Part shown: positions 1-43,282 of the stretch, piece after piece | Position numbering within the stretch: position 1 is the stretch's first letter | How the letters are laid out: every line of letters starts with the position of its first letter | Assembly: GCA_024276425.1 (NCBI GenBank) | Contig: JAJRXF010000085.1 | Span: 1-43,282, forward strand | Direction of reading: 5' to 3' | Source: Actinomycetes bacterium | GTDB taxonomy: Bacteria > Actinomycetota > Acidimicrobiia > Acidimicrobiales > SZUA-35 | Length of the DNA stretch: 43,282 bases | Made by a program: the position numbers and the translations under genes | The notes under the pieces: model-generated | The model's input: only the letters and a program-made list of their open reading frames with translations | Databases searched by the model: none | What the model was told of the DNA's origin: nothing

Positions 1-801
1 ATGCCAGAGGCCAGTGTCGACAACGACTTCCCCATGGTGTTCGAGCACTTGATCCATGTTGAGGAGTTCGGCCAACTCCTTGTTGGCAGCCCAGGCTTGC
101 ACGGTTGGCAAGTCGGACAAGGAAACTCCGTCCTGACGGGAAAGGAACGCCATTTGGCGAACGATTTGGGTTGGAACGGCTTGGGTTCGGCGACCATTGG
201 CTCGAACGGGAAGGGGGGTGGTGGCGATCGCCACTATTTCGTGGGTGGTCTGGGCGCTGGTGCTGGCTTGAGTCAAGAGGACCTCTGGGGCACCAACTCC
301 GACTGGAAGGCGCCCCCGGACATGATCCAGCCAATACGCCTCGTTGGTCACCAACTCCCTTGTCAAACCGGACCATCCAACTTTAACGAAGGCAACCGGA
401 GTCCCGTCCGGTCGAATCAGTTGCAAGACAGGTTTGCGGTTCCGTCGTCTCGGACCCAGGCTGATGGTTGAAAGTAGTTGGGTTTCGCCCAAATTGGCCT
501 CGATGTGTCGAACCAAACCAAAAGGTGGCAGCTGCAGGATCTCTCCACCGGCAAAGCGAAGAACACCGAGCCTGGCTGTTGTCTGGGCAAACAGACTTTG
601 CGCTCGTTCCCCAAAACCTCGGTCGTCGTGGTCTCGACGCATCGATGCTTGTGTCACTCGAGTGGGTTTGAGGGGGATTAGTAGCTGTGGTTCGACCTGT
701 GAGGGACGACAAAGATAGGAAGTCGTCGGACCATCGACGAAGCCACCGAGTACATCGGTCAACCACTCAAGTTCGTTTCGCTCGCGAAGGGGCGCGGACA
801 C
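1..801 (-). CDS. Phosphotransferase (APH/choline-kinase-like), cut by the left edge
   Basis: Reading the minus strand from a GTG at 801 gives 267 uninterrupted codons that run off the window. The protein looks real: it has a kinase-like lysine in VAFVKVGWSGLTREL (K140) and a downstream NEAYWL (E154), the spacing of the ATP-binding Lys/Glu pair of aminoglycoside-phosphotransferase folds. The last visible residues are VVVDTGLWH, so the catalytic loop (normally HGDxxxxN) would lie just outside the window. It is divergent from the lipoprotein gene at 850, leaving about 48 bp for promoters. By inference it could phosphorylate a sugar or small molecule for the adjacent glycan locus; the substrate is unknown. 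The start is uncertain: TTG at 819, GTG at 657 and ATG at 642 are in frame. The plus-strand reading of the same stretch looks like a shadow. Confidence 0.62.
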   Translation of the reverse strand, partial: MSAPLRERNELEWLTDVLGGFVDGPTTSYLCRPSQVEPQLLIPLKPTRVTQASMRRDHDDRGFGERAQSLFAQTTARLGVLRFAGGEILQLPPFGLVRHIEANLGETQLLSTISLGPRRRNRKPVLQLIRPDGTPVAFVKVGWSGLTRELVTNEAYWLDHVRGRLPVGVGAPEVLLTQASTSAQTTHEIVAIATTPLPVRANGRRTQAVPTQIVRQMAFLSRQDGVSLSDLPTVQAWAANKELAELLNMDQVLEHHGEVVVDTGLWH

Positions 802-849
802 CGCTATTTGATAGCTCAATTTGTGTCGAGATCTGCCGATGCCTTGGAA

Positions 850-1416
850 ATGAACGCAAATCGCTCAGGCTTGGCAGTCATGCTGATTGTTATTGTCGCG
901 GGCGCGTTAGTGACGGGTTGTGGTCGCGACCAAAATACCGCACAAGATGGCCTGGTCAGAGTCGATCCCTCGACCACAGCGACAACTTCTCGAATCGTGC
1001 CAGCCGAGGTAGGGCAAAATTCCGATTTGCCGGTCAGTTCCGATGAGGCATCGGCGGTGGCGGGTGAGAACCTAGATGGCGAGAACCAGAGGGTGACGAC
1101 TCTAGCCGAGGTCGTCGTCACCACGAACCAAGTCGCGACTTCTAGCACCTCGACGACGTCCAAACTGGTAGACGGGAATGACTTGGTAGCCTGCGCAAAC
1201 GTGGAAACCGGGTATCTGTTCCTCTTGGATGGTCGTGTTGTGCAAGCAAATCCCTATCTTGAAACCGGTTCGAGTCAGGCGTCACAAAGCGGAAACCCCG
1301 CCTATGTGAAAGCCGCGTTGAGTTTGTCTCAAGCAGCATCGCAAGCCGATGTCCAGGCCAGAGCCGACGAGTTCATGTCCTTGTGTGAGTCCGACGGTTA
1401 TGAACGGTTGGCCTGA
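850..1416 (+). CDS. Small secreted lipoprotein, unknown function
   Basis: This 188-residue protein starts at ATG 850. That start puts a short hydrophobic signal directly after MNANRSG and ends it in a lipobox, VTGC, with the lipidated Cys at residue 24. The mature part begins with a long Ser/Thr/Val-rich stretch (about residues 25-110), typical of a flexible wall-spanning linker. A small folded C-terminal region follows, with two cysteines (in VACANV and SLCESD) that could form a disulfide outside the membrane. I do not recognise the family. It is the first gene of the plus-strand glycan unit and overlaps the next start by 17 nt, so it is probably co-expressed. An in-frame ATG at 808 would bury the signal peptide and is less likely. 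Confidence 0.72.
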   Translation: MNANRSGLAVMLIVIVAGALVTGCGRDQNTAQDGLVRVDPSTTATTSRIVPAEVGQNSDLPVSSDEASAVAGENLDGENQRVTTLAEVVVTTNQVATSSTSTTSKLVDGNDLVACANVETGYLFLLDGRVVQANPYLETGSSQASQSGNPAYVKAALSLSQAASQADVQARADEFMSLCESDGYERLA

Positions 1417-1927
1417 GGTGGGTGGTCTGTCTAGCGATGCGGGTGTAGAGAATCCCGATCTGATTTGGTCGGACCCTCGTAAGGTCTTGTTTGTATGCTC
1501 GGCTGGCGGTCACTTGTCCCAACTACTCCAACTCAGACCTTGGTGGGAGCATCACGATCGCCGCTGGGTCACGTTTGACATTCCGGATGCATGGGCCAAA
1601 CTCAAGGGGGAGACGCTCATCCCTGCGCATCACCCAACGACGCGGAGCATTCCAAACACCTTCCGAAACTACAAGCTTGCTCGCGAGATACTCTCTTCAT
1701 GGAAGCCAGATGTAGTTGTTTCGAACGGCGCAGGCGCTGCGGTGCCCTTCTTTATCCACGCCAAGAAGCTCGGAATACCAACTGCCTATATTGAGGTTTA
1801 TGACCGGATCGACTCTCGTACGCTTTCCGGACGGCTATGCCTCCCGCTTTCGAGCAAGTTTTGTGTGCAGTGGCCAGAACAGCAGGCGTTGTATGAGGGC
1901 AGCGAGAATGTGGGGCTGTTGTACTGA
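1400..1927 (+). CDS. Alg14/PssD-like glycosyltransferase subunit
   Basis: This is the N-terminal-half (GT-B acceptor side) partner of a split glycosyltransferase of the Alg13/Alg14 or PssE/PssD type. The sequence shows the characteristic opening VLFVCSAGGHLSQLL, then VVVSNGAGAAVPFF, then an acceptor-side segment GIPTAYIEVYDRIDS. At about 175 residues it has the usual length for a stand-alone Alg14-like subunit. Members of this pair sit at the inner membrane face and add the second sugar to a lipid-linked first sugar. The partner gene follows at once, with the stop (1925-1927) and next ATG sharing one base. ATG 1400 is preferred over an ATG at 1349 deep inside the lipoprotein gene; GTG 1418 is another option. 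Confidence 0.82.
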   Translation: MNGWPEVGGLSSDAGVENPDLIWSDPRKVLFVCSAGGHLSQLLQLRPWWEHHDRRWVTFDIPDAWAKLKGETLIPAHHPTTRSIPNTFRNYKLAREILSSWKPDVVVSNGAGAAVPFFIHAKKLGIPTAYIEVYDRIDSRTLSGRLCLPLSSKFCVQWPEQQALYEGSENVGLLY

Positions 1928-2529
1928 TGGCTGTGGCTGACCTTTTGTCTGACGACGAGGACCGACCGATCGTTATCGTTTCGGTCGGCACCGATCATCA
2001 CCGGTTCGACCGGCTGGTTCAATGGACCGAGGATTTCGCGGCCAAGAGGCTAGACGTGGCCTTTGTCGTTCAGCGGGGTACATCTCGCTCACCCAAGGGT
2101 GTCACCTCTCAAGAGTTGATTCCTCACCAGGACATCCAGGCCATGTTCCGTCGGGCGGCGGTGGTGGTTTGCCATGGTGGTCCATCAACGGTGATGGATG
2201 CGAGAGCGCAGGGGCGTCTCCCCATCGTCGTTCCCCGGAACCCAGACTTGGGTGAGCATGTCGATGGCCATCAGATGCGTTTCGCCGACCATCTTGAAAC
2301 CAACGGAATTGCCAAGGTTGCCAGAAGTGAGGCTGAGTTCACCCGGATGCTGGACGAGGCGCTGTTAAGTCCTGAGGAGTTTTCCATTGGGGTGGCCGAG
2401 GTGACTGTTCCTCCGGGCGTGGTGCGCTTTGGCCAGGTTCTGGATGACTTGCTGGGGGTAACGACTCCAATCAATAGGCCGGATGTAGCCGATTCGGTTC
2501 CCACCAATCAAGAGAATCTGAGCCCGTGA
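1927..2529 (+). CDS. Alg13/PssE-like glycosyltransferase subunit
   Basis: This is the catalytic, nucleotide-sugar-binding half of the split transferase, resembling the C-terminal domain of MurG (GT28). Visible features are an opening beta strand IVIVSVGTDHHRFDRLVQW, the donor-site motif VVCHGGPSTVMDA, and IVVPRNPDLGEHVDGHQM, all highly typical of PssE/Alg13 proteins. It is 200 residues long, slightly longer than usual because of a polar tail. With the preceding subunit it should transfer one sugar from a nucleotide donor to a polyprenyl-diphosphate-sugar on the cytoplasmic face. The identity of the sugar cannot be read from the sequence. The stop overlaps the next GTG start by 4 nt, which suggests translational coupling. 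Confidence 0.84.
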   Translation: MAVADLLSDDEDRPIVIVSVGTDHHRFDRLVQWTEDFAAKRLDVAFVVQRGTSRSPKGVTSQELIPHQDIQAMFRRAAVVVCHGGPSTVMDARAQGRLPIVVPRNPDLGEHVDGHQMRFADHLETNGIAKVARSEAEFTRMLDEALLSPEEFSIGVAEVTVPPGVVRFGQVLDDLLGVTTPINRPDVADSVPTNQENLSP

Positions 2530-3446
2530 GACCAGACCTTGTCAACCGGTCCGTTTCGGTACTAATTGCCACGATGGATCGGCCTCAGCTTTTACGTCGA
2601 GCCCTTGAGGGTGTTCTTCACCAAGACTTTCCCCATGACATCGAAATAGTCGTCTGCTATGACAACAACCAGCCCGATCTCTCGCTGGAGATGGTGGATG
2701 GGAATCGGCGGATCCGAGTAATCACCAACACACACTCCAAGGGCTTGGCGGGTGCCCGCAATAGTGGTGTCGCGGCCGCAAGCCACCCTTGGCTAGCATT
2801 TTGTGACGATGACGACGAATGGTTGCCGTCAAAGTTGGCTGCACAGTTCGAGGCTCTGGCCACTACTCCAGATGCCCGAGTGGCAACGTCTGGCATTTTC
2901 ATCCACTACGAAGGCACGGACACCGCCCGAATACCTGACCCAGCGCTTCTGACCTTTCGTGGCTTTCTCGAGGATCGCATGACCGATGTTCACCCGTCGG
3001 CCACCTTGGTTTCGGCCGAGCTTGTCGCCGAGATTGGTGATGTGGACGAAACCATTCCTGGTGGATATGGGGAGGACTACGACTGGCTACTTCGCGCCGC
3101 CCGGCTTTCGTCCTTCGCGGTTGCTTGTGAGCCGTTGGTCCGGGTCCACTGGCATGGAGGCTCCTACTTCTTTGAGAAATGGAAGACCATCGACGAGGCG
3201 TTGGATTTCTTGGTCAACAAGTACCCAGAATTTGAAGATCACCCTGGTGGCCTGGCCCGTATTCGCGGCCAGCAAGCCGTTGCTCGTGCTGCTATGGGTA
3301 AGCGTGGTGATGCCGCTCGAATGGCATTTGACACCTTTCGTCTCCGGCCAACCGAAAAACGGGTTCCCGTTGCCTTGGCCGTGGCGGCCGGCGTTCCCGC
3401 GGCCACAGTTCTGAAATTCGCTCACAAGCTAGGCAAGGGGATCTAA
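2526..3446 (+). CDS. Family 2 glycosyltransferase
   Basis: A 306-residue GT-A fold enzyme. It begins with the typical VSVLIATMDRPQLLRRAL nucleotide-binding strand and helix. It has GLAGARNSGVAAA before the metal-binding DxD region, here FCDDDDEWLPSKL (about residues 95-107). A later GEDYDWLLRAA supplies the expected acidic ED catalytic pair. No membrane segment is obvious apart from a moderately hydrophobic C-terminus. It starts at GTG 2526 inside a GTGA overlap with the preceding gene. Its role is inferred as adding a sugar to the growing lipid-linked oligosaccharide in the cytoplasm; donor and linkage are unknown. The reading is open to 3446 with no sign of damage. Confidence 0.86.
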   Translation: MRPDLVNRSVSVLIATMDRPQLLRRALEGVLHQDFPHDIEIVVCYDNNQPDLSLEMVDGNRRIRVITNTHSKGLAGARNSGVAAASHPWLAFCDDDDEWLPSKLAAQFEALATTPDARVATSGIFIHYEGTDTARIPDPALLTFRGFLEDRMTDVHPSATLVSAELVAEIGDVDETIPGGYGEDYDWLLRAARLSSFAVACEPLVRVHWHGGSYFFEKWKTIDEALDFLVNKYPEFEDHPGGLARIRGQQAVARAAMGKRGDAARMAFDTFRLRPTEKRVPVALAVAAGVPAATVLKFAHKLGKGI

Positions 3447-3473
3447 GACGACTAGTCAGCTCCCAACCCACCA

Positions 3474-4229
3474 ATGTCTGCACTAAACCGGGCGATAGAT
3501 CTGCTTCCCGACCCCTTGGTCTGGCGGCTGGTTCATCGGTTTTGGCAATACCAAGAGCCCGAGCTTCGCCAGCTTGGCGACTATATTCTGACGGACAAGA
3601 CCGCGGTCGATATCGGAGCCTGGTGGGGCCCGTGGACCGCAGCCTTCGCCAGACAGTGTCCGAACGTGCACAGTTTCGAGCCCCAGCCTCAGTTGGCAGC
3701 GAGACTGCGACGTTGGGTGCCCGACAATGTTGTCCTACACGAGGCCGCCGTAAGCGATCGAGCTGGTCGAGCGGTTCTTCATCGCCCGGACTCCCTTCCT
3801 GGAACCGATGGTCTGGCCACGTTGCGTACCGATTCCGACGGCCCAAGTGAGAACGTTGGTCAGGACGTCGTTGAGGTAGAAACGGTTACCATCGACTCCT
3901 GCGAACTGAGCAACGTCGGCCTGATGAAGATTGACGTAGAGGGGTTCGAGTTACCAGCATTGCGGGGCGCTGAGCAGACCATCCTTCGCGACCGACCTCG
4001 GCTGATTATCGAGATCGAGCAGCGTCACCTCGACATACCGATTGATGAAGTGTTCAAATGGCTTGTCGAGCGCGAGTATCGGGGGCACTTTCTGCGCGGC
4101 TCGAATTGGGTGAGCCTTGATGAATTCGATGTGGCTCGGGATCAGACCAGACTGGCCGAACAGCCAAAAAGCTCCAAGTACATCAACGCCTTTCTTTTTG
4201 TCGCGGATAGGCAAGACTGGCGTCCGTGA
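3474..4229 (+). CDS. FkbM-family SAM-dependent methyltransferase
   Basis: A 251-residue methyltransferase. The SAM-binding motif I is AVDIGAWWGPWTAAFA, followed by the acidic ribose-binding strand HSFEPQP, and the FkbM hallmark LMKIDVEGFELPALRGAE lies at about residues 146-163. Proteins of this family O-methylate hydroxyls of sugars or polyketides. In this operon a methylated glycan residue is the natural inference. The start ATG 3474 lies 27 nt after the previous stop. The gene ends in a GTGA overlap with the large membrane protein that follows. Length and motif order are normal for the family. Confidence 0.84.
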   Translation: MSALNRAIDLLPDPLVWRLVHRFWQYQEPELRQLGDYILTDKTAVDIGAWWGPWTAAFARQCPNVHSFEPQPQLAARLRRWVPDNVVLHEAAVSDRAGRAVLHRPDSLPGTDGLATLRTDSDGPSENVGQDVVEVETVTIDSCELSNVGLMKIDVEGFELPALRGAEQTILRDRPRLIIEIEQRHLDIPIDEVFKWLVEREYRGHFLRGSNWVSLDEFDVARDQTRLAEQPKSSKYINAFLFVADRQDWRP

Positions 4230-6088
4230 TTGGATCCGGGGCCCAGGTGGGTTGGCTCGTCAAGTTGAGCAGTTCTCCCTGGGCGATCGCCAGTGCGTTG
4301 GTTGGGCTTGCTGGCGGATTCTTGGTTGGTGGGTGGTCTCTGACCGGTGACTTCTTACTGAACTGGGATCAGGTCATTGGCCCAGACATTCCCCTGCCAC
4401 CTGGCGTGTGGGGACTTGGCCCCGAACTACCAAGGCGGGCCCCGTTTTACATCCCTTTGTGGCTTCTCAGCCTGGGTCTGCCGGGGCCGACCGTGGTTGG
4501 AATACTCTTGATTTCTGCCACCGCCATTGGGGTGGTTGGAGCGGCTCGCCTGGTTGGCTTTGGGCCGGTCGGAGTGGTGGCCGGGGTGGTCTATGGGCTG
4601 TCCCCGTTCCTGTTGAGCCGAGCAGCTGTCGGCCACCTACCCGTAGTTGTCGCCACCGCGCTTCTTCCTTGGTTGATGTACGAGATTGAAAGTCGCAATC
4701 CTCGATCCTTGTTTCGGTGGGCGGTTGGGTTTGGATTGCTCGGATCGAGTGGGGCCTTTCTTGGCCTGATTCCAATCGGGCTCGCATTGTGGCAGCGGGG
4801 TCTAAGTACCCGGCTAGTGCTCAAGGGGGCGATGCTTGCCTTCCTCAGCCAAGCGTCGTGGGTAATTCCTGGAGTTGTCGCCATAGCGGTCGGGGTTCCA
4901 TTCCCGACCTCGGAAACATCAGCCTTCGATCTGCGGGTTGACGGAATTAATGGAATCGCTCGGGTGGTTGCTGGTGGTGGGTTGTTCCTGCCCGACGAGG
5001 ATGTGGCTCGCAGAGCGGGAGCGGTAGCCGGATTGTTGGGGCTGGTTCTTCTCGGGCTCGGGGTGAGTGGCCTCCGCCTTCGTTCCCGACCGCTTCACTC
5101 AAATGCTCGCTCCGATCTGATGTGGTGGGTCGCCTTGGTTGGCGCAGCTCTGTTGTTCGTTCCTGCGGTTCCCCTTCTGGGTGACCTTTGGCGGGCTCTT
5201 GTCTCCATCGGGCCTTTCGGCGTCCTCAGAGAGACACAGAAGTTCTGGCCCCTTCTCGGATTGGCGTTGACCGTCGGGTTGGCGCAAATCTTGCGGGCCC
5301 AGTGTCGTGACGTTGGCCTGGCGCTGGGGGTGCTCGTTGGGGCCCTCTTGATTGGATCAAGCATGCCTGGGCTTAGGGGAGCTGGTGGTCGTCTTGAGGC
5401 AGTAGAAGCCCCAGTCGAATGGGCGACGGTCACCGCAGCGCTCGCCTCCGATCCGGGACGCGTTGCCGTCTTCCCTTGGCGCCGCTACGACGCCCTTGGC
5501 TTGTCAAAGGGGCGAACTGTCCTCCAGCCTGGTCCATGGGTCCTCCAGGGTTCGATTCTCATTAGTGCAGATACAGGGAACCGGTCAGCATCGGTCGAGC
5601 GGTTGGAGATCCTGGAGGAAGGCTTGGGCAATGTCGACGCCCAAATTCGAGCTGGCCAGGACGTCGCGCCAGCCCTACGTTCGGCCCGGGTTGACTGGGT
5701 TCTGGTACTGAACGCTGATGAGGCCGCCTTTTATGGGCGGCTTGGTCGCGAGAGCGACGTCACCCAAGTTGTGGCGAGTTCGACGGCGGATCTCTATCGG
5801 ATCGACCCCGGACCGAGCCAGCAGCCTCGACCAAACAGCCAGCTGAGTTGGACCGGCATGCCGATACCCGTGCATCGGGTGAGCGGAGGTGAGAGCTGGG
5901 ATCGGTCCTGTGAACGTGGCTGGTTAGTGGGGTTCTCGCCGTTGGAGCGGACCAAGGGCACTTGCCGGGTTCCGTCCTCGGGCGGGATCCTCTGGTTCCC
6001 TTTGGCTGCCATAGCCATCCTCGGTCCGGTGGTCAGTCTGACGGCGGCCGGGTTCTTGCGACCACAAAGGGTGACGACAGCTGGGTGA
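4226..6088 (+). CDS. Multi-spanning GT-C-like membrane protein
   Basis: A 620-residue polytopic protein starting at GTG 4226, with roughly ten predicted hydrophobic helices in the first 390 residues, one more near the C-terminus (LWFPLAAIAILGPVVSL), and a soluble stretch between. The first outer loop carries acidic residues (NWDQVIGPDIP) where GT-C glycosyltransferases place their catalytic Asp/Glu. The soluble part opens with PGRVAVFPWRRY and ends with DWVLVLNADEAAFYG. This matches the layout I see in the AftD-like half of the fusion at 9198-14072 (GRVLVLPG, then THVLLRNDLDW), so the two may be distant relatives. By inference it uses a polyprenyl-phosphate sugar on the outer membrane face. 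It could instead be a non-enzymatic polymer-handling protein. Substrate unknown. Confidence 0.62.
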   Translation: MIGSGAQVGWLVKLSSSPWAIASALVGLAGGFLVGGWSLTGDFLLNWDQVIGPDIPLPPGVWGLGPELPRRAPFYIPLWLLSLGLPGPTVVGILLISATAIGVVGAARLVGFGPVGVVAGVVYGLSPFLLSRAAVGHLPVVVATALLPWLMYEIESRNPRSLFRWAVGFGLLGSSGAFLGLIPIGLALWQRGLSTRLVLKGAMLAFLSQASWVIPGVVAIAVGVPFPTSETSAFDLRVDGINGIARVVAGGGLFLPDEDVARRAGAVAGLLGLVLLGLGVSGLRLRSRPLHSNARSDLMWWVALVGAALLFVPAVPLLGDLWRALVSIGPFGVLRETQKFWPLLGLALTVGLAQILRAQCRDVGLALGVLVGALLIGSSMPGLRGAGGRLEAVEAPVEWATVTAALASDPGRVAVFPWRRYDALGLSKGRTVLQPGPWVLQGSILISADTGNRSASVERLEILEEGLGNVDAQIRAGQDVAPALRSARVDWVLVLNADEAAFYGRLGRESDVTQVVASSTADLYRIDPGPSQQPRPNSQLSWTGMPIPVHRVSGGESWDRSCERGWLVGFSPLERTKGTCRVPSSGGILWFPLAAIAILGPVVSLTAAGFLRPQRVTTAG

Positions 6089-6181
6089 ATCTCCATTTGC
6101 GTGGTTGTTACCCATGGGTTACTTTGTTGTATGCAAAGAAGGTGTGGCGGCGGTCACAGAAGCCGCAAAGCGAGAAGCAGT

Positions 6182-6676
6182 ATGAGAGCACTAGCCAGAT
6201 TTACAGGCATGATCCTTGTCACAGCATTGACATTGGTCTTCGTTGGCCCTGCGTCGGCCCAATACGGGGAGGACCCACCCGAAACAGTTGTGATTGGAGT
6301 CGGAAACGCCGATCAGGACTGCGAGTTCTTGGCTCGCTTTACGGCTCCCTCGGAGATCGCAGAAACCTATCTCATCTATGTGGTCGGTACCGACGAGGAT
6401 GGCGAGCCCTTCGAATATGTTCTAGCCAACGTCACCCCAGCCTTTGCTGGATTGTCCTGGACTCTGAACGGAATCGATATGGAGCCAGGATCTGAGTTCA
6501 CCATCGAGGCTCGGTACAACAAAGGGACCAACTTGAGCCCACAGGTTCTTGGCATCACCCAGCTGCCAACGACGGGCTCTGATTCGCGAAGCATTGTTGG
6601 CCTTGGCGTTGTCATGACAGTCTTGGGCGGCGCTCTGTTCTACGGCTCACGGGTCCGCAACAGCCGGCTGGCGTGA
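6182..6676 (+). CDS. Secreted protein with C-terminal LPTTG sorting-like signal
   Basis: A 164-residue protein. It has an N-terminal signal peptide (MRALARFTGMILVTALTLV, cleavage likely after ASA), a small acidic outer domain of about 100 residues, and the C-terminal trio of a sortase substrate: LPTTG at residues 128-132, a hydrophobic helix (IVGLGVVMTVLGGALFYG), and a short basic tail SRVRNSRLA. ATG 6182 is chosen because GAGAAG sits 8 nt upstream and the signal peptide then starts properly; an in-frame ATG at 6101 would not give one. No sortase gene lies in the window. Its place between glycan genes and its GTGA coupling to the next gene suggest a wall-linked partner of the glycan. The outer domain is not recognised. 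Confidence 0.74.
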   Translation: MRALARFTGMILVTALTLVFVGPASAQYGEDPPETVVIGVGNADQDCEFLARFTAPSEIAETYLIYVVGTDEDGEPFEYVLANVTPAFAGLSWTLNGIDMEPGSEFTIEARYNKGTNLSPQVLGITQLPTTGSDSRSIVGLGVVMTVLGGALFYGSRVRNSRLA

Positions 6677-7458
6677 GCCCGAACGCCGCCGCTTCGGTCA
6701 GCGTCATCCTTCCTACTCGCAACGAAGAGGCCAATATCGAAGAGGTCCTTCGGCGTATCGACCTACTTGGTGTATGCCATCAGATCGTAGTTGTCGATGA
6801 TGGTGATGACGATACAGCTAGCCGAGCAAGCCACCTTGAAGGACTAACGGCAGACGTCCGTGTCGTCCGCCGCCAAGGATCAGACCGTACCGGCGGCCTC
6901 GGTACGGCCATTGTTGAGGGTCTCTCATACTCCGATGGCGACTTAATCGTCGTCATGGATGCTGACCTGCAGCACCCACCTGAGCTAATCGTCTCCTTGG
7001 TGGAAACCCTTGCGCGAGTCGATCTTTGCATCGCTAGTCGGTTCAATTGGGACAATGTTATTGCTGGCCTCTCGCCGGTCCGGCGGTTCGCATCGCGGTG
7101 TGCTGGTCGCCTTGCCTTCCTGCTTTTCCCGGGTGCGCTGCGCAACGTCAGCGATCCAATGAGTGGCTACTTCGCTGTTCGCCGCTCATCCTTGGATGTC
7201 GGTCGACTCGATCCGGTTGGATACAAGATTCTTCTGGAGATCCTGGGGACTCACCAGCACTTCACGGTGGAAGAGGTGCCATTCTCCTTCGGACGTCGAG
7301 TGAACGGCGACTCCAAAGCAGGGCTACACGAAGGAATGCGATTCCTTCGACACGTCTTCCAACTTCGGCGTCGGACGAAGACCCCCAATTTGACTCGAAC
7401 CCCTCCAGCCGAGGACCTAATCATCGATTCTTCTCCCGGCAGGGTTGTCGTCCGATGA
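6673..7458 (+). CDS. DPM1-like family 2 glycosyltransferase (polyprenyl-phosphate sugar synthase-like)
   Basis: A 261-residue GT2 enzyme resembling dolichyl/polyprenyl-phosphate mannose synthases. Motifs are SVILPTRNEEANIEEVL at the start, IVVVDDGDDDTA, the metal-binding VVMDADLQHPPE, and a late FGRRVNGDSKAGLHEG that matches the DPM1 signature. There is no C-terminal membrane pair, as in the catalytic domain of mycobacterial Ppm1. Such enzymes make polyprenyl-phosphate sugars, the donors used by GT-C enzymes on the outer face. This fits the two large membrane proteins in the locus. It starts at GTG 6673 in a GTGA overlap with the LPTTG gene and ends in an ATGA overlap with the GT4 gene. The sugar specificity is not known. 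Confidence 0.82.
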   Translation: MSPNAAASVSVILPTRNEEANIEEVLRRIDLLGVCHQIVVVDDGDDDTASRASHLEGLTADVRVVRRQGSDRTGGLGTAIVEGLSYSDGDLIVVMDADLQHPPELIVSLVETLARVDLCIASRFNWDNVIAGLSPVRRFASRCAGRLAFLLFPGALRNVSDPMSGYFAVRRSSLDVGRLDPVGYKILLEILGTHQHFTVEEVPFSFGRRVNGDSKAGLHEGMRFLRHVFQLRRRTKTPNLTRTPPAEDLIIDSSPGRVVVR

Positions 7459-8531
7459 GAATGTTGTTTCAAGCGTCCCGTGATCTGGTTCACCCTCACG
7501 CGGGTGGTTCTGAAGTCTATATGGATCATGTCATGACGGGACTGGCCCAACGCGGCCATCAGATCCATCTTTCGGTTGGTAAACCCGTTGGGACGCATCT
7601 TTATGAGGTCAGCGGATCAGGAGGAACGTTCAGTCAATATCCGAAGGCCCCCTTTCGGCTCCTCCGAGATCGAGGTCGCTACGATCTCGTTGTAGACGTC
7701 GCCAATGGGATGACCTACTACTCTCCTTTGGTTCGTCCCGGACCGACGATTTGCCTTGTTCACCATATTCATACCGCAATGTGGTCGGAATGGTTCTCGC
7801 CTCCGGTTGCTGCATTCGGCCGCTTCCTCGAGCGTAAGATGATGCCGCTGGCGTATCGCTCGGCCACTTTCATCGCCGTGTCAAATTCGACCAAGACGGA
7901 ACTGGTCAAGCTTGGAGTCGACCCCTCGCGAATCGAGATCGTACACAACGCCACTCTGGTTCCGGAGGTCCCGGTGGCGGTTAAGGACACCGAACCTCTT
8001 TTCGTTGCCGTTGGGCGGCTCGTTCCTCACAAACAGTTGCACCTTCTACTAGAGCGCTGGCCCGAGGTCCGAGCCCAGACGGGCGGGAAATTGGTAATCG
8101 TCGGCGAGGGACCAGAGCGGGCGAGACTGGAACCTCTACTGAGCGCGGGAGCGACGTTGGCGGGAAAGGTCACTGAGGCCGAACGAGACGCGCTTCTTGC
8201 CCGTGCGACCGTCTTGCTCCATCCCTCCCATGTAGAAGGCTGGGGGCTTGTGGTGATGGAGGCGGCGGCCCAGCAGACACCAACTATCGGCTTCGATGTG
8301 GCTGGCGTCCGTGATTCCGTTTGTCACGAGCAGACCGGCTGGCTTTGTGCGGATCTTGATGAGTATGTGGATCGCTGGATTGAGGCGGCACAAGATCGAG
8401 AGTCAACTGGTCTTGTTGGCAAGAGGGCCAGAGAGTGGTCGGAGAGTTTTGGAGTGGAGAGGACTGTCGATGCCTTCGAGTCGGTTGCCCGGGCGACGGT
8501 TGCCAACTACGGCCTACCTAACGGTGGTTAG
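7455..8531 (+). CDS. Family 4 glycosyltransferase (GT-B fold)
   Basis: A 358-residue GT4 enzyme starting at ATG 7455, which overlaps the preceding stop as ATGA. The N-terminal acceptor domain has HAGGSEVYMDHVMTGLAQRG. The C-terminal donor domain has PLFVAVGRLVPHKQLHLLL, LVIVGEGPERARLE, and the EX7E signature in HPSHVEGWGLVVMEAAA, whose two Glu residues hold the nucleotide sugar. Length is normal for retaining GT4 enzymes. An in-frame ATG at 7047 lies far inside the preceding gene and is rejected. It probably adds one sugar to the lipid-linked intermediate on the cytoplasmic face; the linkage is not readable. Confidence 0.87.
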   Translation: MRMLFQASRDLVHPHAGGSEVYMDHVMTGLAQRGHQIHLSVGKPVGTHLYEVSGSGGTFSQYPKAPFRLLRDRGRYDLVVDVANGMTYYSPLVRPGPTICLVHHIHTAMWSEWFSPPVAAFGRFLERKMMPLAYRSATFIAVSNSTKTELVKLGVDPSRIEIVHNATLVPEVPVAVKDTEPLFVAVGRLVPHKQLHLLLERWPEVRAQTGGKLVIVGEGPERARLEPLLSAGATLAGKVTEAERDALLARATVLLHPSHVEGWGLVVMEAAAQQTPTIGFDVAGVRDSVCHEQTGWLCADLDEYVDRWIEAAQDRESTGLVGKRAREWSESFGVERTVDAFESVARATVANYGLPNGG

Positions 8532-8545
8532 AAGCCCGAGCTTTC

Positions 8546-9265
8546 GTGACTTTTGAGGAAGCGACCGCCCCATCGGCCCTAGAGATTCTTCGGCGATTCC
8601 GGAGCGAGAAGACCAATCCAGAGCCCTTCTATGTTGGGTTGGCCGACCGGACAGTTCTTGGATTTGACCGTCAACTTGAAGGGAAAACCATCCTGGATCT
8701 TGGTTGTGGGCCGGGTTGGTACTCGGTGGCTCTGAAGCGAGCAGGTGCAGATGTCGTCGGTCTCGATCTCGGACAAGCCGACATCGCGGAGGCTGCCGCT
8801 CGAGGAGTGACCGCTTTGGTCGGTGATGGCATGCAGTTGCCCTTCGCTGACGCCACCTTCGACGGCATTTTCTGCTCGAATCTCCTGGAACATGTTCCTG
8901 ATCAGAAACGAGTAACGGATGAGATTGCTCGTTTGCTCAAGCCCGGTGGCTGGGGCTGGATCAGCTGGACCCCATGGTTCTCACCCTGGGGAGGACATGA
9001 GATCGTGCCCCTGCATCTCATCGGCCCCAAACTTGGTCCCCGGCTCTGGGAACGTCTCAAGGGTAAACCAGCCAAGAATGTTCCCTATGAAGGGTTGTGG
9101 CCAACCTATGTCGGGAGCGTTGTCAAAGGCGTTCGGGACGATAGGCGAGTACGCGTTGATGCTGTCTACCCGCGTTACTACCCATTCATGCGTTGGATCA
9201 TGTCGGTTCCTGGTCTTCGAGAGTTTGCCTCGTGGAACTGCGTAATCGAGTTGACTCGTCGCTAG
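8546..9265 (+). CDS. Class I SAM-dependent methyltransferase
   Basis: A 239-residue methyltransferase of the UbiE/COQ5-like (Methyltransf_11) style. Motif I is ILDLGCGPGWYSVALKRAG, followed by VVGLDLGQADI, LPFADATFDGIFCSN (motif II region), LLEHVPDQ, and RLLKPGGWGWISW (motif III region). It starts at GTG 8546, 14 nt after the GT4 stop, and is the last gene of the plus-strand unit. Its 3' end overlaps the 3' end of the opposing fusion gene by 68 bp. A lipid-carrier or sugar methylation role is inferred from context. The small-molecule substrate cannot be assigned from the sequence. Confidence 0.83.
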   Translation: MTFEEATAPSALEILRRFRSEKTNPEPFYVGLADRTVLGFDRQLEGKTILDLGCGPGWYSVALKRAGADVVGLDLGQADIAEAAARGVTALVGDGMQLPFADATFDGIFCSNLLEHVPDQKRVTDEIARLLKPGGWGWISWTPWFSPWGGHEIVPLHLIGPKLGPRLWERLKGKPAKNVPYEGLWPTYVGSVVKGVRDDRRVRVDAVYPRYYPFMRWIMSVPGLREFASWNCVIELTRR

Positions 9266-12200
9266 CCGCCATGAGGGTGATGGTGAGCAGTCCAGTGACA
9301 ATGCTCGCGACCGGAGCTGCCTGATCGACGTCTAGGAGAGCACCAGACTGGCCGATTAAGGTTGAGGCACTAATGAGGGCCATGAGACCGACACCGGTCG
9401 CGGCCAGCCCCAGAAGAAGGCTTACCCCTCGTCGCGATCCGGCTAGGAGGAGTATGGCTATGCCCATCACGGCGCCTGCGAGGCCGAGCGTTCCGCCAAC
9501 GAAATAGGAGATGAGACCAAGGGCGCCGTAGTTGACCCATCGCAGAACTCGCCTCTCAGGCTTATCAATCGGACCGGCCCGTACCGCCTGTCGAATGCTG
9601 GGTTGGGGTGAAACAATCAGACCAAAACTGAGCAGTACCCCGACAAAAGTGATGGCCAAGGCCACCTTGAGAGGCCGTTCTGCTGTGAACTCGGGTTTGG
9701 AGATTGTTATGGCCTCCGGAATCACCCAGCCGTTTAACGAGTCCAGCGGCACGGGCGTAAGGCTTTCCGTGTCTCCGGAAACCGGCAATCGCCAACGGGC
9801 ATCAAAGGCAGCGTTCCAGACTAGAAGATCACCGGGTTCGACAGGCATTGTTTCAGAGAGATCGATCACTTGCCGGGTCACAGGCGAAGGCTGCTCCTGG
9901 TCGGAGTCCAGTCTGAGTATGCCAACTCCATCCCCGTCCAGCGGCTGGAGTTCGATTGTGTGAGTGCCAGCTTCTAGAGGGATTCCAATGACAGAGGGAC
10001 AAAGGGTTAGTCGGCCCTCATTGTTAGCCCCGGGGGTGTAGCGCACGGGAATGTATTGGCCATCAATTTTCAACAAGTTCGCGTTGCAGCGTGTTGTCGT
10101 GCCCGGACTTGTCATCGTCGCACTGAGGCTGAAGGTGTCCGCCCTCCAAAGAGTAAACTTTCGAGAGAGACCAACGCCGTCTTCGTTGGGTCCTTCCATA
10201 AGAATTGTGAGGGGAACGGCGGATAGCTCGTCCTTAAGGGTGGGAAACTGTTCTAACAACGAGGTGAGGTCTGAGGGCATCGTCGTGACTATGACAGGGG
10301 AGTCCTCACTGAGGAAAACGTCCTCTATTCCGGTCGGACGAAGAGCCGAAGCGGTCGGGTCGAAGACGATGGTGATGTTCGAGAACGGAAGAGTCGGACG
10401 GAGTTCAAGACCCTCCTCGGTTGGGGTGAAAGCGGTAGGAATGCTGTCAAGGAGAACGGTTGGTTGCTGTCTTTGGTCGCTTGGGTTGACAAGGCTGATC
10501 TTGACGAGGATCGAGCGGTTGGGTTCGCGGAGTGAGAGGGACCATTGCTGGGTGCTTGTCGAGACGAGGAAGGGAATCCTCCATGCCGTGTTCGGATCTC
10601 CGTCGAGGGCCGCCACTGGCTGACTTTTCGCGCCGAGAAGCCACGGGTCGATGCTCGAGGAAACACTGGCCCCGTCGAGATCGACGGTTGTCATCGTTCC
10701 TGGATCGGCGAATCCAGTCAGCCAGTGATTGATCGAGGAGCTGATCTCAGCCTCGTCCTTGAGAACTGGAATCTCGCTAAAGCCGTAGTACTCGATCCGA
10801 CGTTCTTGCTGGCGGTTCGTGTCGGTCAGGACCATTCGTGAAATGTCTCCAGTGAGATCATCCACTTGTGTTGATGTCACCGTCGCGCTCAACCGAATGA
10901 TCTCATTGCCGTCCAATAAACCTTGGCTGGCAGCCTGAAGAACGCCATCTCCGTCGCCCGAAAGTAGTATCTGTCGGGGAGCGTTGTTAGCTGGCAACCT
11001 CCACATTGATGAGACTGGTGATGGCTGGGCTATGCCGTCGGGACGAATGGCGTAGATCTGGATGGCCGGGAGTTCGCGCTCCACCGGGTCTCGAACCGGA
11101 TCAAGGGGAGAGGTCGAGAACAAACCGGGGTTCCCGAACTCGGCGACAGGAACCAGATCAGGGTCGGACCGGAGGCTTTGAAGATCTCGTGGGCGAGGAA
11201 GGCCTTGGCGTTCCCAATCGAGGTCGTTGCGAAGAAGAACGTGAGTCATACCAAGACGGCGAGCGAGGGGAGCCAACGTGCCCGGTTGATAGGAAGGACT
11301 CGTGAGAAGCTCGTCCAGAGACTGGATGAGTTCTGCTCCCAAAGCGGTACTCAGCGGAAGAGTTGAAGCTACGACTCGGTTGGGGATAATGGGATCGAGG
11401 AGGTCATCCCCGACCGATCCCCACCGGTAGCCATTGTTCGTCGAGCCGGGCAGCACCAGAACCCGGCCCTCTGGGGGGTTATCTGAAAACCATTCGGCGG
11501 TTTCCTGCCAGTGATCTGGAACCGAGTTCGAGGTGAGGGCCGGGTCGTAGAGAGCGGTTCGCCAGAAGGGCTGGAAAAGCGCTAGAAGTAGGGCGGCGAT
11601 GATCACCGCTGGGACCAAGCGAGAGGTTTCGAATCTTCTTCGCCAGGCTCTGGTCAGTGATGAGATCCCAGCAGCTCCGAGGAGAGACGTTCCCAGAGCC
11701 ATGCCGACACCCGCCTTGTGGGTGCTGCGAAATCCAAAAGCCAACTCCGACTGCTCGTACAGCCACAAGATCAATCGACCGTACGTCGTCGGATTGTCGA
11801 TGGGGTGAGGTCCGGTCATCAATACCACGGCAGCGAGGATCCATGCCAGAATCAAGAAATCGCAGGATCGTCGGTGTCGGAGAATTCCAACGAGCCCAAC
11901 AAGAAGTGGGATAAAGGTCACTATCACCAGTACGGGACTCTCAAGAAAGAGCAGTCCTTGGGTCCGGAGTGGCGTCGGTCCAAGTCGGAAGTAGCTGAGC
12001 CAGAAGCCCATTCCTCGAAATGATTCAGACATCGAGGAGAACCCAGCGACGGTGTCGGCTGACTCTGTCTCGATGAGTCGGTGGCTGAGCGCTTCGGCGC
12101 CGGAGGAGGTTTTGACCATCATCGCTGCGCTGGTCATGCCCGCGGTCACAATGGTTAGGAGGGTGAAAATTAGAAGTGGTCGTCGAGTGGGCGGACGGGC

Positions 12201-14072
12201 GACGAACAGGCTGATCCAGGTGATCAGGGCAGGGACCAGTGCGTACGCGAGGCCCGGTATATCAGCGTTGCCAGCCAAGAAGATGCACAGGGAGACGATC
12301 CCGGACCATCGGAGTACTCCGATCCCCCGGCTGGCTCGAATGACGCCGATGACTGCCCAGGGAGCGATGGTGTAGCTGAGGTAGAGTGGCGAGGGCACGA
12401 GGAACAAGGCCGAGAATGGGCCGAACGCGTAGAGGGCTCCGGCGAGAATTGTTGTGAGGGGGTTCTGGTATTTTAGTGTTCGACTTAGAACCATGGCTCC
12501 AATACCGGCCAGCGAGATCAGGAAGGCGTGGATAAGTCGTTCATTAATCCAAGCGGGAAGTCCCAGCTCAGAAAACAAAGTTGAAAGCAGAACAAGGCCC
12601 GGCCAGAACTCCTCCGCCGTGCGCCCAAGGTCGCGGCTCGGATCCCAGAGGTGCAGGCTCCGGGTGAGCCGCGCTGTTGGATTGACAAAGAGTTCATACC
12701 GAGCGTCGGCGACGTAAACACCGGGTCTGGCCAGCAGCGTGACAACGAGTGCAAGAGCACTCGTCATGGTGGCTAGGACCGGAAGGGAGCCTACTGATGC
12801 TCGAAGTGTCGTCTCCTGCTCCAGTATCGTCGACATCGGTCCCGATCGGACAGAAGCGGTCCCCGGCTGCTCATCTGTTGCCAGCCCGGCGCTGGGCCCT
12901 CCCGAACTCGGCCGATCCTGACTTGGCTTGTGAGAGCGTCGAAGCCCAAGACGCTCATCGACCCATCTTGCGGCGGGAACCTCAACCAGACGGTGGACTC
13001 CATAGGCCGCAAGAATGGTCGTCGCCAGCGCGAGTGGTGTGAGGACCCAACGATTCGGATTCCAACGGTCTAGTAGTTCATCGATCACGACGGGGTGAAT
13101 AAGGTAGACGCCGTAAGAAATCGACCCAACCCAGCCAGCGAGACGTGAGGAAAGCAGACGACCGGCCGCTCCGAGTTGAGCATTGGGGAGAACGGCAGCG
13201 CTCAAGAGTAAAAAGCTTGCCAGTGCCTGTAATCCGAACTGGGCGTGGGTTTGGAACGAAGTTGTTGGCACGAACCCACCGGGGATTCCGATTCTGGTCA
13301 CCACCCAGTACGAAGCCAGGCCGAGACCTGCGAGGAGTCCCGGCTGACGAGCGAGCCTTCTAACCGTTATCGGTGGAGTGCGAATCCGCCAGTAGGTGGT
13401 AAGAATGGCCAGGATCGTGCCTGCCGCGAACCAATCCAGGTAGGCGGGTACCCACAGCAGTTCTCCACCCCCGCGCTCTTGACTTACCGCCCAGATGCGA
13501 AAGACGTTGGCCAGTCCGGCTAGCCATATAAACCCGGCGAGTTGAACGAAGAGCTTGGTTCGGAGGTTTTGTAGATGCCCGAAGCGTCGCAGCACTGCAG
13601 CGATAAAGGGGAGCGCCGTGGAGAACCACAATTCGATAGAGAGCGACCACGCAACAAATGGTGGGATAAAGACGAGACTTCCTCGAAAATTCTGAATGAG
13701 GGTGTAGGCGGTCAGATAGTCGCCGAAACTGGTCGCCCCTCCCCGGCCGAGTACAAATAGATGGACAGTCAGCACTGTCCAGTAAAGGGGAAGAATCCGG
13801 GCCGCCCTGCGCAGGACGAAACCTACTGTGTCGACAGGCTCTCCAATGCCAAATGCCCAGGTAGCGAAGGGGCGATAAATCAGGAAACCAGAAAGGGCAA
13901 AGAAGAGGGAGACGGCGGCGCTTCCCAGGGGGATGATCCACTGACCAAGAGTGCCCTGTGGGGGTTGTATGGAGGCAATGTGGAACCCGAAGACGGCCAA
14001 GGCCGCGAGGGCGCGGTAGCCAGCCAAAGAAGGGATCCACTGAGTGGACCGAGGGTTCGCAGCCGAAGTCAC
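9198..14072 (-). CDS. Acyltransferase-3 domain fused to AftD-like arabinofuranosyltransferase
   Basis: A 1624-residue membrane protein with two parts in one unbroken reading. Residues 1-380 are an acyltransferase-3 (OafA-like) domain: YRALAALAVFGFH (likely catalytic His31), SLFFALSGFLIYRPF and RRAARILPLYW. A polar linker (about 381-420) leads to a GT-C core with many helices (about 424-900), then GRVLVLPG and a long outer region. That region includes an AftD-family stretch ending in MVLTDTNRQQERR and a discoidin-like piece (AALDGDPNTAWRI, near residue 1157). The last four or so helices fill residues 1470-1610. The core resembles alpha-(1->3)-arabinofuranosyltransferases (DUF3367). It starts at GTG 14072 in a GTGA overlap with the upstream gene. 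Inference: it glycosylates and acylates one outer-face polymer. Confidence 0.82.
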   Translation of the reverse strand: MTSAANPRSTQWIPSLAGYRALAALAVFGFHIASIQPPQGTLGQWIIPLGSAAVSLFFALSGFLIYRPFATWAFGIGEPVDTVGFVLRRAARILPLYWTVLTVHLFVLGRGGATSFGDYLTAYTLIQNFRGSLVFIPPFVAWSLSIELWFSTALPFIAAVLRRFGHLQNLRTKLFVQLAGFIWLAGLANVFRIWAVSQERGGGELLWVPAYLDWFAAGTILAILTTYWRIRTPPITVRRLARQPGLLAGLGLASYWVVTRIGIPGGFVPTTSFQTHAQFGLQALASFLLLSAAVLPNAQLGAAGRLLSSRLAGWVGSISYGVYLIHPVVIDELLDRWNPNRWVLTPLALATTILAAYGVHRLVEVPAARWVDERLGLRRSHKPSQDRPSSGGPSAGLATDEQPGTASVRSGPMSTILEQETTLRASVGSLPVLATMTSALALVVTLLARPGVYVADARYELFVNPTARLTRSLHLWDPSRDLGRTAEEFWPGLVLLSTLFSELGLPAWINERLIHAFLISLAGIGAMVLSRTLKYQNPLTTILAGALYAFGPFSALFLVPSPLYLSYTIAPWAVIGVIRASRGIGVLRWSGIVSLCIFLAGNADIPGLAYALVPALITWISLFVARPPTRRPLLIFTLLTIVTAGMTSAAMMVKTSSGAEALSHRLIETESADTVAGFSSMSESFRGMGFWLSYFRLGPTPLRTQGLLFLESPVLVIVTFIPLLVGLVGILRHRRSCDFLILAWILAAVVLMTGPHPIDNPTTYGRLILWLYEQSELAFGFRSTHKAGVGMALGTSLLGAAGISSLTRAWRRRFETSRLVPAVIIAALLLALFQPFWRTALYDPALTSNSVPDHWQETAEWFSDNPPEGRVLVLPGSTNNGYRWGSVGDDLLDPIIPNRVVASTLPLSTALGAELIQSLDELLTSPSYQPGTLAPLARRLGMTHVLLRNDLDWERQGLPRPRDLQSLRSDPDLVPVAEFGNPGLFSTSPLDPVRDPVERELPAIQIYAIRPDGIAQPSPVSSMWRLPANNAPRQILLSGDGDGVLQAASQGLLDGNEIIRLSATVTSTQVDDLTGDISRMVLTDTNRQQERRIEYYGFSEIPVLKDEAEISSSINHWLTGFADPGTMTTVDLDGASVSSSIDPWLLGAKSQPVAALDGDPNTAWRIPFLVSTSTQQWSLSLREPNRSILVKISLVNPSDQRQQPTVLLDSIPTAFTPTEEGLELRPTLPFSNITIVFDPTASALRPTGIEDVFLSEDSPVIVTTMPSDLTSLLEQFPTLKDELSAVPLTILMEGPNEDGVGLSRKFTLWRADTFSLSATMTSPGTTTRCNANLLKIDGQYIPVRYTPGANNEGRLTLCPSVIGIPLEAGTHTIELQPLDGDGVGILRLDSDQEQPSPVTRQVIDLSETMPVEPGDLLVWNAAFDARWRLPVSGDTESLTPVPLDSLNGWVIPEAITISKPEFTAERPLKVALAITFVGVLLSFGLIVSPQPSIRQAVRAGPIDKPERRVLRWVNYGALGLISYFVGGTLGLAGAVMGIAILLLAGSRRGVSLLLGLAATGVGLMALISASTLIGQSGALLDVDQAAPVASIVTGLLTITLMAASDESTRLRSSTRQTLEDQEPT

Positions 14073-15010
14073 TCGGCTGGCTGGTCGGTGCTGATTTGGA
14101 TGGCGTAGAACTCCAAGAATCCTCCGTCCGAGGACGCAGAACTAATCAAACCGGCCGAGGTAGCAGTTTCGAAGGACGGATCGATGATCGTCAGCATCGG
14201 AGATCCATCGACGAAAATCTGGATTTCGGGCCCCTCCAGACGGATCGATAGTCGAACACCAGGATCGGTGGAACTGAGTCCGGTAGCTTCCGAACGAATC
14301 GTTTCTCCGTCAACCACCAACACGAGATTCCAAGTACCGAAATCTGGAGCAGCAGTAAGGGCCCAATAGTTGAAGATATCAACGAAGCGAAAGACGAGGC
14401 CAGTACCGACCGGGGCGGTGGCGACGGTGGCCCCGATTGTGGCGTCACTCCAACCGGTATCGACGATGGCGATTCCCCGTTCACCGTCCGCTCCTGCTCC
14501 GATCATGGCTTGACCGTCACCAACAGAAAATTCTGTTCCGACCGTGCTCCATGGGGTTTCTCCAGAAACGATCTCGCCCAGTTGGGCTGCATCATTTCGA
14601 ACGAAGTCATCGAAGACGCGCTCGGTCGAAGGCAGTTCGGCGATCACTGCCGATACGCGCTCAGTATCTGAGCGACTCCCAAGGTACAAGCCTGCTCCAA
14701 GGAGTAGAACCATTGCCAGCATGGCCCCGCCAACCAGACGAGCAGTGAGGCGTTCGTCATCCTTGGGCAGAACGCGATGGTCGAGATGCTCTTGGGAGGC
14801 GGGTGAAGGGTTCGTCGACAAGTCCGAGTCTGTGACGCGGACGTAGTGGGTGATTTCTGTTCGAACGATGCGCTCGTTGGGAGCACCGATGGACGGGATA
14901 GTTGGGGAGTCAACCGCTCCGCCGATATCAACAACGCTTGAGTCGTGCCAGCCATCTACGGACCGGTCCTGGTTGTCTTCGTCGCGAGTTGTTGCTTCTT
15001 CTTCAGTCAT
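14069..15010 (-). CDS. [10 protein letters not shown] membrane protein with LamG-like outer domain
   Basis: A 313-residue protein. The first 90 residues are acidic, polar and probably disordered in the cytoplasm. One membrane helix follows (about residues 91-111, LVGGAMLAMVLLLGAGLYLG), then an outer domain of about 200 residues with the beta-rich pattern of concanavalin/LamG or DUF1080-like glycan-binding folds: VFRFVDIFNYWALTAAPDFG, LSIRLEGPEIQIFVDGSPML, and a closing GGFLEFYAIQIS. No catalytic motif is visible. Its start and stop both overlap neighbouring genes by 4 nt, placing it tightly between the flippase and the fusion enzyme. By inference it is a glycan-sensing or scaffold subunit for polymer handling. 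Confidence 0.66.
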   Translation of the reverse strand: MTEEEATTRDEDNQDRSVDGWHDSSVVDIGGAVDSPTIPSIGAPNERIVRTEITHYVRVTDSDLSTNPSPASQEHLDHRVLPKDDERLTARLVGGAMLAMVLLLGAGLYLGSRSDTERVSAVIAELPSTERVFDDFVRNDAAQLGEIVSGETPWSTVGTEFSVGDGQAMIGAGADGERGIAIVDTGWSDATIGATVATAPVGTGLVFRFVDIFNYWALTAAPDFGTWNLVLVVDGETIRSEATGLSSTDPGVRLSIRLEGPEIQIFVDGSPMLTIIDPSFETATSAGLISSASSDGGFLEFYAIQISTDQPAE

Positions 15011-16290
15011 GCGGCAAGTCCAGTGCTTCGGTAGCGCTTCCGGTCAAGGGCAGCGATAGCGACGGCCATCGAAATGAGGTTGGCTACAAGCCAAACAATG
15101 GTAGCCCCCCAGATTGGGCGACTTGGGAGAAGGGCCAGGCAACCGAGAACGGTCACCACGGCGAGCGTCCAAGTGATGAGATTGGTGGTCCTTGCGTCGT
15201 GGGTTAGCCGAGCCTCGGTCAAGCAGACCGAGGTCACACCCCAGCAGAGCGCAGCGAGAAGTAGCCAGGGAAGGATCTCAGCTTGGGCGGAGTAGGTCGG
15301 TCCAATCAGTCGTAGAACCGGACGGGCGAATAGGAGGCTTCCGACCCAGGCGCTTATACCGAGGGTGAGATTTGCGGCCAGAGTCGCCCGAAGCCTGTTG
15401 GCGCGACCATACGTTTGAAGGCTTGTTTCCGAGAGAAGAACCTGGGCTAGCGTTTGAGGAACCAACGCCGCCATGAGCCCGATTCCCCAGACCAGGTAGA
15501 AGGGGGCGTTCAGAGCGCTGGGTACCTGGCGGGATACCAGGAACGGGACGATGAAGTATGGGGCCTGTGTGGCGAGTGCCGCGAGGTGTTGGGTTGACAG
15601 GAAACGACGTTGATCAGGTGTCAATGACCAAGGTGAACAAAGACTGATTTGTCTGGTCTTTACCAACCATCCTGCGCTTAGAAACCCCGAGGCTGCAATT
15701 GGTCCGATGGCGAGCAATGTGATCCAAGTTGCTCGGTCATTGAATGGGTCGAGAAAGAGCAGGGGAATTCGGAGCAGTATTGGCGTTGTGCCGCGAATGA
15801 AAACCAGCGGCCAACGTCGTAGGGACATCAGCCTCGCGTCCGCCCCTATTGTCAGGCTGGCACCTACTGCGGCCAGAGCAAACAGGGGAGCGAGGGCGCC
15901 GGGTCCTCGGCCGGACAACTGAGCCCACTCGGCCGATGCCAGAAACGGGGCGATTAACCCAATTGTTAGAGCAGCGGCTCCAACCGTGACTAGGCCAGCA
16001 CCCGCGATGCGAGCGGCGCCAGTGGCGGACCCGTGACGAATAATCAGAATGGGGAGGCCGATGGCGGCAACGGAAACCCCGAGTTGGACGAGGGTGAACC
16101 ATGCGGTAGCGACTCCGACCGGATCGGCCTGGTCCGAGGTCGCTGCTGCCAGCACCCAGAAGGTGAATCCGCCAAGGGAGGCAGTTGCAACGGTTGCTAG
16201 GGACCAGACTGAGCCGCGCCACAGGTTCTTTCGACCCTGTTCCGCGTGGGCTGACCCTCTGTCCTCGACGGTGGAAGCAGGGTGTGGCAT
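15007..16290 (-). CDS. Wzx-like polysaccharide flippase (MOP superfamily)
   Basis: A 427-residue protein that is mostly membrane helices (about twelve), with a short polar N-terminus and the start NLWRGSVWSLATVATASLGG typical of Wzx/RfbX transporters. It lacks long soluble domains. These proteins move lipid-linked oligosaccharides across the cytoplasmic membrane. That fits between the cytoplasmic transferases of the facing operon and the outer-face enzymes downstream. It starts at ATG 16290. Its stop overlaps the next gene as ATGA, and it appears to be first in the minus-strand unit. Similar helices occur in MATE exporters, but the glycan context favours a flippase. Confidence 0.78.
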   Translation of the reverse strand: MPHPASTVEDRGSAHAEQGRKNLWRGSVWSLATVATASLGGFTFWVLAAATSDQADPVGVATAWFTLVQLGVSVAAIGLPILIIRHGSATGAARIAGAGLVTVGAAALTIGLIAPFLASAEWAQLSGRGPGALAPLFALAAVGASLTIGADARLMSLRRWPLVFIRGTTPILLRIPLLFLDPFNDRATWITLLAIGPIAASGFLSAGWLVKTRQISLCSPWSLTPDQRRFLSTQHLAALATQAPYFIVPFLVSRQVPSALNAPFYLVWGIGLMAALVPQTLAQVLLSETSLQTYGRANRLRATLAANLTLGISAWVGSLLFARPVLRLIGPTYSAQAEILPWLLLAALCWGVTSVCLTEARLTHDARTTNLITWTLAVVTVLGCLALLPSRPIWGATIVWLVANLISMAVAIAALDRKRYRSTGLAA

Positions 16291-16301
16291 ATTTCACAGT
16301 C

Positions 16302-16330
16302 AGATTACTGGCCGGTAACAAATCAAGCAA
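16302..16330 (-). promoter_or_regulatory. Possible sigma70-like promoter for the flippase unit
   Basis: Reading the minus strand, TTGCTT is followed after 17 bases by TAATCT, ending 12 bases before the flippase ATG. Matches to the TTGACA/TATAAT consensus are only partial, and the leader would be very short. This is a pattern match only. Confidence 0.25.
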
Positions 16331-16434
16331 GAAGTGTTCTACCCAGTTGAGCGCTTGGACATAGGTCCTTTGGGCAAGGGTGTGAGATGCGAACTCGATC
16401 TTGGCTTGGTGAACACCCCGACGAAATCGCTTGG

Positions 16435-16451
16435 GTGGGCCGAGGGCCCAC
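16435..16451 (-). terminator. Hairpin downstream of the HAD gene
   Basis: GTGGGCC and GGCCCAC form a perfect 7-bp stem around a 3-base loop, 24 bases after the HAD stop codon. No clear T run follows on the minus strand, so it may be a weak or Rho-assisted terminator, or only an mRNA-stabilising hairpin. The rest of the 184-bp gap up to the flippase shows no gene. Confidence 0.3.
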
Positions 16452-16474
16452 GGATTTTCGGCCCGGACTGGTTG

Positions 16475-16984
16475 CTAACCCTGGGATGGGTCGAAGACTT
16501 CGCTAGCGAACCGCTCGAGTTGTTCGATGTGTTCCTTAACTAACCCAATGTTGTGGTTCGGCGCGATCAAGAGGGTGTGGTCACGATCTCTCGCCCATTG
16601 GTAATCTTTGGCCTGCAGGCTTGCGTCGAGCCAGGCAAGGGGCCGGTTGCTGACGAACTCGATGACATCTGGCAACTTGTTCAGCGGCAGATTGATAACC
16701 GATCGCTGATTGAAATGAATGACCGGGGCCGGCTTGAGTTTCAGAATTGGGCCCAGTAGCTGGGGAGCTTCATCCTCCCAGCCGCTACACCACACGAAGT
16801 TGAAGGACTCCTGTAGAGGGCGAAGCCAGTCGCCGTGCTCGGTGTTGAGCCAGACTTGGTGATCGCCGAGTAACTCTGTGTGGAGGGTGTGTCGGCTGAA
16901 GCCGCTGGGTTTGGTGGCTTGACCGAATGGGGCAAGCACTCCGTCGACGTCCAGGAGCAGAAGTGGCTTAGATCTTGGCGTCAT
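16475..16984 (-). CDS. HAD-like hydrolase domain protein
   Basis: A 169-residue protein opening with the HAD nucleophile motif LLLLDVDGVLAPFG (likely catalytic Asp13 and Asp15 by position). It has WCSGWEDEA as a probable motif-II region and PLAWLDASLQAKDYQWARD as the late acidic segment. The short single-domain form resembles the HAD_SAK-type phosphatase domains sometimes linked to RNA repair, but that assignment is from memory of the style, not proven. Substrate unknown. The start ATG 16984 overlaps the stop of an upstream reading as ATGA, suggesting it was once, or still is, translationally coupled. It has no link to the glycan genes beyond shared strand. Confidence 0.7.
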   Translation of the reverse strand: MTPRSKPLLLLDVDGVLAPFGQATKPSGFSRHTLHTELLGDHQVWLNTEHGDWLRPLQESFNFVWCSGWEDEAPQLLGPILKLKPAPVIHFNQRSVINLPLNKLPDVIEFVSNRPLAWLDASLQAKDYQWARDRDHTLLIAPNHNIGLVKEHIEQLERFASEVFDPSQG

Positions 16985-17348
16985 CCCTCGACCCTACTCG
17001 TGACTTTGCGTCTCGTCTCGTCGGATGGGGGCAACTCATCCGAATGCCAGCGGTCGATCGTTCCGCACAGGAGATAGGGGGAATTGCCTCGCCGAAAGTG
17101 GCGCAGCAAGGCCCGGTCGGCTGGCAGAATTCGCTGGACCCACAGCCGAACCGAGATCTGGCGGCTTTGTACCAGAGTCGTTTGATGCTTGGTATCAACC
17201 GGGACGACTTGGCCCTCTCCTGTTCGGGCCGATTGGTCTGTCGCCCAGGAGTGAAGAGAGCAAACAGGATGCCATCATCACGGCATCTGACGCGCCAAGT
17301 ATTTATCTCGAGTTGCGTGTCCGGGGGTCGGATAGAAACTCTGAACAT
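16981..17348 (-). pseudogene. Unidentified ORF, apparently frameshifted
   Basis: Two frames look protein-like in sequence. From ATG 17348 one frame reads MFRVSIRPPDTQLEINTW and later DDGILFALFTPGR. From about 17230 another frame reads GEGQVVPVDTKHQTTLVQSR, then RLWVQRILPADRALLRHF and NSPYLLCGTIDRWHSDELPP, ending at a TGA that overlaps the HAD start as ATGA. The second frame has no ATG, GTG or TTG start near its upstream stops (two TGA codons at 17275-17280), so a shift near 17230-17250 would be needed to join them. The family is not recognised. It may be a decayed gene, an assembly error, or chance; the ATGA coupling is the best argument that it was a real gene. Confidence 0.35.
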
Positions 17349-17863
17349 AGGGCGGCGAATCGCTCGGGGTGTTCCTCGTGTATGAGCAACCGGGCGTCGT
17401 CGAACACCTCGAAACGGGTGGGGCCGCCGAACTGCTCGACCATCTTTTTGGCCTTGTCGACCGGGAAGAAGGGGTCGCCTTTACCCCAGACGAGTAGGGT
17501 CGGACAGGTGATCTTGGAGTGTGCCTCGGCAAGCTCATCGACCACATCGCTTGTGTAGCTAGCCAAGATTTCAAGCTGGCGACGGACCGCAGCCTTGTCG
17601 CGAAAGGTGGGGCGGAGAACCTTGGTGCGGAAGTCGCCTTCGATTAGGTCGCGGTCGGAGAAACACCCTCCAAGAACTTGGTTCGACCGGACGATCCGAG
17701 GAGTGTTTATCAGCCGCGCTGTTATCAAGGCAGAACCGGGAAGCTTGGCCGCCTTCTGCAGTCGATCGATAAGGGCAGGGTGATGGTGCGGAATCTCGGT
17801 TCCAGCCAGAATCAGCGCCGTTACACGGGCGCCGATCCGGTTCATCGCAAAACGAGCGATCAT
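17303..17863 (-). CDS. Alpha/beta hydrolase, C-terminal part of a split gene
   Basis: This 186-codon reading starts MIARFAMNRIGARV, which is the normal continuation after the nucleophile elbow of an alpha/beta hydrolase. It holds the cap region, the late strand TCPTLLVWGKGDPFFP with the expected acidic residue, and the catalytic-His segment ARLLIHEEHPERFAAL. It lacks the oxyanion loop and nucleophile, which are encoded in the preceding reading at 17860-18162. The two overlap as ATGA. Adding one base to a run of seven G would join them into one normal-length enzyme of about 286 residues. On its own this piece should not be active. Confidence 0.7.
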   Translation of the reverse strand: MIARFAMNRIGARVTALILAGTEIPHHHPALIDRLQKAAKLPGSALITARLINTPRIVRSNQVLGGCFSDRDLIEGDFRTKVLRPTFRDKAAVRRQLEILASYTSDVVDELAEAHSKITCPTLLVWGKGDPFFPVDKAKKMVEQFGGPTRFEVFDDARLLIHEEHPERFAALCSEFLSDPRTRNSR

Positions 17864-18162
17864 TTCCCCCCCGAGTCATGCCCCGCCAGCGCAAAGCTGT
17901 CTAGGCCGAGCACCTGCACGGCGTCGACAACAGAGTCGATATGTCCGCTCAACGAGACCTTGGTAGATGGTGGGGTGATGCTCGCCCCAGACCCAGGTAG
18001 GTCGATGAGATGGCATGTGAAATTCGGCGGGTGGGCTGCGACGTTGCGCCACGTCTCAAGATGGAGAGGCCATCCATGGATAAACACGATGTCGGGGCCA
18101 TGGCCCAGCTTGCGGTAGCCAAGCTGGCTAGTTCCAATATTTATGTGGGTTCGCTCACTCAT
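17860..18162 (-). CDS. Alpha/beta hydrolase, N-terminal part of a split gene
   Basis: This 100-residue reading carries the oxyanion-hole motif IVFIHGWPLHLETW, the LIDLPGSGAS strand, and the nucleophile elbow LAGHDSGG, whose Asp is the likely nucleophile as in epoxide hydrolases and dehalogenases. It then stops at TGA directly after a run of seven G. The natural continuation (MIARFAMN) is encoded one base out of phase in the next reading. A minus-one slip on the G run gives GHDSGG-E-MIARF. Start ATG 18162 has AGGA about 6 nt upstream. The natural substrate cannot be inferred. Confidence 0.7.
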   Translation of the reverse strand: MSERTHINIGTSQLGYRKLGHGPDIVFIHGWPLHLETWRNVAAHPPNFTCHLIDLPGSGASITPPSTKVSLSGHIDSVVDAVQVLGLDSFALAGHDSGGK

Positions 18163-18170
18163 TAGTCCTA

Positions 18171-18184
18171 GATTTCGCGATATC
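18171..18184. promoter_or_regulatory. Near-palindrome upstream of the split hydrolase
   Basis: GATTTCGCGATATC is a 14-bp dyad around TCGCGA with one mismatched pair. It lies 9-22 bases upstream of the hydrolase ATG, a place where an operator could act. No regulator can be matched to it. Short GC-centred dyads also occur by chance. Confidence 0.2.
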
Positions 18185-18279
18185 TCTTAAGTAGACGCCC
18201 TCTCGCCGGCCAGCGCACCTACCCAATGAGGTAATCGCACCCGTCGCGGCCAATACCCCGAGCCCGACATTGCCGAACT

Positions 18280-18864
18280 GTGAACGGACCCTTGGGAACG
18301 GCGATCGATGTGATGTTGGCCCATCACGAGCCATACCCGATGATCCTCTTTGACGGCCTCTACGAGGTGGTGCGCGTGAACGAGGGCGGCGCTCTGTTCT
18401 TGGCGCTGGTGGGCATCGACGAGCCGGTAGGAGCGAACATCATGCGCATGCTGTTAGCCGAGGCCGTGCGCGAGTTGCTCAGCAACTGGGAAGAGGTCGC
18501 TGGCGACATCTTGCGACGGGTTTAACGTCAACTGCTAAATCGCCCGAATGATCAGCGATTGGCTGATCTGTTGGCCGAGCTACTCAGCGAGCCGTCGGTC
18601 CCCGAGAGTTGGCGAACACCCGACCTGCTCGTTTCGAGTGATCCGATGCTCACCTTGCGAGCGACCGTTGGCGCAACCGAACTGGCATTTCTGATTACCA
18701 TCACTTCATTTAGCGCGCCGAACACTGTGACCCTCGACGAGCTGCAGATCGAGAGCTACCTGCCCCTCGATGACACAACCAGGCAATTCTTCGAATCTCT
18801 CGAACAAAGGCCCGAACTCGGGAGGAATATGGCTATCCCAGCGGCTTTCTCTCTTCGTATCTGA
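18280..18864 (+). pseudogene. Remnant of an XRE/MmyB-type transcription regulator
   Basis: Two readings in the same frame are separated by a TAA at 18523-18525. The first has MLAHHEPYPMILFDGLYEVV and NWEEVAGDILRRV. After the stop the frame goes on with RQLLNRPNDQRLADLLAELL, then DELQIESYLPLDD. This order matches the MmyB-like ligand-binding domain found at the C-terminus of XRE-family regulators (typical pattern HEPYPAL, NLAEW, LSELAIESFFP). The N-terminal helix-turn-helix is absent: only about 117 bp separate it from the divergent hydrolase and that stretch has a stop. Loss of the DNA-binding domain plus the internal stop indicates a decayed gene. Confidence 0.68.
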
Positions 18865-19024
18865 CTCGAGCGGGCTTGGTCAGACTCGTAGAAAGGGTTC
18901 TGATTACCCGCCCGGAGCGTACCCACAGGCAAGAGGAAACAGGGGTGTTTAGCCGTTTTCAGGAGTTTGCAGAGGTTTGCAAGTTAATCTGCATAAACCC
19001 TGGTCAAAGCGCTAAAGCGGCTAG

Positions 19025-19096
19025 TACCCCCGGCGAGAATCGAACTCACGCACATGGTTCCGGAAACCAATGCTCTATCCACTGAGCTACGGGGGC
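19025..19096 (-). tRNA. tRNA-Arg (anticodon CCG)
   Basis: Read on the minus strand, the gene folds as a cloverleaf: acceptor GCCCCCG pairs with CGGGGGT (one G-U pair at the end); the D arm is GCTC/GAGC; the anticodon loop is TTCCGGA with anticodon CCG; the T loop is TTCGATT on stem GTGAG/CTCGC. One T-T mismatch sits at the top of the anticodon stem. The CCA end is not encoded. It reads CGG arginine codons. No gene is visible in the 160 bp between it and the regulator remnant. Confidence 0.9.
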
Positions 19097-19153
19097 CTGC
19101 TTGTCCGAGTGAGGGTAGCGGACCAGGGGCAAGCCCAGAACCAAGTTTCTCAC

Positions 19154-19885
19154 TCAGATTGAAGTCGCTGCAGGACGGGCGTTGGGACAGATGCCCCGCA
19201 CTAGTTCGTGAGGGCGAGGCAGGAACGTCTGGTTTAGGACGTGAGGTGAACGAACCCGATCGGCCCGAAAGAGCCGAGGCTCTTCGACGTCGGTATCCCA
19301 GGCGATCACGTACCAGATTGGCGCCCGTACCAACAACCCGTGGGGCTCCGCGACGCGGCGTGATGCTTTCCCATCGCGATCCTGGTAACTAAATGCCAAC
19401 AAACGTTCTTCGGTAAACGCCCTCTCGAACAGGCGAGCCAACAGGGGGCTGACCTCTCCTTCGCGTCGAACTGATGCAGGTGACGGGTTGCCGATCATGA
19501 CGCGAGTCATTAACGACTGGAGCTGCCTCGCCCGTTCGTACGGTAAAGATCCCTGAATCTTGGCCAAAGCGGATCCTGCTCCTGATGCGAAGGGCATCCA
19601 GGGCATTGCTTGCGCGATCGCCACTGCGAGGACGAGGGCAACAACGTCATCGACAGCGAGCTGTGACGTCACGAAGACGGATGTTGGCTCAAGATGTACC
19701 CCACCGCCTGGCTCTGACATGGCCGAAATCTCCAAGCCCCGATCGCGAAGCCGATCAAGGTCTCGCAAGATGGTCCGGGTCGACACGCCGAGCTCCTCGG
19801 CGAGGTCGACGGCGCGCCAGTCTGCGCGCAAACGCAAGAGCCGAACCAGTTCGTCATGGCGGTCAATCAACGTCACTCGTCTCAT
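19154..19885 (-). CDS. HTH-WYL transcription regulator (YafY/DeoR-like)
   Basis: A 243-residue regulator. The N-terminal winged helix (RLLRLRADWRAVDLAEELGV, then STRTILRDLDRLRDRGLEI) is followed by a WYL-type ligand-binding region with EERLLAFSYQDRDGKASRRV and PHGLLVRAPIWYVIAWD. It is divergent from the RidA-family gene at 20001 and most likely controls it and itself. The palindrome at 19892-19920 lies just upstream of this start. ATG 19885 is preferred to a longer start at 19960, which would place the palindrome inside the coding region; GTG 19876, with AGGA 8 nt before it, is also plausible. The effector is unknown. Confidence 0.82.
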   Translation of the reverse strand: MRRVTLIDRHDELVRLLRLRADWRAVDLAEELGVSTRTILRDLDRLRDRGLEISAMSEPGGGVHLEPTSVFVTSQLAVDDVVALVLAVAIAQAMPWMPFASGAGSALAKIQGSLPYERARQLQSLMTRVMIGNPSPASVRREGEVSPLLARLFERAFTEERLLAFSYQDRDGKASRRVAEPHGLLVRAPIWYVIAWDTDVEEPRLFRADRVRSPHVLNQTFLPRPHELVRGICPNARPAATSI

Positions 19886-19891
19886 CCTAGA

Positions 19892-19920
19892 ATATTCATG
19901 ACAGTTTCTGTCATGAATAT
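19892..19920. promoter_or_regulatory. Perfect inverted repeat, probable operator of the WYL regulator
   Basis: ATATTCATGACAG and CTGTCATGAATAT are perfect 13-bp arms around TTT. The site is A/T-rich compared with its surroundings. It lies 7-35 bases before the WYL ATG and 81-109 bases before the ridA-like ATG, so a bound dimer could repress its own gene and control the divergent one. Confidence 0.75.
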
Positions 19921-20000
19921 GTTCTACGTTGAGCCATGGCCACCGACCAGTGGCCGCCAAGGGCGAAACTCGTCCGGCAACTCGATGAGGGATTGAAGCA

Positions 20001-20396
20001 ATGAACAGAACTCCAGTGAATCCATGGCCCTGGTCGCTGAACTTTGGCTACAACCAGGCCGAAATTGTCGAGGGATCCTCTCGGCAGCTCATTTGCGCCG
20101 GCCAGACTTCGGTTGACGCAGAAGGTAAACCCCAACACGCAAACGACATGCGGAACCAGATGATATTGGCCCTCGACAATCTGGAGGCCGTCCTCAGTGC
20201 GGCCGATATGGGTCTCGCCAACATTGTTCGGCTAAGCGTCTATACCACTGATGTGGATGAGACCATGAAGAACTTTGATGTGTTTGGGGCCCGCTTTGGT
20301 CCGGTCAACTCGGCCCCTCCGATGACCCTACTCGGAGTAAGTCGATTGGCCGTTACCTCACTGATGTTCGAGATCGAGGCCACCGCAGCCGATTGA
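20001..20396 (+). CDS. RidA-family protein (Rid/YjgF), lacking the catalytic Arg
   Basis: A 131-residue Rid-superfamily protein with the usual order: ICAGQTSVDAEGKPQHANDM, QMILALDNLEAVLSAADMG, IVRLSVYTTDV, and a closing MFEIEATAAD. Where E. coli RidA has the imine-hydrolysing Arg in PARSCVEVARL, this protein has APPMTLLGVSRL, so Met takes that place. It probably belongs to a Rid branch that is not the classical enamine/imine deaminase. It is paired with the divergent WYL regulator and the shared operator. The start ATG 20001 has GAGGGA about 9 nt before it. Function is therefore uncertain. Confidence 0.8.
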   Translation: MNRTPVNPWPWSLNFGYNQAEIVEGSSRQLICAGQTSVDAEGKPQHANDMRNQMILALDNLEAVLSAADMGLANIVRLSVYTTDVDETMKNFDVFGARFGPVNSAPPMTLLGVSRLAVTSLMFEIEATAAD

Positions 20397-20471
20397 GTTC
20401 GGCACCAACGCCAATTCAGTGGCCATGAGATGGCGAGGCGACACTTTGACCGGGTTAGGATCACTCGCCTG

Positions 20472-21743
20472 ATGACACCCATTCCTTGGCACTTGTTGCC
20501 CGATAACTCTTCGCTTGGCGCAAACGGTCAGCTTGTCGTTGGCGGCTGTGACACCCTCGAACTTGCCGCGGAGTTTGGTACCCCGGTCTTCGTCTATGAC
20601 GAAGAGCATCTGCGGAATCGTTGTCGTCAGGCAGTGCAAGCTTTTGGTCGCAACGCCACTTACGCCACCAAGGCCTTCCTCTGTGTGGCCATGGCCAGGC
20701 TCGTTCACGAAGAAGGTATGCGACTTGACGTTGCCACTGGCGGAGAGTTGGCCGTGGTCCTGGCGGCAGACGTACCACCAGAGGACATCGTGCTCCATGG
20801 CAACAACAAGTCGCGCCGCGAGCTCGCCGAAGCCCTTGAAGTTGGTGTTGGTCGGATCGTGGTTGACAGCTTCGAGGAACTGGACCGGATCGAGGATCTG
20901 GTCACCTCTGGTGCCAACCCACCGAAGGTACTTTTGCGGCTCACCCCTGGCGTCAAAGCCGTGACACACGAATTCATCGCCACCGGACAAGACGATTCCA
21001 AGTTCGGTTTCACTGTGTCGAGCGGGCTGGCCACCCAGGCCGTTGACCGCGCTGCTGCCTCCGGTGCGGTCGAACTAGTCGGCGTCCACTGTCACATTGG
21101 CTCCCAGGTTTTTCGGGTCGACTCCTTCGCCCGGGCTTTGGAAGTCATAGGCCGATTCGCCGCGCCCCTTGATCTGCCCGAACTCGTAATCGGTGGGGGC
21201 CTCGGCGTCGCCTACGTCGAAGGTGAAGAAGCAGCCTCGATCTCCCAGTGGGGTACCACGCTCAAACAGGCCGCAAATGATGTCGGAATCAGCGCCGCCA
21301 TTGGCATTGAGCCCGGTCGCTCTATCACCGCCGCCGCGGCGGTAACCCTGTATGAGGTTGGAGTCATCAAACACCTAGACGGAATCCGCACCTACCTGGC
21401 CGTCGACGGAGGGATGAGCGACAACCCTCGCCCGGTTCTTTATGGCTCGGGTTATGAGACTTTCCTGGCCCGTGAGGCAGCGGCGGATCGAGACATGGTG
21501 GCCAAGGTTGTTGGCAAGCACTGCGAGTCTGGCGATGTCCTAGTCAACGAAGGCAAGCTTCCGTCAACTGTCGCTGTGGGCGATATTATTGGTACGCCGG
21601 TGACCGGAGCGTACGGCCATTCGATGGGATCCAACTACAACAAGGTGCTTCGACCTCCGGTGGTATTTTGCCGAGATGGCGATGCCCGCCTGGTTGTTCG
21701 CCGAGAAACCTATGGCGACTTGTTGGCCAGCGACCTCGGTTAG
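20472..21743 (+). CDS. lysA: Diaminopimelate decarboxylase
   Basis: This PLP enzyme decarboxylates meso-diaminopimelate to lysine, the last step of lysine synthesis. The alanine-racemase-like barrel carries the PLP lysine in TYATKAFLCVA (K67), HCHIGSQ, GGGLG for phosphate binding and IEPGRSI. The C-terminal domain has the active-site Cys in KHCESGDVL (about C351). It is 423 residues from ATG 20472; a longer in-frame ATG at 20430 adds only a basic, non-conserved lead. It is followed by hom and thrC, as in many actinobacteria, forming a block of aspartate-family amino-acid genes, although a 235-bp repeat-rich gap separates it from hom. Confidence 0.95.
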   Translation: MTPIPWHLLPDNSSLGANGQLVVGGCDTLELAAEFGTPVFVYDEEHLRNRCRQAVQAFGRNATYATKAFLCVAMARLVHEEGMRLDVATGGELAVVLAADVPPEDIVLHGNNKSRRELAEALEVGVGRIVVDSFEELDRIEDLVTSGANPPKVLLRLTPGVKAVTHEFIATGQDDSKFGFTVSSGLATQAVDRAAASGAVELVGVHCHIGSQVFRVDSFARALEVIGRFAAPLDLPELVIGGGLGVAYVEGEEAASISQWGTTLKQAANDVGISAAIGIEPGRSITAAAAVTLYEVGVIKHLDGIRTYLAVDGGMSDNPRPVLYGSGYETFLAREAAADRDMVAKVVGKHCESGDVLVNEGKLPSTVAVGDIIGTPVTGAYGHSMGSNYNKVLRPPVVFCRDGDARLVVRRETYGDLLASDLG

Positions 21744-21799
21744 GGAGCCCTTGAGGCCACCCTGAGCTATGCCACCCTGAAATCGGCACCTTCTCGTTC

Positions 21800-21843
21800 G
21801 TTGTCGCGTTTGCGACCCACAAACGGGTCGAAAACGCGACAAC
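21800..21843. repeat. Long inverted repeat after lysA
   Basis: Arms of 19 bp (21800-21818 and 21825-21843) flank the loop ACAAAC and differ at one position. The hairpin would be very stable, with GTTGTCGCG at its base. There is no T run after it, so it is not a standard intrinsic terminator, though it could stop or protect the lysA transcript. Confidence 0.7.
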
Positions 21844-21918
21844 AAGGGTGGCCGGGGGGGCTGGCGAGGGTGGCCGGGGGCGCTGGCGAGGGTCGAAATC
21901 GCGACAATGAGGGTGGCC
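21826..21918. repeat. Direct repeats between lysA and hom
   Basis: Two copies of a 28-bp unit (21826-21853 and 21891-21918, two mismatches by eye) share GCGACAA and AGGGTGGCC. Between them the segment GCTGGCGAGGGT also occurs twice with GGCCGGGGG. The rest of the 21744-21978 gap shows no gene. The elements resemble intergenic repeat units, possibly dispersed in the genome. Confidence 0.6.
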
Positions 21919-21978
21919 CGACGCGATAGCTGCCAGAAAAACAACAATGCGGGTGCGCCAAGCCCATAGTCTGGCCTG

Positions 21979-23271
21979 GTGCCTGATGTCGTAAGAGTTG
22001 GAATGCTTGGATGTGGAACCGTCGGACGAGCGTTGGTCGAGATTCTCGACCAACGATCTGCAGCCATTGAGGAGGCTGTAGGGATAAAACTTGAGGTCAC
22101 CCAGATAGCGGTCCGCTCCCTCGAAACCGACCGCGGACCAGCCGTTGATCACGACTGGCTCACTACCGACACGATGACTGTCGCCACCTCAGAGGATGTC
22201 GATGTGGTGGTTGAAGTCCTCGGTGGAATCGAACCCGCTCGCCAGTTGATCCTGGCTGCCCTAAACGCGGGCAAGCCGGTCATAACTGGCAACAAGGAGC
22301 TGGTAGCCAATCACGGAGCCGAACTGTTCGCGGTGGCCGCTCGCAACCAGGTGGACTTTCTGTTTGAGGCAGCAGTCGCCGGAGCCATTCCGATACTACG
22401 TCCGCTTCGAGAGTCGCTCCTGGGTGAGGACATCACCCGCATCATGGGCATCGTCAACGGGACCACCAATTTTATCCTCACCCGCATGACCGAGGACCAG
22501 GCCAGCTACGCCGAGGCCTTGGATGAAGCCCAGAAATTGGGTTATGCCGAAGCCGACCCAACGGCCGATGTGGAGGGGTTCGACGCCGGTGCCAAGGCTG
22601 CCATCATGGCCTCCATTGGCTTTGGGGTTGAGGTTGTGGCCAACGACGTTCATCACGAGGGCATCGCTAAGATCGACCAGGTCGATATTGCCTTCGCCAA
22701 CCGACTGGGATATCGAATCAAACTGTTGGCTATTGCCGAGGTGTTCGACACCGAGCAGGGCCGCGAAGTCGGAGTACGCGTGCACCCTGTCATGGTTCCA
22801 ATCACCCACCCTTTGGCTTCGGTCCGCGAGAGCTTCAACGCCGTCTTTGTTGAGGGAGTAGCTGCGGGTGAGTTGATGTTCTATGGCCGTGGTGCCGGGG
22901 GTAGCCCAACCGGATCAGCCGTTCTTGGGGATGTGGTTGATGCCGCCGTCAATCTGAGAGCAGGCACCTACCGACCGGTCCCCGCTGGCCCGCCGGCAAT
23001 GATTCGCTCCGTAGATGAGGTCGAGAGTGCCTACTATCTCAACATGGAGGTCGGCGATGCCCCCGGTGTCCTGGCCGAAGTTGCTGGCGTCTTTGGAAAA
23101 CACGGTGTCTCGATCGGTTCCATGGAACAAACTGGTCTGGGTGAGGATGCTCGCCTGGTGTTCATTACCCACATTGCCAGGGAGCGGGCGCTTCGACAAA
23201 CCCTGAGCGAACTTGACGAACTCGATTCGGTACGAGCTATTAGCTCGGTGCTCCGGGTCATTGAAGCCTAA
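21979..23271 (+). CDS. hom: Homoserine dehydrogenase with ACT domain
   Basis: This enzyme reduces aspartate semialdehyde to homoserine with NAD(P)H, the branch point toward threonine and methionine. It has an N-terminal Rossmann motif VGMLGCGTVGRALVE, the substrate-site segment ITGNKELVANHGAE, IVNGTTNFILTRM, and GYAEADPTADVEGFDAGAK with the catalytic Asp/Lys region. The C-terminal ACT domain begins near residue 350 (SAYYLNMEVGDAPGVLAEVA) and is where threonine normally feeds back. At 430 residues it is of normal length. The GTG start has no clear ribosome site nearby, so a leaderless message is possible. thrC follows 14 nt after the stop. Confidence 0.95.
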   Translation: MPDVVRVGMLGCGTVGRALVEILDQRSAAIEEAVGIKLEVTQIAVRSLETDRGPAVDHDWLTTDTMTVATSEDVDVVVEVLGGIEPARQLILAALNAGKPVITGNKELVANHGAELFAVAARNQVDFLFEAAVAGAIPILRPLRESLLGEDITRIMGIVNGTTNFILTRMTEDQASYAEALDEAQKLGYAEADPTADVEGFDAGAKAAIMASIGFGVEVVANDVHHEGIAKIDQVDIAFANRLGYRIKLLAIAEVFDTEQGREVGVRVHPVMVPITHPLASVRESFNAVFVEGVAAGELMFYGRGAGGSPTGSAVLGDVVDAAVNLRAGTYRPVPAGPPAMIRSVDEVESAYYLNMEVGDAPGVLAEVAGVFGKHGVSIGSMEQTGLGEDARLVFITHIARERALRQTLSELDELDSVRAISSVLRVIEA

Positions 23272-23285
23272 GGCGAGGAGTTATC

Positions 23286-24683
23286 GTGGGCATCGAGTAT
23301 CTATCGACCAGAGGAACCGCCCCCGCACTCGGTTTCGGGGATGCCCTGCTCACCGGGCTGGCTGCCGATGGCGGCCTGTATTGCCCAGCTGAGGTCCCAG
23401 AGCTTGACCTGGGTGGGCTGGACGAAACCTCCAGCTACGCCGACATAGCGCTGGTTGTGATGTGGCCCTATGTTGAGGGATCGATTGGTCGAGAGGATTT
23501 CACCGACATTGTTGAAGAGACCTATCGGGTGTTCCGTCATCAAGATGTCGTCCCCCTTGTCGACCTTGGAAACAACATTCACCTGCTTGACCTATCGCTC
23601 GGTCCGACTTTGGCCTTCAAGGATGTCGCCCTTCAACTAGTCGGTCGTTTGCTCGACCACGAGTTGGCCATGCGCGACGAACGGGTCACGGTGCTTGCGG
23701 CCACCTCTGGGGACACCGGCTCCGCAGCAATTGAAGCGTTGAAGAACCGTGACCGAATCAATATTGTTGTCTTGCACCCCCATGGGCGAGTGTCGGATGT
23801 GCAACGGCGCCAAATGACCACCGTGGTGGCACCCAACGTTCGAAATGTCGCAGTGGACGGAACCTTCGATGATTGCCAGAACCTGGTCAAGGCCGCCTTC
23901 GGGAATCCTCAGCACCGGGCCGAGTTTGGCTTGGCCGCAGTCAACTCCATTAACTGGGCCAGAGTCATGGCCCAGATTGTCTACTACGTGAGTGCAAGCC
24001 TTCGCCTCACTAGAGGGCAGGCGCCGGTCAGCTTCTCAGTTCCGACGGGAAACTTTGGGAACATTCTCGCCGGCTGGTATGCCAAGCAAATGGGCAATTC
24101 GACGGGTCAACTCATTGTGGCCAGCAATCGAAACGATGTTCTCACCCGGTTTTTTGATACCGGGTCGCTCACGGCCAATCAGGTTGTCCCCTCGCTTAGC
24201 CCCAGTATGGATATCCAAATCTCTTCCAACTTTGAGCGAATTCTCTGGGAGGCGTCGGGCCGAGATGGCCAGACCATTGCCACTTTGTTGGCTCAGTTCC
24301 AGAGCGAAGGCGACGTTGAGGTTCCCACCGACTGGGTTGGGGCGATCCGGGCCGACTTTGTTGCCGGTCGGGCTGACGATGAGGAAACCTTGGTGGAGAT
24401 GAGGCGCGTCTACTCTGAAATTGGTCGACAAATTGATCCCCATACCGCCGTTGGTCTGCAAGTGGGACGATCCCTCCGAGTTGATGAACGTGAGCCGCTC
24501 GTGGTTCTGTCGACCGCCAGCCCAGCCAAGTTTCCTGATGCGGCGGAGAAAGCAACCGGGGAACGGCCAGAGCTTCCCTCGTTTCTGTCGGAGTTGCATC
24601 AACGCCGGGAACACTTTGAACGAACTACGGCAGACCTTGATGCTGTTGTCGACCAACTACGAGCAGTTTCCTCTGGACGGTAG
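23286..24683 (+). CDS. thrC: Threonine synthase
   Basis: This PLP enzyme converts O-phosphohomoserine to threonine. The lysine that holds PLP is in LAFKDVALQ (K112), followed by VLAATSGDTGSAAIEAL, which binds phosphate, and FSVPTGNFGNILAG. At 465 residues it is the longer type seen in proteobacteria and yeast rather than the short type of about 360. The GTG start follows a good GAGGAG site 9 nt upstream. Homoserine kinase (thrB), which makes its substrate and normally comes next in actinobacteria, is absent here; the next gene is rho. Confidence 0.94.
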   Translation: MGIEYLSTRGTAPALGFGDALLTGLAADGGLYCPAEVPELDLGGLDETSSYADIALVVMWPYVEGSIGREDFTDIVEETYRVFRHQDVVPLVDLGNNIHLLDLSLGPTLAFKDVALQLVGRLLDHELAMRDERVTVLAATSGDTGSAAIEALKNRDRINIVVLHPHGRVSDVQRRQMTTVVAPNVRNVAVDGTFDDCQNLVKAAFGNPQHRAEFGLAAVNSINWARVMAQIVYYVSASLRLTRGQAPVSFSVPTGNFGNILAGWYAKQMGNSTGQLIVASNRNDVLTRFFDTGSLTANQVVPSLSPSMDIQISSNFERILWEASGRDGQTIATLLAQFQSEGDVEVPTDWVGAIRADFVAGRADDEETLVEMRRVYSEIGRQIDPHTAVGLQVGRSLRVDEREPLVVLSTASPAKFPDAAEKATGERPELPSFLSELHQRREHFERTTADLDAVVDQLRAVSSGR

Positions 24684-24949
24684 TGGCGATGCGAAGCCGC
24701 GTTTGAAGCGCGTCAGGTTGAGGCCCGTCTCTTGGCTGATTGGGGCGTAGTGTTTGAGCGGGCTTGGGAGCCGCTAGCATCCTGCACTGCGGGCCATCTT
24801 GGCCCCAACCGCGGTGTAGCGGTCGAAACCAACGGCCGATCTACCGCAACTCCAATGTCGTACGCTTCCCACCTGCTCACGGTGGTTTGGGGATGTGGCA
24901 TTGGACTATCGTCGGTGACCTCCCGCCGGCTTGACCACAGGAGTGTGTC
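24684..24949. other. Rho leader region, no gene seen
   Basis: The 266 bp between thrC and rho show no convincing gene; short readings on either strand are not protein-like. A small hairpin CCACC/GGTGG with a 7-base loop lies at 24869-24885, followed by TTT. Long rho leaders that support autogenous attenuation are known in other bacteria, but nothing here proves it. Confidence 0.35.
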
Positions 24950-26773
24950 GTGAGCGAGCAAGGAATCGTCGGGCGCGCCGATCTTCAAAAGAAGGACAAA
25001 GGCGAGCTTCAGGCCATCGTGGCTGCCCTTGGGGGCAAAGTTACAACTAGAGCGAGAAAAGCTGATTTGGTCGACCAGATCCTGGAGCTTTCTGGGATTG
25101 TGGTCGCCGAAACTGATGCGGACTCAAGTTCCCGCCCGGCCCAAGCTCAAAGTGGCCATGTGACAGCCGCGAAGCAGACCGGGGGCACAGGGTCTTCGGG
25201 GGGTACAGGGTCTTCGGGGGACGCAGAGCAAGCATCGCTCCGGGGCCAGTCGCCTGCCCGCCCTGCTCGGACCACCAAACCCGGTAGCGACCGCTCCGCC
25301 AAACGCCAACGAGGTCGCCGGGGCAGGTCGAGCGAGCCACCAGCAGAGTGGGAAACCGAACTCTCCAACGGTGGCCCTTCTAGCGCTGGAAAACCGAACG
25401 AGGGATCGGCCAAGAACGACTCTCCAAACGGTGAATACACCGCTAGTGGGACGGGTACGACTGAGGAGTCCAAGACTCCGAAGAGGGAGGGCTCTCGCCA
25501 GGGCGGCCGCAAGGGAAGCCAAGACAACTCTCGCCCGGAAAACCGATCTGGGAATAACAACGACGATGAGGTCGAATCCGGCAATCGTCGCCGTCGCCGT
25601 CGTGGACGTAGCCGTGACCGCGACGACGAGGTGGCAAATCTTGAGCCGGTGGCCGTGTCGGGGTATATGGAACTTCGTGACGACGGCTACGGGTTCTTGC
25701 GGGTTAACGGCTGGATGCCGTCCAAAGAAGACGTGTACGTCGCCGTTCGAATGGTTCGACAGTACGGACTTCGTAAGGGTGACCGTCTTGTCGGTACGGC
25801 TCGGCCGGCGAACCGGAACGAGAAGAATCCCGCAATGGAGAACATCCAGTCCATCAATGGACTGGAGCCAGCAGAGGCCAAGGATCGCCCGCTGTTCGAG
25901 GACCTTACGCCCCTGTTTCCCGATGAGCGGCTGCGACTTGAACGAACCAGAGCCCCTCTCCAGATAACGCCTCGGATCATTGACCTGGTCACGCCAATCG
26001 GGAAGGGTCAACGCGGGCTCATTGTGTCGCCACCCAAGGCAGGCAAGACGTCGATCATGAAGGATATTGCCCGCTCGATTGAGAAGAACAATCCCGAGGT
26101 TCACCTGGTCGTCCTTCTCATCGATGAGCGGCCAGAAGAAGTCACCGACATGGCTCGCAGTCTTGATCACGGGGAGGTCGTGGCCTCGACGTTTGATCGC
26201 CCGCCAGACGAGCATTGTGCACTAGCTGAACTGACGATCGAACGAGCCAAGCGCATGGTCGAGGCTGGCGAGGATGTTGTAATTCTTCTGGATGGGATTA
26301 CCCGACTCGTTCGGGCCTACAACATGGGAGGCCCGAGTTCGGGTCGGCTCATGTCGGGTGGTTTAGATACCGCCGCCATCTACCCACCAAAGCGATTCTT
26401 CGGTGCCGCCCGAAATCTGGAGGAGGGTGGTTCTCTCACCATTATCGCCACGGCCCTGGTTGAGACTGGTTCTCGAATGGATGAGGTCATCTTCGAGGAG
26501 TTCAAGGGCACCGGCAATATGGAGTTGCGGCTCGACCGGGGTCTGGCCGAACGGGGCGTCTTCCCTGCTATCAATATTGATGGCAGCTCAACTCGTCGAC
26601 CCGAACTGTTGAGCGAACGGGCCGAACGTCTTCAGGTCGAGAAACTTCGCCGGGTATTGGGGGCGTTGGCCGATTCTGACTCCGCCCCCAGCGCGGGAAT
26701 CGATCTTTTGGTCGACCGGCTCAAGTCATTCAAGACCAACACCGAATTCCTCACCGAAATAGCCAAGTCGTAG
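24950..26773 (+). CDS. rho: Transcription termination factor Rho with long basic insert
   Basis: This hexameric RNA-dependent ATPase ends transcription at Rho-dependent sites. Residues 1-50 form the Rho N domain ([20 protein letters not shown]). About residues 55-235 are a low-complexity insert rich in Arg, Gly, Ser and Asn. The RNA-binding cold-shock-like domain follows ([20 protein letters not shown], near 238). The ATPase has a P-loop SPPKAGKTS (about 361-369), [13 protein letters not shown] and the arginine-rich [12 protein letters not shown]. At 607 residues it is longer than the E. coli enzyme (419), as usual in actinobacteria. GTG start with AGGAG upstream. Confidence 0.96.
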
Positions 26774-26838
26774 GTAAACGAAGCAATCTAGGGTCGCAGG
26801 TTTCACAAGTTGAACGCGACCGCCACAATGGAGCAGCT

Positions 26839-27156
26839 ATGAAGCCGGACATTCACCCCAACTATCGCCCCGTGGTCTTCCAAGACCCAAGCGCAGACTT
26901 TGCCTTTCTGACGAAGTCAACTATTTCCACCTCGGACACTATTGAGTGGGAAGACGGCGAGACCTATCCGTTGTACAAGGTTGACATCTCCTCGGCGAGT
27001 CATCCCTTCTTCACCGGAACTATGCGAATTATCGACACCGCTGGTCGGGTCGAACGGTTCGAGCGTCGCTTTGGCCGACGCAAGCGCATCGCTGGGGCGG
27101 ACTCGGCCGAAGCCGCACCAGCACCGGAGGCTTCACCCTCCGATTCTGACAGCTGA
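26839..27156 (+). CDS. rpmE2: 50S ribosomal protein L31, type B
   Basis: This small protein of the large ribosomal subunit bridges to the small subunit. It matches the type B form ([56 protein letters not shown]). It has no cysteines and so cannot bind the zinc that marks the type A form. A disordered acidic tail rich in Ala, Pro and Ser follows from about residue 85 and is not part of the family core. It lies between rho and prfA, where actinobacteria usually keep rpmE. It probably serves as the housekeeping L31 unless another copy exists elsewhere. Confidence 0.93.
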
Positions 27157-27180
27157 CCCTCCGTCAGCACGTGCTGGATC

Positions 27181-28206
27181 ATGCCGAGCGCCGATGCCGC
27201 GACGGCGTTGTTTCAGACCAAACTCCAGGGACTTGTCCGATCGATCATTGATGATGGGCTCGAACTCGTTGATGCCCCCGGTGGTGCTGGTGGCATCGTA
27301 GCGTCAGGCCAGCGATCCGAAGGATTTCTCTTGCTGGTTGCGGACCCTAAGACAGGCTCACAGATCCGTGCCATTGGTCAAGCCCTGGTGTGGGCCAGCC
27401 GGTTTGAAGTCGAAAAGGTTCACCTTTTGGCCGAGTCGGGGTGTTCCGCCGACCTTGCTCGGCGAGCTCGCTACTTCGTCGAGGGTGAGCCCTCTATTCA
27501 GGTCTGGTCGATCGAGGGAACCGAACTCCACCAGCCCGCGCCCGCCGACCTTATCCTCCCGCCCGTTCTTGACCCGGGTGAGCTTGAGTTTGCCCCGCTT
27601 ATGAGAGCAGCCGGGACTCGCCCGGTTGATGATTTTGCCCGTTTGGTAGCCGAGGTAGCCGGGTTGGAAGTAGCCCGAGTTAGCACCGGTGACCATGGTT
27701 CGTACCTCGAAGTGGGCGTTGGCCAGGCCGACCGAGAACTTCAACTGCTGGTCCATGGTGGCCTAGAGCGTCAGGAGGCACTAGAGCGAGCGGTCGGACT
27801 CGTGTTGGATCATCGCCGTCCCAATGCCCCCCTGCATCCGCTTAACCGACTGGCCAGGGAACGCTGGTTGCGGTCGGAGATCCTGGACCGACCAGACCTT
27901 CTTGGCTTGGCTCGTGCCGAGCCACTGCCTCCCTTGAGGCCTCGCGCTACCCTGCTTGGGACCGAACCTTGCGCCGCCATTGGCTTTGACAACGCTGGCG
28001 TCAAAACGGTTGTCGTTTGTTCTGTGGGCATTGATGTCGATCTCGCGGCCGAAGCGGCCGATTACCGCGAGCGAACCGCTCCTGAGGCGAGTCTGACGAT
28101 TGTGGTACCAGCCAGGGACCAACATCGAGCAATCGTCCGCACCCTGGATCGCCTGAATCAGGCAACATTGATGAGTTTCCCACCACCTTGGGGAAGCCCT
28201 CTGTAG
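27181..28206 (+). CDS. Unidentified protein between L31 and RF1 genes
   Basis: A 341-residue soluble-looking protein from ATG 27181 to 28206, with no signal or membrane segment. I do not recognise the family. It has an alpha/beta pattern with three parts: an N-terminal segment with EGFLLLVADPKTGSQIRAIG, a central basic/acidic region (LEVARVSTGDHGSYLEVGVG, LNRLARERWLRSEIL) and a C-terminal segment with AAIGFDNAGVKTVVVCSVG and ASLTIVVPARDQHRAIVRT. Codon style matches the neighbours. Its position within a translation-related block, 24 nt after L31 and 11 nt before the preferred prfA start, suggests co-expression with prfA. Function cannot be stated. Confidence 0.72.
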   Translation: MPSADAATALFQTKLQGLVRSIIDDGLELVDAPGGAGGIVASGQRSEGFLLLVADPKTGSQIRAIGQALVWASRFEVEKVHLLAESGCSADLARRARYFVEGEPSIQVWSIEGTELHQPAPADLILPPVLDPGELEFAPLMRAAGTRPVDDFARLVAEVAGLEVARVSTGDHGSYLEVGVGQADRELQLLVHGGLERQEALERAVGLVLDHRRPNAPLHPLNRLARERWLRSEILDRPDLLGLARAEPLPPLRPRATLLGTEPCAAIGFDNAGVKTVVVCSVGIDVDLAAEAADYRERTAPEASLTIVVPARDQHRAIVRTLDRLNQATLMSFPPPWGSPL

Positions 28207-28217
28207 CCTTCGCATAC

Positions 28218-29288
28218 ATGTTGGAACGTCTGGAATCCCTCGAACGCGAGTTTCACGAACTCGAGGCCCGTCTTGGCGATCCCGAACTCGTCGCCGACAA
28301 TGCGCGGTACGTGCGGGTTATGCGCCGCTACCGCGCCCTTTCCGACGTCGTCAGTGTTGGACGCCACCTTCGGGAACGTGGTGAGGATCTTGAGGTGGCC
28401 AAGGAACTCATGGCCGAGGCATCTCCAGCAGATCGCGACGAAATGCGAGCTGAGGTGAATAAGGCGGAGGCTGATATCGCCCGCCTAGAAGAGGAGTTCA
28501 AGGTTCTTCTTCTACCCAAGGATCCCAACGATGGACGGGACGTGATCATTGAGATTCGCGGGGCTGAAGGAGGAGAGGAAGCCAATCTCTTCGCTCGTGA
28601 TCTTTATGACATGTATCGGGAGTTTGCGTCGCGCATGGGTTGGAAGATCGAAGTCCTATCGGTTCAGAACTCCGATCTGGGTGGTCTCAGCGAATGCACG
28701 TTCACGCTGCGGGGCCCCGATGTGTGGACCCGGATGAAGTTTGAGGCGGGACCCCACCGGGTCCAACGGGTGCCGGTCACCGAGTCACAGGGCCGAATTC
28801 ACACGTCTTCGGCCACGGTTTCGGTCCTGCCCGAGGCCGATGAGGTCGACATCGAAATCAATGCCAATGATCTCCAGATCGACACGTTCCGCTCCTCCGG
28901 GGCAGGTGGTCAGCACGTAAACACCACCGATTCGGCCGTGAGAATGACCCATATCCCAACCGGCGTTGTTGTCTCGATGCAGGATGAGAAAAGCCAAATC
29001 CAGAACCGGGCACGAGCCCTGGTGGTCCTGCGCTCTCGACTTCTCAAGATGGAACAAGATCGGGTGGCATCGGAGGCATCGGCTCAACGCAAGGATCAGA
29101 TCGGGTCGGGTGGCCGATCGGAGAAGATCCGGACCTACAACTTCAAGGAGAATCGGGTGACCGATCATCGCATCGGCCTCAGCATCTACCAGTTGGAGAA
29201 GATTCTGGCTGGTGATCTTTCAGAGATCAGCGATGCCTTGGTCCACGATGAGCGGACTCGCCAACTTCAGGCCGAGATCGAGCAGTAG
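28218..29288 (+). CDS. prfA: Peptide chain release factor 1
   Basis: RF1 reads UAA and UAG stop codons and releases the finished chain. The stop-codon-reading motif is PVT (186-188, in VQRVPVTESQ), which marks RF1 rather than RF2. The catalytic GGQ is at 230-232 (SSGAGGQHVNTTD). The 356-residue length is normal. ATG 28218 (MLERLESLEREF) aligns with the family start; an in-frame ATG at 28188 sits inside the preceding gene. The 3' end is followed by tandem copies of its own last bases (see repeat). prmC, which methylates the GGQ glutamine, comes next. Confidence 0.96.
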   Translation: MLERLESLEREFHELEARLGDPELVADNARYVRVMRRYRALSDVVSVGRHLRERGEDLEVAKELMAEASPADRDEMRAEVNKAEADIARLEEEFKVLLLPKDPNDGRDVIIEIRGAEGGEEANLFARDLYDMYREFASRMGWKIEVLSVQNSDLGGLSECTFTLRGPDVWTRMKFEAGPHRVQRVPVTESQGRIHTSSATVSVLPEADEVDIEINANDLQIDTFRSSGAGGQHVNTTDSAVRMTHIPTGVVVSMQDEKSQIQNRARALVVLRSRLLKMEQDRVASEASAQRKDQIGSGGRSEKIRTYNFKENRVTDHRIGLSIYQLEKILAGDLSEISDALVHDERTRQLQAEIEQ

Positions 29289-29327
29289 ACATCGAGCAGT
29301 AGACATCGAGCAGTAGAGATCGAGCAG
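29275..29327. repeat. 14-bp tandem repeat at the end of prfA
   Basis: The unit AGATCGAGCAGTAG or ACATCGAGCAGTAG occurs three times, then as a partial fourth copy ending AGATCGAGCAG. The first copy holds the last three codons and stop of prfA. Because 14 is not a multiple of three, later copies place TAG stops in other frames. Confidence 0.9.
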
Positions 29328-29345
29328 AAACTAACCAGGGCAGGC

Positions 29346-30293
29346 ATGACAAGCGAGCAAATCGAGGGAGCCCTTCGCTGGCTGACCCTCCTGAAGGAGG
29401 CGACGAGAATGTTCGAGCGAGGTGGTCTAGCAGACGCCGCCATTAGTGCTCGACGAATTGTGGAACAAGCGGCTGGGTTTGAGCCGAGCGAGTTCGGCCT
29501 GGGTTTGGAGCAGTACGCAACAGTGCGTGGTGTCGCCCAGTTCGATTCGATGGTGAAACGGCGACTCAAGGGAGAACCCTTGCAGTATGTGGTTGGCAAC
29601 TGGGGCTTCCGGACGTTGGACTTGTGTATTGATCGACGAGTCCTCATTCCGCGGCCCGAAACCGAGGAGGTGGTGCAATGGGGGCTGGAAGAACTCCTGC
29701 GAGTTCGGTCGACAGGCTTGGATCGACCCACCGTGGCCGACCTCGGTACGGGAAGTGGAGCCATTGGTCTGTCCGTTCTGAGCGAGGTCCGTGATGCGAC
29801 GGTCTGGTTGACGGACAACTCCGATGAGGCATTGCAAGTTGCTCGGGGCAACCTGGCCGCCCTGGGCAGCCCGGGCACTCGTGGCCGAATTGTGTCCGGT
29901 TCATGGTTTGCCGCTCTTCCTGACCATCTCCGGTCCTCGATTACCTTGGTTATCGCTAACCCCCCCTATGTGGCCGCCAACGACCCGTTACCCTCCGTCG
30001 TAGCTGATTGGGAGCCGGTAGCTGCCCTGGTTGCTGGCCCCCGGGGGACCGAGGATGTGGAGCATATTCTGACTGAGGCTCACTATTGGGTTGCCCCGGC
30101 AGGAGCCATTGTGGTGGAGATGGCACCTGACCAGGTCCAAATGATGGCGGATCTTGCCCGCCAATACTTTCGTGAGGTGGAGATTCGGAGCGATCTTTCT
30201 GGGCGCGACCGAGCCGTTGTAGCTCGCTATCCCCACAGGGAGGTAGTGCGCGAGGTAGAAGAAAGTCGGCATCTGTCAATGTGGAGGGACTGA
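29346..30293 (+). CDS. prmC: Release factor glutamine methyltransferase
   Basis: PrmC (HemK) methylates the glutamine of the GGQ motif in release factors. The N-terminal helical domain (about residues 1-90) recognises the factor. The catalytic domain has motif I VADLGTGSGAIGLSVL, the acidic strand VWLTDNSDEALQVAR, and the hallmark VIANPPYVAAND with NPPY at about 205-208. At 315 residues it is slightly longer than E. coli PrmC. It follows prfA after 57 bp filled mainly by the tandem repeat. Unlike in many actinobacteria, no Sua5/TsaC gene follows. Confidence 0.94.
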   Translation: MTSEQIEGALRWLTLLKEATRMFERGGLADAAISARRIVEQAAGFEPSEFGLGLEQYATVRGVAQFDSMVKRRLKGEPLQYVVGNWGFRTLDLCIDRRVLIPRPETEEVVQWGLEELLRVRSTGLDRPTVADLGTGSGAIGLSVLSEVRDATVWLTDNSDEALQVARGNLAALGSPGTRGRIVSGSWFAALPDHLRSSITLVIANPPYVAANDPLPSVVADWEPVAALVAGPRGTEDVEHILTEAHYWVAPAGAIVVEMAPDQVQMMADLARQYFREVEIRSDLSGRDRAVVARYPHREVVREVEESRHLSMWRD

Positions 30294-30371
30294 CAAGACT
30301 ACGCGGATCGGACGGCCACCACCTGGCCAGGCTACGATTGGGCTTTCCGGGCCGATACGGAGGGGCATCGA

Positions 30372-30812
30372 GTGTTTTCGTCGAACAATAAACTGGACAC
30401 CGACTGGTTGGGAGGGGTCAGTTTTTTCGATCAGTTCACCCCTGAAGAGTTGGCCGAGGTTGCGGCGCTGGGAAAGAAGGTGGTGGCCGATCCGGGCGCC
30501 TTACTGACCGATCAGGGACGATATGGAGATGTGTCCTACATCGTGGTCGAAGGTACGGCCAACGTGTACATGAACGACTCCTATGTTGCTTCTGTAGGTG
30601 CTGGCTCAGTGGTGGGGGAGATGTCGCTTCTCGAACACCGCCCCAGAATTGCCACGGTGGTGGCCGAAACCGAGATGGTTCTCGTCTCGTTCGGAATCCG
30701 TGAGTTTCGGGCCTTGTTAGATCGTAGTCCAGCGGCCAAGAACCGAATTCTTGCCCTGTTGGATGCCAGAAGTAGAGCCAACCTTGCTCGCAAGGAAGAT
30801 GACCCCGAATAG
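30372..30812 (+). CDS. Stand-alone cyclic-nucleotide-binding domain protein
   Basis: A 146-residue protein consisting of one CAP_ED/CNB domain and no DNA-binding or enzymatic part. The sequence shows FFDQFTPEELAEVA, the glycine turn TDQGRYGDVSYIVVEG, and a complete phosphate-binding cassette VVGEMSLLEHRPRIATVV, with the Glu and Arg that contact the nucleotide. Binding of cAMP or a related nucleotide is therefore plausible. It starts at GTG 30372 with AGGGG about 7 nt upstream. It sits between prmC and rpiB, where Sua5 is often found in related genomes. A partner it regulates is not evident. Confidence 0.82.
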   Translation: MFSSNNKLDTDWLGGVSFFDQFTPEELAEVAALGKKVVADPGALLTDQGRYGDVSYIVVEGTANVYMNDSYVASVGAGSVVGEMSLLEHRPRIATVVAETEMVLVSFGIREFRALLDRSPAAKNRILALLDARSRANLARKEDDPE

Positions 30813-30858
30813 GGTATAGGAGCGCTAGCCTCGACCACGGAAAGACGGGAGCCAAGCG

Positions 30859-31296
30859 GTGCGCATTGTTATTGGATCTGATCACGCTGGCTTTGACTTG
30901 AAGAACGAAGTTGGCAACCATTTGCGCTCAAGCGGCCATGAGGTGGTCGATGTTGGAACCAATGACACAGCCTCCGTTGACTATCCTGATTTCGGTGCCG
31001 CGGTCGGCAAGTCGGTTGCGTCCGGCGATACCGATCTTGGCATTGCCGTTTGCGGTAGCGGCATTGGCATTTGCATGGCCGCGGGCAAGATCGACGGCAT
31101 CCGTGCTGCCACGATCCATGATGTAACCTCGGCTCGCTTGTCCCGCCAGCACAACGATGCCAACGTAATGTGTCTTGGTCAACGGTTCCTGGGCGTTCAG
31201 GTTGCTCTTGATGCCGTTGACGCCTTTATTGCCGCTGAGTTTGAAGGCGGACGGCATTGCAGACGAGTAGACAAAATCATCGCCTTAGAGTCATGA
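30859..31296 (+). CDS. rpiB: Ribose-5-phosphate isomerase B
   Basis: RpiB interconverts ribulose-5-phosphate and ribose-5-phosphate in the pentose phosphate pathway. It opens with the conserved RIVIGSDHAGFDLKNEV (H9) and has the catalytic-Cys segment AVCGSGIGICMAAGK (C65), then IHDVTSARLSRQHNDANVMC. The 145-residue length is normal. GTG start with GGAG upstream. It lies just before glyA, as in many actinobacteria. The enzyme is the non-homologous alternative to RpiA. Confidence 0.95.
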   Translation: MRIVIGSDHAGFDLKNEVGNHLRSSGHEVVDVGTNDTASVDYPDFGAAVGKSVASGDTDLGIAVCGSGIGICMAAGKIDGIRAATIHDVTSARLSRQHNDANVMCLGQRFLGVQVALDAVDAFIAAEFEGGRHCRRVDKIIALES

Positions 31297-31377
31297 AGTT
31301 TGGTCTGCCTGTGTCCGAGTTGCCGCAGCGGATCCGGTACGTTCCCATATTTCATTTATTCTAGTTTTGGAGTCGCC

Positions 31378-32628
31378 ATGCCTTGGCCAATACTGACCAA
31401 TGAGCCGATTGTTGACATGACAGCGCGGGAGTTGGGGCGTCAGAATACGACCCTCCAACTTATTGCCTCGGAGAACTTCGCTTCCCCGGCCGTCATGGCC
31501 GCAACGGGATCGGTCTTCACCAACAAGTATTCTGAGGGCTATCCGGGACGTCGCTACTATGGCGGAAAACAGGTAGTCGATGAGGTTGAGGCCTTGGCTA
31601 TCGACCGGGTTTGTGCCCTTTTTGGGGCAGAGTTCGCCAATGTGCAGCCTCATGCGGGAGCCAATGCCAACATGGCGGTGTATCAGGCAGTGCTTGAGCC
31701 GGGGGACACCGTGCTTGGCCTTAGCCTGGATCATGGAGGACACCTCACTCATGGGTCACCGGTCAACGCGTCGGGAATGATGTATAACTTTGTCGCCTAT
31801 CGGGTGACTGAGGGCGATGAACGTTTGGACTACGAGGCCATTAGCGAACTGGCCCTGCAACACAAGCCGAAGCTGATCGTGGCTGGCGCCACCGCCTACC
31901 CTCGGGTAATTGAACCCGACCCATTTCGCAGAATTGCCGACGAGGTCGGAGCACTCCTGATGTTCGACGCGGCCCACATCGCTGGTCTGGTCGCTGGGGG
32001 CGCTCACCCTAATCCGGTGGCAGCGTCCGACATTGTCACGTTCACCACTCACAAAACCCTACGAGGTCCACGCGGTGGCTGCATCCTGGCCAAGGAAGGT
32101 CTTGGCGCTGCTATCAACAAGGCAATCTTTCCCGGCCAGCAGGGTGGCCCCCAGGAACATTCCATTGCGGCTAAGGCGGTGGCCTTTGCTGAGGCATCAA
32201 CCAGTGAGTTCAAGGACTACGCCGACCAAATTGTTGCCAACGCCAGCACGCTGGCCGCCCAGTTGGCCAGCGAAGGATTCCGACTGGTTTCGGGCGGCAC
32301 CGACAACCATCTTATGCTCGTCGATCTTCGAACCTTCGATGAGGAACTTACGGGTAAGGAAGCCCAAATTGTTCTGGATGAGGCCGGGATCACCCTCAAC
32401 CGCAACGCCATTCCGGATGATCCCCGGTCTCCTTTTGTAACTTCAGGGCTCAGAATCGGCACTCCTGCGGTCACCACCCAAGGCATGGGTGAGGCCGAAA
32501 TGGTGAGGATCGGGGAGTTGATTGCTCGGGCCCTCCGGGATCGAGACGATCCCTCAGCCATCACTTCGGTTCGTGAGGATGTCCGACATCTTTGTTCGGC
32601 GTTTAGTCCATATCCCGACCTGGCCTAG
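31378..32628 (+). CDS. glyA: Serine hydroxymethyltransferase
   Basis: This PLP enzyme exchanges serine plus tetrahydrofolate for glycine plus methylene-tetrahydrofolate, the main one-carbon source. Family signatures are [28 protein letters not shown], and the PLP lysine in [12 protein letters not shown] (K226). It is 416 residues from ATG 31378, with GGAG 6 nt upstream. An in-frame start at 31300 would add a Cys-rich, unconserved lead and is rejected. The 81-bp gap after rpiB has no clear terminator. Confidence 0.96.
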
Positions 32629-32634
32629 ATCCTC

Positions 32635-33765
32635 TTGCTGCCAGCCCTGTCGTCGTATCTGGTCATCATTGCCGTTGCCGCTGTGGTGACGGCCCTGTCA
32701 GTTCCGATTTTTCGGGTTGCCGCTCTAAGCCGGGGATTCATCGTAGACCCGGACGAGCGACGAGCTCACGAGGACCCAACGGCGACACTTGGCGGAGGAG
32801 CCATGTTCCTAGGGTTCCTGGTTTCGTTCGTGGTGGCCGCGATGAGCGGATGGTTTGAGGGGTCATTTACCGGTACCACCGAACCGGCCGGGGTTATTGC
32901 GGTGGCGACCATGGCCTACCTGGTCGGGCTGATCGATGATGTCCGGGAGATCTCGGCTCCAGCAAAAACCGCGGGCCTCGTACTGGCCGCCAGTTTTTTG
33001 CAGTTTGGGGGTATTGGCCTCCAGGTTTTTAGAATTCCTTTCGTTCCGGTGCTGATTTTGCCAGCCGATTTAAGTTTTTTGTTGAGCATTATTTGGCTTA
33101 TGGGCATGGCCAACGCAGTCAACTTTATTGATGGCCTCGACGGCCTAGCCGCAGGGACGATGGGGATTGGGGCTTTGGCCTTTTTCCTCTACTCAATCCA
33201 GCTTGGTCGGGAGGGACTTCTTCTGCCGGGAAACATCGGCCCGCTCATTGCGGCCACCGTGGCCGGCATCTGCATGGGATTCCTCCCATGGAACGTAAAC
33301 CCGGCCAAGATCTTTATGGGAGATGGCGGAAGCTTGCTTTTGGGCTCGCTTATGGCCGCCAGTACGATGGCTGTCGGCGGTCGAACCGAGAATCCATTCA
33401 GCGGTCAGACCTTCTTCTTTTATGCCCCGTTGGTCATCCCGCTGGTGATTCTTGGCGTGCCAATGGTGGACACATTTTTCGCCATCGTCCGGCGGGCATC
33501 GCGACGTCAGGGCCTCGCCACCGCGGACAAAGACCATCTCCATCACCGATTGATGCGACTGGGACATGGGCACCGACGGACTGTCGCCATCTTGTGGGCT
33601 TGGACAGCACTGTTGTCTGGGTTGGTGCTTTGGCCCGTCTACCGCGAGGGTCGTGGGGACCGCATTGTTCCGGTTGGGGTATTTGCCCTCGGACTTCTCC
33701 TGTATGTGTCCTTTCGCCCGGGACTCCGAAGAAACCGGCACCAAGAACCGGGCGAGATTGTGTGA
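32635..33765 (+). CDS. wecA: WecA/TagO-like polyprenyl-phosphate sugar-1-phosphate transferase
   Basis: This membrane enzyme starts surface glycans by moving a sugar-1-phosphate (usually GlcNAc-1-P) from a UDP-sugar to polyprenyl phosphate. It has about ten helices, the catalytic acidic pair in GLIDDVREIS, NAVNFIDGLDGLAAG, FMGDGGSLLLG, and the HxHH signature DHLHHRL (H301-H304) of the WecA/TagO branch rather than MraY. It is 376 residues with a TTG start 6 nt after glyA; no ATG or GTG lies close enough. Its position before the ATP synthase genes matches mycobacterial Rv1302. It may prime the glycan made by the locus at the left of the window. Confidence 0.9.
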   Translation: MLPALSSYLVIIAVAAVVTALSVPIFRVAALSRGFIVDPDERRAHEDPTATLGGGAMFLGFLVSFVVAAMSGWFEGSFTGTTEPAGVIAVATMAYLVGLIDDVREISAPAKTAGLVLAASFLQFGGIGLQVFRIPFVPVLILPADLSFLLSIIWLMGMANAVNFIDGLDGLAAGTMGIGALAFFLYSIQLGREGLLLPGNIGPLIAATVAGICMGFLPWNVNPAKIFMGDGGSLLLGSLMAASTMAVGGRTENPFSGQTFFFYAPLVIPLVILGVPMVDTFFAIVRRASRRQGLATADKDHLHHRLMRLGHGHRRTVAILWAWTALLSGLVLWPVYREGRGDRIVPVGVFALGLLLYVSFRPGLRRNRHQEPGEIV

Positions 33766-33944
33766 TCATTGAGCCACTGGAGGGCAGATACGGCTACGCT
33801 GACGCCTTGATGGGGTTGCGAAGGGGTAGGCGGATTTAATATCGTTCTGCGGCACGCACCGACGACAGACCAACGCGTCTGCTAATCCTGTCTGCCTCGT
33901 TTGCTCCTTGTCCGCCCATAAATCCTCTCCGTTCCAAAGGCCCC

Positions 33945-34250
33945 GTGACCGCCCAACGCTCCGATCTCACTCAGCAGATGCACAACAGTTCCGGCTCCTT
34001 TGAGCTGGTGTTGTCCGGTGTTGTGCTTGGAGTCATTGGCTATTTCGTTGATGGCTGGGCTGGTACGCGGCCGATTTTCATGGTTCTGTTCACCGTTCTG
34101 GGGTTTGCTGGTGCTGCTGCGTCGGTCTACTACCGGTACAAGTACGAAATAGCCCAACTCAACGAAGAGACCTTGGCCCTTCAAAAGGCGGCGAGGCACA
34201 ACTCCAACCCGCCATCGCCAACCTCTAAAGGCCGGAGCGGTCAGGCATGA
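33945..34250 (+). CDS. AtpZ/AtpI-like small membrane protein
   Basis: A 101-residue protein with two membrane helices (FELVLSGVVLGVIGYFVDGW and PIFMVLFTVLGFAGAAASVY) and polar ends. It matches the AtpZ-like proteins that precede ATP synthase operons and are thought to help ion (magnesium) supply or assembly. GTG start 33945. It overlaps the next gene as ATGA, the usual AtpZ-AtpI pairing. The 179 bp before it hold no gene; TTTAATAT near 33835-33842 could be a -10 element, but no good -35 match stands at the right distance. Confidence 0.75.
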   Translation: MTAQRSDLTQQMHNSSGSFELVLSGVVLGVIGYFVDGWAGTRPIFMVLFTVLGFAGAAASVYYRYKYEIAQLNEETLALQKAARHNSNPPSPTSKGRSGQA

Positions 34251-34714
34251 CCTCGGTTGCCCAGCGCCTAGAAGGGCCCTCACCGGCCGCCGAAGTTGCC
34301 ATGGACATGGTCAAGCGTGGTCTAGTTGCCCTGCCCCTTGGGATGATGATCGGGGCCCTGTTCGCCGGCTTCAATGGCGCGATGTCGGTGGCGTACGGCA
34401 TTGCTCTCATTCTGATCAATCTCATCTTGTCAGCGCTCCTACTTGGGTGGGCCTCACGAATCTCCTTTGCTGCGGTGGCCTCGGTCGCCCTTGGTGGCTA
34501 CGTCATGCGGCTGGCCCTCATCTTCTTTGCCGTTTGGATTGTCAAAGACATGTCCTGGGTGGCAATGCTTCCCCTTGGTGTCACCCTAATCGTCACCCAT
34601 CTTGGGCTCCTGGTATGGGAACTTCGTCATGTTTCGGCATCGATGGCCCACCCCGGACTCAAACCAAAAACCCCTCGTACCAGTTCTCGGCCGGTGGCCG
34701 CGGGCAGGCGCTAA
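34247..34714 (+). CDS. atpI: ATP synthase subunit I-like protein
   Basis: A 155-residue protein with four membrane helices (GLVALPLGMMIGALFAGF, GIALILINLILSALLLG, LALIFFAVWIV and VAMLPLGVTLIVTHLGLLV) in the layout of AtpI, a non-essential helper for c-ring assembly. It overlaps the preceding gene as ATGA and is followed 18 nt later by atpB. The basic tail after residue 140 is not conserved. Sequence identity in this family is low, so the name rests mainly on position, size and helix pattern. Confidence 0.76.
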   Translation: MTSVAQRLEGPSPAAEVAMDMVKRGLVALPLGMMIGALFAGFNGAMSVAYGIALILINLILSALLLGWASRISFAAVASVALGGYVMRLALIFFAVWIVKDMSWVAMLPLGVTLIVTHLGLLVWELRHVSASMAHPGLKPKTPRTSSRPVAAGRR

Positions 34715-34732
34715 CCCTGAGGAGCAATTCCT

Positions 34733-35862
<1,130 letters not shown>

Positions 35863-35866
35863 GCCC

Positions 35867-36427
35867 ATGCTTGCTCAGACGCTAATGCTCCGATTTGGGG
35901 AGGACGGTGAGGAACTGGAGGAGTTGGTTGAGGTCGCGGCCGACAATCCCATTCTGCCGGTTACCTCCGAGCTGTTCTGGGGGGCTATCACCTTTGCCGC
36001 GTTGTTCTTATTGGTGAAGTACGTGCTGCTCCCACCGGTTCAAAAGACCATGCAGGAGCGAGCCGATTTGCTTCGTGCCGATCTCGACGCCGCCGATGCG
36101 GCCCGAGAGAAGGCCGGGTCAGTGGCCACCGAGGTCAGCGACCAGTTGGCCGACGTCCGGGCGGAGTCGGCACAAATTATCGACGCTGCGCGAGCTGAGG
36201 CCGAGGCCGAACGGGCCCGCATTGTTGGGGCCGTCGAAGTCGAGGTAGCCGCAGCCAAGGCGGAGGCGGAGGCGGAGATTTCGGCTGCTCGCCAACGTGC
36301 CATGGCCGGAGTCGGCCCTGCGGTGGCCGACCTGGCTGCGGATGCAGCGTCCCGAGTCATGAACCGCCCAATCGAGGCTGGCGCTGCGCGTCCTGTCGTC
36401 GATCGTCTCCTAAACAGCCCGAACTGA
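35867..36427 (+). CDS. atpF: ATP synthase subunit b (first of two)
   Basis: A 186-residue peripheral-stalk subunit. It has an acidic lead, one helix ELFWGAITFAALFLLVKYVL, then the typical PPVQKTMQERADLLRADL and a long Ala/Glu/Arg-rich coiled coil (about residues 65-165) that reaches the top of F1. It starts at ATG 35867, 4 nt after the atpE stop. A second b-type gene follows at 36435, so the stalk is probably a b/b' heterodimer rather than a homodimer. Which of the two is b and which b' is not decided by the sequence. Confidence 0.9.
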   Translation: MLAQTLMLRFGEDGEELEELVEVAADNPILPVTSELFWGAITFAALFLLVKYVLLPPVQKTMQERADLLRADLDAADAAREKAGSVATEVSDQLADVRAESAQIIDAARAEAEAERARIVGAVEVEVAAAKAEAEAEISAARQRAMAGVGPAVADLAADAASRVMNRPIEAGAARPVVDRLLNSPN

Positions 36428-36434
36428 GGTACTG

Positions 36435-36962
36435 ATGCTTTACATTCTTGCCGCCCCAGTAGGAAATGGCGTTCACCTGGCTGGTGACATCAAAGAGGTG
36501 TATTGGGGCTCGATTGCCTTCTTCCTACTTATTGGTCTCGTCGCCTGGAAATTTGGCCCGGCCATCAAGAAGATGGTGGTCTCCCGATCCGAGCGAATTC
36601 AAGCCGAACTCGAAGCTGCCCGTGCCGCTCGTACTGAGGCTGAAGCCTCGTTGATGGCCTCGACCGCCGATCTTCCTGATGTTGGTGATGAAGAGGCTCG
36701 AATCCGGTCCGAGGCCGTCGAGACGGCAGAACGACTCAAGGTAGACATGGTGGCCAAAGCCGAGGCCGATGCTCAAGCCATGAAAACTCGTGGCTTGGCT
36801 GACGTAGAAAACATGAAACGTCAGGCGCTCACGGACCTGCAGGACGAGGTCGCTTCCCTCACCCGCAAAGCCACCGAGACCATTGTTGCCGATGGTTTGG
36901 ATGAGGCAGCGCACGCAGAACTGATCGAGAACTACATCACGCAGGTCGGCCAGCTCAGCTGA
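36435..36962 (+). CDS. atpF: ATP synthase subunit b' (second b-type subunit)
   Basis: A 175-residue stalk subunit with its membrane helix at YWGSIAFFLLIGLVAWKFG, the KKMVVSRSERIQAELEAARA start of the stalk helix, and a second helical half (ENMKRQALTDLQDEVASLTR). Between them, at about residues 75-88, MASTADLPDVGDEE contains Pro and Gly that should break a continuous coiled coil; the first b subunit lacks this. It is 8 nt after the first b gene and 34 nt before atpH. Confidence 0.88.
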   Translation: MLYILAAPVGNGVHLAGDIKEVYWGSIAFFLLIGLVAWKFGPAIKKMVVSRSERIQAELEAARAARTEAEASLMASTADLPDVGDEEARIRSEAVETAERLKVDMVAKAEADAQAMKTRGLADVENMKRQALTDLQDEVASLTRKATETIVADGLDEAAHAELIENYITQVGQLS

Positions 36963-36996
36963 GCCCACCCTGACTGACGACGCGGAGAACAACCAG

Positions 36997-37521
36997 ATGC
37001 CAGATCACATCACCGGATACGCCGAAGCCCTCCTGGCCGTGGCCCGGGCCGATGGAAATCTTGAGACAGTGAAGGCCCAATTGGCCGAGGTGGCCACGGC
37101 CATCGAGGGCAACGAGGAGCTTCGCTCAACCTTGAGTAACAACTTGCTGCCTGCGACGACCCGAGGTCAAATTCTCGACGATTTGTTGGCCAACAAGACA
37201 ACCGACACCACCCGTGCTCTCAGCGGCCTGATCGTGAGTTCCGGGCGAGGGGCCGAGTTCTCCGACATCGTCAGCGCGTTTGTCGCCCGTTCCGCAGCTG
37301 CGGCTGGAAAGGCGGTGGCCACTGTCCGAACGGCGGTCCCGCTTAGCGATGAGCAGCAAACCCGATTGGCGGCTGCGCTGAAAGTCAATACCGGGCGCGA
37401 AGTTGACCTTCAGGTCATCATCGATCCAACCGTCGTCGGCGGTGCAATCACGACCATGGGTGACACCGTGATTGATGGTTCGCTCCGCAGCCGCCTGGCC
37501 AAGATGAATGAAACTATCTGA
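36997..37521 (+). CDS. atpH: ATP synthase subunit delta
   Basis: A 174-residue subunit that joins the b stalk to the top of F1. The N-terminal helical domain starts DHITGYAEALLAVARADG and the C-terminal conserved part is VDLQVIIDPTVVGGAITTMG, then DTVIDGSLRSRLAKM, the family signature. It is separate here, unlike mycobacteria where delta is fused to a b-like part. It ends 103 bp before atpA; that gap holds no gene. Confidence 0.94.
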   Translation: MPDHITGYAEALLAVARADGNLETVKAQLAEVATAIEGNEELRSTLSNNLLPATTRGQILDDLLANKTTDTTRALSGLIVSSGRGAEFSDIVSAFVARSAAAAGKAVATVRTAVPLSDEQQTRLAAALKVNTGREVDLQVIIDPTVVGGAITTMGDTVIDGSLRSRLAKMNETI

Positions 37522-37624
37522 GTGGGGCTAGTCGCCTCACATCTAGCGGCGCCCGTCGTCGACCAATCCGACCTAACCCACTTTGAGCCACCCTTCTGAG
37601 TATTGAGTAAGAGAGAATCTCACC

Positions 37625-39244
37625 ATGGCACTAACCTTTGATCCGGCCGAAATCACCGGAGCACTGAAGAAAAACCTCGAGAGTTACGAGGCCGATGTAT
37701 CCAACAAGACTGTCGGGCGTGTCCTTGAAGTTGGCGACGGCATCGCCCGCATTGGTGGACTGCCCGACGCTGCGGTAAATGAGATGCTCCGCTTCGAAGA
37801 TGGCACCATTGGTCTGGCTCTCAACTTGGATGAGGCGAGTATCGGTGCCGTTGTTCTTGGCGACGTGGCTGGTATCGAAGAGGGACAAGCGGTCGAGTCG
37901 ACTGGCGAAATCCTCTCAGTCCCGGTCGGTGATGGAGTGCTCGGTCGAGTGGTGAACATGATGGGCGTACCAGTCGATGGCAGGGGACCGCTCAGCAACG
38001 TCCAAAACCGCCGCATGGAGATCCAGGCCCCCGGAATTCTGGGCCGACAGCCAGTACATGAGCCAGTTCAGACTGGCATCAAGGCGGTTGACTCTCTTAT
38101 CCCGATTGGCCGTGGTCAGCGAGAGTTGATCATTGGTGACCGCAAGACCGGCAAGACCACCGTAGCAATAGACTCCATCCTGGCCCAGAAGGGTCTTGGC
38201 GTGAAATGCATCTATGTCGCCATTGGACAGAAGGCTTCAACGGTTGCCCAAACCGTGGCCTTGCTTGAGGACGCTGGTGCCCTTGAGTACACCGTTGTCG
38301 TTATTGCCCCGGCCTCGGACCCAGCACCCTTCAAGTTCCTTGCTCCCTATGCCGGATGCGCCATGGGCCAGCACTGGATGGAAAACGGCGAGCACGCCCT
38401 AATCATCTACGATGACTTGTCCAAGCAAGCCGAGGCCTACCGTCAGGTTTCCCTTCTTCTGCGTCGACCGCCGGGACGTGAGGCCTATCCCGGTGACGTC
38501 TTCTACCTGCATAGTCGTTTGCTAGAGCGTTCGGCCAAGCTCTCTGATGAACTTGGTGCAGGGTCGCTCACCGCGTTGCCCATTATCGAAACGAAGGCTG
38601 GCGACGTGTCGGCCTTCATTCCGACCAACGTAATTTCGATTACCGACGGCCAGATCTTCCTTCAAGATGACATGTTCAAGTCAGGTATTCGACCCGCAGT
38701 CGATGTGGGTATCTCAGTGAGTCGTGTTGGTTCGACCGCCCAAATTAAGGCCATGAAAAATGCCGTCGGCACGCTCAAATCAGACCTTCAGCAGTTCCGT
38801 GAGTTGGCCGCCTTTGCCGCCTTTGGGTCGGACCTCGACGCGGTCTCCCAGGCCCAACTTGATCGGGGTTATCGCCTCACCGAGTTGCTAAAACAAGGCA
38901 TCAACGCTCCTGTTCCTGTCCAGGAGCAGGTTGTGGTGCTCTACGCCGGGACCCGTGGATACCTCGACGAAGTTGAGGTTGCGGACGTGCAGCGCTACGA
39001 GACCGAACTGATTGAGTGGTTCAATTCTCGGCACAGCGATCAACTGCGTCACATTGTGGACACCGGCAAGATCCAAGACGAAGAGGCCCTGCTCTCCGCC
39101 ATCGGCGCCTTCACCGATCAATTCGTTGCCAGCGCGACGAGTGACTCCGAGCCAGGAATCCAAACCCAGGGCGAGGCCGAGACCAGCCTGGTCGATGCGA
39201 GTCATACCTTGCCCGAGACGGACACCAGCAGGACTGGAGCCTAA
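37625..39244 (+). CDS. atpA: ATP synthase subunit alpha
   Basis: Alpha is the non-catalytic nucleotide-binding subunit of F1. It has the beta-barrel start ([18 protein letters not shown]), the P-loop [13 protein letters not shown] at about 170-180, and [20 protein letters not shown] with the arginine finger region. At 539 residues it exceeds the usual 510 or so because of a polar tail from about residue 505 ([16 protein letters not shown]). Actinobacterial alpha subunits often carry such tails; in mycobacteria the tail restrains ATP hydrolysis, and a similar role here is an inference. ATG 37625. Confidence 0.96.
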
Positions 39245-39249
39245 GTCCG

Positions 39250-40221
39250 ATGCCAGGTGGAGCCGAACGGATACTTCGCCGCCGTATCGGCAGCGTGAAG
39301 AACACCAAGAAGATCACTCGAGCCATGGAGCTCATTGCTGCGACGCGTGTCGCTCGCGCCCAGCAACGGGCCAGGGCCGCCCGACCCTATTCTGAGCAGT
39401 TGACTGGTGTAATCGAAGACTTGGCCGCCGCCGGAGCTGACGTGGACCACCCCTTGTTGCGCCAGGCCGAAAAGGTCGAAAGAGTTGCCTTTGTTATCTG
39501 TGCAGGCGACCGAGGTCTAGCCGGTGGCTACAACAGTGGAGTGATCCGGGCGGCGGAGGCCGAGATACAGGCCCTGCGTGCTGCGGGAGGAGACTACAAG
39601 ATCATCGCCGTGGGTCGGAAGGTCAACGACTACTTCACCTATCGCGGATTCGCCATCGACACGACATTTTCCGGCTTCACCGACAATCCCAGCTACGAGA
39701 ACGCCAGGGAGATTGCCCGCCGTGTACGAGACTTGTTTGATAGCGGAGAGGTTGACCAGGTCGAACTGATCTTTACCGAGTTCATTTCCATGGGAACTCA
39801 GACCCCAGCGGTTCGACGATTCCTACCCTTGGAATCAACGGAAACTATTGCCAAATCTGGTGGCGGCGACGCCGAGGCCGTAGCCGGCTACTCCTTTGAG
39901 CCCTCGCCCGAGGGAGTTCTGGAAGATCTTCTGCCTCGCTATGTGGAGGCAAGGCTTTTCGCTGCCCTGCTTGACGCAGCGGCCTCCGAACACGCAAACC
40001 GTCAGCGGGCCATGAAGGCGGCAACCGAAAACGCCGAAGATCTTATCGTCAAGCTCTCACGAGAGATGAACCGGGCCCGCCAGGAGTCCATCACCACCGA
40101 GATCATGGAGATCGTCAGTGGAGCGGAGTCCCTCGGAGCAGACCAACAAGATGCTCGAACAGACCTTCTGATTGATCACCTCAACCCCGACCATCTCATT
40201 GCGGAGCACGTCCATCCATAA
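39250..40221 (+). CDS. atpG: ATP synthase subunit gamma
   Basis: Gamma is the central rotating shaft of F1. The N-terminal helix is RRIGSVKNTKKITRAMELIA and the C-terminal helix contains MKAATENAEDLIVKLSREMN, then ARQESITTEIMEIVSGAESL, the two coiled-coil strands. Between them is the Rossmann-like body with FVICAGDRGLAGGYNSGVIR. At 323 residues it is somewhat longer than E. coli gamma (287), with the extra residues in the body and C-terminal tail. It starts 6 nt after atpA. Confidence 0.95.
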   Translation: MPGGAERILRRRIGSVKNTKKITRAMELIAATRVARAQQRARAARPYSEQLTGVIEDLAAAGADVDHPLLRQAEKVERVAFVICAGDRGLAGGYNSGVIRAAEAEIQALRAAGGDYKIIAVGRKVNDYFTYRGFAIDTTFSGFTDNPSYENAREIARRVRDLFDSGEVDQVELIFTEFISMGTQTPAVRRFLPLESTETIAKSGGGDAEAVAGYSFEPSPEGVLEDLLPRYVEARLFAALLDAAASEHANRQRAMKAATENAEDLIVKLSREMNRARQESITTEIMEIVSGAESLGADQQDARTDLLIDHLNPDHLIAEHVHP

Positions 40222-40300
40222 TGTCAATCCGCACGAAATGTCAGCGATGTTTCCCCGTCCTCAACTCACCATCCTCGCCTGAGAATTACCCAGGAGTTAG

Positions 40301-41760
<1,460 letters not shown>

Positions 41761-41761
<1 letters not shown>

Positions 41762-42156
41762 TGTCATTCGCCGTCGAGTTTGTCTCTCCGGAGTCCTTGC
41801 TCTACTCCGGAGAGAGCACCCAGGTGGTTGCTCGTACCCGTGGCGGCGGAGAGATCGCCTTCCTAACTGGTCATGAACCCTTCATCGGAAGCCTCTTGGC
41901 TTCCGAGGTTCGGGTTACTGAGGTATCGGGAGACATCGCCTCATTCGCGGTACGCAGTGGCTTTGTTTCAGTTACGGGCACCTCGGTCACGGTTTTGTCC
42001 GACGAGGCCACCTTGGTTGACGACATTGATGTAGCGGTAGCTAAGGCTGACTTGGACGCAGCCTTAGAGGCATTGAAGGCCAACGAGGATGACAAGTTCG
42101 CCGCTCAGGACAAACAGTGGGCCGAACTCAAACTTCGCCTGGCCTCCTCGGACTAG
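41761..42156 (+). CDS. atpC: ATP synthase subunit epsilon
   Basis: Epsilon links gamma to the c-ring and can inhibit hydrolysis. The beta-sandwich domain begins [18 protein letters not shown] and has [16 protein letters not shown]. The C-terminal region [20 protein letters not shown] can form the two helices. At 131 residues it is complete. It ends the ATP synthase operon; 157 bp follow before glpX, with no clear terminator. Confidence 0.93.
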
Positions 42157-42313
42157 ACCTCATTCTCGTTTCCCCTTATGCCAGTCAGGCATCCCCTCCC
42201 GTCCGATCACTCGAATTGTGTACAAAGGCGCCGATGGGTACAAGTGCCGCACCCGGTATATGCATCCCGGGAACACGGCATGGAAGAACCCCTACCAACT
42301 ACGGTGGTCTGAT

Positions 42314-43282
42314 ATGACGAACAAGCACATGGCACCAGAGCGAAATCTTGCTCTTGACCTCGTCCGAACCACGGAGGCTGCGGCGATGGCGGCAGCCCGT
42401 TGGATGGGGCGGGGGGACAAGGTCGGTGCCGATCAGGCCGCGGTTGATGCCATGCGCGACGTACTGGCTACGGTCGAGATGGACGGGGTGGTCATCATCG
42501 GTGAGGGAGAAAAAGACGAGGCCCCGATGTTGTACAACGGGGAAGCGATCGGCAATGGGAACCCACCCGAAACTGACATTGCGGTTGACCCTGTCGATGG
42601 AACAACTCTCACGGCGCAAGGTCAAGCTGGCGCGATCGCTGTCATCGCCGTGGCCGAACGCGGTTCCATGTTCGACCCCGGGCCCATGGTTTATATGGAG
42701 AAAATTGCCGTTGGCCCATCGGGAGCAGGCATTGTTGACATTCGACTCCCCGTGGATCGCAACCTGACGGCTTTGGCCAAGGCGAAGCGGGTCAGCGTTC
42801 AAGACCTGACCGCAGTTGTTCTCGATCGACCTCGCCACCAGGCCTTAGTACAGGAGATTCGCGATGCCGGCGCTCGAATCAAGTTGATTCGAGATGGTGA
42901 CGTTGCCTCCGCTATCGCTACCGCATGGCCTGACTCTGGCGTTGACATCTTGATGGGCATTGGGGGAACGCCTGAAGGCGTCATCGCCGCGGCCGCCCTC
43001 AAATGTATGGGTGGCGACCTTCAGGGTCGGCTCTGGGCTCGTGATGATGCGGACCGGGCAGCGGCCGCCGAACAGGGCTATGACCTCGAAGCGATCCTCA
43101 CTTTGGATGATCTGGTAAACACCGACAATTGCTTTTTTGCTGCGACGGGAATCACCAGCGGCGACCTTCTGCGAGGCATTCGCTACCAGCCAGATGGCAT
43201 CACGACCCAGTCACTCGTCATGCGCGGTAGTACCGGGACGGTTCGGGTAATTGACGCTCATCACAAGCCGTCTAAGCTACGG
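42314..43282 (+). CDS. glpX: Class II fructose-1,6-bisphosphatase, cut by the right edge
   Basis: GlpX removes phosphate from fructose-1,6-bisphosphate in gluconeogenesis. 323 codons are visible with no stop. Family signatures include [39 protein letters not shown] (metal ligands), [16 protein letters not shown], and [20 protein letters not shown]. The sequence ends at [12 protein letters not shown], so only a short C-terminal piece is missing. It follows the ATP synthase genes on the same strand. The frame is open further upstream of ATG 42314 (GTG 42218 gives a 32-residue lead), but related proteins have variable leads and the family match starts at PERNLALDL. Confidence 0.94.

Follow-up and report, generated by a model that had tools for sequence, protein, structure and literature searches.

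The locus and its genes

Within the window, by which we mean the whole 43,282-nucleotide stretch of DNA analysed here, positions 9198–14072 hold a gene for a 1624-amino-acid protein in which an acyltransferase-3 (AT3) domain precedes an AftD-like GT-C glycosyltransferase, as read from the frame and from Pfam. The first-pass annotation had described one unbroken frame of this length, and the frame is indeed single and open, although its coding strand is the minus strand, with a GTG start at 14072 and a stop codon ending at 9198; the plus strand of the same interval is full of stops. We refer to the source genome of the window, an Acidimicrobiales genome, as G000, and to the second genome found to carry the fusion as G018. 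Two Pfam matches over their cut-offs (PF01757 and PF11847, the only families found in the protein at E 0.01) exclude a chance long frame, and a frame break near 12800–12930 or a merger of two genes is excluded by G018, whose protein reads through the same junction over 1840 amino acids. G018 also has the same flanks, making an assembly chimera unlikely, and because the fusion recurs there with its gene order preserved we conclude that it is not a frame artefact. The two proteins share 50% identity over residues 1–1120.

The GTG start overlaps the stop codon of the preceding minus-strand gene, P0002 (14069–15010), in the sequence GTGA. By eye, the 313-amino-acid P0002 protein has one membrane segment followed by a conserved domain of an unnamed family; a homologue occupies the same position in G018, a PDB profile search with P0002 gave nothing at E 0.1, and a likeness to laminin-G-like domains is our impression. 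P0003 (15007–16290, minus strand, 427 amino acids), which overlaps the next gene by four bases, is tentatively a flippase-like membrane protein, with no good Pfam or NCBIfam match and no PDB chain at E 0.1 (profile A6). On the plus strand, a SAM methyltransferase gene (8546–9265) converges on the fusion gene and overlaps its end, with a counterpart in the same place in G018, and is accompanied by a GT4 glycosyltransferase (7455–8531) and a GT2 glycosyltransferase (6673–7458; PF00535, 3.1e-20). The GT2 protein is a candidate polyprenyl-phosphate sugar synthase; its NCBIfam matches, including AglJ, ArnC-type and PpgS, all fall far under their cut-offs. Further along (4226–6088, plus strand) lies a gene for a 620-amino-acid protein, weakly MmpA-like (134 bits against a cut-off of 210), whose homologues occur in the corresponding cluster elsewhere. 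Fusions among other cluster members also occur elsewhere: the P0003 homologue of genome G267 is joined to a GT-C protein (PF01943 there reaches E 2.4e-4 and 21.1 bits, below the cut-off of 28.2), and GT2 and GT4 form one gene in G018.

Domain architecture of the fusion protein

The AT3 domain spans residues 16–359 (12996–14027, minus strand) and is complete, with PF01757 aligned over profile positions 4–324 of 326 (E 2.5e-19; 70 bits against a cut-off of 31). The first-pass annotation had pointed to His31 and the RRAARILPLYW segment within a whole AT3 domain, and both are present as described. AT3 motifs are given in the available text of two sources as R/K-X10-H in helix 1, V-x-x-F-F-x-(I/V/L)-S-G-(F/W/Y) and RxxR (PMC7448272, PMC9558356), and each has its counterpart in the fusion protein: R20-X10-H31, VSLFFALSGF from V54 to F63 (FFALSG at 57–62) and R89-A-A-R92. 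Residues R20, H31, F57, F58, S61, G62, R89 and R92 are conserved in G000, G018 and a third genome, G053. The C-terminal SGNH domain that marks the AT3-SGNH form is absent from the fusion protein in Pfam at E 0.01. Ten hydropathy peaks in residues 1–360 agree with the ten helices expected of AT3, by a simple hydropathy count in a region where the structural model is weak. In the main structural model this half has low confidence (block means 33–68), and its comparison with HGSNAT (8vly) gives Z 11.2 over 288 residues at an rmsd of 5.6, below the tool's safe level for helical proteins; a PDB profile search with the domain returned nothing at E 0.1. The AT3 tree has little resolution and does not support an origin of the fused domain from the AT3 genes that are adjacent elsewhere.

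Residues 441–1093 (10794–12752, minus strand) form the GT-C_AftD domain, and here the proposed AftD likeness is confirmed by profile and by fold. PF11847 matches with E 2.3e-68 (231.2 bits against a cut-off of 26), and the structural model superposes on mycobacterial AftD (PDB 6w98) with Z 34.5 and an rmsd of 3.8 across 570 residues, the best other protein reaching Z 22.0; GT-C enzymes dominate the Foldseek match list. Enzymes of this class are described as carrying an acidic residue that follows the first GT-C helix (PMC11127046), where the fusion protein has D456, a candidate catalytic residue that is invariant in all three rows of alignment A1 and pairs with an Asp of 6w98 in the profile comparison. 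Because G000, G018 and G053 supplied the sequences for profiles A1 and A5, these three score high by construction. The clade of the fusion GT-C is separate from the Acidimicrobiales proteins closest to the AftD profile (support 100/99).

Residues 1010–1624 (9201–11045, minus strand) comprise a discoidin/CBM-like outer part and four terminal hydropathy peaks. The discoidin-like character claimed earlier is upheld by a profile built from these residues together with nine relatives: it hits mycobacterial AftD at 1.7e-22 and a CBM-like sialidase domain (2v72) at 4.4e-7. Pfam at E 0.01 gives no F5/8C family in the G000 protein and one F5/8C match below cut-off in the G018 protein (21.1 against 28.2 bits), and the structural model of this part is poor (mean pLDDT 59.9).

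Between the two halves, residues 360–429 (12786–12995, minus strand) form a poorly conserved linker of low model confidence that is predicted to be cytoplasmic. Hydropathy places ten helices before the linker and eleven after it, followed by a 632-residue stretch that holds 83 acidic and 45 basic side chains, and therefore no extra helix is required for both sites to lie outside; by this count, the AT3 and GT-C active sites probably both face outwards. Structure prediction, proposed in the first-pass annotation as a check of that placement, recovers the AftD fold for the GT-C half and gives low confidence for the AT3 half; the outward placement is read from hydropathy.

Distribution of the fusion and its cluster

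The full AT3–AftD fusion is rare in these surveys: it was found in two of 39 family genomes (G000 and G018), in at least two of 397 order genomes and in at least one of 396 phylum genomes, where the large surveys scored the best two candidates per genome and one order survey the best four. Among 29 other AftD-like loci, inspected over up to 1500 bases preceding the match and in some cases fewer, AT3 stood in frame only at L026 and L017, both in G018. The suggestion that the arrangement is new thus holds within the genomes searched, the full fusions among the matches listed being those of G000 and G018. Genome G222 (L169:3030-7811) has AT3 fused to another GT-C family, PMT_2 (PF13231). The nearest genus mate, G001, is without a PF11847 protein and has a partial, weak AT3 match (3.3e-12). 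We did not count a 2068-amino-acid open frame with AT3 in G053 (C254), since on visual inspection a helicase-like gene occupies a different frame of that stretch. For characterised bacterial AT3 enzymes, AT3-only and AT3-SGNH are the forms named in the available text of two accounts (PMC7448272, PMC9558356), and a literature search that reached few subscription journals found no description of an AT3–AftD fusion.

The genes around the fusion belong to a recurrent cluster composed of the flippase-like protein, a P0002-type protein, AT3, GT-C, methyltransferase, GT4, GT2 and the 620-amino-acid protein, which is probably a surface-glycan system. At least 50 of 124 AT3 matches have an AftD-type gene no more than 10 kb away, and this holds in at least 46 of the 92 order genomes in which such matches occur, both being lower bounds in that all 124 AT3 matches were set against part of the AftD matches. 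In the clade of the fusion GT-C, counted as 15 loci in 14 genomes with two G178 loci left out as belonging to another GT-C clade, an unfused AT3 gene directly precedes the GT-C gene on the same strand in four of the 14 genomes (G053, G041, G292 and G135), and two more have the fusion. Seven of the 15 loci (G248, G038, G128 C18, G049, G267, G052 and G298) have no AT3 in the stretch examined, some of them being cut by contig ends.

Proposed function and alternatives

We propose, with a probability of roughly 0.53, that the fusion is a two-step surface-glycan enzyme, with its activities, shared acceptor, donor and order of steps inferred. The AT3 domain would pass a cytoplasmic acyl group (for example acetyl or succinyl) through the membrane and attach it to a glycan on the outer side. 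There the GT-C domain, joined through the cytoplasmic linker, would extend this glycan with a sugar taken from a polyprenyl-phosphate donor, and the discoidin-like part would hold the polymer. By analogy with three-component periplasmic glycosylation, the donor would probably be made by the GT2 enzyme and flipped by the flippase-like protein, both being weak assignments. Further points against the proposal are the small number of full fusions (two), the poorly resolved AT3 tree, the state of G001 and the seven loci that show no AT3. Joint activity on one polymer is suggested by the clusters in which an AT3 gene directly precedes the GT-C gene, and SucT, described as succinylating mycobacterial arabinan, is a precedent for adding acyl groups to a polymer that GT-C enzymes build (PMC10503756). 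If the proposal is correct, glycan extension and acylation on the outer side of the membrane would be coupled in one chain.

The name arabinofuranosyltransferase, given to the protein at first reading, is unsupported, the known genes for the DPA donor having been found in neither G000 nor G018. A search at E 0.001 for decaprenyl-P phosphoribosyltransferase (DPPRS; model NF008978) found none in G000, G018 or G034. With the DprE1 model (NF053785, cut-off 500), the best matches reach 59.8 bits in G000 and 70 in G018 in one search and 75.1 for one G000 protein in another, with none above 84. Nevertheless, the protein could be a genuine DPA-dependent arabinofuranosyltransferase that also acylates arabinan, as SucT and AftD in one chain, with the DPA genes having been missed; we consider this rather unlikely. 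AftD is closest to the fusion GT-C by both sequence and fold, succinylation of arabinan by SucT is known (PMC10503756), and where the pair is unfused, matches over cut-off to both DPPRS and DprE1 occur in G041 and G292, and DPPRS is present in G135. G053 even has a protein near the AftD profile (E 6.3e-200), yet DPPRS was not found there, and therefore absence in a draft may mislead. Against this, neither DPPRS nor a full DprE1 was found in G000, G018, G034 or G001, at a draft completeness of 96.1% for G000 and 94% for G018; the UbiA-family proteins (two each in G000 and G018) are heme O synthase and MenA; the ALO match of G000 is an FAD-linked sugar-lactone-type oxidase; and G000 has one PF11847 protein in its genome. 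A point against our own proposal is that PF11847 is only loosely tied to DPA within the order: G053, G248 and G267 have other AftD-like proteins, and DPPRS was not found in them. We consider a polyprenyl-phosphate sugar from the neighbouring GT2 the likelier donor, and in genomes that lack the DPA genes the label arabinofuranosyltransferase should be avoided for PF11847 ('AftD') proteins.

An unlikely elaboration of the two-step surface-glycan enzyme is a single-chain acylating glycosyltransferase in which both domains share one acceptor and sugars are acylated as they are added, a polyprenyl-phosphate hexose having replaced arabinose in the AftD family of this order. Since an acyl-carrier protein is bound by mycobacterial AftD, AT3 might even draw its acyl group from acyl-ACP held by the GT-C half.

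Improbably, the two halves might act on separate substrates, whether through a chance fusion, cleavage of the chain or an internal restart at an ATG (residue 413) that yields two proteins. The linker is poorly conserved and of low confidence in the model, the GT-C half begins with an in-frame ATG at 12836, and the AT3 tree leaves the ancestry of the fused domain undecided. However, the frame is open in two genomes whose proteins are just 50% identical over the region compared, AT3 and GT-C genes adjoin in other genomes, and by eye no strong ribosome-binding site was seen before the ATG. It is very improbable that AT3 is no longer an enzyme and serves as an anchor, gate or regulator of GT-C, since, despite the low confidence of its model (block means 33–68) and the conceivable cytoplasmic-side control suggested by an acyl-carrier protein that binds mycobacterial AftD and is described as seemingly important there (PMC7341804), all eight motif residues are kept in the three genomes.

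Comparison with known systems

Mycobacterial AftD (GT53; PDB 6w98, 6wbx, 6wby) resembles the fusion in its GT-C core (E 5e-25 by profile), in the acidic residue that follows the first GT-C helix and in the discoidin/CBM-like outer part. In contrast, residue 436 of the fusion aligns to residue 20 (6w98) or 45 (6wbx), and therefore mycobacterial AftD has no room for an AT3 domain; it also differs from the fusion, whose GT-C lies in a separate clade, in that the DPA route was not found in G000. The arabinan succinyltransferase SucT (Rv1565c) is an AT3 protein. Like the fusion as proposed, it is described as transferring an acyl group to a GT-C-made cell-envelope polymer (PMC10503756), whereas it is encoded by a separate gene and acts on arabinan. 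The AT3-SGNH proteins OafA, OafB and OatA share the N-terminal AT3 with R-X10-H, FFxxSG and RxxR and an outer-face partner, according to the available text (PMC7448272), but the partner in the fusion is GT-C instead of SGNH, and by hydropathy count the eleventh, linking helix is unneeded. Three-component periplasmic glycosylation (GtrABS; the GT136 system of Citrobacter youngae) is described with a lipid-linked sugar donor, a flippase and a GT-C that can bear a CBM (PMC11127046); here the GT-C is of AftD type, an acyltransferase is joined in, and the putative donor maker and flippase are assigned by neighbourhood only. The G222 protein likewise has AT3 followed by GT-C in one chain, and differs in its GT-C family, PF13231.

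Fusion gene in two related genomes

The first-pass annotation had proposed that positions 9198-14072 encode, in one unbroken frame of 1624 residues, an acyltransferase-3 (AT3) domain joined to an AftD-like GT-C glycosyltransferase. Both parts of this proposal held, as the minus-strand frame is stop-free and Pfam places Acyl_transf_3 at residues 16-359 and GT-C_AftD at 441-1093, each well above cut-off, with the AT3 motifs R-X10-H, VxxFFxLSGF and RxxR all intact. The start codon of the fusion gene overlaps the stop of the preceding gene, P0002 (14069-15010, minus), within GTGA, and P0002 in turn overlaps the flippase-like gene before it (15007-16290, minus) by 4 bases; we therefore take the three genes to form one run. 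At its far end the fusion gene shares 68 bases (9198-9265) with a convergent methyltransferase gene.

The source genome, G000, is a draft assembly (3.95 Mb, 203 contigs, 96.1% complete) holding one PF11847 protein and one AT3 of the fusion's kind at E 1e-10. The reading that the fusion is an artefact was rejected because a second draft genome of the same family, G018, carries the same fusion between the same flanks. Its 1840-residue frame is 50% identical to the G000 fusion over the first 1120 residues, the linker being poorly kept, and its flanks match the window in running from flippase-like and P0002-like genes through the fusion to the convergent methyltransferase, GT4 (7455-8531 in the window), GT2 (6673-7458) and a 620-residue protein (4226-6088), with a weak match to a small protein (6101-6676) between the last two. 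The fusion and methyltransferase frames likewise overlap in G018 (L060 10491-10613). The small protein also has a weak LPXTG-anchor match (E 0.024, under cut-off). The 620-residue protein has homologues in the clusters of other genomes and a weak similarity, at 134 bits against a cut-off of 210, to MmpA, a family for the delivery of trehalose lipids; this is an odd match for the order, the Acidimicrobiales, which is not known for mycolic acids. Elsewhere in the window, an Alg14-like gene adjoins a GT28 C-terminal-type (Alg13-like) gene at 1349-2529, an arrangement as in two-part glycosyltransferases, and a tRNA gene (19025-19096, minus) is the sole Rfam match at gathering score.

Among the matches listed, the whole-protein query found 3 of 39 family genomes, namely G000 and G018 with both halves and G034 with a fragment that begins at a contig end, so that its N-terminus may be missing. 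PF11847 was found in at least 197 of 397 order genomes at E 0.001; a search of the order with the GT-C alignment ranked G000, G018 and the unfused G053 top among the matches listed, a rank that follows by construction. With the fused protein as query, at least 23 of 396 genomes in the phylum sample matched at E 1e-40; among the matches listed, G000 alone covered both halves. We conclude that this fusion of two known enzyme kinds is real, rare and lineage-bound.

Gene neighborhood and phylogeny

The GT-C tree (23 rows) splits at 100/99 into the fusion's clade (14 rows) and a group of nine that includes the two rows nearest the PF11847 profile (G041_C13c, G053_C145b). The fused pair is supported at 100/100 both there and in the AT3 tree (19 rows), where 10 of 16 inner branches lack resolution, so that the tree does not place the origin of the fused AT3.

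Homologues were mapped by profile at 15 loci in 14 genomes carrying the fusion's GT-C clade. AT3 is present at eight loci: fused in G000 and G018, as a separate same-strand gene immediately preceding the GT-C in G053, G041, G292 and G135, and at some other position along the stretch in G222 and, as a weak match, G128 (C179). Flippase-like and P0002-like homologues occur at 11 and eight of these loci, respectively; several stretches stop at contig ends, so misses are no proof of absence. At G248:C5 and G053:C184, where the GT-C is missing, AT3 likewise adjoins a P0002-like gene. In G053:C145 an AftD-profile-close relative (L063:5271-7106) shares the contig of the unfused AT3/GT-C pair and is divergent from it.

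Across the order, AT3 of the fusion's kind occurs at E 1e-30 in at least 92 of 397 genomes. For at least 50 of 124 AT3 rows (46 genomes) an AftD-type gene is found no more than 10 kb away; a rough estimate of chance for such proximity, with a few such genes per ~2-6 Mb genome, is ~1%. For at least 13 the distance is 300 bases or less, and in eight of these both genes share a strand and AT3 precedes; these eight include both fusions, the only ones in frame with the GT-C among the matches listed. These counts tie AT3 genes to the fusion's GT-C clade and to other AftD-like genes.

Other members of the cluster are fused as well. A 1917-residue frame in G267 (L109:8275-14025, C262) unites an AftD-type GT-C, a discoidin-like part and a flippase-like protein, which adds a second fusion type to this cluster; GT2 and GT4, separate in the window, form one 639-residue gene in G018 (L060:11219-13138, minus); and AT3 is joined to a PMT_2-type GT-C in a 1594-residue frame in G222 (L169:3030-7811, minus, C1), with what looks by eye like another GT-C-like stretch after it. 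Such repeated fusion argues for products acting side by side. From sequence, the AT3 and GT-C halves would likely work jointly on one surface glycan.

Sugar donor

The name arabinofuranosyltransferase, also given by the first-pass annotation, requires the arabinose donor DPA, and this identity was not borne out: in both fusion genomes DPPRS was not found and DprE1 falls far under cut-off (59.8 bits in G000, 70 bits in G018). DPPRS (NF008978) scored above cut-off in nine of 17 genomes tested and was not found in G000, G001, G018, G034, G053, G248, G267 or G298; eight of 14 controls, C. glutamicum among them, gave a signal, one above cut-off. DprE1 (NF053785) was above cut-off in five of the 17 and near it in two (450 and 456 bits). 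Of the two UbiA proteins encoded by each fusion genome, one is heme O synthase and the other MenA. The sugar moved by the fusion is thus probably not arabinofuranose, although DPPRS also went undetected in G053, one of whose proteins closely matches the AftD profile, and in G248 and G267, which have other AftD-like proteins; either PF11847 and DPA are only loosely coupled in the order, or the drafts miss genes. The neighboring GT2 (6673-7458), which meets no curated family cut-off, is a candidate donor maker.

Topology and likeness to mycobacterial AftD

Hydropathy gives ten helices in the AT3 half and 11 in the GT-C, separated by a 69-residue linker; a stretch of 632 residues and four terminal helices follow. 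With the N-terminus inside, the linker would also be inside, and the candidate catalytic Asp456 and the end of helix 1 bearing the motif residue His31 would both be at the outer side. On this simple prediction both active sites would probably face outward. In the predicted model the AT3 half is weak; most of the GT-C half is well modeled, block means there being largely 71-97 but falling to 44 around residue 700. The solved structures nearest to the fusion protein are those of mycobacterial AftD (6w98, 6wbx/6wby), aligned over residues 436-1011; against 6w98 the GT-C model reaches Z 34.5 over 570 residues (rmsd 3.8), clearly ahead of any other GT-C enzyme, the best of which has Z 22.0.
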